The notes under the pieces were generated by a model, which saw only the letters and a list, made by a program, of their open reading frames with translations, searched no databases and was not told the origin of the DNA. This document shows positions 1 through 43,596 of a stretch of 43,596 nt of DNA, piece by piece. This DNA comes from Candidatus Methylomirabilota bacterium (lineage in GTDB: Bacteria > Methylomirabilota > Methylomirabilia > Rokubacteriales > CSP1-6). The first letter of the stretch is position 1. Each line of letters opens with the position of its first letter. Made by a program: the position numbers and the translations under genes. Where the stretch lies: contig DASYVT010000129.1 in assembly GCA_035936835.1 (NCBI GenBank), positions 1 to 43,596 of the forward strand, read 5' to 3'.

Positions 1-1
1 G

Positions 2-49
2 AAGGCGCGGACGGCGGACCTCGGCAAGGCGATCGCGGAGGCCGTGTAG
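2..49 (+). CDS. 3' end of a possible isocitrate/isopropylmalate dehydrogenase-family protein (partial)
   Basis: Only the last 15 codons are in the window, ending at the TAG at 47-49. The visible C-terminus contains RTADLGKAIAEAV, which resembles the 'TxDLGGKAxT..' tail of the isocitrate/isopropylmalate/tartrate dehydrogenase family. The gene converges on the enoyl-CoA hydratase, whose stop lies 26 bases away. The assignment rests on one short motif and is tentative. Confidence 0.4.
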   Translation, partial: KARTADLGKAIAEAV

Positions 50-75
50 CGGCCGCCCGCCTCCCGCCACAGCTC

Positions 76-870
76 CTACCGCCCGGTGAACTTCGGCGGG
101 CGCTTGTCCTTGAAGGCCTGGACGCCTTCCTTGTGGTCGGCGGTCTGGCGCACCAGCCCCATGTGCGAGGAGACGAGGTCGAGGTGCGTGCGCAGGTCGA
201 GGCGCATGGACTGGTAGACCAGCCTCTTTATCATCCTTATAGGTATCTGCGGCCCGTCGGCGATCTGGCGCGCGAGCGCGTAGGTCTCCTCCGCCAGCTT
301 GTCGGCGGGGACGACGCGATTGACGATCCCGAGCTCGAGCGCCTTGGGCGCCTCGATGAAGTCGGCGGTCCAGAGCAACTCGAGCGCCTTGGCCGTGCCG
401 ACGAGGCGCGGCAGGAAATAGGTGTCGCCGTCGCCGGGCACGAGCCCGACGCGGACGTAGCCCGTCGAGAAGCGCGCGGTGTCGGCGGCGATGCGCAGGT
501 CGCACATCACCGACATGCCCATGCCGGCGCCCACCGCCACGCCGTTGATCATCGCGATGACGGGCTTGTCCATCTGCTCGAGCGTCTTGGGCACGCGGTG
601 GATGCCCTCCCAGAGCCCGTTCTTGCCGTCGAGCGCCGAGGGCTCGCCCTGGCCCATGCGCGCGACGTCGCCGCCCGCGCAAAACGCCTTGCCGGCACCC
701 GTCACCACGACCACGTTGACGTCGGGGTCACGCTGGGCTTCGTTGAGCGCCCAGGCCCACCGGTCGATCATGGGCCCGGTGAACGCGTTCATCTTCTCGG
801 GGCGGTTGAGCGTGAGCGTGGCGACCTTGTCCTTGACGTCGTAGAGCAGCTCGTCGGTCTGGGCGGTCAT
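76..870 (-). CDS. Enoyl-CoA hydratase/isomerase (crotonase) family protein
   Basis: 264-residue crotonase-fold protein, a normal length for the family. Members hydrate or isomerise CoA thioesters in beta-oxidation-type pathways in the cytosol. Crotonase hallmarks visible are LTLNRPEKMNAF near the N-terminus, then VVTGAGKAFCAGGDVARM (oxyanion-hole strand) and INGVAVGAGMGMSVMCDLRIAADTARF. The ATG at 870 is chosen because a GAGGAG ribosome binding site lies just upstream and the family N-terminus begins here; longer open frames run into the neighbour. It is the last gene of a minus-strand run, 8 bases after the 2OG oxygenase. The exact substrate cannot be read from the sequence. Confidence 0.9.
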   Translation of the reverse strand: MTAQTDELLYDVKDKVATLTLNRPEKMNAFTGPMIDRWAWALNEAQRDPDVNVVVVTGAGKAFCAGGDVARMGQGEPSALDGKNGLWEGIHRVPKTLEQMDKPVIAMINGVAVGAGMGMSVMCDLRIAADTARFSTGYVRVGLVPGDGDTYFLPRLVGTAKALELLWTADFIEAPKALELGIVNRVVPADKLAEETYALARQIADGPQIPIRMIKRLVYQSMRLDLRTHLDLVSSHMGLVRQTADHKEGVQAFKDKRPPKFTGR

Positions 871-878
871 GGCTCTCC

Positions 879-1865
879 TCAGGAGGCGACGGTGGTCGCC
901 GAAAACTTGCGGTTGCGGTGCTCGCCGGAGGTGACAGGCGGGTACTTGGCCGGGTTGCCGGGCCCCTCGCAGCTCGGCAGGCACTCGATCAGCGCGTCGT
1001 AGTTCGGCTGGTGAAAGAAGGCGAGCGAGATGCGCTGTGTGCCGAGCTTCGCGTCGCGCGGCGGATTGAGCACACGGTGGAGCGTTGAGATCCACTTGTC
1101 GTTCGTCCAGTGCATCATGAGATCGCCGATGTTGACCACGAAGGCATCCGGCACCGGCAGCACGTCGAGCCACTCGCCCTGCCGGGTCTTAACCTGGAGG
1201 CCGCCCGGCGCGTCCTCGATCTTCAGAATCGTCATCGTGCCGTAGTCGGTGTGCTCACCGGCGCGGAGCTGCCCGGGCAGCGGCGGCTCTGCCTGGTCAG
1301 GGTAGTTGATCGCCCGCACGCGGCTCGCGTGCTTGTCGATCCTGTCGGCGAAGAAGCGCTCGGGCAGGTCGAGCGCGACGGCGAAGACGCGCATGATGTC
1401 GGCGGCCAGCCGCTCCATCTCCCGATAGTAGGCGCGCCACACCGAAGGCAGCTCGGGCGGCTTCTCGGGCCAGACGTTCGGAACGAAGTGCGGCGCTCCC
1501 TCGGGCCCACGAAAGTAGGCGGTGTCGGGGACGTCCATCGGCCCCTCGTAGAGGCCCTCCTTGACGTCGGCGGGCGCGGCCCTGCCGAGCCCGTAGGAGA
1601 GCGCCTCTTCCCCGATCGGGCCGTAGCCGCGGCTCCGGTCGCGCCCGCGAGCCTTCATCTTCTCCTCCAACGGAAGCGCGAAGAATCGCTTCGAGACGTC
1701 GTACATCGCGTCGACCTGCTCGCGCGGCACGCCGTGCCCCGTGACGATCAGGAACCCGATCTCCTCGCACGCCGCGCCCACCTTGGGCGCCACGCGACGC
1801 CGCCCGTCGGCGGAGCCGGCGAGAAAGGGCGCGATGTCGATGAGCGGAACTTCGCGGAGAGCCAT
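879..1865 (-). CDS. Isopenicillin N synthase-family 2-oxoglutarate/Fe(II) dioxygenase
   Basis: 328 residues. An N-terminal DIOX_N-type segment (VPLIDIAPF...; GFLIVTGHGVP near residues 37-47) precedes a C-terminal double-stranded beta-helix domain. The Fe(II) triad is His205-x-Asp207 (GEHTDYGT) and His263 (STLHRV). Arg278-x-Ser280 (QRISLAFFHQPNYD) is the 2-oxoglutarate-binding pair. All catalytic residues are therefore present. The start at 1865 gives the canonical MALREVPLIDI N-terminus. It sits 22 bases after the acyl-CoA dehydrogenase gene and 8 bases before the crotonase gene on the same strand, so co-transcription is likely. The substrate is unknown; relatives hydroxylate or oxidise small organic molecules. 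Confidence 0.88.
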   Translation of the reverse strand: MALREVPLIDIAPFLAGSADGRRRVAPKVGAACEEIGFLIVTGHGVPREQVDAMYDVSKRFFALPLEEKMKARGRDRSRGYGPIGEEALSYGLGRAAPADVKEGLYEGPMDVPDTAYFRGPEGAPHFVPNVWPEKPPELPSVWRAYYREMERLAADIMRVFAVALDLPERFFADRIDKHASRVRAINYPDQAEPPLPGQLRAGEHTDYGTMTILKIEDAPGGLQVKTRQGEWLDVLPVPDAFVVNIGDLMMHWTNDKWISTLHRVLNPPRDAKLGTQRISLAFFHQPNYDALIECLPSCEGPGNPAKYPPVTSGEHRNRKFSATTVAS

Positions 1866-1887
1866 GGGATCTGAGCGCTGCGGGGTC

Positions 1888-3081
1888 CTAGTCCTTCGGG
1901 AGTCCGAGCACCCGCTCGCCCAGGATGTTGCGGAGGATCTCCGAGGTGCCGGCGCGGATCCCGCTGCCGCGGGCGAGCAGCGCGTAGAACTCCCACTGGC
2001 CGTCGTCGGGGGCAAGCGCGCTCGGCGCGGCGATCTGCGAGTAGGGGCCGATGACCTCGGTGGCGACGTCGGCCAGCTCCTGGTCCACCTGGCTCCAGAA
2101 AAGCTTGGAGGTCGAGCCCTCCGGGCCCGGGTGCGCGCCCTGGAGGATCCTGGTCAGGCTTCGGTAGCCGTTGAGCTGGAGGCAGCGCTCTGCGACCTGG
2201 AGACCCGCGATCTTCTGTCTCAGCACCGGATCCTTGGATGCCGGCTTGCCGTTTCGCATCGTACGCTTCGAGAGCGCGATCAGGCGTTCGAGCGCCGTGC
2301 GCAGGCTGATGTGGCGGATCATGGTCAAGACGTCGCGCTCGTGGGCCAGCGTCGTGATAGCCACGCCCCATCCCTCGTTGACCTTGCCGACCACGTTCGA
2401 CGCCGGCACGCGCACGTTCTCGAGGAAGACCTCGTTGAACTCGGCCTCGCCCGTGATCTGCCGGAGCGGCCTGATGCTGATGCCCGGCGTCTTCATGTCC
2501 ACGAGGATGAAGGTGATGCCCTTGTGCTTGGCGGCGCTGGGATCCGTGCGGACCAGGAAGAACCCCCACTCGGACACGTGCGCCATGCTCGTCCAGACCT
2601 TCTGGCCGTTGATGACGTACGAGTCGCCGTCGAGGACGGCGCGCGTCTGGAGATTGGCCAGGTCGCTGCCGGCGTTGGGCTCGGAGAAGCCCTGGCACCA
2701 GATCTCCTCGGCGTTCAAGATCTTGCCGAGGTGACGCGCCTTCTGCGCGGCCGTGCCGTGGGTCATGAGCGTGGGACCGAGCATGGAAATGCCGCCGCGG
2801 TTGACCGGCTGCGGCGCCTCGGTCCGCGACATCTCTTCGTAGAGGATGATCTGCTCCATGAGGGACGTGCCGCGGCCGCCGTACTCGGCGGGCCAATCGA
2901 GCCCGACGTAGCCCGCCTTGTGCAGCGTGCGCTGCCACTCGCGCAGCCGGTCCACTTCCTGCCGGTCGGCGCGCGAGGCGGCGAAGGCCCGGCCCTTGAG
3001 GTCGGCCGGCACGTTCTCGAGGAGCCAGGCGCGGGCCTCGGCGCGGAAACGCTGCTGCTCTAGCGTGAAGTCGAAGTCCAT
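1888..3081 (-). CDS. Acyl-CoA dehydrogenase
   Basis: 397 residues, the usual length. The order is the alpha-helical N-domain (MDFDFTLEQQRFRAEAR), the beta-barrel middle domain with GFSEPNAGSDLA and VWTSMAH (FAD-binding signature), and the C-terminal helical domain ending in AGTSEILRNILGERVLGLPKD, typical of the CaiA/FadE-like subgroup. It would oxidise an acyl-CoA at the alpha-beta bond using FAD, passing electrons to ETF. In the same orientation the crotonase gene lies two genes downstream, so the pair could carry out consecutive oxidation and hydration steps. The ATG at 3081 gives a full-length N-terminus. Confidence 0.93.
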   Translation of the reverse strand: MDFDFTLEQQRFRAEARAWLLENVPADLKGRAFAASRADRQEVDRLREWQRTLHKAGYVGLDWPAEYGGRGTSLMEQIILYEEMSRTEAPQPVNRGGISMLGPTLMTHGTAAQKARHLGKILNAEEIWCQGFSEPNAGSDLANLQTRAVLDGDSYVINGQKVWTSMAHVSEWGFFLVRTDPSAAKHKGITFILVDMKTPGISIRPLRQITGEAEFNEVFLENVRVPASNVVGKVNEGWGVAITTLAHERDVLTMIRHISLRTALERLIALSKRTMRNGKPASKDPVLRQKIAGLQVAERCLQLNGYRSLTRILQGAHPGPEGSTSKLFWSQVDQELADVATEVIGPYSQIAAPSALAPDDGQWEFYALLARGSGIRAGTSEILRNILGERVLGLPKD

Positions 3082-3102
3082 GGAGTGCTCTCCGGGCGCG
3101 CG

Positions 3103-3513
3103 CTACACCAGGCCGGGATCGGGCTTGGCGGTGACGCCGTTGATCTTCCACTGGCCGCTCTCGAGCACCAGCTCGTAGAACGCCTCGATGCTGTTGCCGT
3201 TGGCGCCGCGGATCTTCACCGAGAGGTAGACGTGGCCGTTCGGCGCGACGGCGGATGCCGCGATGGTGGCGAAGGTCGAGTGGGCGATCTCCGGGTATCC
3301 CATCTTGACCATCTGCTCGAAGGCGGGACGGCTGAACTGCTCCTTGATCTCGGAGGACGCGAACGTGTACGCCGTGTCGAAGTCGCCGCGGCGGAACGCT
3401 TCGAGCTGCTTGATGACGGGCTCGGTCGCCTCCTTCGGCGCGGGCTTCGCCGTCTGCGCCAGCGCGGGCAGCGCCGGCACGAGCAGGAGCAGCGCGAGGA
3501 TGAGAGTGTACAT
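3103..3513 (-). CDS. Secreted DUF4864 family protein
   Basis: 136 residues. Residues 1-20 (MYTLILALLLLVPALPALAQ) form a clear Sec signal peptide with an Ala-x-Ala-type cleavage site. The mature part (IKQLEAFRRGDFDTAYTFAS..., FEQMVKMGYPEIAHS, ending in GQWKINGV) matches the DUF4864 pattern, a small NTF2-like fold of unknown function. It lies 6 bases after the SDR gene and 21 bases before the acyl-CoA dehydrogenase gene, inside the minus-strand run. It may be carried in the operon rather than take part in the pathway. Confidence 0.75.
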   Translation of the reverse strand: MYTLILALLLLVPALPALAQTAKPAPKEATEPVIKQLEAFRRGDFDTAYTFASSEIKEQFSRPAFEQMVKMGYPEIAHSTFATIAASAVAPNGHVYLSVKIRGANGNSIEAFYELVLESGQWKINGVTAKPDPGLV

Positions 3514-3519
3514 AGGCCT

Positions 3520-4317
3520 TTAGTGCATCACCGAGCCGCCATCGACGTTCAGCGCCTGTCCCGTGATATTCCGCGCTTCTTCCGACGCGAGGAACGTCGC
3601 GGCCCAGCCGATGTCCTCGGGCGTCTGCTCGCGCTTCAGGGGGATGATGTCGCCGATGCGCTTGTCGAAGACCTGGCGCGCCGTCATTCCCTTGAAGGCG
3701 GGGTTCGTGTCGGCGAGGTACTGGGCGAGCTTCTGCCAGAAGGCCGTCCACAGCACGCCGGGGCAGATCGCGTTGACGGTGATCCCGTGCACCGCCAGGT
3801 CCTTGGCGAGCACGCGCGTGAAGGTGATGACGCCGCCCTTGGCGACCGAGTAGGGCGGCATGGTCTGGGCCGCCAAGGGCCCGGCGATGGAGGCAATATT
3901 AATGATACGGCCCGCCTTCCGCTCGATGAAGTAGGGCGCGATCTCCTTGCACGTGAGGAAGACCGACTTGAGGTTGACCGCGTAGGTTGTGTCCCAGTCC
4001 TCTTCCGAATTATTGGTGAAGGGCATGCCGGGCGCGGAGGCCATGCCGGCGTTGTTCACCAGGATGTCGATCCGGCCGAGATCCTTCTTGATTCGATCGA
4101 TCGAGGCCTTGACGTCGGCGGCCTTGGTCACGTCACAGCGCATTGATACCGCATTGCGCCCGAGGGCTTGGACTTCCTTCACCACGGCCTCGGCGTTGGC
4201 GTCCTGGATGTCAGGGATGGCGATGTCGGCGCCCTCCTTGGCCATGCACAACACGATGCCACGCCCGATGCCCGCGCCGCCGCCGGTCACCACCGCCACC
4301 TTGCCCTGGAGTCTCAT
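3520..4317 (-). CDS. Short-chain dehydrogenase/reductase (SDR)
   Basis: 265 residues, classical SDR. The cofactor motif TGGGAGIGRG is at residues 11-20, NNAG near 90, and catalytic Ser...Tyr-x-x-x-Lys is visible (IASIAG and YSVAKGG), with the C-terminal NVDGGSVMH typical of FabG-like enzymes. It would oxidise or reduce an alcohol/ketone with NAD(P). The ATG at 4317 overlaps the stop of the enolase-superfamily gene (ATGA), implying translational coupling. That neighbour suggests a sugar acid or lactone as substrate, by inference. Confidence 0.92.
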   Translation of the reverse strand: MRLQGKVAVVTGGGAGIGRGIVLCMAKEGADIAIPDIQDANAEAVVKEVQALGRNAVSMRCDVTKAADVKASIDRIKKDLGRIDILVNNAGMASAPGMPFTNNSEEDWDTTYAVNLKSVFLTCKEIAPYFIERKAGRIINIASIAGPLAAQTMPPYSVAKGGVITFTRVLAKDLAVHGITVNAICPGVLWTAFWQKLAQYLADTNPAFKGMTARQVFDKRIGDIIPLKREQTPEDIGWAATFLASEEARNITGQALNVDGGSVMH

Positions 4318-5471
4318 CGCTTCGTCTCTCCTGTCGTGACTGCGTAGCGTTCCAGCACGGCGCGATCCACCTCGAGGCCGAGCCCGGGCCGCTCGGGGAC
4401 CCCGATGATAGCACCGGCGCGCTTGAGCGGCTCGGTCGCCAACTGTTCGCGGAAGGGATTGGGCGTCCTGTCGAGCTCGAACCACAGCTCGCCCGGGATC
4501 AGCGCCGCCGGATTCGGCGGCAGCGAGGCCGCCCATTGAACGCTCGCGTGGAGCCCCACCGCGCTGCCCCAGACGTGCGGATAGACCGTGACGCCCCACG
4601 TGTTGGCCAGCGCGGCGATGCGAGCGGCCTCGGTGAAGCCGCCGCAGCCGCAGATGTCCGGCTGGAGGATGTCCACGCAGCGGCGCGCGACGAGCGCGCG
4701 GAAGCCGAAACGCGCGTACTCGGCCTCGCCTCCCGAGATGGGTATCGTGAGCGCCCGCTTCACCTGCAGGTAGCCGTCGAGGTCCTCGGGCACCACCGGC
4801 TCCTCGAACCACGCGATGTCCAGGGGCTCGATGAGGCGCCCGAGCCGGATGGCCGTCATGGCGTCGTAGGCGTGGTTGGCGTCCACCGCGAGGCGACACT
4901 CCCGGCCGATCGCGTCGCGCACCGCCCGCGCATTGCGCGCGTCCTCGTCCACTCCGAAGCCGACCTTGAGTTTCATCAAGCGAAACCCGTCGTTGATATA
5001 GGCGCGCGCCTCGGCGGCGAGCGCGGCGGCGTGGTCGGGGACGTCGTGACGGTAGAGTCCCGTCGCGTACGCCGTGAGCTGAGTGCGGAACGCGCCGCCC
5101 AGGAGCTTGGCCACGGGCTGGCCGAGGATTTTGCCCTTGAGGTCCCACAGCGCAATATCCACCGCCGAAAGCGCCGCCACAGGGAAGCCCGTGCGGCCGT
5201 AGTCGCGCATCGCCGCGTAGAGCTCTTCCCAGATGACCGTCGTGTCCATGGGGTCGCGGCCGATGAGCCGCGGCGCGTAGAGTTCGTCGATGATGGTCCG
5301 GCTCGGGGCGGGCGGCCCGTAGGCCTCGCCCCAGCCGGAGCGGCCGTCGTCGGCCACGATCTCGACCAGCATGGCCGTCCGCGCGGTGACGTGGGCTTGA
5401 GAATATGCGAACGCCTCGGCCGGTGTCAGCTCCACGCGCAGATGGTAGGTTCTAATCCGTTCGATTTTCAT
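4314..5471 (-). CDS. Mandelate racemase/enolase-superfamily enzyme, D-galactarolactone cycloisomerase-like
   Basis: 385 residues. The capping domain is followed by a TIM barrel with all superfamily residues: Lys167-x-Lys169 (MKLKVGFG), metal ligands Asp197 (DANHAY), Glu223 (WFEEPVVPEDLDGY) and Glu249 (ISGGEAEY), and His299 (YPHVWGSAVG). The stretches FEEPVVPE, DILQPDICGCGGFTE and FDRTPNPFRE closely recall Agrobacterium D-galactarolactone cycloisomerase, judged from memory rather than by alignment. The ATG at 5471 (MKIERIRTYHLR) is the family start; an upstream in-frame ATG would extend into the divergent promoter region. It overlaps the SDR gene by 4 bases and diverges from a sugar-acid dehydratase, supporting a sugar-acid/lactone role. 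Confidence 0.85.
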   Translation of the reverse strand: MKIERIRTYHLRVELTPAEAFAYSQAHVTARTAMLVEIVADDGRSGWGEAYGPPAPSRTIIDELYAPRLIGRDPMDTTVIWEELYAAMRDYGRTGFPVAALSAVDIALWDLKGKILGQPVAKLLGGAFRTQLTAYATGLYRHDVPDHAAALAAEARAYINDGFRLMKLKVGFGVDEDARNARAVRDAIGRECRLAVDANHAYDAMTAIRLGRLIEPLDIAWFEEPVVPEDLDGYLQVKRALTIPISGGEAEYARFGFRALVARRCVDILQPDICGCGGFTEAARIAALANTWGVTVYPHVWGSAVGLHASVQWAASLPPNPAALIPGELWFELDRTPNPFREQLATEPLKRAGAIIGVPERPGLGLEVDRAVLERYAVTTGETKR

Positions 5472-5543
5472 GGCGCCGGCCATTCTATACTGGCGCGCAC
5501 CCCAACCCAACCGTGCCAAACCCTACGCTGGAGGAGACACCCC
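5472..5543. promoter_or_regulatory. Divergent intergenic region with possible -10 element
   Basis: These 72 bases separate the divergent enolase-superfamily and IlvD/Edd-type genes, so promoters for both should lie here. TATACT at 5486-5491 matches a -10 box in 5 of 6 positions for plus-strand transcription, but no good -35 is seen. GGAGGA at about 5531 is the ribosome binding site of the dehydratase. Shared control of the two genes is plausible but not shown. Confidence 0.35.
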
Positions 5544-7274
5544 ATGGCAGGCCCCGAGCTTCGCAGCAGGAACTGGTTCGGCAAGAAGGACCTCGACGGT
5601 TTCGCCCATCGCTCCTGGCTCAAGGCCGAAGGGTGGAGCGACCAGATGTTCGACGGCCGCCCCGTCATCGGCATCGCCAATTCCTGGTCGGAGCTGACCA
5701 CCTGCAACTCGCATCTCCGCCAGGTTGCAGAGGCCGTCAAGCGCGGGGTGCTCTCGGCCGGCGGCTTCCCGCTCGAGTTCCCGACGATCTCGCTGGGCGA
5801 AGTCCTCATGAAGCCCACGACCATGCTCTTCCGGAATCTCATGGCCATGGACGTGGAGGAGTGCATCCGCGCCTACCCGCTCGATGGTGTAGTCCTCCTG
5901 TCGGGCTGCGACAAGACGACGCCGGCGATGCTGATGGGCGCCGCCTCGGCCGACGTGCCGGCCATCATGGTCACGGGCGGGCCCATGCTGCGCGGCATGT
6001 GGGGGCAGGAAGAGCTCGGCTCGGGCACCGACAACTGGCGCTACTGGGCCGAGCTGCGCGCCGGCCGCCTGTCTGAGGAAGAATGGTGCGAGATGGAGTC
6101 GTGCATGTCCCGCTCGGCGGGGCACTGCATGGTCATGGGCACGGCTTCGACCATGGCCGCGATGGCCGAGGCGCTCGGCATGACGCTGCCCGGCAACGCG
6201 GCCATCCCCGCGCCCGACTCGCGGCGCATGGCGCTCGCCGAGATGAGCGGGCGCCGCATCATGGACATGGCGCGTGAAGGGCTCAAGCCGTCGAAGATCC
6301 TCACCGCCAAGGCCTTCGACAACGCGATCCGCGCCGACATGGCCATCGGCGGCTCGACCAACGCGATCATCCACCTGGTCGCCATCGCGGGACGGGCCGG
6401 CGTGGAGCTTCCGCTCTCGCGCTTCGACGAGCTGTCGCGGACGACGCCGTTTCTGGTCAACGTGCGCCCCTCGGGCAAGTATCTGATGGAAGACTTCTTC
6501 TACGCGGGCGGGCTACCCGTGGTCCTGAAGGAGCTCCTGCCGCTCCTCCACCGCGACGCGCCCACCGTCACGGGCGCGTCCATCGCCGAAAACGTGGCGA
6601 GTGCTAGAAACATGAACCCGGACGTCATCCGGTCGCTCGCGATGCCGATCTCGAGCGAGGGCGGTACGGTCATCCTGACGGGCAACCTCTGCCCGAGCGG
6701 CGCCGTGCTCAAGCAGTCGGCCGCCTCGCAGCATCTCCTGACCCATCGTGGGCGCGCCGTCGTCTTCGAGGACCACCACGACCTGCACGCGCGGATCGAC
6801 GACCCGGATCTTCCGGTGGACGAAACTTCCGTGCTCGTCCTCAAGCGGGTCGGGCCCAAGGGCGCGCCCGGCATGCCCGAGTGGGGGGCCGCGCCCATCC
6901 CGCAGAAGCTCCTCAAGAAGGGCGTCAAGGACATGGTCAGGATCTCCGACGCCCGCATGAGCGGCACCTCCTACGGGACCGTGGTCCTTCACGTCTCGCC
7001 CGAAGCGGAGGTGGGCGGACCGCTGGCGCTGGTGGAGAACGGGGACGAGATCGAGCTCGACGTGCCGAACCGCCGCCTGACGCTCCGCGTCCCGGACGAG
7101 GAGCTGGCGCGCCGCCGGGCGCTCTGGAAGCCGCGCCCTCCCCACTTCACACGGGGCTACGGCAGGCTCTTCCTCGACCACGTGCTCCAGGCCCACGAGG
7201 GAGTGGATTTCGATTTCCTTCGCGGGCAGACGCCGGTGAGGTCGGAGGACACAGCGGGCCCGAGCCACTCGTAG
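5544..7274 (+). CDS. IlvD/Edd-family dehydratase, sugar-acid (L-arabinonate-type) dehydratase-like
   Basis: 576 residues. Three Fe-S ligand cysteines are visible: Cys54 (TTCNSHL), Cys122 (SGCDKTTPA) and Cys195 (GHCMVMGTAS). Their spacing (68 and 73) matches that recalled for [2Fe-2S] L-arabinonate dehydratase. SDARMSGTSYGT near the C-terminus holds the catalytic Ser loop. Length and motifs fit the pentonate/hexonate dehydratase branch better than biosynthetic dihydroxy-acid dehydratase, though that remains possible. The ATG at 5544 has a GGAGGA ribosome binding site; the longer open frame upstream is antisense to the neighbour. The likely reaction is dehydration of a sugar acid to a 2-keto-3-deoxy acid, in line with the divergent enolase-superfamily gene. 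Confidence 0.88.
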   Translation: MAGPELRSRNWFGKKDLDGFAHRSWLKAEGWSDQMFDGRPVIGIANSWSELTTCNSHLRQVAEAVKRGVLSAGGFPLEFPTISLGEVLMKPTTMLFRNLMAMDVEECIRAYPLDGVVLLSGCDKTTPAMLMGAASADVPAIMVTGGPMLRGMWGQEELGSGTDNWRYWAELRAGRLSEEEWCEMESCMSRSAGHCMVMGTASTMAAMAEALGMTLPGNAAIPAPDSRRMALAEMSGRRIMDMAREGLKPSKILTAKAFDNAIRADMAIGGSTNAIIHLVAIAGRAGVELPLSRFDELSRTTPFLVNVRPSGKYLMEDFFYAGGLPVVLKELLPLLHRDAPTVTGASIAENVASARNMNPDVIRSLAMPISSEGGTVILTGNLCPSGAVLKQSAASQHLLTHRGRAVVFEDHHDLHARIDDPDLPVDETSVLVLKRVGPKGAPGMPEWGAAPIPQKLLKKGVKDMVRISDARMSGTSYGTVVLHVSPEAEVGGPLALVENGDEIELDVPNRRLTLRVPDEELARRRALWKPRPPHFTRGYGRLFLDHVLQAHEGVDFDFLRGQTPVRSEDTAGPSHS

Positions 7275-7280
7275 CCGCGC

Positions 7281-8177
7281 TCAGATCCCCGCTGCGGGCC
7301 CGAGGAAGCCGCCCGCGCTTCTGAGCCTCCGCCGCGCCTCGACGGCCGTGACGCGGCGCCGCGCCATCACGACCGCGACCTTGGCGCTCCCGCCCGCCTG
7401 ATCGAGAAGCTTCCCGGCGCGCGCCGCGCTCACTTGCCCGAGATCCCGCACGAGCCGCCGGGCGCGGGCGCGGAGCTTAGCCGAGCGCGGCTGGAGATCC
7501 ACCATCTGGTTGCCGTGGACCTTGCCGAGCCGCGTGAAGGCGGCGGTGGTCAGCGTGTTAAGGGTGAGCTTGGTCGCGGTCCCCGCCTTGAGCCTGGTCG
7601 AGCCCGCGAGCACTTCCGGCCCGACCCTGAGGGCGATGACAATTCGTGCCGCCGCGTGAGGCACTGAAGGATTGCACGTCACGAGCACGGTGAGCGCGCC
7701 GCGCCTGCGGGCCTCGCCGAGCGCCGCGCGGACAAAGGGCGTGACGCCGCTCGCGGCGATGCCCACGACCGCGTCGCGACGATCGGCCCGCCCGCGGACC
7801 GCGCGGGCTCCCGCGCGGGCGTCGTCCTCGGCGCCCTCCACCGAGCGGAACACCGCCCGCCGCCCGCCGGCCATGACCGCCTGGACCTGGCCGGGGCGCG
7901 TATTAAAGGTAGGGGGGCACTCGGCCGCCTCGATGACCCCCAGCCTGCCGCTCGTGCCGGCGCCCACGAAGATGAGCCTGCCGCCGCGGCTGAGGCGCGC
8001 CACTATGGCCGTGACCGCGCGGCCGATGGCCGGGGCCGCCCTGCCGACGGCCTTCACCGCTTCGCGATCGGCTCGGTTCATCAAACGCGCGATCGCGACG
8101 GGGCTCAGCCGGTCGAGCGCGCGGCTTCGCGGGTTGGGGCGCTCGGTGGGCAGGCGGTCGTAGTGAATCCTCGCCAT
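7281..8177 (-). CDS. murQ: N-acetylmuramic acid 6-phosphate etherase
   Basis: 298 residues, normal for MurQ, which cleaves the lactyl ether of MurNAc-6-phosphate to give GlcNAc-6-phosphate and D-lactate in the cytosol. The SIS-domain signature is clear: LIFVGAGTSGRLGVIEAAEC at residues 69-87 followed by PPTF, GIAASGVTPFV, and VTCNPS. The N-terminal TERPNPRSRALDRLSP is the family start pattern. I chose the ATG at 8177; a GTG at 8195 would add six residues and overlap the ATPase stop. It lies beside namZ-nagZ, which supply its substrate sugars, although on the opposite strand and with an ATPase gene between. Confidence 0.93.
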   Translation of the reverse strand: MARIHYDRLPTERPNPRSRALDRLSPVAIARLMNRADREAVKAVGRAAPAIGRAVTAIVARLSRGGRLIFVGAGTSGRLGVIEAAECPPTFNTRPGQVQAVMAGGRRAVFRSVEGAEDDARAGARAVRGRADRRDAVVGIAASGVTPFVRAALGEARRRGALTVLVTCNPSVPHAAARIVIALRVGPEVLAGSTRLKAGTATKLTLNTLTTAAFTRLGKVHGNQMVDLQPRSAKLRARARRLVRDLGQVSAARAGKLLDQAGGSAKVAVVMARRRVTAVEARRRLRSAGGFLGPAAGI

Positions 8178-8182
8178 GCTCC

Positions 8183-9400
8183 TCACCACTTCCACAATGC
8201 GGATGACGGGACCGCATGCAGCTTCGATCCGAAGGGGACGATCCGATTGCCCATGTAGAGGACGATCCCCCGGTGGAACCGCCGCCCGGCTATATCCTCC
8301 AGGATGGAAAGGCCGCGGAAGTCATCGCCGCTGAGATTCTCAGCCGTCTTGACCTCGATCCCGATGATCCGGCCATCGACCTCCAGGACGACATCCACCT
8401 CCGCACCCTTCTGGCTCCGGAAATGGAACACCTCAGGCCTCTTCATATGCCAGGAGGCCTGCTTCACCAATTCCATCGTCACGAAATTCTCGAACAACCT
8501 GCCAAACACCTCCCGATCGGCTTCCAGGCGTTCCCGGGACAGTCCCAGCAAGGCCGCCGCTAAACCCGTGTCCGCGAACAGGAGTTTCGGCGTCTTCGTG
8601 GCCCGATTGCCCAGATTCCTCGACCAGGCCGGCACGGTACGGATCAAGAAGGTGGTTTCCAGCAGCGACATATAGCGCTGCAGGGTCGTGTACGAGATGC
8701 CGATCGCGCTGTTGATGCTCGCCAGATTCAAGACTCCGCTTGTCCGAGCGGCGAGCAGGGCAAGCAACCGTGGCAGCGCGGTCAGTCCCTCGATGTTCGC
8801 GAGGTCGCGTATGTCCCGCTGGAGCACGCCGGTCACGTAGGAGCCGAACCAGGCTCGGCGCCGGCCTTCATCCCGTCTGTAAACCGCGGGATAGCCGCCA
8901 CGGAGGACACGACCGAGAATCTCCCTCCGCCTTACCCGAAGAGGCGCAGATGGGAGGCGGGCTCCCAAGAGGACGTCCACGAACCCCTCCCGGCGTCCGG
9001 CGATCTCACCCTGAGACAGCGGCCAGAGGGTCAGATGCTCCATTCGCCCGACCAGGGAATCGGCGATCCGCGGGATCATGAGCACGTTCGCTGACCCCGT
9101 CAGAAGGAACCTGCCGGGCCGGCGCCGTCGATCAACGACCGCCTTCATGGCCAGGAACAGCTCCGGCACGCGCTGAACCTCGTCGATCGCGACCAGCGTG
9201 TCGAACTGTTCGACAAACGCCGTAGGGTCCGCCTTCGCAGACGCCAGAGTCGTGGCATCGTCCAACGTCACGTATCGATTCTTGGGAACGAGCGTCCGGG
9301 CAAGGGTGCTCTTTCCCGTCTGACGCGCGCCGACAAGCAGGGCCACGGGCGTATCGCCCAGCGCCGCCTTCAAGTTCGTCTCGATATGTCTCCGAATCAT
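8183..9400 (-). CDS. AAA ATPase with DUF4143 domain
   Basis: 405 residues. The N-terminal AAA_14 domain has Walker A GARQTGKST at residues 24-32 and Walker B LVAIDEVQR around Asp73-Glu74, then a sensor-like LLTGSAN. The middle and C-terminal part is a DUF4143 domain (winged-helix-like TLQRYMSLLETTFLIRTVPAW, then a nuclease-like end with GAEVDVVLE and GIEVKTAENLSGDDFRGL). Function is unknown; such genes are scattered by horizontal transfer and often stand alone. The base composition looks less GC-rich than its neighbours, in line with acquisition. It separates murQ from namZ-nagZ. The start codon lies inside a dyad, suggesting autoregulation. Confidence 0.88.
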   Translation of the reverse strand: MIRRHIETNLKAALGDTPVALLVGARQTGKSTLARTLVPKNRYVTLDDATTLASAKADPTAFVEQFDTLVAIDEVQRVPELFLAMKAVVDRRRRPGRFLLTGSANVLMIPRIADSLVGRMEHLTLWPLSQGEIAGRREGFVDVLLGARLPSAPLRVRRREILGRVLRGGYPAVYRRDEGRRRAWFGSYVTGVLQRDIRDLANIEGLTALPRLLALLAARTSGVLNLASINSAIGISYTTLQRYMSLLETTFLIRTVPAWSRNLGNRATKTPKLLFADTGLAAALLGLSRERLEADREVFGRLFENFVTMELVKQASWHMKRPEVFHFRSQKGAEVDVVLEVDGRIIGIEVKTAENLSGDDFRGLSILEDIAGRRFHRGIVLYMGNRIVPFGSKLHAVPSSALWKW

Positions 9401-9439
9401 GGGTATATTTTACCCATTGAATGGTGAATTTCTACCCAC
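9399..9439 (-). promoter_or_regulatory. Operator-like dyad and repeat at the ATPase start
   Basis: ATGGGTA (9399-9405) and TACCCAT (9411-9417) form a perfect 7-base inverted repeat around TATTT. Its left arm includes two bases of the ATPase start codon. A further TACCCAC at 9433-9439 repeats the motif 22 bases away, about two helical turns. The arrangement suggests a site for a dimeric regulator, possibly the ATPase itself; this is inference. Confidence 0.5.
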
Positions 9440-9460
9440 TATTCGATGAGCCCGAACCCC

Positions 9461-9512
9461 GTAAACGCGGTTTACGTCCTGGACCCAAGACCATCCATCT
9501 CGCTTGGTCCAG
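9461..9512 (+). promoter_or_regulatory. Two dyads upstream of namZ
   Basis: GTAAAC-GCG-GTTTAC at 9461-9475 is a perfect 6-base dyad. A second inverted repeat pairs CTGGACCCAAG (9479-9489) with CTTGGTCCAG (9503-9512), 10 pairs with one bulged C. The second overlaps the proposed -35 element of namZ and could be an operator. No regulator gene for it is seen nearby. Confidence 0.4.
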
Positions 9513-9541
9513 CCGTAAGTCGGGCCTACTATAAAGGTCCA
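9504..9541 (+). promoter_or_regulatory. Predicted sigma70-type promoter of namZ-nagZ, possibly leaderless
   Basis: TTGGTC (9504-9509) and TACTAT (9527-9532) are separated by exactly 17 bases. The ATG of namZ begins 8 bases after the -10 element, where transcription would be expected to start. No Shine-Dalgarno sequence precedes the ATG, so a leaderless transcript is likely. Confidence 0.45.
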
Positions 9542-10713
9542 TGGCCGCCGTCCTGTCGGGCCTCGACGTGCTGGTCTCGCGGTTCCCGTCTCTCCTTCAC
9601 GGGCGCACCGTCGGCCTTCTCTGCCACCAGGCTTCTGTCACCCGCAACCTAAGTCATGCGGCGCGCGCCATCGGCGCTATCCGCGGCGCGAAGCTCCGCC
9701 GTCTCTTCGCGCCGGAGCACGGCCTCATGGGAGCCGCCCAGGACCACGCGAAGATCGGCGCCGAGCGCGACGCGCTGACCGGTCTCCCCGTCGTGAGCCT
9801 GTACGGTAAGCGCCTCGCCCCCGACCCGCGCGCGCTCGAAGGGCTCGACGCCCTCGTGGTGGATCTCCAGGACGTGGGCGCGCGTTATTACACCTTCGTC
9901 TGGACGATGGCGCTCGCCATGCGCGGGGCCGCGCGGGCGGCACTGCCGGTGGTCGTGCTCGACAGGCCGAATCCGCTCGGTGGCGAGAAGCTCGAAGGCA
10001 ACATGCCGGATCCGCGCTTCGCCTCGTTCGTCGGTCTCTATCCCCTGCCGACGCGACACGGCATGACGATCGGCGAGCTGGCGGGCTATCTCAACGACAC
10101 GCACGGGCTCGGATGCGACCTGACGGTGGTGCCGATGCTCGGCTGGCAACGCGCCATGCGCTGGGAGGACACGGGGCTGCCCTGGGTGGCGCCGTCGCCG
10201 AACATGCCGACGCCGGACACGGCCCGCGTCTATCCCGGCGGCTGCCTCGTCGAGGGCACGAATCTCTCCGAAGGCCGCGGCACGACGCGGCCGTTCGAGT
10301 GGATCGGCGCCCCCTTCCTCGACGGGTCGCGGCTGGAGCGGGCGCTTACGCGCAGGCGGCTGCCGGGAGCGCGCTTCCGCGCGATCGGCTTCGAGCCCGC
10401 CTTCCACAAATGGAAGGGGCGGCGCTGCGGCGGCGTGCAGGTCCACGTGAGCGATCCGGAGCGGTTTAAACCCGTCGCGACCTACATCGCGCTCCTAGCC
10501 GAGGCGCGCAGTCAGGCCCCGCGACACTTCAGGTGGCGGAAGCCGCCGTACGAGTTCGAGCGGCGCACGCTCCCCATCGATCTCCTCGGCGGCGGCCCGT
10601 CCATTCGCCGCGCGATCGAGGATGGGGCGCCACTCGGGCGCCTCGAAGCCTCCTGGCGCCGCGACCTCGCCGGCTTCGCCCGCGCGCGCCGCCCGTTCCT
10701 TCTCTATAGATGA
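9541..10713 (+). CDS. namZ: Exo-beta-N-acetylmuramidase NamZ family (DUF1343, GH171)
   Basis: 390 residues, typical for DUF1343. The family is known from Bacillus and Tannerella NamZ, which removes MurNAc from the non-reducing end of peptidoglycan fragments. Visible family blocks are GLLCHQASVTRN, RLFAPEHGLMGAAQDHAKIG, VVDLQDVGARYYTFVWTM, LDRPNPLGG, PSPNMPTPDTARVYPGGCL, VEGTNLSEGRGTTRPFEWIG and FHKWKGRRCGGVQVHV. No signal peptide is evident, unlike secreted relatives, so the enzyme may act in the cytosol on imported or recycled fragments. Its stop overlaps the nagZ start (ATGA). The ATG at 9541 gives a family-like N-terminus and follows the predicted promoter directly. Confidence 0.9.
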   Translation: MAAVLSGLDVLVSRFPSLLHGRTVGLLCHQASVTRNLSHAARAIGAIRGAKLRRLFAPEHGLMGAAQDHAKIGAERDALTGLPVVSLYGKRLAPDPRALEGLDALVVDLQDVGARYYTFVWTMALAMRGAARAALPVVVLDRPNPLGGEKLEGNMPDPRFASFVGLYPLPTRHGMTIGELAGYLNDTHGLGCDLTVVPMLGWQRAMRWEDTGLPWVAPSPNMPTPDTARVYPGGCLVEGTNLSEGRGTTRPFEWIGAPFLDGSRLERALTRRRLPGARFRAIGFEPAFHKWKGRRCGGVQVHVSDPERFKPVATYIALLAEARSQAPRHFRWRKPPYEFERRTLPIDLLGGGPSIRRAIEDGAPLGRLEASWRRDLAGFARARRPFLLYR

Positions 10714-12248
10714 CACTCGAGACGCTCGTGGGCCGCCGTCTCATGTTCGGCCTGCCGGGACCCGACCTGAGCGACGCCGATATTCGTCTGTTCCGCGAGA
10801 CACAGGCGGCAGGCCTCATGCTGTACCGGCGCAACTTCGAGACGCCCGAGCGCCTTCACCGCCTGCTGACAGGCCTCGAGGAAGCGCTCGGCCGCAGGTT
10901 GCTGGTTGCCACCGACCATGAGGGCGGGCGCGTCATCATGCTCGGCCGCGCCGTCACCATCTTCCCCGACAACCTGGCCGCAGGCACCGCGGGAGAAGTA
11001 AACTTCGTCAACCGCCAGGGACTCTTCGAGGGCCGCGAGCTGCGCAGGCTCGGCGTGGACGTGAACTTTTCCCCGGTGCTGGACGTGCTGACCGAGCGCT
11101 ACAGCCCGAACATCGGCATCCGCTCCTATGGCAAGGACCCGGCCCTTGTAGCGCGCTACGGCGCCGCGCGCATCCGCGGGCTCCAGTCGGCCGGCGTCTC
11201 CGCCTGCGCCAAGCACTTCCCGGGCAAGGGCCACGCGACCAAAGACGCCCACCTGGGCCTGCCCGTCATCGACTCCGACTGGAGCGAGATGCACGCGACG
11301 CACGTGCCGCCGTTCCTCGCGGCCATCGAGGCGGGAGTGGACTGCATCATGACCTCGCACCCGCTCTACCCACGCCTCGACCCCGCGCCGGACACGCCCG
11401 CGACCTTCTCGCGGTTGATCGTCGCGGAGTACCTGCGCGACGAGATCGGCTACCGCGGCGTCATCGTCTCGGACGACCTCGAGATGGGCGCGATCGGCGA
11501 GATCTGCACTGTGGGCGAGGCTACGGTGCGAGCGGCGGCGGCGGGGCACGACCTGCTGCTCGTCTGCCACACGCCTGCGCGCCAACGTGAAGCCCATGCC
11601 GCCCTGCTCGATGCCTACAGCGCCGCGGACTTGCCCCCGCGGGGACTCGAGCAAAGCGCCGCGCGCCTCGACGCGCTCGCGGCCAAGCGCTCCGCGCGAT
11701 TCGAGGGCGGCCCGCCACGCCCCGAGCGCGACGGCGAGGCTCTCGCCAAGGCTCTCGCCACCCGCGCCGTGACGCCGGTGACCCCGCCCAGCGCCGCATT
11801 CAGCCGCGCCCTCAACGGTCGAGTGGTCGCCGTCTTTCCACGGTTGTCGTCGCTGGCCGAGAGGGTCACGGTCGAGGACGCGATGCTGGACGAGACGCGC
11901 TTCGTCACCCAGGCGCTGGCGCTCTACGGCATCGAACCCGTGGTGGAGGTGGTCGGCGTGGAGCCGAGCGAAACCGAGATCACACGCGCCGCCTCGACGG
12001 CCCGGGGCGCCGACGCGACCATCCTCTTCCTCTACGACGCCCACCTCTACCCGTCCAGCCGCGCGCTGCTGGATGCGCTCCAGAAGTCGGCGCGCGCCCT
12101 CGGCGTCGTGCTGATGCGCGACCCGTGGGACGCGGAGTATCTCGCCCAAGGCGTCGTCGGCATCACTGCCTACGGCTGGCGCCGCTGCCAGCTCGACGCA
12201 GCCCTCGCCCGTCTCCTCGCCCCCGCTCGTGCGAAACCCAGAGCCTAG
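10710..12248 (+). CDS. nagZ: Beta-N-acetylhexosaminidase NagZ-like (GH3)
   Basis: 512 residues. The N-terminal GH3 barrel has VATDHEGGRV at 67-75, KHFPGKGHATKDAH at 168-181 (the NagZ-type Asp179-x-His181 acid/base dyad) and SDDLEM at 254-259 (nucleophile region). A C-terminal GH3_C-like Rossmann domain follows from about residue 350, as in the two-domain Gram-positive enzyme. NagZ removes GlcNAc from GlcNAc-MurNAc fragments. No signal peptide is visible. It is translationally coupled to namZ by a 4-base overlap, so together they would release both free amino sugars. Confidence 0.92.
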   Translation: MTLETLVGRRLMFGLPGPDLSDADIRLFRETQAAGLMLYRRNFETPERLHRLLTGLEEALGRRLLVATDHEGGRVIMLGRAVTIFPDNLAAGTAGEVNFVNRQGLFEGRELRRLGVDVNFSPVLDVLTERYSPNIGIRSYGKDPALVARYGAARIRGLQSAGVSACAKHFPGKGHATKDAHLGLPVIDSDWSEMHATHVPPFLAAIEAGVDCIMTSHPLYPRLDPAPDTPATFSRLIVAEYLRDEIGYRGVIVSDDLEMGAIGEICTVGEATVRAAAAGHDLLLVCHTPARQREAHAALLDAYSAADLPPRGLEQSAARLDALAAKRSARFEGGPPRPERDGEALAKALATRAVTPVTPPSAAFSRALNGRVVAVFPRLSSLAERVTVEDAMLDETRFVTQALALYGIEPVVEVVGVEPSETEITRAASTARGADATILFLYDAHLYPSSRALLDALQKSARALGVVLMRDPWDAEYLAQGVVGITAYGWRRCQLDAALARLLAPARAKPRA

Positions 12249-12566
12249 CGCCCTCAGCTAGAGCCGGCTTGGTCCCGCGCTCTCTCCGGCCCTGTCACAG
12301 AACCACGCGAAAGCTTCTCGAGGTTTGGATGGCGGCCTGCCACCGAGGATGGCTTGACTTGTTCTCGACCGCCCGTCAAGGGTTACCGAGGTATCCTGAC
12401 AAGTACGCGAATCCAGTACAACGTGGAGCCCTGGAACTTCTTGGGTCGGGATCACGAGTACACTTTCCTCGTAGAGGAAACACGGGTGCCACTCGGCTCG
12501 CTTGACCCCACTCGTTGAGCCGCGCTAAAGTGCGCCACGTCCCGAAAAGGTGGTGTGAGGCCCGGC
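12249..12566. other. Intergenic region, no convincing gene
   Basis: These 318 bases lie between nagZ and the large cyclase gene. The DNA looks less GC-rich than its surroundings. CTTGAC (around 12354) and GTCAAG (around 12375) form a weak dyad. Short open frames here lack ribosome binding sites and family features. It should hold the promoter of the cyclase gene, but I cannot place one with confidence. Confidence 0.5.
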
Positions 12567-15500
12567 ATGAACTGTTCTCAGTGTCAGGCAGAGAACCGCG
12601 AGGGGGCACGATTCTGTCGCGAGTGCGGCGCACTGTTCGCTCCCGTCTGTTCGAGCTGCGGCGCGAAGGTGGAGGCCGGAAGCACGTTCTGCGATAACTG
12701 CGGAACACCGCTGGCGGCGACTCCCACACCGACACCCGAGCCATTACATCTTGTCAGGGCCGAGGCCGCCACTGCCGAAGACTTCACCGAAATCGTCCGC
12801 GCCTCGAAGAGTCCCGCAGAGGCGCAGCGCCGGCAACTCACGGTGATGTTCTGCGACCTCGTCGGATCGACAGAGCTGGCAGCCCGGGTCGATCCCGAGG
12901 TGCTCCGCGACGTGGTGCGCTCCTACCAGCAGGTATGTGACGCCGTGATCCGCCAGCTTCATGGCAATGTCGCGCAGTACCTCGGCGACGGTCTGCTCGT
13001 GTATTTCGGGTATCCGGTCGCCAGTGAGGACGACCCTCGGCGCGCCGTACGAGCCGGCCTCGGCATCATCGAGGCGATCGCAACGCTGAACGCGCGCCTG
13101 CAACGCGAGAAGGGGATCACGCTTGCGGTCCGTGTCGGCATCCACACGGGGCTGGTCGTGATCGGGGAAATCGGCGGAGCGAGCCGGCGCGAAGAGTTGG
13201 CGCTCGGCGAAACACCGAACGTCGCGGCGCGCCTCCAGGCCATCGCAGAGTCCGATACCGTCGTGATCAGCGCCGCGACGCATCGACTCCTGCGGGGATC
13301 GGTCATGGTGACTGACCTCGGCGCGCAGGTTGTCAAGGGGCTGCCGGCACCGCTGCGCGCGTACCGGGTCCAGGGTGACGGCGGGGCGGCGAATTCGCTG
13401 GAAGCTTCGGCAGCGGAGGCACTCACGCCGCTGGTAGGACGCGATCAGGAAGTCGGCCTGCTCCTCGACCGTTGGGAGCACGTCAAAGATGGACGCGGCC
13501 ACGTGGTGTTGCTCAGTGGCGAGCCCGGGATCGGCAAGTCGCGGCTGGTTCGGGTCTTGAAAGATCACATCGCTGCGGAGGGGTACCTCGGGTGGGAATG
13601 TCGCTGCTCTCCCTACCACCAGGACAGCGCCCTCTATCCGCTGATCGACCTCTTCGAGCGCGCGCTCCAGTTCGATCGAGATGACGCGCCACCCGAGCGG
13701 GTCGCGAAGATCGAAGCAAGACTCGTCCGATATGGTCTGGCCCAGCCCGAGGCGGTGTCGCTCTGGGCCGCGTTCCTGTCCGTTGCGGTTCCCGACCAGC
13801 ACCCGCCATTGAACCTCACGCCTCAACGCCAGAAGGAGAAGACGTTCGAAGCCATCGTGGCCCAGCTTTTGGCGCTCGCCGCAGAGCAACCGCTCCTCTT
13901 CATCGTCGAAGATCTTCACTGGGCTGACCCGTCCACGCGCGAGCTCGTCGATTTCGTCTTCGGTCAGGTGCCGGCTGCATCGATCTTGATGCTCATGACG
14001 TCGCGCCCGGAATTTCGACCGCCGTGGGCCCATCGCAGTCACTTCACCTACCTCACGGTGAACCGAGTGACACGAAAGCAGACCGAACTGATGGTCGAGC
14101 GAGTGACGGGCGGAAAGTCGCTGCCCGCCGAAGTCCTACAGCAGGTCGTTGCAAAAACCGACGGCGTTCCCTTGTTCGTGGAAGAGCTCACGAGAATGGT
14201 GCTCGAATCCGGTTTGCTTCGAGACCAGGGCGACCGCTACGAGCTGACCGAGGCGCTTCCTCCGTTGGCGATTCCCTCGACGCTCCAGGATTCGCTCATG
14301 GCCCGGCTCGATCGCCTGGGCACGGTGAAGGAAGTGGCGCAGGTCGGCGCGGCGCTCGGGCGCACGTTTCCGTACGAGCTCCTGCGCGCCATCGCATCCA
14401 TCGACGACAGGACGTTGCAGGCCGCGCTCGAAAAACTCGGCGAGTCCGACCTGCTCCATCAGCGCGGGGTGCCTCCCGATGCCACGTACATCTTCAAGCA
14501 CGCGCTGATCCAGGAGACCGCGTACCAATCGATGCTGATGAGCCGGAGGAAGCAACTTCACACGAGAATTGCTGACACGCTTGTCGAACGATTCCCGGGG
14601 ACGACCGGAACGCAACCCGAGCTCGTAGCCCACCACTACACTGAGGCCGGTCTGGCCGATCAGGCGGTCGACTATTGGCAGCGAGCGGGCCAACGCGCGG
14701 TCGAACGGTCAGCGAACCTCGAAGGCATTGCGCACTTCACGAAGGGACTGAACGTCCTGGCGACGCTGCCCGACAGTCGCGACCGGCGGGAGCGCGAGGT
14801 CGCTCTGCGGACGGCCCTGGGGCCGGCCCTGATGTCCACGAAGGGCCTCGGAGCGCGCGAAGTCGAACAGAACTACACGCAAGCGCTGGCGCTGTGCCGA
14901 CAGTTGGGCGGGAGGTCAGAGCTCTTCGCCGTGCTCAGAGGGCTCTGGGAATTCCACGAGCTGCGCGGGGATCTGAAGACCGCACTGGAGCTCGCTGAAG
15001 AGCTGTTCCGGCTGGCCCTGGCCGTCGACGACGACGCGGCGTTGCGGTTGGTTGCCCACGATGTCCTCGGCGACACCCTGTACTGGCTCGGTGAGTTCAC
15101 CCGCTCCCTGGAACACCTGGAGCGCGGCATCGAGTTGTATCGATCCGACGAGCATCGCGTCCTCGCCCACCAACACGCAGGCTATGACCCTGGCGTCGCA
15201 TGCCGGAGTTTTTCAGCGGTTGCGCTGTGGTACCTGGGCTATCCCGATCGAGCCGTCCGACGTAACGAGGAGGCCATCGCGCTTGCGCGTGAGCTGTCCC
15301 AGACGTTCAGCATGATCTTGGCCGTGGAGTTCGGCGCCGTGGTCCGTCACCTTCGTCGAGAGGCCCCACTCGCCAAGGCCTGCGCCGAGACCGACATCGC
15401 CTTGTCGACGGAGCAGGGGAATGCGTTCTTTCTCGGCTGTGGCATGGTCGAGCAAGGCTGGGCGATCGCGCAGGAAGGGCAGGTGGACGAAGGCCTCGCG

Positions 15501-15962
15501 CTCATCGTGCGCGGAATGGACGTGTGTCGGAGCTCCGGAGCCGTGCTCGAACTGCCGCACTGTTGGGCATCACTCGCTGAAGCCTATCGCGGCGCCGGCC
15601 GCATCGAGGAGGCGCTGCAGGCGGTCGCCGAAGGCCTGACGCACGCGCGAGAGACGTCGGCCCGCTTCAACGAGGCCGAGCTGTATCGGCTTAAAGGCGA
15701 GCTGCTCCTGGCGGGCGCCGGTCCCGGGGCAGAGGACGCGGAACGTTGCTTTCGTCAGGCCGTCGAGATCGCTCGACACCAGAGCGCCAAGTCGCTCGAG
15801 CTGCGGGCCGCGACGAGCTTGAGCCGTCTGCTCCAACGACAGGGCAAGCGCGAGGATGCGCGACGCCTGCTGGCGGAGGTCTACGCCTGGTTCACCGAAG
15901 GATTCGACACCGCCGACCTGAAGGATGCGCGGGCGTTGCTCGACGCATTGGCGATCGACTGA
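12567..15962 (+). CDS. Zinc-ribbon / class III adenylate cyclase / AAA ATPase / TPR regulator
   Basis: 1131 residues. Two zinc ribbons open the protein (Cys3, 6, 17, 20 and Cys28, 31, 42, 45), followed by a Pro/Thr linker. A class III cyclase domain spans about 88-268 with both metal Asp residues (FCDLVGST, Asp97; YLGDGLLVYFG, Asp141) and the NVAARL Asn/Arg pair at 218-223. An AAA_16-type ATPase has PLVGRDQE, Walker A GEPGIGKS (318-325) and FIVEDLHWAD (Walker B). TPR-like helical repeats fill the C-terminal half. The cyclase residues look intact, so cAMP synthesis is possible. The ATG at 12567 is preferred over GTG at 12555 because the zinc ribbon begins there after a GTGAGG site. Such proteins are often multiplied in soil bacteria; the signal is unknown. 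Confidence 0.9.
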   Translation: MNCSQCQAENREGARFCRECGALFAPVCSSCGAKVEAGSTFCDNCGTPLAATPTPTPEPLHLVRAEAATAEDFTEIVRASKSPAEAQRRQLTVMFCDLVGSTELAARVDPEVLRDVVRSYQQVCDAVIRQLHGNVAQYLGDGLLVYFGYPVASEDDPRRAVRAGLGIIEAIATLNARLQREKGITLAVRVGIHTGLVVIGEIGGASRREELALGETPNVAARLQAIAESDTVVISAATHRLLRGSVMVTDLGAQVVKGLPAPLRAYRVQGDGGAANSLEASAAEALTPLVGRDQEVGLLLDRWEHVKDGRGHVVLLSGEPGIGKSRLVRVLKDHIAAEGYLGWECRCSPYHQDSALYPLIDLFERALQFDRDDAPPERVAKIEARLVRYGLAQPEAVSLWAAFLSVAVPDQHPPLNLTPQRQKEKTFEAIVAQLLALAAEQPLLFIVEDLHWADPSTRELVDFVFGQVPAASILMLMTSRPEFRPPWAHRSHFTYLTVNRVTRKQTELMVERVTGGKSLPAEVLQQVVAKTDGVPLFVEELTRMVLESGLLRDQGDRYELTEALPPLAIPSTLQDSLMARLDRLGTVKEVAQVGAALGRTFPYELLRAIASIDDRTLQAALEKLGESDLLHQRGVPPDATYIFKHALIQETAYQSMLMSRRKQLHTRIADTLVERFPGTTGTQPELVAHHYTEAGLADQAVDYWQRAGQRAVERSANLEGIAHFTKGLNVLATLPDSRDRREREVALRTALGPALMSTKGLGAREVEQNYTQALALCRQLGGRSELFAVLRGLWEFHELRGDLKTALELAEELFRLALAVDDDAALRLVAHDVLGDTLYWLGEFTRSLEHLERGIELYRSDEHRVLAHQHAGYDPGVACRSFSAVALWYLGYPDRAVRRNEEAIALARELSQTFSMILAVEFGAVVRHLRREAPLAKACAETDIALSTEQGNAFFLGCGMVEQGWAIAQEGQVDEGLALIVRGMDVCRSSGAVLELPHCWASLAEAYRGAGRIEEALQAVAEGLTHARETSARFNEAELYRLKGELLLAGAGPGAEDAERCFRQAVEIARHQSAKSLELRAATSLSRLLQRQGKREDARRLLAEVYAWFTEGFDTADLKDARALLDALAID

Positions 15963-16209
15963 TGTGCTGTCCCCGCTGCTAAGCTGAGAATCGCGACTTA
16001 GGCTCACTCGGCTCCTGAAGTGCGCGTAGCCAGCATGATACCCGTTCTCGTTCGTGGGGCTATCCTTGGGGACCATCCCTACAGTGCGGATAGTGGCCGC
16101 TGCCATCACGCCGATACTGTCGAATCATCAGCGACCGTCGGACCTCGGTTGGCGGAGGTACCCGCCATCACGGAGCTAGCGTTCGTCCCGCCGTTCGAGG
16201 GCCTGAAGG

Positions 16210-17403
16210 TCAGATGACGGCGTCGCGCCGCAGGCGCTCGATTTCGGCCGGCGCGTAGCCCGCTTCAGCGAGGATCTCGTCCGTGTGCTCGCCGAGGGTC
16301 GGCGGCTCCCGGTCGATGCCCGGGCTGCCGTGCGCGAGCCTGAAGCCCGCGCCCACGAGTCGCATCGGTCCATAGCGCGAGTCGACCGTCTGCAGCACGT
16401 CGCGGTGCTTGAGCTGCGGGTGCTCGACGATCTCGTCGATCTTCCAGACGCAGGCGCACGGAACGTCGGCCGCGGTGAGCCGCGCCTCCCAGCTCTTGGG
16501 ATCGTCCGTCGCCAGCGCGCCTTCGATGACTTCGCGGAGCGCCGCCACGTTGTCGGTCCGCGCCTGCCAGTCCTTGAACCGCGGGTCGTCGAGCGCGTCG
16601 GCGCGCCCGATCGTGCGCATGAGTCTCACGAACTGCTTTTCCGTCAGCACGGAGAGGACGATGTACCCATCCCGCGCCCGGAAGCGGCCGGCCGTCGGCT
16701 TGCGGCTGACTGAGTCGTTGCCGATCTGCCGCTGCTCGATGCCGGCCACGGTGTACTCGGACACGGGGCCGGGGATGAAGGCGAGCGCGGCGTCGAGCAT
16801 CGCGACGTCCACGAACTGCCCCAGCCCGGTGTGGGTGCGCTGGTAGAGCGCGCTTGCCACCGCCAGCGCCGCGGTGATGCCGCCGATCGTGTCGCAGATC
16901 GCGAAGCCGGCGCGCATCGGGCCGCCCGCGGGCTCGCCGGTGATCGACATGATCCCGGACATCGCCTGCAGCTTGCCGTCGAAGGCGGCCGTCGTCCGCT
17001 CCGGTCCCGTGTGGCCGAAGCCCGAGACCGCGCAGTAGATCAACCGCGAGTTTATCGCAGACAGCGCCTCGTAGCCGACCCCGAGCTTGTCCATCACACC
17101 GGGCCGGAAGTTCTCCCACACGACGTCGGCCGTGGCGACGAGCCGCTTGACCACCTCGACCGCCTCCGGCCGCCTGAGGTCGAGCGTGATGCTGCGCTTG
17201 TTGCCGTTCACCGCCAGGAAGCCCGGCGGCATCTTGCGGTCCGCCCACTCCTTGCTGATCAGCTGGCTGCGCGTCTCGTCACCGTCGCGCGACTCGATCT
17301 TCAGGACGTCGGCGCCGAGGAGCGCCAGCTGGTAGGTGCCGTACGGGCCCGCGAGGTACCGGGTGAAGTCGAGGATCCGGACGCCGGCGAACGGCTTGCT
17401 CAT
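16210..17403 (-). CDS. CaiB/BaiF (class III) CoA transferase
   Basis: 397 residues, the usual length. Family blocks are GVRILDFTRYLAGPYGT, LGADVLKIE, NGNKRSITLDL, ENFRPGVMDKLGVGY and VSGFGHTGP. The catalytic Asp is at 171 (FAICDTIGG). These enzymes move CoA between carboxylic acids through an Asp-anhydride. The ATG overlaps the stop of the GrdB-like selenoprotein gene (ATGA at 17400-17403), so the two are probably translated together. The acid it activates is unknown. Confidence 0.93.
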   Translation of the reverse strand: MSKPFAGVRILDFTRYLAGPYGTYQLALLGADVLKIESRDGDETRSQLISKEWADRKMPPGFLAVNGNKRSITLDLRRPEAVEVVKRLVATADVVWENFRPGVMDKLGVGYEALSAINSRLIYCAVSGFGHTGPERTTAAFDGKLQAMSGIMSITGEPAGGPMRAGFAICDTIGGITAALAVASALYQRTHTGLGQFVDVAMLDAALAFIPGPVSEYTVAGIEQRQIGNDSVSRKPTAGRFRARDGYIVLSVLTEKQFVRLMRTIGRADALDDPRFKDWQARTDNVAALREVIEGALATDDPKSWEARLTAADVPCACVWKIDEIVEHPQLKHRDVLQTVDSRYGPMRLVGAGFRLAHGSPGIDREPPTLGEHTDEILAEAGYAPAEIERLRRDAVI

Positions 17404-18323
17404 ACGCCGTCTTTTTCGCGCTTAGCTTTCGCCACGGATTTCACGACGTCGAACTCCTTGCGCCGCTCGGCGATCTCCTCCGGCGTCAGCTTGGCGAGGT
17501 CGTAGAAGTCGAGCTTCCAGGACGCGTCGTCACGCCATCTCTGCGGCGACTGCGCCGTGGTCCGGCCCGCGGGTGCTCCCTCCAGCACGCGCAGCGCCAG
17601 CTCCAGCGTGGCCGACTGCGACTCGACGTCGAACGGGCGTCCGGCGGAGTTCCCGAGCGGGAAATCGCTGAAGAGGAAGCGCGGGACCCCACAACGCTCC
17701 ACGATGTCCTTGGCGCATCCCATGATGACGGTCGGGAGGCCGTTGGCCTCGAGATGCCTGGACACCAGACTCACGGTCTGGTGACACACGGGTCAGCTCG
17801 GGACGAGCACGGCCACGTCCGCGCCGTCTTCCCTGCACCGCCGGAGGAGCTCCGGCGCGTCCGTTTCCATCGTCACCCGGTGGCTCCGGTTCGTCGGCGC
17901 GCCGTAAAACCGCGGCGTCAGCGTGCCGATCCGTCCCGCCTTCACGGCCTCATGCAGGCGCGCCAGCGGAAACCAGGTGTTCGGATCCTCGGCCGTGGTG
18001 TGCTTACGGTCGTACCCGACGTGCGAGATGCGCAGTTCGGGCACCGTCTCCGAGGTATCAGAGTAGACCTTGTAGAACTTGGCGGCGGCGTTGTACTTCG
18101 CTCCCGGCCCCTGGTCGCCGAGCCCTGGCTGGTACGGCGCGGCCGTCGTGATCAGGGCCACGCGCGCCTTCGCCAGAGACATGGTGAGCGGCGTGAAGGG
18201 CACGTCGTCGAAGTGCGCCCAGCGATACGCGCCGTAGCCGAGCGCCAGGTAGTAGTCGCGCGTGCGCTGGATGTACTGGATCGGCACGTCGTGCTCAGCG
18301 GCGAATACCTTCGGATCTCCCAT
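17400..18323 (-). CDS. Glycine/sarcosine/betaine reductase selenoprotein B-family protein with in-frame UGA (Sec177)
   Basis: Read through the TGA at 17793-17795, the frame gives one 307-residue protein; conventional calling splits it in two. Upstream of the UGA are QYIQRTRDYYLALGYGAYR, WAHFDDVPFTPL, VALITTAAPYQPG and FPLARLHEAVKAGRIG. Downstream are PVCHQTVSLVSRHLEANGLP and RFLFSDFPLGNSAG. Both sides fit the GrdB/PrdB family. The UGA falls at residue 177, making a U-P-V-C redox motif where relatives carry U or C. A SECIS-like hairpin follows at the right distance. The start at 18323 (MGDPKVFAAEHDVP) follows the PPOX gene by 8 bases; its ribosome binding site is weak. A nonsense mutation is the alternative. 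The substrate is unknown; the fused reading is an inference. Confidence 0.8.
17763..17783 (-). promoter_or_regulatory. Bacterial SECIS-like hairpin after the in-frame UGA
   Basis: In the mRNA, nine bases after the UGA, CACCAGAC (17783-17776) pairs perfectly with GUCUGGUG (17770-17763) around a CGUGA loop (17775-17771). The loop begins 18 bases after the UGA and has G as its second base. This fits the known bacterial SECIS consensus: a loop about 16-37 bases downstream, with a G among the first two loop bases. It would recruit SelB with Sec-tRNA. Confidence 0.75.
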
Positions 18324-18331
18324 ATGGGGCA

Positions 18332-18715
18332 CTATAACTGGATTTCGAGCCAGGCGCGGTGGTTGATGCGGCCGGTCAGGCGTGAGAGCAGGTTGGTCAG
18401 GCGCATCTGCCAGCCGTACTTTGCCTGAAGCGCCGCGTAGGCGCGCTCGATCGAGCGGGGCTCCGTCAGGATGCGCGCGGTGGCCTCCCGCCACTCGCCA
18501 CGAACCCGACCGCGCGCATCCGAAGGCGCGACCCGCGCCCGCTGGGAATGCCGCAGCCGCTTGACCTTGCCCGATTGCTCGGCGGTGAACACGTAGAGCC
18601 TGCCGTCGGCCGCGGCGAACCAGACAGGCGTCGCGACCTCGGCGCCGTTAAGGCGGTATGTGGCCAAGCTTATGTAGCGGGCCCGATCGAGTTCGGCGAC
18701 GCCGGCTGCTACCAT
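18332..18715 (-). CDS. PPOX-class (F420-dependent-type) oxidoreductase
   Basis: 127 residues, split beta-barrel. The pattern LDRARYISLATYRLNGAEVA, TPVWFAAADGRLYVFTAEQSG, KVKRLRHSQRARVAP and RGRVRGEW is characteristic of the small F420- or flavin-binding PPOX proteins. The ATG at 18715 gives the normal N-terminus. It is the first gene of a three-gene run, 8 bases ahead of the selenoprotein gene. It may deliver electrons to that protein, but this is only suggested by position. Confidence 0.85.
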   Translation of the reverse strand: MVAAGVAELDRARYISLATYRLNGAEVATPVWFAAADGRLYVFTAEQSGKVKRLRHSQRARVAPSDARGRVRGEWREATARILTEPRSIERAYAALQAKYGWQMRLTNLLSRLTGRINHRAWLEIQL

Positions 18716-18732
18716 CGCGCCGATCGTGCCAG

Positions 18733-18766
18733 ATCACCGGGGACAGGTCAAACCGGGGACGGGCAC
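18733..18766. repeat. Short repeat CCGGGGAC ... CCGGGGAC in a divergent promoter region
   Basis: Between the divergent PPOX and TauD genes, CCGGGGAC occurs twice (about 18737-18744 and 18753-18760), the first followed by AGG. The segment is flanked by GTGCC and GGGCAC. The GGGGACAGG core recalls the GGACAGG of the hairpin near 29015. It looks like a degenerate REP-type fragment, with low certainty. Confidence 0.35.
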
Positions 18767-18786
18767 TTGATGCTATTCTCCCTGCC

Positions 18787-19641
18787 ATGATCGAGGTTCG
18801 CCGCCTGGGGCCACAAATCGGCGCCGAGGTCCAGGGAATCGACGTCAAGACGCTCGACGACGGGGGCTTCGCCGTGATCTATCGGGCGTGGCTCGATAGC
18901 AACGTCCTCGTGGTTCGGGACCAGGACCTCCAGATCGAAGACTTCCTGCGCTACAGCCGCCGCTTCGGGCTCGTCCAGCCGCACCCGTCGAAGGCGACCC
19001 GCCACCCCACCTATCCCGAGATCACCCTGCTGGGCGTCAACAAGTTCGGGCCGGACGGCGCGCTCGACATGGCCATCTATCGACGCGGCGCCGAAGGATG
19101 GCACACCGACGGCGCGTACGATCAGGAGCCGTTCAAGGCGACCCAGCTCTATGCCCTCGCCGTTCCCAGCACCGGCGGCGACACGCACTTCGCCAGCATG
19201 TACGCGGCGTACGATGCGCTGCCGCAGGCGCTCCAGCGGCGTCTTGACGGCGTTCTGGGGGCCTTCACCTATGGCGGCCGCCGGAAGGCGACGGCGTTGC
19301 TGAACAAAGAGGACCGCGACTGGACGCCCGTCTTCCATCCGATCATCCGCACTCATCCCGAGACCGGGCGGAAGGGGCTCTACTTCGATCCCGGCAAGAT
19401 CCTGCGCATCGAGGGTCTCGACGAGCGCGAGAGCGACGAGATGATCGAGGAGCTGACCGGCCGCATGATCCAACCCGACGCCGAGTACCGCCACAAATGG
19501 CGCAAGGGCGACATCGTCATCTGGGACAACCGCTGCTCGTACCACAGGGCGGCGGGCGACTACCCGCCCGAGGAAGACCGCATCCATTGGCGCGTCTCGA
19601 TCAAGGAGCACGCCGCCGCGGGCAGGGTCGCCGCCAAGTAG
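18787..19641 (+). CDS. TauD/TfdA-family 2-oxoglutarate-dependent dioxygenase
   Basis: 284 residues, typical length. The Fe(II) triad is His106-x-Asp108 (GWHTDGAY) and His253 (SYHRAAGDY). Arg269 (IHWRVSI) is placed for 2-oxoglutarate. The family N-terminus GPQIGAEVQGIDV supports the ATG at 18787; further upstream the frame is non-coding. A -10-like TATTCT ends 7 bases before the ATG and no clear ribosome binding site is seen, so the transcript may be leaderless. The next gene starts 1 base after the stop. The likely role is oxidative opening of a C-O, C-S or C-N bond in a small acid; the substrate is not identifiable. Confidence 0.9.
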   Translation: MIEVRRLGPQIGAEVQGIDVKTLDDGGFAVIYRAWLDSNVLVVRDQDLQIEDFLRYSRRFGLVQPHPSKATRHPTYPEITLLGVNKFGPDGALDMAIYRRGAEGWHTDGAYDQEPFKATQLYALAVPSTGGDTHFASMYAAYDALPQALQRRLDGVLGAFTYGGRRKATALLNKEDRDWTPVFHPIIRTHPETGRKGLYFDPGKILRIEGLDERESDEMIEELTGRMIQPDAEYRHKWRKGDIVIWDNRCSYHRAAGDYPPEEDRIHWRVSIKEHAAAGRVAAK

Positions 19642-19642
19642 C

Positions 19643-20656
19643 ATGCGCACGATCGACATTCACGCTCATGTCGTCCCCCAGTCGCTGTGGCGCGCCGCCG
19701 ACGCCGGCGCTGCGTGGTACGGCTATCGGCACGAGCCGGGCGAGGGCATCGGCACCGTCGTGGGCAACGGCAAGCGCACCGGCTTCACCTCGCCCAAGGT
19801 GCGCTTCACGGCGGAAGAGCGGATGGAAGACATGGACGCGCAGGGCGTCGACGTCCAGGTCATCTCGATCCACACGCCGTTCTTCGGCTACCACCTCGAC
19901 CCCGCGCAGGGCCGGCAGCTCGCGCGGGAGGTCAACGACGAGATCGCGGGCATGACGCGCCGGTGGCCCCGGCGCTTCGCCGGCCTCGCCACGCTGCCGG
20001 TGCAGGACGTCAAGGCGGCGATCAACGAGTTGGAGCGCGCGGTGACCGTCCTCGGCCTCAAGGGCGCCGAGCTCGACACGCAGGTAAACGGCCTACAGTG
20101 GGACGAGCCGAAGTTCCTGCCGTTCTTCAAGGCCGCCGAGGCGATGGGCGCCGTGCTCTTCTTCCACCCGCAGCCGCAGCATAACTTCCTCATGGAGAGG
20201 ACCCCGCGCGACGGCCTCTTCAACAGCCTCGGTGTCATCCTCGACGACGCGATCGTCGTCGCGATCCTGATCGCGGGCGGCGTCCTCGAAGCGTGTCCCA
20301 ATCTCCGCGTCTGCATCGCCCACGGCGGCGGCCCGGCGTGCTACGCGATGGGACGCCTCGACCGCGGCTGGCAGGGCCGCCCCGAGGCTCGCCGCATCCC
20401 CCAGCCGCCGAGCGCCTACCAGCGGCGCCTCTACTACGACTGCGTCACGGGCAGCGAGGCCGCGCTGCGCTTCCTGCTCGACCAGGTCGGCGCCGACCGG
20501 GTGGTGCTCGGCAGCGACTGGCCGTTCGTTCCGTGGCATCCTTCTCCCGTCGCCTGGGTCAAGGGGCTCGAGAGCCTGACCCAGGACGAGAAGGAGCGCA
20601 TCCTCTGGCGAAACCTCGAGGCCCTGCTGGGCATGCAGGAGGACTCTCATGGCTGA
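19643..20656 (+). CDS. Amidohydrolase-2 family metal-dependent hydrolase (ACMSD-like)
   Basis: 337 residues. Metal ligands are visible in order: His7-x-His9 (IDIHAHV), a barrel His (LFFHPQPQHN), the following His (CIAHGGGPACYAMGRLDRGW) and Asp in VLGSDWPFVPWHP. This is the pattern of ACMSD and related zinc decarboxylases/hydrolases. It lies between a dioxygenase and a cupin and overlaps the cupin by 8 bases, so the three genes probably form an operon for a small aromatic or carboxylic compound. Decarboxylation rather than hydrolysis is plausible from the subfamily. Confidence 0.9.
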   Translation: MRTIDIHAHVVPQSLWRAADAGAAWYGYRHEPGEGIGTVVGNGKRTGFTSPKVRFTAEERMEDMDAQGVDVQVISIHTPFFGYHLDPAQGRQLAREVNDEIAGMTRRWPRRFAGLATLPVQDVKAAINELERAVTVLGLKGAELDTQVNGLQWDEPKFLPFFKAAEAMGAVLFFHPQPQHNFLMERTPRDGLFNSLGVILDDAIVVAILIAGGVLEACPNLRVCIAHGGGPACYAMGRLDRGWQGRPEARRIPQPPSAYQRRLYYDCVTGSEAALRFLLDQVGADRVVLGSDWPFVPWHPSPVAWVKGLESLTQDEKERILWRNLEALLGMQEDSHG

Positions 20657-21059
20657 CATGAAGGTGATTCGTCTCGCCGACACCGAGATCGTCAAGTTCG
20701 GTCCGGACGCCGTCTACCAGCTCATCCTCGGCGACGATGCGGGCACGACGCCGATACGAACCGGTATTCAGACGTCCCAGCCCGGGTATGTCGCGCCGGT
20801 GCATTCGCACCCCTACATGGAAGTCCTGCACGTCCTCGACGGCTCCGCCGAGGCCTGGATGGATGGCCGGGAGGATGACAAGGTCCGGCTGGAAAAGGGC
20901 GACACCATCGCGCTGCCTCCGAACGTCCCGCACAGCTTCCGCGTCGTCGGCGATCAGGTGCTGAGGCTCCTGGGCACCCACGTGTCACCCAGGCGGATCG
21001 TGGAGTACAAGGACGGCCGTGCGACCGATGCAAGGGGCTACCAGACCCTCGACGGCTGA
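20649..21059 (+). CDS. Cupin domain protein
   Basis: 136 residues with both cupin motifs: PVHSHPYMEVLHVLDGSAE (motif 1, two His and a Glu) and DTIALPPNVPHSFRVVG (motif 2, His). All metal ligands for a mononuclear site are present. The ATG at 20649 has an AGGAGG-type ribosome binding site inside the amidohydrolase gene, whose last 8 bases it overlaps. It could be an enzyme (dioxygenase, isomerase) or a ligand sensor. Confidence 0.88.
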   Translation: MADMKVIRLADTEIVKFGPDAVYQLILGDDAGTTPIRTGIQTSQPGYVAPVHSHPYMEVLHVLDGSAEAWMDGREDDKVRLEKGDTIALPPNVPHSFRVVGDQVLRLLGTHVSPRRIVEYKDGRATDARGYQTLDG

Positions 21060-21068
21060 GGGCTCGGG

Positions 21069-21482
21069 TCAGGCAAGCCCCCAACTCTTCACCCGTTCAG
21101 GCGCGATCCTGAACATCACGCGGTTCGCAGGCATCGCCCGACCACCCCACAGGGTCGCCAGGCGGGGGTATTTCTCGTGGAAGCGCTCGATGAGGGCGCG
21201 CCGCTCGGGGCCGTCGGCCAGAAACTCCGCGCGCCCGAGGACGGTCACGCCGCGTATGTCCCCGCCCCCACCGCCGGCCTCGGCCACCACGCAGACCCGA
21301 GGGTCACGGCGCAGGTTGCGGACCTTCTGTGTGCCCTCGACGCTGATCATGGTCACGGTCGCCGCGTCGTGGAGGAACCACATCGGCATCGCGAGCGGCG
21401 CGCCGTCTGCCCGCACAGTGGCGAGCAGCGCGATCTGCTTGGTCCCGAGGAATGTCTGGATGGCCGGATCGTCGAGGCTCAT
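21069..21482 (-). CDS. Pyridoxamine 5'-phosphate oxidase-related (PPOX/F420-type) protein
   Basis: 137 residues, split beta-barrel. The segments IALLATVRADGAPLAMPMWF, VTMISVEGTQKVRNLRRDPR and VCVVAEAGG match the F420-dependent/flavin PPOX group. Its ATG overlaps the SDR stop (ATGA), so it follows the SDR in one transcript. It converges with the cupin gene, with 9 bases between the stops. It is a second, distinct PPOX protein in the window. Confidence 0.85.
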   Translation of the reverse strand: MSLDDPAIQTFLGTKQIALLATVRADGAPLAMPMWFLHDAATVTMISVEGTQKVRNLRRDPRVCVVAEAGGGGGDIRGVTVLGRAEFLADGPERRALIERFHEKYPRLATLWGGRAMPANRVMFRIAPERVKSWGLA

Positions 21483-22222
21483 ACGGCGAGCCAGCCGCCG
21501 TCGACGACCAGCTCCGTGCCGGTGATGTACGAGGCCTCGTCAGAGGCCAGGAAGAGCACGGCGTACGCGACTTCCTCCACGCGGCCCGGGCGCCGCATGG
21601 GCACGCCCGCGAGCATCTTCTCGCGGAACGCGGGATCGGCGGTGGCCTTGGACGTGCGCATCGCCGGCATGACGCCCGGATGCACCGAGTTCACGCGGAT
21701 GCCGCTCCGGGCGTACTGCACCGCGGCCGACTTGGTCATGAGCCGCACGGCGCCTTTCGAGGCGTTGTAGGCCATGTGTATCCCCTTCTGGCCCACGAAG
21801 CCGGAGACCGACGAGATGTTCACGATGGCGCCGCCGCCGGCCTTTTCCATCACCGGAATCGCGTGCTTCATTCCGAGAAAGACGCCCTTGGCATTGACCT
21901 CCATGAGCCGGTCCCAGGCAGAGGTGCTCAGGGGGTCCGGATCGAAGGTCCCGCTGATGCCGGCATTGTTGACCAAGACGTCGAGCTTGCCGAACTGCGA
22001 GAGCGTGGCCGCGATCGCCTCCTGCCAGGCCGGCTCGCTCGTCACGTCCAGGCGGACGAAGCGACCCATCCCGCCCAGGCCGTCCGCGACCTGCCGCCCT
22101 TCCGCCTCGAGCACATCGGCCACAACCACCTTCGCCCCTTCTTTGGCAAAGATGACGGCCTCGCTCTGGCCCATGCCGCTGGCCCCGCCCGTGATCAGCG
22201 CGACTTTTCCTCCGAGTCTCAT
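21479..22222 (-). CDS. Short-chain dehydrogenase/reductase (SDR)
   Basis: 247 residues, classical SDR. TGGASGMGQ lies at residues 11-19, NNAG near 86, catalytic Ser in ISSVSGFVG, YNASKGA, and the C-terminal ELVVDGGWLAV. Asp in VVVADVLEAEGR suggests NAD rather than NADP preference. It is coupled to the downstream PPOX gene by a 4-base overlap and lies 41 bases after the CDF gene. The substrate is unknown. Confidence 0.92.
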   Translation of the reverse strand: MRLGGKVALITGGASGMGQSEAVIFAKEGAKVVVADVLEAEGRQVADGLGGMGRFVRLDVTSEPAWQEAIAATLSQFGKLDVLVNNAGISGTFDPDPLSTSAWDRLMEVNAKGVFLGMKHAIPVMEKAGGGAIVNISSVSGFVGQKGIHMAYNASKGAVRLMTKSAAVQYARSGIRVNSVHPGVMPAMRTSKATADPAFREKMLAGVPMRRPGRVEEVAYAVLFLASDEASYITGTELVVDGGWLAV

Positions 22223-22263
22223 AGCGTTTCCCTTTCCGTGGTCAGAGCGCCCGGCAGGCGAGC

Positions 22264-23292
22264 CTAGGGCGCGGGATGCGGCATGTCCGGCTGGACCGCC
22301 TCTTCGAGCGTGAGCGGCGTCACCTTCAGGAACGGCTCGCGGCGGATCGCGCAGTCCTCGAGGTCGCAGACTGCGCAGTAGGTCCGGTGGCAGGGGTCGG
22401 TGTGGAAGACCATCTCCCCCTCGACGCCTAGGTCACGGATCACGCGGGCGGCCACGTCCTCCGAGACCTCGTGGGCCCGCTCCACGCTCCAGAACTCCGG
22501 CACCACCAGGTGCGCTTCGACGTGGTGGAATCGCCCCGAGCGGATGGCGCGCAGGTGATGCACGCGGATGACGCCGTGGCCGAGGTAGCCCTGGAGGGCG
22601 TTGAGCACGCGGCTCAACAACACGGGGTCCTCCTCGTCGAGGAGCCCGCCCGCGGCGTGACGAACGAGCCTGAAGCCCGTCCACATGAGCGACAGCGCGA
22701 CCAGCAGGGCGACGATCGGGTCGAGCCACGCGCGGCCCGTCAAGTGCACCAGCAGCAACCCGACGACGACACCCGAGCTGGTCCAGAAGTCCGCGATCAC
22801 GTGCTGGCCGTCGGCCACGAGGGTCAGCGACTGGTAGCGGCGACCGGTGCGCACGAGGTACCAGCCGAGGACCAGGTTCACGAGCCCGGTCCCGAAGACG
22901 ATCAGGATTCCCGTGCTGATCTGCCTGACCTCGGCCCCGGCGAGCAGGACCCGCGCCACCTCGTAGACGATCACGACCGAGGCGAAGGCGATGAGACCGC
23001 CCTCGAAGGCCGCGGAGAAGAACTCGATCTTGCCGTGGCCGTAAGGGTGGTTGCGGTCGGCGGGGCGCCCGGCGAACAGCAGGCCGCCCAGCGCAAAGAC
23101 GGCGGCGACCACGTTGACGATGGACTCGAGGGCGTCGGAGAGCACCGCCGTGGAGCGGGTCATTCGGTAGGCCTGGTACTTGGCCGCCAGCATGAGGACG
23201 GCGACCACCAGGGAGAGCAGGCCGGCACGGAGCCGGATGCGCGCGTCGTCAGCAACGGACGTTTCTGGGGCAACCGAGGTCTCGGGATTCAC
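22264..23292 (-). CDS. Cation diffusion facilitator (CDF) metal transporter with Cys-rich C-terminus
   Basis: 342 residues. About six membrane helices (roughly 20-215) precede a cytosolic ferredoxin-like domain. Typical CDF motifs are LSDALESIVN (TM2), NHPYGHGKIEFFSA and ADGQHVIADFWTS (TM5 His164, Asp168). In TM2 Asp53 is kept, but the second metal-site position of YiiP-type exporters appears to be Ser57. The C-terminus adds FHTDPCHRTYCAVC with a further Cys (Cys301, 306, 309, 314), a possible extra metal site. It lies 31 bases after the symporter gene. It would export a divalent cation (Zn, Fe, Mn or other). Confidence 0.88.
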   Translation of the reverse strand: MNPETSVAPETSVADDARIRLRAGLLSLVVAVLMLAAKYQAYRMTRSTAVLSDALESIVNVVAAVFALGGLLFAGRPADRNHPYGHGKIEFFSAAFEGGLIAFASVVIVYEVARVLLAGAEVRQISTGILIVFGTGLVNLVLGWYLVRTGRRYQSLTLVADGQHVIADFWTSSGVVVGLLLVHLTGRAWLDPIVALLVALSLMWTGFRLVRHAAGGLLDEEDPVLLSRVLNALQGYLGHGVIRVHHLRAIRSGRFHHVEAHLVVPEFWSVERAHEVSEDVAARVIRDLGVEGEMVFHTDPCHRTYCAVCDLEDCAIRREPFLKVTPLTLEEAVQPDMPHPAP

Positions 23293-23323
23293 GACCCGAT
23301 TCTACCTTGCCTGCCCGCCCGGG

Positions 23324-24823
23324 TCAGGCGGGAGATTCCCTCCCGCGGTCGAGCACCGGCGCCAGTAGCGGCGCCAACGTCATGGTGCCGGCCGTGCCCA
23401 GGATGACGAGCCAGGACCAGGCGAGCGCGATCACGCCCGTCTCCGAGAGCACCAGCAGCACGAGATTGACCAGGCCCATGATGACCATGGCGGCGACGTT
23501 GGCCCGGTTGGCGCGCAGGCGGGTCAGAAGGCCGAGCAGGAAGACGCCGAGGAGGGAGCCGAAGGTGACGCCGGCGATCTTGAAGGCGAGCCAGAGAATC
23601 TTGTCGAAGAAGGAGAAGCCCCAGGCAAGCACCGCCAGCATCAACCCGAAGGCGACGACTGCGAGGCGCGAGACCCAGAGATAGTGGCGGTCGGACTGCC
23701 CAGGCGCCAGCAGCGGCCGGTAGATGTCTGTGACGAAGGAGGCCGAGAGCGACCCGAGCGGCGAGTCGATCGAGGCCAGCACGATGGCCGTGAGCATGAC
23801 GCCGCGCAGGAGCTCGGGCATCGCCGTGCGGATGAAGAACGGGAAGATCTCGTCCGGCCGCGGCAAGTCAACCCCCGGATGCTGAGCGTAGTACGTGAAG
23901 AGGCCCGCGCCGATGGCCAGGTAGAGCAGCAGCGTCACGAGCGTGCCGATCGGCGTGAGCGCCAACGTCCGCTGGCTCTCGCCCCGCGTCTCGACGGTCA
24001 ATAGGCGCTGCATGAGGTCGTGGTCCGTGCCGAAGGCGGCCATGGACCCGATGAAGCCGTTGAGGATCGCCAGCCAGAAGATGTTTGGGTCCGTCAGCAC
24101 TCGACGCCAGAAATCGGGGGCGCCCGGCGCGGGGCCCCAGTTGATCACGCTCAACCGTCCCGCCTCCGCCGCCGTCCCGAGCATGGCGCCCAGCCCGCCG
24201 TCGATACGCGAGGCGAGGAAGACCACGGTCAAGGCGCCGCCCACGAGGAAGGTGCAGGCCTGGAAAACATTGGTCCAGACCACGGCCTTCACGCCGCCCA
24301 GCGCGATGTAGGTGATGGACACCACCGTGAAGAGCGCGATCGTCGCCCAAAGCGGCCAGCCCACGAGCACCGCGACGGCCAGGGCGGCGGCCATGAGCCG
24401 CACCCCCGACCCCAGGAGACGCGTGATGAAGAAGAAGACCGAGCCCGTCACCTGGCTGGCCTGGCCGAAGCGGTAGAGCAGGAACTCGTAGATGGTCGTG
24501 CAGTCGTAGCGGTAGAAGGCCGGGATGAAGAGGTAGGCGACGGCGAGCTTGGCCAGGCTCGAGCCCACGAAGAATTGCCCGTACTCCCAGTTTTCGCTGT
24601 AGGCGGTGGCCGGCACCGCGATGATGGTGACGGCGCTGATCTCGGTGGCGAGGAAGGAGAGGCACGCGGCCCACCAGGGGATGCGGCGGCGCGCGAGGAA
24701 GAAGTCCGCTGTCCCCCGCTGCTCGCGGCTGAAGGCCCCGCCGATGGCGACGAGGAAGGCCAGCGCCGCCGCCAGGATGGCGAAGTCGGGCCAGGTGAGC
24801 GCGGATCCCGCGGGCGCGGCCAT
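23324..24823 (-). CDS. Sodium:solute symporter (SSS family)
   Basis: 499 residues with about 13 predicted membrane helices. SSS hallmarks are FFLARRRIPWWAACLSFLAT near residue 40, ISAVTIIAVPATAYSENW, and YIALGGVKAVVWTNVFQACT in the middle. It would import a small solute (sugar, sugar acid or amino/carboxylic acid) with Na+. The start at 24823 gives a complete first helix. It lies between the CDF and MlaC-like genes. An amino-sugar-type kinase lies nearby, so uptake of cell-wall sugars is one possibility; the substrate is not readable. Confidence 0.9.
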   Translation of the reverse strand: MAAPAGSALTWPDFAILAAALAFLVAIGGAFSREQRGTADFFLARRRIPWWAACLSFLATEISAVTIIAVPATAYSENWEYGQFFVGSSLAKLAVAYLFIPAFYRYDCTTIYEFLLYRFGQASQVTGSVFFFITRLLGSGVRLMAAALAVAVLVGWPLWATIALFTVVSITYIALGGVKAVVWTNVFQACTFLVGGALTVVFLASRIDGGLGAMLGTAAEAGRLSVINWGPAPGAPDFWRRVLTDPNIFWLAILNGFIGSMAAFGTDHDLMQRLLTVETRGESQRTLALTPIGTLVTLLLYLAIGAGLFTYYAQHPGVDLPRPDEIFPFFIRTAMPELLRGVMLTAIVLASIDSPLGSLSASFVTDIYRPLLAPGQSDRHYLWVSRLAVVAFGLMLAVLAWGFSFFDKILWLAFKIAGVTFGSLLGVFLLGLLTRLRANRANVAAMVIMGLVNLVLLVLSETGVIALAWSWLVILGTAGTMTLAPLLAPVLDRGRESPA

Positions 24824-24847
24824 GGGCTCGCGCCATTATGACTCAAG

Positions 24848-24869
24848 CCCGCGGGATCCCCGCGGGATC
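24848..24869. repeat. Tandem 11-base palindromic repeat between mlaC-like and symporter genes
   Basis: CCCGCGGGATC occurs twice in tandem (24848-24858, 24859-24869). CCCGCGGG is self-complementary, so the two copies can pair as an 8-base hairpin with an ATC loop. No T-run follows. It could attenuate transcription from mlaC into the symporter gene. Confidence 0.5.
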
Positions 24870-24877
24870 GTGGAAGA

Positions 24878-25453
24878 CTAGGAGCCGACCTTCTGGCGGA
24901 GCTGCTTGAGCAGCTCGGCGAAGGAGCCGCGCTGGATGATGCGGTTGAACTGGGCCTTGTAGCTGCTCACGAGGCTGATGCCTTCGACGTAGATGTCGTA
25001 GACGGTCCAGCGGCCGTCCGCGCGGTACAGCCGGTAATCGAGCGCGACCTCGGAGCCCTTCGGCGTCACCACGCGGGACTGCACCGAGGCTTCGTCGCCG
25101 TCGATCTTCTCGCCGACAAATGTAAAGGGCTCGCCCGCGAACTGCTCGATCCTGCTCAGGTACGCGTTGGCGATGAGGGTGCTGAAGAGACGGACGAACT
25201 CCTGCTGCTGGGCCGGCGACGCCTGGGTCCACGCGCTGCCCAGCGAGCGCTCGGACATATCGGTGAAGTCGAAGAGGGTCTCGGTGATCTTCCGAATGTC
25301 GGCGCGCCGCTCGGCCGTGGAGAGCGTCTTGGCCGCCGGGCCGCTCTGGCTGGAGACGACCTGCTGCACCGCCGTCTGCACCGTCTCCGTCGGGCCGGCC
25401 GCCATCGCGGTGCCCGCCGCTGCCAGCAGCACTGCCATCATGATGTTCAACAT
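24878..25453 (-). CDS. mlaC: MlaC/Ttg2D-family phospholipid-binding periplasmic protein
   Basis: 191 residues. Residues 1-19 (MLNIMMAVLLAAAGTAMAA) are a signal peptide. The mature protein has LFDFTDMSERSLGSAWTQAS, PAQQQEFVRLFSTLIANAYL, VTPKGSEVALDYRLYRADGR and WTVYDIYVEGISLVSSYKAQ, the MlaC pattern. MlaC shuttles phospholipids between membranes for the MlaFEDB ABC transporter, implying a diderm cell. No mlaE, mlaF or mlaD lies in this window, so it is an orphan here. It is probably the first gene of the run through symporter, CDF, SDR and PPOX. Confidence 0.88.
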   Translation of the reverse strand: MLNIMMAVLLAAAGTAMAAGPTETVQTAVQQVVSSQSGPAAKTLSTAERRADIRKITETLFDFTDMSERSLGSAWTQASPAQQQEFVRLFSTLIANAYLSRIEQFAGEPFTFVGEKIDGDEASVQSRVVTPKGSEVALDYRLYRADGRWTVYDIYVEGISLVSSYKAQFNRIIQRGSFAELLKQLRQKVGS

Positions 25454-25585
25454 TGCGCCTGCGCTCCCTTCGTGGTGGTTTCGCCCTCGTGACAGGGCAG
25501 CCTCGCAATTTCAGTCTCTCACAGCTTATGAAACGTAGCAGCCAGTTGAGAATTCAGTGTCGAAGATTCGGGGTGCCGGGGCAAA

Positions 25586-26392
25586 ATGGCCGCAATGACG
25601 CGCAATTGGACGGTGGGCGTCGACGCGGGCGGCACCTGGCTGCGTGTGCTCGCCGTCGACGGGCGGGGGCGGCGGCGGGTCATGCGGAGGCCCGCGTCCC
25701 GGGATCTGCGAGCCGCGCTCGGCGCGATCTGGCGGCGCTGGCGGCTCGGGCGCGCCCGGGTGGCGCACCTGGTCGTGGCCACGCGCGGGGTCTGGACGGC
25801 CTCAGAGCGCCGCGCCGCGGTCGCGAGCCTGCGCTCACTCGCGCGACGGGTGACCGTCCTCTCCGATGCCGAGGCCGCGCACCTCGGGGCCCTCGGCGGT
25901 CGCCCGGGACTGCTCGTGCTCGCGGGCACGGGCTCGATCGTGCTCGGCCGCGGCGCGCGCGGCCGCTGGGTCCGCGCGGGCGGGCTCGGCCCGCTGTTGG
26001 GCGACGGCGGCTCCGCCTTCGCGATCGGCCGCGACTGGCTCGCCGCGGTTTATCCGGCGCGCGCGCGCCGGCTCGCGCAGGCTCCCAATGCCGTTGCGCT
26101 GGTCGCCGCGCTCGCCCCGCGGGTGCTGAAGCTTGCCCGCCGCGGACGGGGCCCCGCGCGTCTCGCGGTGACCCAGGGCGCCTTCGCTCTGGCGCTGGCC
26201 ATGCGCGCTGCCGCCCGAGAAGCGCGCCTGTCTTCGCCGATCAGCGTCAGCTGGGCGGGCAGCCTCCTCGAAGACCGCGCCTACCGGTCGCAGGTCTGGC
26301 GTATGGCGCGCGGCCTCGGGCTCGCGATCGCGCCCATCGCGCCGCGCAAGAGCGCGCTCGAAACCGCAGCCCGCCTCGCCCGCTCACGCTGA
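25586..26392 (+). CDS. BadF/BadG-family ATPase, N-acetylglucosamine/MurNAc kinase-like
   Basis: 268 residues of the ASKHA fold. The phosphate-1 motif GVDAGGTWLRVLAVDG lies near residue 11, LVLAGTGSIVLG is the phosphate-2 region, and GGLGPLLGDGGSAFAIGRDW is the sugar-kinase signature of the GlcNAc kinase/MurK branch. It would phosphorylate GlcNAc or MurNAc, linking NamZ/NagZ products to MurQ, whose genes lie about 16 kb away. It is shorter at the C-terminus than many relatives. The start could be the ATG at 25586 or 25595. It is unusually rich in Arg and Ala. Confidence 0.78.
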   Translation: MAAMTRNWTVGVDAGGTWLRVLAVDGRGRRRVMRRPASRDLRAALGAIWRRWRLGRARVAHLVVATRGVWTASERRAAVASLRSLARRVTVLSDAEAAHLGALGGRPGLLVLAGTGSIVLGRGARGRWVRAGGLGPLLGDGGSAFAIGRDWLAAVYPARARRLAQAPNAVALVAALAPRVLKLARRGRGPARLAVTQGAFALALAMRAAAREARLSSPISVSWAGSLLEDRAYRSQVWRMARGLGLAIAPIAPRKSALETAARLARSR

Positions 26393-26451
26393 CACGGCGC
26401 TCGATTGCCTCTGGCCGGCGAGAAGGGTCCAGATGCGAGGCGGCGCTCGAA

Positions 26452-26494
26452 GGTCGCAGGCGAGGCGTAGCCCTGCTACGTTGAGCCTGCGGCC
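26452..26494. terminator. Long two-part hairpin between convergent genes
   Basis: CGCAGGC (26455-26461) pairs with GCCTGCG (26485-26491), and CGTAGC (26466-26471) pairs with GCTACG (26475-26480). The two stems are separated by a GAGG/TTGA internal loop and closed by CCT. Three more pairs extend the base (26452-26454 with 26492-26494, one G-T). It lies between the converging kinase and permease genes, which suits a bidirectional terminator, though no T-run is present. A dispersed palindromic repeat is the alternative. Confidence 0.5.
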
Positions 26495-26521
26495 GAGAGA
26501 GCCAACGAAGCAGATGGGCCC

Positions 26522-27817
26522 TCATCGGCGGCTTCCTCGCCGCCAGAGGGCCCAGGCAACTGGGCCCGTGAAGGCGGCGAGGATTCCGGCCGCGGTGTTC
26601 TTCCAGCCCGCCGTCGCCATCGCCAGGAGCGCCGCCGCCGACGGCAGCGCCGCCGTCAGCCAGAGGCCCGCGGCGCCGCCGCCCACGCGCCACGGGCGCG
26701 GCAGCGCGGGCTCCCGCAGGCGCAGCGCGACGAAAGCGGCGAGCTCGAGCAGGAGCGTGAGCGAGTAGAGCCAGACGTTCAGCACGATGAGCTCTTTGAA
26801 GGACCAGAGCGCGCAGACGCTGTAGACGGCGCTCGACAGGAGCACCGCGGCCCAGGGCACGCCGGTCCTCGGATGCGTGGCCGCCAGCCAGCGAGGCAGC
26901 TGGCCTTTCCGCGCCAGCACGTAGGGCAGCCGCGAGTTGGTCAGCACGAGCGAAAGAAAGAGCCCGGCCGTGGCCGTGACCGCGCCCGCCACGACCGCGC
27001 CCGCGAGCCAGGGCCCGCCGACCTGGGCGGCGACGACCGGCCAGTGGCCGGTTTGCCAGCGTTGCCAGTCTCCGGTCGCGGCCAGTCCCGCGGCCACCGG
27101 GACGATGTAGGCGAGCGCGATGAGCGGGAGCGCCCACCAGAGCGCGCGACGGTACGACGACCCCGGCTGGCGGATCTCGCCCAGCACCGTGCTCGGCGTG
27201 TCCCACCCGGAGTAGTTCCACATCATGACCGCGATCCCGACGCCGAGCCCGCTCCAGAGCCCCTGCCCCGGCGCGGCGAAGGGCGACCAGGGCGCGTGCC
27301 CGGCATGTGAGGCCGCGGCGGCGGCAAGGACGACGATGGGCGCGAGCGCGCCGGCCGAGAGGGCCACGGCACCCCAGCCGGTCACGCGCACGCCGGAGAG
27401 GTTCACGGCCGTGAGCAGCCAGACGAAGCCGAGCGCCAGCAGCCAGCGCTCGACGGCCGTCATCTCGGGGCGCCAGAAGCGCAGGTAGTCGGCGAAGAGC
27501 GCGGGGTACACGGCCACGTCCACGAAGCTGTTGAGCCAGCTCCACCAGCCGACCTGGAAGCTCCAGAAGGGGCCGAACGCGCGCCGCACCCAGGCGACGT
27601 AGCCGCCTTCCTCGGGCAGCGCGGAGGCCATCTCCGCCATGGCGAGTGCGACGGGCGTGCTGACGAGGAGCGGCGTGAGCGCCAGGAGCAGGAGCGTGAG
27701 CCCGGGGCCGAAGACGGATACCGCGTCCTCGACGCCGTAGGGGCCGCCGCTGACGTTGAAGAAGACGACGGCCAGCAGCGGGAGAAAGGACAGGCGCTGG
27801 CGCGCGGCAGCCCTCAC
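26522..27817 (-). CDS. APC-family amino acid/polyamine permease
   Basis: 431 residues with about 12 membrane helices. The APC pattern is clear: FLPLLAVVFFNVSGGPYGVE at the first helix, then MAEMASALPEEGGYVAWVRR, AFGPFWSFQVGWWSWLNSFV, and YSGWDTPSTVLGEI. I chose the GTG at 27817 because it overlaps the upstream small ORF's stop as GTGA and starts just before TM1; an ATG at 27862 would lie well inside that ORF. It would import an amino acid or similar solute. It converges with the kinase gene. Confidence 0.87.
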   Translation of the reverse strand: MRAAARQRLSFLPLLAVVFFNVSGGPYGVEDAVSVFGPGLTLLLLALTPLLVSTPVALAMAEMASALPEEGGYVAWVRRAFGPFWSFQVGWWSWLNSFVDVAVYPALFADYLRFWRPEMTAVERWLLALGFVWLLTAVNLSGVRVTGWGAVALSAGALAPIVVLAAAAASHAGHAPWSPFAAPGQGLWSGLGVGIAVMMWNYSGWDTPSTVLGEIRQPGSSYRRALWWALPLIALAYIVPVAAGLAATGDWQRWQTGHWPVVAAQVGGPWLAGAVVAGAVTATAGLFLSLVLTNSRLPYVLARKGQLPRWLAATHPRTGVPWAAVLLSSAVYSVCALWSFKELIVLNVWLYSLTLLLELAAFVALRLREPALPRPWRVGGGAAGLWLTAALPSAAALLAMATAGWKNTAAGILAAFTGPVAWALWRRGSRR

Positions 27818-28035
27818 GCCGACTGCGCGGCGCGAATCAGGTCGGGCAGCCCCTCGAGCCACACGTCGATCGGCGTCTCGGCGTCCACGATGATCTCTAG
27901 CTTGCCGCTGGGCAGCCGCCGCACCCGGCCTTTGCCCGTGCCCAGCGGGATGACCACCTGCTCCCGGTGGACGCCCATGGCGTCGATGACGGCGAAGATC
28001 TTGTTGATCTCGTTCATGCCTACCGCGTCGAGCAT
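27814..28035 (-). CDS. Small protein of unknown function, coupled to the APC permease
   Basis: 73 residues (or 67 from the second ATG at 28017). The sequence contains MNEINKIFAVIDAMGVHREQ, RRLPSGKLEIIVDAETPID and VWLEGLPDLI, with a normal amino acid mix rather than the Arg/Ala bias of shadow frames. A GGGGGAGGG ribosome binding site precedes the ATG at 28035. Its stop overlaps the permease GTG (GTGA), suggesting one transcript. I do not recognise the family. It could be a permease accessory or regulatory protein. Confidence 0.65.
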   Translation of the reverse strand: MLDAVGMNEINKIFAVIDAMGVHREQVVIPLGTGKGRVRRLPSGKLEIIVDAETPIDVWLEGLPDLIRAAQSA

Positions 28036-28084
28036 GGAAGCCCTCCCCCGACGGGCATCCTAAGTTGTGATAGCCTCTGGGTCA

Positions 28085-28894
28085 ATGCGACTGATCGTTG
28101 CACTCGCGGCCCTCGTCCTCTCGGCCGGCAGCCCGGCGGCGGGCGCTGACGCGCTGCTCTTCGACGGGCACATCCACTACAGCAGGCCCGACTGGAGCGT
28201 CTACACCCCCGACCAGATCGTCGCCATCCTCGACAAGGCTGGGATCGCACGCGCTCTCGTGTCGAGTACGCCGGACGACGGCACGCTGAAGCTCTACGAG
28301 CGCGATCCCAAGCGGGTGGTCCCGATCCTCCGCCCCTACCACACGCGCGACGACATGAGCACGTGGTGGCGCGACCCGTCCACCATCCCCTACCTCGAGC
28401 AGCGGCTGGCCAAGGGAGTCCACAAGGGCATCGGCGAGTTCCACCTCAGCGGCAAGGACATCCACACGCCCGTGCTCAAGCGGATCACCGAGATCGCCGT
28501 CCAGCGCACCCTGTACCTCCATGCGCATTCCGACCCCGCCGCCGTGGTCGAGCTCTTCGCCATCGAGCCCAAGTCGAAGATCATCTGGGCGCACGCCGGC
28601 ATGTCTTCGGGTGCTCCGGCCGTGGGCGCGCTGATGGACAAGCACGCAAACCTCTGGGCCGACCTGTCCTACCGCTACGGGGACGTTGCGCCGGGCGGCA
28701 CCCTCGACCCGGCGTGGCGCGCGCTCCTGATCCGCCACGCCGACCGCTTCATGCTCGGCAGCGACACCTGGACGACATCCAGGTGGGAACAGGTGGTTGA
28801 TATGGCGGCAGAGGCGCGCCGGTTCCTCCAGCAGCTGCCGCCCGACGTCGCCGACAAGATCGCCTCCAAGAACCTCGAGAAGCTGTTCCCCTAG
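28085..28894 (+). CDS. Secreted amidohydrolase-family (TIM-barrel) protein
   Basis: 269 residues. The ATG at 28085 starts a signal peptide (MRLIVALAALVLSAGSPAAG), so the mature protein is periplasmic or secreted. Amidohydrolase-2 motifs are FDGHIHYSRPDW (His-x-His), LYLHAHSDP, IIWAHAGMSSG and FMLGSDTWTTSRW. The family is mostly cytosolic, which makes the signal peptide noteworthy. Its stop overlaps by two bases a vestigial minus-strand dehydrogenase tail. The substrate is unknown. Confidence 0.85.
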   Translation: MRLIVALAALVLSAGSPAAGADALLFDGHIHYSRPDWSVYTPDQIVAILDKAGIARALVSSTPDDGTLKLYERDPKRVVPILRPYHTRDDMSTWWRDPSTIPYLEQRLAKGVHKGIGEFHLSGKDIHTPVLKRITEIAVQRTLYLHAHSDPAAVVELFAIEPKSKIIWAHAGMSSGAPAVGALMDKHANLWADLSYRYGDVAPGGTLDPAWRALLIRHADRFMLGSDTWTTSRWEQVVDMAAEARRFLQQLPPDVADKIASKNLEKLFP

Positions 28895-28983
28895 CCGACC
28901 CCGAGCTCGGCGGCGACGCGCTCGATCTGGCTCCAGGTCTCGTCCTCGACGGGGACGCCGTCATGGCGCCGCTCCACCTGACC
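28891..28983 (-). pseudogene. Vestigial 3' end of a malate/lactate dehydrogenase-family gene
   Basis: On the minus strand these bases encode about 30 codons ending in DGVPVEDETW-SQIERVAAELGVG-stop. This nearly duplicates the last codons of the intact gene at 30794-31822 (DGVPVEDETW-NQIEQVAAELGVG). The first ~72 bases match with only a few substitutions; beyond 28965 the similarity fades. No start or upstream domain remains, so it is a remnant of a lost or duplicated paralogue. Confidence 0.75.
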
Positions 28984-29014
28984 GCCGCCTCTTGCCGCTT
29001 GAAATTGACACGCG

Positions 29015-29044
29015 GGACAGGGGGCAGGTACTCTACCTGTGTCC
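29015..29044. repeat. Hairpin resembling a REP-type element
   Basis: GGACA (29015-29019) pairs with TGTCC (29040-29044), and CAGGTA (29025-29030) pairs with TACCTG (29034-29039). A CTC loop closes the hairpin and a five-G bulge lies on the 5' side. It sits in the 240-base gap between the secreted amidohydrolase and the broken DUF3800 gene. It resembles palindromic repeats seen near REP-type elements; no transposase is seen. Confidence 0.5.
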
Positions 29045-29059
29045 TGACAGCGAAAAGGT

Positions 29060-29132
29060 ACCTCCCCGCCGAAAGGACCCCAAGGGGGTCGGCCGCAAGG
29101 CTAGGCGGGGAGGTCATTTTTTAGGACCTCCC
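29060..29132 (+). ncRNA. Structured 3-way-junction RNA candidate with alternative pairing and T-run
   Basis: A perfect 11-base stem pairs 29060-29070 with 29104-29114. It encloses two hairpins: GACCCC/GGGGTC (29076-29081 with 29085-29090) and GCC-GCAA-GGC (29092-29101, a GNRA tetraloop). CATTTTTTA follows directly, as in an intrinsic terminator. Alternatively GGGAGGTC (29108-29115) pairs with GACCTCCC (29125-29132), which excludes the first stem and would cover the AGGA before the ATG at 29135. This is switch-like, but a plain terminator of the upstream gene would also fit. I recognise no known RNA class. Confidence 0.5.
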
Positions 29133-29134
29133 GC

Positions 29135-29795
29135 ATGCCGACCCTGCACGTCCATCTCGACGAGTCGGGGAACCTCACCTTACAAGCCCTCCGGCAGCCG
29201 GTACTACGTCTTCACGGCCGCCTGGACCTACGATCCCGCCCCGCTGGGCGGCGCGCTCACAGTCCTCCGCTTCGCCCTGCTGAAGCAGGGGCACGACCTC
29301 CACCGCTTCCACGCGACCGAGGTCAAGCAAGTGAACCGGGACACGGTGGTGGCCGCCCTCGCGCGCCACGAGACCTGGCGGTTCGCCACCGTGGTGATCG
29401 AGAAGGCCAAGGTGTACCCCGACCTGCGGGTGCCCCACCGTTTCTACCCGGAGTTCGCGTCGAGCGTGCTCAAACACGTCTTCCGCCGCCACCTCGCGCC
29501 CGGCACCGACACGGTGCTGGTCTTCACCGACACCCTGCCGATGCACGTGCGGCGCGAGGCGGCCGAGAAGGCGATCAAGACGGCCTGTCGGCACGAGTTG
29601 CCCAAGGCCACGCGGTTCGAGCCCTACCACCACCCGAGCGCGAGCAACCCGTGGCTGCAGGTCGCCGACTACTACTCCTGGGCGGTCTTCAAGAAGTGGG
29701 AGCAGGGCGACACGCGCACCTACGACCTCCTCAGCCATCGACTTGCCGATCCGGAACTCGACGCGCTCCGGCACGGCCTAATCCTCCACTACTGA
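29135..29795 (+). pseudogene. DUF3800 domain protein, frameshifted near the N-terminus
   Basis: The start frame reads MPTLHVHLDESGNLT, the diagnostic DUF3800 opening (Asp-Glu-Ser-Gly). The rest of the domain is in another frame: KPSGSRYYVFTAAWTYDPAP, LLKQGHDLHRFHATE, and WLQVADYYSWAVFKKWEQGD, ending at 29795. One extra base, most simply the A at 29182 in CCTTACAAG, explains the shift; without it the text reads LTFKPSGSRYYVF. The fold is RNase H-like with unknown function, often in mobile or defence contexts. Apart from the shift the gene looks intact, so a recent mutation or a sequence error is likely. Confidence 0.8.
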
Positions 29796-29976
29796 CCAGC
29801 CGCACCCGCGCGGCGCGTGGGGTTCTGCTAGACTCGCGGCGACGTCTGGTACGGAGTGACCGACGCCCGGCGAATACATGCGCTCCTGCTTGTTCACATC
29901 CTCATTATTCTCCTTCATTTGTCGCGTCCCAGTGTTCTGTCTTGCGCGTCTGGCATGGTCGTGTTACGACAGGAGC

Positions 29977-30234
29977 ATGAAGACCCTGACCGTACGCCTG
30001 CCTGAGGCGCTCGTTGCCGAGATCGAGGCCGAGTGCCGCGACCGCAAGCTGCCGAAGTCCGATGTCGTCCGCGAGCGCCTGAGCCTGGCCGCTGGATCTC
30101 GACGCCGTCGGCCAGCACCGCTCGACGCCATCGCCGATCTCGTCGGCTCGGTGGATGGGTTGCCCGCCGACCTGAGTGCGCGAAGGAAGCGGTACCTGAA
30201 GACGACCGGCTATGGCCAGAAGCGTCCTCGTTGA
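29977..30234 (+). CDS. Ribbon-helix-helix (CopG/VapB-type) antitoxin
   Basis: 85 residues. The N-terminus MKTLTVRLPEALVAEIEAEC, followed by KLPKSDVVRERLS, is a ribbon-helix-helix DNA-binding domain (residues 1-40). The C-terminus (ADLVGSVDGLPADLSARRKR YLK) is the expected toxin-wrapping tail. The ATG at 29977 has AGGAG before it; the longer frame upstream gives a non-family Cys/Phe-rich extension. It overlaps the PIN toxin gene by 23 bases. The antitoxin would neutralise the toxin and repress its own promoter. Confidence 0.85.
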   Translation: MKTLTVRLPEALVAEIEAECRDRKLPKSDVVRERLSLAAGSRRRRPAPLDAIADLVGSVDGLPADLSARRKRYLKTTGYGQKRPR

Positions 30235-30622
30235 CGCTGGCTTTCTGATCGCTCTGCTGAGCCGCCGTGACGGCAACCACCGCTGGGCGGCCACCCAGCC
30301 ACCGCTCTTCCCGCCGCCCTGGAGGACGTGCGAGGCGGTGCTGTCCGAGACCTTCCATCTTCTGGGAGCCCGCGGCGGCTCCCGACTGGCCGTGCTTCTT
30401 CGCCGGCGCGTCGTAGTCGCCGCCTTCGATCTAGGGCAGAACCTTGAGCGCGTCCTGAAGCTCATGGAAAAGTATGCCGACCTGCCGATGAGCCTCGCCG
30501 ATGCGTACCTCGTGCGCATGACCGAAGCGCTGGCTGACGCCGTCCTTCTCACCACAGATACCGACTTCCGTATCTACCGCCGCCACAGCCGCCTTGCTAT
30601 TCCCTGTGTGATGCCGAATTGA
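30212..30622 (+). CDS. PIN-domain ribonuclease toxin (VapC-like)
   Basis: 136 residues. The PIN acidic residues are visible: Asp in VLVDAGFLIALL, Glu in CEAVLSETFHLL, Asp in SLADAYLVRM and Asp in LLTTDTDFRIYRR. The protein would cleave RNA with Mg2+/Mn2+. It overlaps the ribbon-helix-helix gene by 23 bases, the usual antitoxin-first order of a type II toxin-antitoxin operon. It sits inside a patch of broken genes, consistent with a mobile module. Confidence 0.88.
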   Translation: MARSVLVDAGFLIALLSRRDGNHRWAATQPPLFPPPWRTCEAVLSETFHLLGARGGSRLAVLLRRRVVVAAFDLGQNLERVLKLMEKYADLPMSLADAYLVRMTEALADAVLLTTDTDFRIYRRHSRLAIPCVMPN

Positions 30623-30718
30623 TCACCATTTCGGTCTAGCGCACCCCCTCCAAGTCTGCCAGCGGCCGCGGGCGAAGCCGACGAACCCCATCTTTGCCCG
30701 TTTCCTCCTGTTGAAGCT

Positions 30719-30793
30719 TCACTTGCCCGGCGTATACCAGATGGGCGAGGTGAACGCGCGTTCCTGCAGCGCCATCTTCATGCCCTCTGGCAT
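30719..30793 (-). pseudogene. C-terminal remnant of a DUF3604-type protein
   Basis: Directly after the dehydrogenase stop, the minus strand reads 24 codons: MPEGMKMALQERAFTSPIWY then TPGK and a stop. QERAFTSPIWYTP is the typical last segment of DUF3604 family proteins of about 600 residues. Nothing else of the gene is present. It is therefore probably a truncated remnant left by a deletion or insertion event. The match is from memory of the family and short. Confidence 0.5.
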
Positions 30794-31822
30794 CTAGCCG
30801 ACCCCGAGCTCCGCGGCGACCTGCTCGATCTGGTTCCAGGTCTCGTCCTCGACGGGGACGCCGTCGCGGCGGCGTCCGGCCTCGAGCCGCGCCTCGGGCT
30901 CGCCCGGGATCAGGATCTCCTTCGAGCCCTGCGCGAGCGGCGCCGACTTGACGAAATCGAACAATCCGGCGACCTGCTTGTGGAACTCGGGCAGCGGCAC
31001 GAAGCGCTCCACATCAAGGCAGATCATGAGGGTGCCGTTGGCGAAGAGGCCGGGGCCGGGGCCGGCCGGGCCCGTGCCCGAGAGGATGCCGCCCAGGATC
31101 TCGACGGCGAGCGAGAGCCCGTAGCCCTTGTGCTCGCCGGCCGTCAGCAGCGACCCGACCGGATCGCCGTAGAAGATCTCGGGATCCGTCGCGGAGCGTC
31201 CCTCGGCGTCGATGAACCAGCCCGGCGGCGCCTGCTGCTTGCGGTTCTTCTTCACGCGCATCTTGCCCTCGGCGACCACGCTCGTGGCGAAATCCAGCAC
31301 CATCGCGGGCCCGCCCTCGCCCGGGATGCCGATGGCGTGCGGGTTGGTGCCGAGCCGCCGCGCGGCGCCGCCCCACGGCGCCACGTTGAGCCCGTGGACG
31401 GCGTTGACCCAGAGCATGCCGACCAGTCCCTGCGCGGCGGCCATCTCGGCGTAGTCGGCGAGGCGCCCGACATGGGTCGTGCGCGAGAGCCCGACGGCGG
31501 CGAGTCCGGCGGCCTTGGCCTTCGCGATGGCCAGCTCGATCCCGCGCCGCGCGACGACCTGGCCGAAGCCGCGGCCGCCGTCGAGGCGGGCGGTCACCGG
31601 CGTCTCGGCAACGACGGTTACCGGCGACGTCGGATCGATCCCGCCTGCCTTCACGGCCTGGGCGTACTGCGGGATGCGGATGACGCCGTGGGAGTCGTGA
31701 CCGCGGAGGTTGGCGAGGACGAGAAGGTGAGCGATCCACGCGGCGTCGTCGGGGGGCGCGCCGAGTCCTTCGAAGATGCGGGTCGCGGTGCTCTCGAGGC
31801 GGATCGGGTCTATAGTTGGCAT
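30794..31822 (-). CDS. Malate/L-lactate dehydrogenase-family (Ldh2) oxidoreductase
   Basis: 342 residues from the ATG at 31822 (MPTIDPIRLE); an ATG at 31834 would add four. Family motifs are LRGHDSHGVIRIPQYAQAVK (His region), GRGFGQVVARRGIELAI, GLSRTTHVGRLADYAEMAA, GTNPHAIGIPG and EHKGYGLSLAVEILGGILSG. Members reduce 2-keto acids to 2-hydroxy acids with NAD(P)H, or the reverse. It is followed by remnants of two other genes, and its own tail is duplicated at 28891. A 2-hydroxy-acid role would fit the mutase operon nearby, but that link is speculative. Confidence 0.9.
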   Translation of the reverse strand: MPTIDPIRLESTATRIFEGLGAPPDDAAWIAHLLVLANLRGHDSHGVIRIPQYAQAVKAGGIDPTSPVTVVAETPVTARLDGGRGFGQVVARRGIELAIAKAKAAGLAAVGLSRTTHVGRLADYAEMAAAQGLVGMLWVNAVHGLNVAPWGGAARRLGTNPHAIGIPGEGGPAMVLDFATSVVAEGKMRVKKNRKQQAPPGWFIDAEGRSATDPEIFYGDPVGSLLTAGEHKGYGLSLAVEILGGILSGTGPAGPGPGLFANGTLMICLDVERFVPLPEFHKQVAGLFDFVKSAPLAQGSKEILIPGEPEARLEAGRRRDGVPVEDETWNQIEQVAAELGVG

Positions 31823-32102
31823 GTCCGAAACCATACCGCACGACGCCCGTCGCGCGCTACGCCGTCGACCGGATCCGGGTTCATCCACGCCCCAACGAGC
31901 TTGCACGCCGCGACCCGGTCTAACTCCCCGGCCGCATTGGGACTTCCCTCGTCGGTAGCGCTGTCGGCAGCATGACATGACGCCGTGCGTTGCCTCAGGG
32001 CATAAACCTTGCCCCAAGGCTCAAACTCTCGTAACCTCATCGGACGGAGTATCCATAGTAGTAGGGGGTTCCGAGAGCAGAGATCATTTGGGAGCTGCGC
32101 GC

Positions 32103-32717
32103 ATGAACAGCCGCCGTGACCTCACCCAGTTGCCCGCCCAAGAGGTGAAGACTCCGCGAGTCGAGCCTGCCATCGTATCCGAGGTGGTGCCTCAGCGCGC
32201 CGAGACCATCCTCCTCGTCGAGGACGCGCTCCGCGTCCGCGCGGTGATCCGCGAGATCCTGGAGATGAACGGCTACAACGTCCTCGAGGCGCGCCACGGC
32301 GTCGAGGCCCTCGAGATCAGCGAGCGCCACCGGGGCCCCATCCACCTCATGGTCACCGACGTCGGGATGCCGCAGATGGGCGGCCGCGAGCTCGCCCAGC
32401 GGCTCCAGCCCGTTCGCCCGGACATGAAGGTGCTGTACATGTCCGGCTCCACCGTCGACGCCATCGTGCGCCACGGCGTGCTGGGCGCGGGCATGGCCTT
32501 CCTCTCCAAGCCCTTCACGTCGGACGCGCTGGCGCTCAAGGTCCGCGAGGTCCTCGATACGCCGCCGCGGAGCGTCGATCCGACCGCGCCGCTCGCGAGC
32601 CCGCCGGCCAACAGCAACGGGCCCGTCCCCGAGGCGGCCGTCAACGCGGCCGCCGGGCCGGTGCCGGTAGTCCAGCGCGCGGAGGACGTGGGCACCACCC
32701 GGCCCTCGCGCGTGTAG
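32103..32717 (+). CDS. Stand-alone response regulator receiver protein
   Basis: 204 residues. A receiver domain spans about 34-152: acidic pair Glu40-Asp41 (ILLVEDALRV), phosphoacceptor Asp86 (VTDVGMPQMGG), Ser114 (YMSGST) and Lys136 (LSKPFTSDAL). This subtype resembles the receivers attached to hybrid histidine kinases. Flanking tails of about 33 and 50 residues are Pro/Ala-rich and probably disordered; no output domain is present. A GGGAG ribosome binding site precedes the ATG at 32103. No partner kinase lies in the window. It ends 31 bases before the B12-binding subunit gene. Confidence 0.9.
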   Translation: MNSRRDLTQLPAQEVKTPRVEPAIVSEVVPQRAETILLVEDALRVRAVIREILEMNGYNVLEARHGVEALEISERHRGPIHLMVTDVGMPQMGGRELAQRLQPVRPDMKVLYMSGSTVDAIVRHGVLGAGMAFLSKPFTSDALALKVREVLDTPPRSVDPTAPLASPPANSNGPVPEAAVNAAAGPVPVVQRAEDVGTTRPSRV

Positions 32718-32748
32718 CGGCGCTCCCCTCGACGGCGTCCCCCCTCCC

Positions 32749-33159
32749 ATGTCCGGCAGACCCATTCGCGTATTGATCGCAAAGGTCGGGCTCGACGGCC
32801 ATGACCGCGGGGCCAAGATCGTCGCGCGCTGTCTGCGGGACGCCGGCATGGAAGTGATCTACACCGGCCTCCACCGGACGCCCGAGGAGGTCGTGGCCGC
32901 CGCGGTCCAGGAAGACGTGGACGTCCTCGGCATCAGCCTGCTCTCGGGCGCCCACATGACCCTCGTCCCCAGGATCGTCGAGCTGATGCGCCAGGCCGGC
33001 GCCGACGACGTCCGGCTCGTGGTCGGCGGCGTCGTCCCCGACGAGGACGTGCCGGCGCTCCGCGCCATGGGCGTGGCCGACGTCATCCTCCAGGACACGC
33101 CGCCCGACGAGGTTGTCGCGCGAGTCCGCGGGCTCGCGGCCTCCCAGCCGGCCGGCTGA
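32749..33159 (+). CDS. Cobalamin-binding small subunit of an acyl-CoA mutase
   Basis: 136 residues with a complete B12-binding Rossmann domain: LDGHDRG at 15-21 (the Asp-x-His-x-x-Gly motif whose His ligates cobalt), ISLLSGAH, and LVVGGVVPDEDVPAL. It is the separate small subunit of a split B12 mutase and should partner the large subunit encoded at 34678-36360, with the CoA ligase gene between. In 2-hydroxyisobutyryl-CoA mutase (HcmAB) the B12 subunit is likewise separate, as in archaeal-type methylmalonyl-CoA mutase. Its sequence does not decide between these. Confidence 0.9.
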   Translation: MSGRPIRVLIAKVGLDGHDRGAKIVARCLRDAGMEVIYTGLHRTPEEVVAAAVQEDVDVLGISLLSGAHMTLVPRIVELMRQAGADDVRLVVGGVVPDEDVPALRAMGVADVILQDTPPDEVVARVRGLAASQPAG

Positions 33160-33174
33160 TCCGCCGGGATCGTC

Positions 33175-34677
33175 ATGCGCGCTCTCGACCTAGAAGCCCT
33201 CCGGCACGCGCGCGGCATCGACCTCGCGGTCTGGCCGCCCCGCTACGATTCCGGGTATGCGCCGCGGCCCGACGAGCCGTGCTGGCTTCCCGAGATCGAG
33301 TGCGCCCCTGCCGCCGCCCGCGACGAGCTGATCCTCGCCAAGCTCAGGCAGCAGGTCGCGTACGCGTGGGAGCGCTGCCCGTTCTACCGGCGCACGTGGC
33401 AGGAGGCCGGCGTGTCGCCCGCGAGCCTCAAGAGTCTCGAGGACTTGAGGCGCTTCCCCGTGGTCCAGAAGGCGGAGCTTCACCTAGCCCAGGCCGCGCA
33501 CCCGCCCTTCGGCGACTACCTCGGCATCGAGGCGGCTGACGTCGCGCGCATTCACGGCACGAGCGGCACCACGGGGCGGCCCACCGTCTTCGGCATCGGC
33601 CGGGATGACTGGGCGCGCGTTGCGGAGGCGCATGCCCGCATCCTGTGGGCGGCCGGCATCCGCCCCGATGATCGCGTGCTGATCTGCTCCTTCTTCAGCC
33701 TGTACATGGGCTCGTGGGGAGCGCTCGCGGGCGTGGAACGGCTCGGCGCGACGGCCTTCCCATTCGGCGCCGGTGCGGCGGGGCAGACCCTGGCCGCCGT
33801 CGGCTGGGCTCGCGACCTCCGGCCGAGCGCGTTCTACGGCACGCCCTCGTACGCGCTCCACTTCGCCGAGACGGCACGCCGCGAGGGCATCGACCCCCGG
33901 AGTCTCGGCTTCCGCATCCTTTTCTTCTCCGGCGAGCCCGGCGCGGGCATTCCCGCCACGAGGCGGCTCATCGAGGACACCTTCGGCGGCATCTGCGTGG
34001 ACATGGGCAGCATGGCCGAGATGACGCCGTGGATGACCAACAGCGAGTGCCGGCACCGCACCGGCATGCACCTCTGGCAGGACGTGGTCTACACGCAGGT
34101 CTGCGATCCCGAAACGTACGAGCCGGTTCCCTACGGCGAAGAAGGCACGCCGGTCTACACGCACCTCGAGCGCACGTCGCAGCCCATGATCCGCCTCGTC
34201 TCGGGTGACCGCACGCGCTGGACGGATGCGCCGTGCCCGTGCGGGCGCACCTACCCGCGCCTCCCGGACGGGCTCTACGGCCGCTTCGACGACATGATCG
34301 TCGTCCGCGGCGAGAACGTCTACCCGAGCGCCATCGAGGACACGCTCCGCGCCATCGACGGATTCGGGGGCGAGTTCCAGGTGATCGTCTCGCGCCACGA
34401 GGCGATGGACGAGCTCCTCGTGCGCGCGGAAGCCGCGGCCGACTTTGGAGACACGGCAGGGGGCGACACAGCGGGGGGCGACACGGCAGGGGGCGACACG
34501 GCACGGCTCGACGCGCTTCGCGCGCTCATGCGCGAGCGCCTGCGGGTGCGCCTCGGCGTTCACCCGGTCGTCGAGCTGGTCCCCCACGGCACCCTGCCCC
34601 GGACGGAGTTCAAGGCGCGCCGGGTCATCGACGACCGCGACCTCTATCGCGAGGCACCGGAGAAGAGGGAGGCGTAA
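33175..34677 (+). CDS. Phenylacetate-CoA ligase-family acyl-CoA ligase (possible 2-hydroxyisobutyryl-CoA ligase)
   Basis: 500 residues of the ANL superfamily. The P-loop is IHGTSGTTGRPTVFGI; SGEPGAGIP, the adenylate-binding MGSMAEMTPW, CPCGRTYPR and RFDDMIVVRGENVYPSAIED (hinge region) follow in order. A 15-base tandem repeat encodes an insert near residues 425-443. The ligase turns an acid into its CoA thioester with ATP. Lying between the B12 subunit and the mutase large subunit, it probably makes the mutase substrate. The known 2-hydroxyisobutyryl-CoA ligase belongs to this branch and clusters with hcmAB, so that role is likely but inferred. The stop abuts the mutase GTG directly. Confidence 0.87.
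   Translation: MRALDLEALRHARGIDLAVWPPRYDSGYAPRPDEPCWLPEIECAPAAARDELILAKLRQQVAYAWERCPFYRRTWQEAGVSPASLKSLEDLRRFPVVQKAELHLAQAAHPPFGDYLGIEAADVARIHGTSGTTGRPTVFGIGRDDWARVAEAHARILWAAGIRPDDRVLICSFFSLYMGSWGALAGVERLGATAFPFGAGAAGQTLAAVGWARDLRPSAFYGTPSYALHFAETARREGIDPRSLGFRILFFSGEPGAGIPATRRLIEDTFGGICVDMGSMAEMTPWMTNSECRHRTGMHLWQDVVYTQVCDPETYEPVPYGEEGTPVYTHLERTSQPMIRLVSGDRTRWTDAPCPCGRTYPRLPDGLYGRFDDMIVVRGENVYPSAIEDTLRAIDGFGGEFQVIVSRHEAMDELLVRAEAAADFGDTAGGDTAGGDTAGGDTARLDALRALMRERLRVRLGVHPVVELVPHGTLPRTEFKARRVIDDRDLYREAPEKREA
34447..34503 (+). repeat. In-frame 15-base tandem repeat within the CoA ligase gene
   Basis: A unit close to GGCGACACGGCAGGG is repeated 3.8 times, encoding Gly-Asp-Thr-Ala-Gly repeats at about residues 425-443. 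Copies differ by at most three bases. It sits in the small C-terminal lid domain, in a surface loop by inference. Being in frame, copy changes would keep the gene open. Confidence 0.9.
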
Positions 34678-36360
34678 GTGTTCGACAGCGACGAGATCGC
34701 GCGGTCCGCGGCGCTGCGCGCGGCGTGGGAGGCGGGCGAGCTGCGGGCGTTCCTCGAGCGCCAGCCGGAGTCCCGAAGCAAGTACCGGACCCTGTCGGGA
34801 CTGCCGCTCAAGCGCGTCTACACCGCCGAAGACATCAAGGACCTCCGCCACGAGGACCTCGGGCTGCCCGGCCAGTACCCCTACACGCGCGGGCCGTATC
34901 CGACCATGTACCGCGGTCGGCTCTGGACCATGCGCCAGATCGCGGGCTTCGGCACGGGCGAGGACACCAACGGCCGCTTCCGCTACCTCATCGAGCAGGG
35001 GCAGACGGGGCTCAGCGTGGATTTCGACATGCCGACCCTCATGGGCTACGACTCCGACGACCCGCGCTCGCTGGGCGAGGTCGGGCGCGAGGGCGTAGCC
35101 GTGGACACGCTCGACGACGTCCTAGCCCTCTTCGCGGGCGTGGACCTCGAGAAGATCTCGGTGTCCATGACCATCAACCCGACGGCCTGGATCCTGCTCG
35201 CCATGTACGTCGCGCTGGCGCAGAGCCGCGGCTGCGACCTGAACCACCTCTCGGGCACCGTCCAGGCCGATATCCTCAAGGAGTACATCGCCCAGAAAGA
35301 GTGGATCTTCCCGATCCGCCCGTCCATGCGCATCATGCGCGACATGATCGTGTGGTCGGCCCGTCACATGGCGCGCTACAACCCGATCAACATCAGCGGC
35401 TATCACATCTCCGAGGCGGGGGCGACGTCCGTCCAGGAGGTCGCGTTCACCATGGCCAACGCCATCGCCTACGTCGAGGAGGTGACCCGCGCGGGCGTGG
35501 CGGTGGACGAGTTCGCGCCGCGGCTGGCCTTCTACTTCGTGGCGCAGAACGACTTCTTCGAGGAGATCGCGAAATTCCGCGCCGCGCGGCGCATCTACGC
35601 GCGCATCATGAAAGACCGCTTCGGCGCGACCAAGCCCGAGTCCATGAGGCTGCGCTTCCACTGCCAGACGGCGGCCGCAACCCTGACCCGGGCCCAGCCG
35701 ATGAACAACGTCGTCCGCACGACGCTCCAGGCGCTCTCCGCCGTGCTCGGCGGGGCGCAGTCGCTGCACACCAATGGGCTCGACGAGGCCTACGCCATCC
35801 CCTCCGAAGAGGCGATGAAGCTGGCGCTCCGCACCCAGCAGATCATCGCCGAGGAGAGCCGCGTGGTCGCCGTGATCGACCCCCTGGGCGGCTCCTATTA
35901 CGTCGAGGTGCTGACGAACGAGATCGAGCGCCGTGTCTTCGACATCCTCGCCAAGGTGGATGCGCTCGGCGGCACCGTCAAGGCCATCGAGGAAGGCTAC
36001 TTCCAGCGCGAGATCGCGGACTCCGCCTACGACACCGCCCGGCGCCGCGCCTCGGGCGACCAGCCCCTGATCGGCGTCAACCGCTTCGTCGAGCCTGCCG
36101 CCCCCGTGCCGGTGCCGATCCACAAGGTGGACGCGGCCGTCGAGGCGCGACAGGTCGCGCGCCTCCAGGAGGTTCGGCGCCGCCGCGACGGCGCCAAGGT
36201 CGCAGCGCTGCTCGACAGCCTCGAGGCCGAGGCGAAGAACCCCGGCGCCAACCTGATGCCCGTCACGATCGAGGCCGTCAAGGCGCGCGCAACCCTCGGC
36301 GAGATCGTCGCTCGCCTGCGCGGCCTCTTCGGCGCCTACGTCGAGAAGCCCGTCTTCTGA
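34678..36360 (+). CDS. B12-dependent acyl-CoA mutase large subunit, 2-hydroxyisobutyryl-CoA mutase-like
   Basis: 560 residues of the methylmalonyl-CoA mutase catalytic fold without a B12 domain. [54 protein letters not shown] and [10 protein letters not shown] (His243) are present. The two selectivity positions read Ile88 (RQIAGF; Tyr89 in methylmalonyl-CoA mutase) and Asp115 (LSVDFD; Ala116). These are the Ile90 and Asp117 reported as distinctive for HcmA. Gln206 replaces Arg207, which contacts the methylmalonyl carboxylate. It should thus isomerise a 2-hydroxyacyl-CoA to a 3-hydroxyacyl-CoA. The GTG at 34678 follows GGGAGG and abuts the ligase stop. The B12 subunit gene is two genes upstream; no G-protein chaperone is seen. 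Confidence 0.85.
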
Positions 36361-37505
36361 TGTCGGCGACGCCGTTCAGGATCGAGGTGCCGCAGGCCGT
36401 GCTCGACGACCTGCGGGAGCGGCTGGCGCGTACCCGCTGGCCGGACCAGGCTCCGGGCGCTCCGTGGGCCTACGGCGCCGACCTCGCGTACGTGAAGGAG
36501 CTCTGCGGCTACTGGCAGACGCGCTACGACTGGAGGAGGCACGAGGCGCTCCTCAACGGATTCCGCCAGTTCACGGCGCCCGTCGCCGGCATCGATCTCC
36601 ACTTCATCCACGAGGAGGGTCGCGGCCCCGCGCCGCTGCCCCTCTTGCTCTCGCACGGCTGGCCCGGGTCGATCTGGGAGTTCCACAAGATCATCCCGAT
36701 GCTCACCGACCCCGCCCGTTTCGGCGGCGACCCGCGCGATGCCTTCACCGTGGTCGCACCGTCGCTTCCCGGCTACGGCTTCTCCTTCGCGCCGGGCCAG
36801 CCGCGCTTCGGGGTCACGGAGATCGCCGACGCGTTCGCGACTCTGATGACAGACGTCCTGGGCTACCGCCGCTTCGCCGCCCAGGGCGGCGATTGGGGCG
36901 GCTTCATCACCTCCCGGCTCGGCGTCGCCTATCCGGAGCGGCTGGCCGGCATCCACGTGAACCTTCTCTCGCTCCGTCGCGACCTCCCCCGCCCGAAGGA
37001 CCCCACGCCGGAGGAGCGTACCTACCTCGACGACCTAGGGGCCTGGCTCCGCGAGGAGACGGGCTACCAGTGGATCCAGGGCACGAAGCCGCAGACGCTG
37101 GCGTTCGGTCTCACGGACTCGCCCGCGGGGCTCGCGGCCTGGATCGTCGAGAAGTTCAGGGCGTGGAGCGACTGCGGCGGCGACGTCGAGCGGCGGTTTA
37201 CCAAGGACGAGCTCCTTACCAACATCACGCTCTACTGGGTCACGGGCGCGATCAACTCGTCCTTCTGGCCCTACTACGCGCGGTACCACGCGCCGTGGCC
37301 CATCGGCGACGGCCAGCGCGTCGAGGTGCCGACGGCCTACGCCGCCTTTCCGAAGGAGATCGTGAGGCCGCCCCGCTCGTGGGCGGAGCGCGTCTACAAC
37401 ATCCGCCGCTGGACCGTCATGCCCGCAGGCGGGCACTTCGCCGCGCTCGAGGAGCCCCAGGCGCTGGTGGACGACCTCCGCGCCTTCTTCCGCGACCTTC
37501 GCTGA
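36360..37505 (+). CDS. Epoxide hydrolase (microsomal-type, EHN + alpha/beta hydrolase)
   Basis: 381 residues. The N-terminal EHN domain (PFRIEVPQAVLDDLRERLAR, WAYGADLAYVKELCGYW) is followed by an alpha/beta hydrolase. HGWPGS at 99-104 is the oxyanion loop, Asp178 in GGDWGG the nucleophile, and GGHFAALE near the end the catalytic His. All are present. The start overlaps the mutase stop by one base (TGATG), so it belongs to the same transcript. It would open an epoxide to a diol, suggesting a branched diol or hydroxy-acid precursor feeding the pathway. That link is inference. Confidence 0.93.
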   Translation: MSATPFRIEVPQAVLDDLRERLARTRWPDQAPGAPWAYGADLAYVKELCGYWQTRYDWRRHEALLNGFRQFTAPVAGIDLHFIHEEGRGPAPLPLLLSHGWPGSIWEFHKIIPMLTDPARFGGDPRDAFTVVAPSLPGYGFSFAPGQPRFGVTEIADAFATLMTDVLGYRRFAAQGGDWGGFITSRLGVAYPERLAGIHVNLLSLRRDLPRPKDPTPEERTYLDDLGAWLREETGYQWIQGTKPQTLAFGLTDSPAGLAAWIVEKFRAWSDCGGDVERRFTKDELLTNITLYWVTGAINSSFWPYYARYHAPWPIGDGQRVEVPTAYAAFPKEIVRPPRSWAERVYNIRRWTVMPAGGHFAALEEPQALVDDLRAFFRDLR

Positions 37506-37520
37506 CGGGAGGCCGACCGC

Positions 37521-38441
37521 ATGAAGCTCGGATTCTCATTGCCGATGGCGGGGCCGTGGGCGACGCCGGACAACCAGGTGCTGATCGCGCAGCGCGCCGA
37601 GGCGCTCGGCTACCACTCGCTCTGGGTCTTCCAGCGCCTCCTCTACGCGATCCGGCCCCAGAACGATTACCCGCCCCTGCCGGGCCAGCCCTGGCCGAAG
37701 GCCTTCGAGCGCGTGATGGACCCGCTCGTCTCGCTGGCCTTCGTGGCGGGCGCCACGTCGCGCATCAGGCTCGGCACGAGCGTGCTGATCATGCCGTACT
37801 ACACGCCGGTGATGCTGGCGAAGCAGCTCGCGACCCTCGACGTGCTCTCGCGAGGGCGGCTCGACGTGGGCCTTGGCATCGGCTGGTCCATGGACGAGTA
37901 CGAGGCGGTCGGCGTGCCCTACAAGGCCCGCGGCCGCCGCGCTGACGAGTTCCTCCGCTGCCTCAAGGCGATCTGGACCGAGGACCCCGTCGAGTTCAGC
38001 GGCGAGTTCTACCGGGTGCCGCGCTCGAGAGTGGAGCCCAAGCCCGTCCAGCGCCCGCACCCGCCCATCACCATCGGCGGCTACGGGCCGGCCGTCATCC
38101 GGCGCGCCGTCGCCTGCGACGGCTTCAACGGCGGCAACGTGCCGCTCCAGCAGGTGGCGCCGCTCGTCGCCGAGATCAAGGCCGCTGCCGAGAAAGAAGG
38201 ACGGGACCCGGCGTCGCTCCAGATCGTCTCGCGCGGCAGCTTCCAGCTCCACGCGAGCCCGCAGGGCAAGGAGCGCCGGCCGCTCTGGGGCACGCTCGAC
38301 GAAATCCGCGAGGACGTGGGCCGCTACGCCCTAGCCGGGCTCACCGAGCTCTTCCTCGAGACCAACTTCGACCCGCGCGGCGTCACCCTCGAGCGCGCGC
38401 TCGAGGTCATGAACGCCCTGGCCCCAGGGGCAGCCTGCTAG
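37521..38441 (+). CDS. LLM-class (F420/flavin-dependent) oxidoreductase
   Basis: 306 residues, luciferase-like barrel. MKLGFSLPMAGPWATPDNQV, RIRLGTSVLIMPYYTPVMLA, LDVLSRGRLDVGLGIGW and PPITIGGYGPAVIRRAVACD match the F420-type LLM pattern. It starts 15 bases after the epoxide hydrolase and is the last gene of the plus-strand mutase operon. Its stop region overlaps that of the convergent flavoprotein by 4 bases. The reaction (hydride transfer or oxygenation) is not identifiable. Confidence 0.9.
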   Translation: MKLGFSLPMAGPWATPDNQVLIAQRAEALGYHSLWVFQRLLYAIRPQNDYPPLPGQPWPKAFERVMDPLVSLAFVAGATSRIRLGTSVLIMPYYTPVMLAKQLATLDVLSRGRLDVGLGIGWSMDEYEAVGVPYKARGRRADEFLRCLKAIWTEDPVEFSGEFYRVPRSRVEPKPVQRPHPPITIGGYGPAVIRRAVACDGFNGGNVPLQQVAPLVAEIKAAAEKEGRDPASLQIVSRGSFQLHASPQGKERRPLWGTLDEIREDVGRYALAGLTELFLETNFDPRGVTLERALEVMNALAPGAAC

Positions 38442-39601
38442 CGGAAGAGGGATTTAAAGAGGAGGGAGGCGATGCCGGGCTCGCGCACGAGCGCGAGGAT
38501 CACGTCGCGGTGACGGTTGAAGCTCGCGGTGCTGTGGATCACGGCCTGCACCGAGTCCGATGCGAGGGCGCGGATGAGGCCGTCGATCTCGGCGTCGCGG
38601 GACCGGGTCAGGAACTGCCGGAGCCACGCGGAGACCCGGATGTCGGCGCCGAGCTCAGCCGCCCAGCGGCTTTCGTAGCGCGCCAGAAACTCGGCGTCGA
38701 GCCTGCCCGCCTGGAAGCCCTCGATGAGCGTGTCGGCGGCCAGCGACGCCGTCAGCAGGCTGTAGTAGATCCCGCCACCTGTCGTGGGCTTGGTGAAGCC
38801 GCCCGCGTCGCCCACGAGGAGGATCCGGTCCCCGGCCGTCTGCGGCGCGGGTTCGAGCGGCAGGAGCCGCCGGATCATGGGGCCGGGCGCCGATCTCAGC
38901 CGCGCCCGGATCTTCGGGCGCTCGACGAAGCGCGAGAGATACGCGCCGGCATCACCCCGCGCGAGCGCCCCCAGCTTGAGCCCCGGGCGGTCGCCGCGCC
39001 TGATCGGCACGATCCAAAGAAAGCCGTCCGGCGCCACCTCGCGGCCGAAGTAGAGCTCGACCTTCTCGGACGGCTCCGCATCCACCTCGACCTGCGCCGT
39101 GTGGACCACCTGCGCCGGCAGGCCGAACCCCAGCTGGCGGTGGAGGCGGTAGGACACGCCGCAGGCGAGGACGCAGGCACGTGCCGTGATGTCCTGCCCG
39201 CCGATATTGAGCGTCACGCCTCGGGCGTCCACCTCGACGGCGTCCACGCGCGCGCCGGTGCGGATCGCCGCGCCCGCCCGCTGCGCTTTCTCGGCCAGGT
39301 CCCGATCGAACTGCCCGCGGTCCATGACGAGGATTCCCTCGTTCCCTGAAGCGGTCCAGTTGACCTCGCACGAGCCGCCGCCGGGCGAGACGAGGCTCGC
39401 GCGCTCGAGCCGGCCGAGGACGATGTCATCAGGGATCTTGGCGAGTGCGGCCGTTTCGAGGGAGACAATCCCGGTGCAGTGGGTGGGCGTACCGATCTCC
39501 GCGTGTTCCTCGAGGACCACCACGTCGAGGCCGGCCTCGGCGCAGCGCCGGGCGGTCAGGAGCCCGGCCGGCCCCCCCCCGATGATCGCGAGATCGTGCA
39601 T
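38438..39601 (-). CDS. Geranylgeranyl reductase-family FAD-dependent oxidoreductase
   Basis: 387 residues. The N-terminal dinucleotide-binding motif is AIIGGGPAGLLTARRCAEAG (residues 5-24), followed by HCTGIVS. DRGQFDRDLAEKA is next, and the second FAD motif is ILLVGDAGGFTKPTTGGGIY, which is diagnostic of the GGR group. Members reduce double bonds of prenyl chains or oxidise small substrates. The C-terminal part lacks any clear membrane segment. It converges on the LLM gene. Confidence 0.9.
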   Translation of the reverse strand: MHDLAIIGGGPAGLLTARRCAEAGLDVVVLEEHAEIGTPTHCTGIVSLETAALAKIPDDIVLGRLERASLVSPGGGSCEVNWTASGNEGILVMDRGQFDRDLAEKAQRAGAAIRTGARVDAVEVDARGVTLNIGGQDITARACVLACGVSYRLHRQLGFGLPAQVVHTAQVEVDAEPSEKVELYFGREVAPDGFLWIVPIRRGDRPGLKLGALARGDAGAYLSRFVERPKIRARLRSAPGPMIRRLLPLEPAPQTAGDRILLVGDAGGFTKPTTGGGIYYSLLTASLAADTLIEGFQAGRLDAEFLARYESRWAAELGADIRVSAWLRQFLTRSRDAEIDGLIRALASDSVQAVIHSTASFNRHRDVILALVREPGIASLLFKSLFR

Positions 39602-39668
39602 GCCGCTATGATATCGGCCGTCTCCGGCCTGAGCAACCTTTCCGACAGGTTCGCGTAGTGAGGCGGAA

Positions 39669-40280
39669 TCAGACCTTCCGGCCTCGGTGCTCCCAGCGGC
39701 CGCGGAAGGTGATCCAAAAGGACAGCGCCACGAGCCTGCAGTCGAGCCAGAAGCTCTGCTTCCTTATGTAGAGAAGGTCGAGACGGAACTTCTGGCGCCG
39801 CGGCAGGTCCCGGCTCGCGTAGATCTGGGCGATGCCCGTGAGCCCGGGCCGGACGCGATGTCGCGCCTCGTAGCCCGGAATCTTCTCCAGTGGCACGGCA
39901 AGGCCTGACCCCTCGACCTCGATCTCGGCGGGCGCCAACGCGCGGGGCCCCACGAAGCTCATGTCACCGACGAAGATGTTCCAGAGCTGAGGCAGCTCGT
40001 CCATGGCGGTCGCGCGCAGCAGGCGTCCCACCCGCGTGATCCGCGCGTCATCCTCCGCAGCCGGGAGCGGGCCGAAGCGCCGATCCGAGTCAAACACCAT
40101 GGAGCGGAACTTCCAGCTCCGGAAAGACGTGCCCCCCTGACCCACACGGGCCTGGCCGTAAAACACGGGCCCGTCGTCGTCGAGCTTGATCAGGACCGCG
40201 ATGAACGCCCAGAGCGGCAGCGAGCCGAGCAGGCCTAGGCCAGCCAGGAGCACGTCGAAAAGGCGCTTTGCGCCGGGCAT
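39669..40280 (-). CDS. Undecaprenyl-phosphate sugar phosphotransferase (Bac_transf family)
   Basis: 203 residues. One N-terminal membrane hairpin (about 7-32: FDVLLAGLGLLGSLPLWAFI) precedes the catalytic domain with PVFYGQARVGQGG, FRSWKFRSM, MDELPQLWNIFVGDMSFVGP (Asp-Glu catalytic pair), and PGLTGIAQIY. It lacks the four-helix N-terminal domain of WbaP/WcaJ and so resembles the minimal PglC type. It transfers a phospho-sugar to undecaprenyl phosphate, starting a surface glycan. The ATG at 40280 gives the family N-terminus MPGAKRLFD. It lies 19 bases after the GT2 gene. Confidence 0.92.
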   Translation of the reverse strand: MPGAKRLFDVLLAGLGLLGSLPLWAFIAVLIKLDDDGPVFYGQARVGQGGTSFRSWKFRSMVFDSDRRFGPLPAAEDDARITRVGRLLRATAMDELPQLWNIFVGDMSFVGPRALAPAEIEVEGSGLAVPLEKIPGYEARHRVRPGLTGIAQIYASRDLPRRQKFRLDLLYIRKQSFWLDCRLVALSFWITFRGRWEHRGRKV

Positions 40281-40299
40281 CGCGCGTCTTCCGTCCAGG

Positions 40300-41178
40300 T
40301 CAGCCGGCCTCGCGCGGGGGTCGGGTCCCGGCCCATGCCGCGCGCGCGACCAGCAGGGCGCAGCGGCCCCACACAGCCGCGGCGACCGCCGCATCTTTCA
40401 GAGGATGGCGTCGAAAGTGCTTGGCGTAGTAGCGCCACATGCTCCGGTGCCGCGCGACGACCATGCGGAACGCCTCGGCGCGGCTGCTCCCGCCGATGTG
40501 ATGGAGCACTCGCGTCCCGGGGTGGTATTGGACGCTCCAGCCGGCCTGCCTCGCCCGCAGGCAGAAATCGACATCCTCGCAGTACATGAAGAAGCGCTCG
40601 TCCAACGGGCCGATCTCGTCGAGGAGACGGCGGCGGTGGAGCAGACAGGCGCCGGAGACCCAATCCACCTCTCGCGCGGTGCCATGGTCCCAGTCGCTCA
40701 GCAGGTATTCGCGGCTACCGGGGTTCTTCGGAAACCAGCGCGTCAGCAGGGAGTGCCGGTGAAAGAGCGCGGTCCGGTACGACGGGAACGACCGGCAGGA
40801 AAGCTGGACGCCGCCGGACGGATCGACAAGCTGCGGGCCGAGGATGCCGACCCTCGGATGCCTCTCGAAGTAGTCGACCAGATCGCCCGCTCCCGCGTCG
40901 AGCAGCTCCGCGTCCGGATTCAGCCACAGCACGTAGCGGCCCTCGGTCGCGTCGAGACCGCGGTTGACACCGGCGGCAAACCCGAGATTCACCCGGTTGG
41001 CGATCACCGTCACGCGTGGAAACCGCTCGCGAACCAGCCTCGCCGACCCATCAGACGACGCATTGTCCACCACGCAGACCTCATGGTTCACCCCGCGGAG
41101 ACATGTTTCCACCGACGCGAGGCACCGCTCGATGAACCCCGCCGAGTTGAAGCTGACGATAATGACCGAGAGGTCCAT
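40300..41178 (-). CDS. Glycosyltransferase family 2
   Basis: 292 residues, GT-A fold. MDLSVIIVSFNSAGFIERCL is the GT2 start, VVDNASSDGS follows, then the DxD-like LWLNPDAELL near residue 90, VDWVSGACLLHRR and DERFFMYCEDVDFCLRARQA typical of rhamnosyltransferase-like GT2 enzymes. It would add a sugar to a lipid-linked oligosaccharide. It sits 6 bases after the GT4 gene in the minus-strand glycan operon. Confidence 0.93.
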   Translation of the reverse strand: MDLSVIIVSFNSAGFIERCLASVETCLRGVNHEVCVVDNASSDGSARLVRERFPRVTVIANRVNLGFAAGVNRGLDATEGRYVLWLNPDAELLDAGAGDLVDYFERHPRVGILGPQLVDPSGGVQLSCRSFPSYRTALFHRHSLLTRWFPKNPGSREYLLSDWDHGTAREVDWVSGACLLHRRRLLDEIGPLDERFFMYCEDVDFCLRARQAGWSVQYHPGTRVLHHIGGSSRAEAFRMVVARHRSMWRYYAKHFRRHPLKDAAVAAAVWGRCALLVARAAWAGTRPPREAG

Positions 41179-41184
41179 TCAGGG

Positions 41185-42354
41185 TCACCCAACTACCGTG
41201 GCGTAAAGATCCTCGAGCGCCCGGACACACCGCCGGCGGTCAAAGAGCCGCTCCGCGCGCCGCCGGCCGGCGGCGCCCATGGCGGCCCGGCGTACGGGCT
41301 CGCGCAGAAGGGCGATCGCGGCCTCCGCGGTCGCTCGGGGATCCCGGGGCGGGACGAGCAGTGTGGTCTCGCCCTGCACGCACAGCTCGAGCGGTCCCCC
41401 AGCGGCGGCGGCGACACCGGGCACGCCTGAAGCCATGGCCTCGACATTGGCGAGTCCGTAGGGCTCCGGGTTCGCCGGGCACTGCACCGACACATCCAGC
41501 GCCCCGTACACCTCCGGGATGTCGCGGGGGCTGTAGCGCCAGCCGGAAAACAGGACGGCCTGGGCGAGCCCCAGCGTCTCGGCCCGGCGCCGGAGCGACG
41601 CCTCATAGCCCTCGTGCCCCGCGATCTCCCCGCCACAGACGAGAAAACGCGCCTCCGGCACGGCACGGCGCACCAGGCTCGCAGCCTCGAGGAAAACATC
41701 GACGCCCTTGACAGGATCCAGGCGTGTGACGATCCCAAGAAGGGGCACGGTATCACCGAGGCCGAGCTCCCGGCGGATGCGGTTGTCGGCCCGCTGCCGC
41801 GGATGAAACGAATCCAGGTCCACGCCATCGTAGAGCTTGATCATGTGGCTCGGGGCGCGGCCGTCGCGCCCACGAAACATCTCCCCGACCGCGTCACTCA
41901 CGACGACGAAGCGCGTGGAGAATCGCCGGACCAGCCTCACCTCGAGCCATCGGACGGCGCGGGACTGCACGACGATCTCGCGGACATGCCATATGTGAGG
42001 GCGACCGGCCCAGCGCGCCGCGAGGAAGCCGTACAAATTGTGAATGGAATTGGTGTGAACCAGGGCGATGCCCTCGCGCCGGATGAGCCTGGAGATGGCG
42101 AGCGCGCCCGGCACGTAGCCGGCGACGTAGCGCCCCAGATACGCGATGCCCTGCTGCCGAGTGAGCTTCCGCATGGCCGGCAGGAGATGTACGCCACAGC
42201 CGGCCTTCCGGAACGACTCGACCAGGGGCCCGTCGTGCGGCAGCACGACGTGCGGCTCGACCCTGGTGCGGTCCAGCGCTTCGACCGTCCGCAAGAGAGT
42301 CACGTCGGAGCCCCCGATCTCGGAGGTGGACTGGAGGTAGAGGACGGGGATCAT
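41185..42354 (-). CDS. Glycosyltransferase family 4 (GT-B)
   Basis: 389 residues. The N-terminal acceptor domain begins MIPVLYLQSTSEIGGSDVTL and contains LVHTNSIHNLYGFLAARWAG. The C-terminal donor domain has LLGIVTRLDPVKGVDVFLEA, SGWRYSPRDIPEVYGALDVS and PYGLANVEAMASGVPGVAAA (EX7E region). It overlaps the upstream GT4 gene by 4 bases. The transferred sugar cannot be predicted. Confidence 0.93.
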   Translation of the reverse strand: MIPVLYLQSTSEIGGSDVTLLRTVEALDRTRVEPHVVLPHDGPLVESFRKAGCGVHLLPAMRKLTRQQGIAYLGRYVAGYVPGALAISRLIRREGIALVHTNSIHNLYGFLAARWAGRPHIWHVREIVVQSRAVRWLEVRLVRRFSTRFVVVSDAVGEMFRGRDGRAPSHMIKLYDGVDLDSFHPRQRADNRIRRELGLGDTVPLLGIVTRLDPVKGVDVFLEAASLVRRAVPEARFLVCGGEIAGHEGYEASLRRRAETLGLAQAVLFSGWRYSPRDIPEVYGALDVSVQCPANPEPYGLANVEAMASGVPGVAAAAGGPLELCVQGETTLLVPPRDPRATAEAAIALLREPVRRAAMGAAGRRRAERLFDRRRCVRALEDLYATVVG

Positions 42355-43466
42355 CGCATTCCCCGGCCTGCGGCGGGCGCCGGCCGCTCACGCCGCCTCT
42401 CGACAAGCGCGCTCTCGTAGACCTCCTCGTACTCTCGGGCGATCCGCTCCCAGGCATAGATCCCGGCCCGCTCGAGCCCGCGCCGGCTGAGCACCTCTCG
42501 GCGCGCCGGATCATTCAGGACGGCGCAGAGCGCGGGACCCAATTCGTGGTCTTCGGCGATGACCCCGTACCGGCCGTGGCCGAGCACCTCCAGCGCCCCG
42601 GCGTTCGGGGTCGCGACAACCGGGGTGCCTGCAGCCAGAGCCTCCACATAGGGCCGTCCGAACCCTTCATAAGAGCTGGGAAGGCAGAACACCCAGGCCT
42701 GTCGATAGAGTCGCGCGAGCGCATCCTCGTCGACGGCCCCGTGCCACCGGATCCCGTCCCCCTCGACGCGCTCGGGGCACACCAGCCACAGCTCCGCCCC
42801 GGGTACGGCCGGCCGAACGGTGGCTCGGAACGCCTTGACGAGCAGCACGCCGCGTTTTCGGGTGGACAGCTCGCCCACGAACAGGATCGCCGGGTTCGCG
42901 GCACGGCTGTCCCCCCGGGGCGCGAAGCGCCGCAGATCCACTCCGTTCGGAACCACCCGGTGCACGCGGGGGTGGTGGCGCCGCGTGTCGGCGGAGACCG
43001 CCACGACGACGTCGGCGCGCGCCGCGGCGACGCGCTCCCACGCGTAGAAGTACAGATGCATCAGAAAGCGCGTGGCGGACCCGCGCTTCAAGCCGTTGTG
43101 CACGGCTTCGGCCAGGGCCGAGCCGTGCAGCGTTCGCACCACGGGCGGCGTATCCGAGCGCGGGATCAGCTGGTCATCGCCCTGGGCGTGGAGGATGTCG
43201 AAAGGCGAGAAGTCTTGCCGCGCGATCTGCAGGGGGAACAGCAGCGGCGCCCCCAGAGATCCGGCCGGGCGCTTCCGATCTCCAACCTGCACCACACGGT
43301 AGCGGGCGCCGCCGGGGGCGGGATCCTGGCTGAACACGGTAACCGAGTGGTCCCGCTCCATGAGCGCGTTCGCGAGCCCGTGGGTGAAGTGGCCGACCCC
43401 GCCGCGCGAGCGGCTCGGAAGAAACCGCTGGACCATGGCGATCGCGAGAGGCGCGACCGTTGTCAC
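42351..43466 (-). CDS. Glycosyltransferase family 4 (GT-B)
   Basis: 371 residues. The N-terminus has MVQRFLPSRSRGGVGHFTHG, LANALMERDHSVTVFSQ and DILHAQGDDQL. The donor domain has ILFVGELSTRKRGVLLVKAF and VFCLPSSYEGFGRPYVEALA (EX7E) followed by GTPVVATPNAG. The start is a GTG at 43466 that overlaps the previous gene's stop as GTGA, so both are probably translated in series. It is one of three or more glycosyltransferases in this operon. Confidence 0.92.
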   Translation of the reverse strand: MTTVAPLAIAMVQRFLPSRSRGGVGHFTHGLANALMERDHSVTVFSQDPAPGGARYRVVQVGDRKRPAGSLGAPLLFPLQIARQDFSPFDILHAQGDDQLIPRSDTPPVVRTLHGSALAEAVHNGLKRGSATRFLMHLYFYAWERVAAARADVVVAVSADTRRHHPRVHRVVPNGVDLRRFAPRGDSRAANPAILFVGELSTRKRGVLLVKAFRATVRPAVPGAELWLVCPERVEGDGIRWHGAVDEDALARLYRQAWVFCLPSSYEGFGRPYVEALAAGTPVVATPNAGALEVLGHGRYGVIAEDHELGPALCAVLNDPARREVLSRRGLERAGIYAWERIAREYEEVYESALVERRRERPAPAAGRGMR

Positions 43467-43596
43467 ACGACGCCTCCGTGCACCCGCCGGTAGACCTCGA
43501 GGGTCTTGGCGGCCGTGGCCTCCCAGGTGTAGAGACGCGCCCGGAGCCGGCCCGCGGCTATCAGCCGGGCCCGCAGCGCGGGGTCGCCCAGGATGG
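43463..43596 (-). CDS. C-terminal end of a glycosyltransferase (partial)
   Basis: About 43 codons are present, cut by the window edge. The sequence AILGDPALRARLIAAGRLRA, then RLYTWEATAAKTLEVYRRV, resembles the last helices of GT4 glycosyltransferases ('L..D..lr..l...G..ra..ftWe..a..tl..Y'). Its TGA overlaps the next GTG by the GTGA pattern. It continues beyond the right end. Confidence 0.8.
   Translation of the reverse strand, partial: ILGDPALRARLIAAGRLRARLYTWEATAAKTLEVYRRVHGGVV

Follow-up and report, generated by a model that had tools for sequence, protein, structure and literature searches.

The window analyzed here is the whole stretch of 43,596 nucleotides from contig DASYVT010000129.1 of a Candidatus Methylomirabilota bacterium. 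Its minus strand carries a gene of the PrdB/GrdB superfamily (17400..18323), which starts with an ATG at 18323 and stops with a TGA at 17402..17400. The sole interruption of its 307 codons is an in-frame TGA at 17795..17793, and the gene appears as two fragments in the standard list of open reading frames. When this TGA is translated as selenocysteine (Sec), the product matches both Pfam GRDB and PrdB, and the context of the motif reads ...LVPS-U177-P-V-C180-HQTVSL... The first-pass annotation had recognized one gene of 307 residues, with U177-P-V-C180, split by this codon. We find the same gene, and add that it lies on the minus strand, which had been left unstated. We also scanned the whole window for in-frame TGA codons flanked by coding-like sequence upstream and downstream, and this codon came second. 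The top-ranked one (37503) seems to lie between two neighboring genes that share a frame.

Two other genes flank the interrupted gene on the same strand. Downstream lies a class III (CaiB/FRC-type) CoA-transferase gene (16210..17403; PF02515, 378.6 bits vs 23.3), whose ATG shares four bases (ATGA) with the stop of the interrupted gene. Its best NCBIfam match reaches 275.8 bits for a cut-off of 750, too low to assign a substrate. Directly upstream lies a gene for an F420-dependent PPOX-class oxidoreductase (18332..18715; TIGR03666, 123 bits vs a cut-off of 84.9). The latter is present in a locus of the same genus (L148) and absent beside the other orthologues. Since it is kept just within the genus, it is probably not part of a unit with the other two genes. 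Further on, the plus strand has in a row genes that we named by eye as TauD/TfdA-like dioxygenase, amidohydrolase and cupin (18788-21059), a row that is also kept in the same-genus genome (G059, locus L148).

The Sec codon and the Sec machinery

The first-pass annotation had proposed that column 177 of the family should hold Sec or Cys. We collected 172 homologous loci, a few of which are one gene reached twice, and found at this column 97 TGA, 56 TGC, 19 TGT, and no other codon. Homologues were identified in 68 of the 95 genomes of the phylum search, and nearly all matches have exactly one internal TGA. The best named relatives are metagenome-assembled genomes (MAGs) of Candidatus Rokuibacteriota, so the host very probably belongs to this group. 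Orthologues were also retrieved from Pseudomonadota (about 61-69% identity), and the alphaproteobacterial ones that carry an NCBI family name are about 58-69% identical to the window protein. In an alignment of 51 proteins, the motif columns 177 and 180 are both invariant. So are seven residues located past the UGA (R189, E192, G195, R215, P222, G228, and Q236).

These data bear on the simplest alternative, namely that the TGA is either a nonsense mutation that splits a dead gene or an artifact of sequencing or assembly. A standard gene caller does produce two fragments at this place, as a pseudogene would. However, the same TGA recurs in about 20 orthologues that are 74-87% identical and come from independent assemblies, as well as in about 70 more distant homologues. 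The invariant residues also go on past the TGA, and the hairpin described below is kept by compensatory changes. Because the column is conserved as TGA or Cys and invariant residues lie beyond it, an error, a pseudogene, and a chance pair of reading frames can be ruled out, and we regard a dead or misread gene as exceedingly improbable.

The genome in which the gene is found, a 4.1-Mb draft that is 99.94% complete, has the components expected for Sec insertion. We identified a tRNA-Sec gene (71.3 bits), in agreement with ARAGORN (tRNA-SeC, anticodon tca), and matches to selA (497.8 bits), selB (373.5 bits), and selD (347.6 bits, C183:11015-11956). The genes selC, selA, and selB are grouped on one contig (C235). 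Hence, the four genes for which the first-pass annotation had advised a search are all present. The selD gene (within C183:10000-13000) contains one in-frame TGA, and for this reason SelD is probably a selenoprotein itself.

Another explanation for a codon that is evidently read through would be an altered genetic code, where UGA is a sense codon throughout the organism and does not specify Sec. Yet TGA is the ordinary stop of this very gene and of most of its orthologues, the alternative residue at column 177 is always Cys, and the full Sec machinery is present. We thus give an altered code a vanishingly small chance. Taken together, the sequence data indicate that the gene almost certainly encodes a selenoprotein. 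SelB and tRNA-Sec would insert Sec at the UGA of codon 177 under the direction of a hairpin that starts nine bases downstream.

We placed 58 close homologues in a tree, where Sec is found in the outgroup paralogues and in every Rokubacteria sequence, and the Pseudomonadota have Cys with the exception of one Gammaproteobacterial MAG (L136). The simplest reading of this tree is an ancestral Sec, which would have been lost to Cys later. The exception (L136:4389-5258) has the UGA form and the same hairpin core, and is nested among the Cys orthologues. A single Cys clade that leaves it outside is not rejected (p-AU 0.22), and L136 may represent a retained Sec, a rarer change from Cys to Sec, a transfer, or a mis-binning. 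SelA is present in both genomes with the UGA form outside Rokubacteria (L136 and L067), and absent from the two Bradyrhizobium genomes that were searched, whose copies have Cys. A genome of Belnapia (L090) encodes SelA despite its Cys copy.

The genome of the window encodes two additional PrdB-like genes with an in-frame TGA, C148:50355-51068 (35% identity) and C175:5-568 (50%), the latter being cut off by the contig edge. Each has the hairpin described below, and the stem of the one in C148 shows compensatory changes.

The hairpin downstream of the UGA

The putative Sec insertion element (SECIS) lies at 17763..17783 on the minus strand. An inverted-repeat search gave two arms of 8 bp with zero mismatches (17783..17776 and 17770..17763), separated from the UGA by nine bases, and the DNA reads CACCAGAC-CGTGA-GTCTGGTG. 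This is the perfect hairpin of the first-pass annotation, with its 8-base stem (CACCAGAC/GTCTGGTG), CGUGA loop, and spacing. In models of bacterial SECIS, the apical loop begins with G. The hairpin, which stands directly downstream of the UGA, conforms to this loop rule with its 8-bp stem and CGUGA loop.

Taken alone, the hairpin is mildly unusual and no more than suggestive. Its predicted RNA fold has an energy of -17 kcal/mol (z = -1.9). When the gene was recoded with the protein sequence fixed and the codon usage of the window, some hairpin of at least 8 bp (G-U allowed) arose in about 2.4% of the synonymous recodings, and in 0.8% it arose at the same place. A search of Rfam for SECIS and other RNAs gave zero matches, which does not count as an argument against a bacterial SECIS. 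Since the single-sequence statistic is weak, we relied on comparative evidence, and it is on this evidence that the hairpin exceeds what is expected by chance.

The comparison opposes the loci with Sec to those with Cys. At the fixed place just after the UGA, the helix extends from the loop over 5 or more uninterrupted base pairs in 97/97 Sec copies, whereas it is broken beside the loop (0 or 1 bp) in 71 of the 75 Cys copies. The remaining four, three from Hyphomicrobiales/Bradyrhizobium (L101, L108, L123) and one from Belnapia (L104), retain 4-8 contiguous pairs, which may be due either to chance or to the relic of a lost SECIS. The loss of the helix occurs mainly by synonymous codons. More precisely, the close group has 28 Sec copies, all with ACC-GTG-AGT at codons 183-185, a string that is found in 1/75 Cys copies. 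In most of the Cys copies this Val-Ser is encoded by GTC-AGC, such that the helix is lost and the protein unchanged.

The more distant Sec paralogues show changes that compensate each other on both sides of the stem, with ACC-AGT, ACC-GGT, TCC-GGA, or GCC-GGC at codons 183/185. Here the third base of the Gly at codon 185 tracks the first base of codon 183 (Thr, Ser, or Ala), a synonymous pattern that would be hard to explain otherwise than by pairing in a stem. For the quantitative analysis we used 42-base stretches from codon 177 on, of which 83 are distinct among Sec copies and 67 among Cys copies. The pair between codons 183 and 185 is formed in every one of the 83 distinct Sec copies. Across the stem, which has eight positions, 84% of the cells are paired, compared with 15-37% when the partners are slid by 1-3 bases, a control that retains kinship, and with no more than 75% when the columns are shuffled 1000 times, a contrast that kinship inflates. 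The covariation among Sec copies and the breakdown among Cys copies thus indicate that the SECIS of the window gene, as proposed by the first-pass annotation, is real. They also make for a clean natural comparison, in which an RNA helix is kept in the Sec copies of a gene and lost in its Cys orthologues.

Family, neighborhood, and possible function

The first-pass annotation described the two fragments as the halves of a GrdB-type protein. The superfamily stood: Pfam GRDB (PF07355) matches above its gathering score (34.9 bits vs a cut-off of 22), in the part upstream of the UGA. The type did not, as the protein is rather PrdB-like. The upstream half is matched by Pfam GRDB as well as by PrdB; for the downstream half, the NCBIfam model of PrdB gives the only match (40.5 bits). 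This model (TIGR04483) covers residues 43-260 across the UGA with 101 bits, and it gave 96 bits in the search of the genome, whereas its cut-off is 300. The models of GrdB/GrdF/GrdH all remain under their cut-offs with 40-45 bits (for TIGR01918, 42.1 bits vs 65.45). On these scores, the protein resembles PrdB more than GrdB, and it falls short of the cut-offs of both enzyme models.

The protein shares with PrdB the homology over 218 residues and the U-x-x-C motif, as given for PrdB (PMC9312934), but it is about 70 residues longer than the model. It shares with GrdB, GrdF, and GrdH the Pfam domain and a Sec at the homologous active-site region, but its match to the model of GrdB is confined to the C-terminal part. 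The motif of GrdB is UxxCxxC (PMC13188914), whereas the protein reads U177-P-V-C-H-Q-T183, with Thr in place of the third Cys. The partner subunits offer another point of comparison. We searched for PF09338, which we take to be the family of the pyruvoyl-bearing partners, PrdA included. It has zero matches in the near-complete genome of the window, which thus lacks a detectable pyruvoyl partner of the PrdA or GrdE kind, and it was not detected in 11 of the 23 genomes with an orthologue, this one included.

Could the protein nevertheless be GrdB or PrdB proper, the subunit that reduces the substrate in glycine, sarcosine, betaine, or D-proline reductase? The match to the superfamily and the U-x-x-C motif would fit, but the scores far from the cut-offs, the missing third Cys, and the genomes with no detected PF09338 make this very unlikely. 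Since PF09338 was not found in the genome, the protein is probably not part of a classical glycine or D-proline reductase of the pyruvoyl type, and an annotation as such a reductase is not supported. The protein may nonetheless act through its selenol in the manner of GrdB or PrdB. The joint claim that this is a genuine selenoprotein with a SECIS and no classical reductase is, in our assessment, very likely to be correct.

The predicted structure gave no functional hint. AlphaFold2 on 51 sequences, with Sec modeled as Cys, produced a confident model (mean pLDDT 92.7, pTM 0.91), in which Sec177 immediately precedes a helix (178-193). As Foldseek found no match in the PDB with E <= 0.001, and top TM-scores by query length below 0.3, the fold could not inform on function. 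A search of the family profile against the sequences of solved structures returned only chance matches to designed proteins. According to the model, the PrdB/GrdB fold may be one that lacks any structure in the PDB.

We retrieved the regions of 20 orthologues from Rokubacteria, one of which stops at a contig edge. In all 19 informative regions the CoA-transferase gene directly follows the selenoprotein gene, and in 18 of them the two overlap by four bases (NTGA). No other neighbor was seen to be conserved across Rokubacteria. The same gene order occurs in ten loci of Pseudomonadota (Belnapia, Craurococcus, other Acetobacteraceae, and Rhodospirillales), five of which have the ATGA overlap. The CoA-transferase gene is missing beside most of the Cys copies in Bradyrhizobium, where the neighbors look unrelated when the sequences are inspected by eye, and two Cys copies carried by plasmids have neighbors unlike each other.

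The maintenance of the overlap suggests that the two proteins act in one pathway or complex. The selenoprotein and the CoA-transferase would be made from a two-gene unit whose translation is presumably coupled, and U177-x-x-C180 would most likely act as a selenol/thiol redox pair. As the partner in the unit is a CoA-transferase, the substrate of the selenoprotein may be an organic acid or its CoA thioester, which would undergo redox chemistry or reductive cleavage; gene order and motif point this way, and we put the idea forward tentatively. A more specific scheme, which we consider unlikely, is a two-component system that first converts the acid into its activated CoA thioester, which the selenolate would then reduce or cleave at the carbon adjacent to the activated group, with no pyruvoyl cofactor.

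It is also possible, if rather doubtful, that the protein has a general role in thiol-disulfide exchange or in the handling of peroxides, and that its link with the CoA-transferase reflects shared regulation. This would affect only the functional part of our interpretation. Such a role would suit the U-x-x-C motif and the many Cys copies of Pseudomonadota that have no adjoining CoA-transferase gene. It is less easily reconciled with the 4-base overlap, nearly constant in the Rokubacteria regions and recurring in Acetobacteraceae, and with the predicted fold, for which we found no thioredoxin-like match among solved structures.

The first-pass annotation called this selenoprotein hidden. The gene is split in the list of open reading frames, but the family is not hidden: NCBI has a name for its Cys members, and a catalogue of 2008 already contains Sec ones (PMC2398784). 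PrdB-like UxxC selenoproteins of pfam07355 were among the commonest in that Global Ocean Sampling survey, whose "Proline reductase PrdB" family had 235 Sec and 110 Cys sequences (PMC2398784). By its description, this is the same kind of protein. However, the marine family comes from metagenome reads, whereas the window gene belongs to a nearly complete genome that encodes the Sec machinery, and it overlaps with a CoA-transferase gene. The alphaproteobacterial proteins that NCBI names "Glycine/sarcosine/betaine reductase selenoprotein B family protein" are orthologous, but they have Cys at the Sec column, do not maintain the SECIS helix, and mostly lack the CoA-transferase neighbor. In a limited search of the open-licence literature, the only paper on selenoproteins of Rokubacteria or Methylomirabilota was a review of 2026, which reports 63 predicted selenoproteins for one Methylomirabilota MAG (PMC13188914), and none was found on the Rokubacteria gene or its pairing with a CoA-transferase.

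Sec-containing PrdB-like proteins have thus been known since 2008, and the window gene adds a member to them. It provides a well-supported case of Sec use in uncultured Rokubacteria, in a gene that standard calling splits in two. The overlapping CoA-transferase gene narrows the search for what the many "selenoprotein B family" members of Rokubacteria and of some Alphaproteobacteria do. If the proposed system of a selenoprotein and a CoA-transferase is true, it would represent a new selenoenzyme reaction in soil bacteria.
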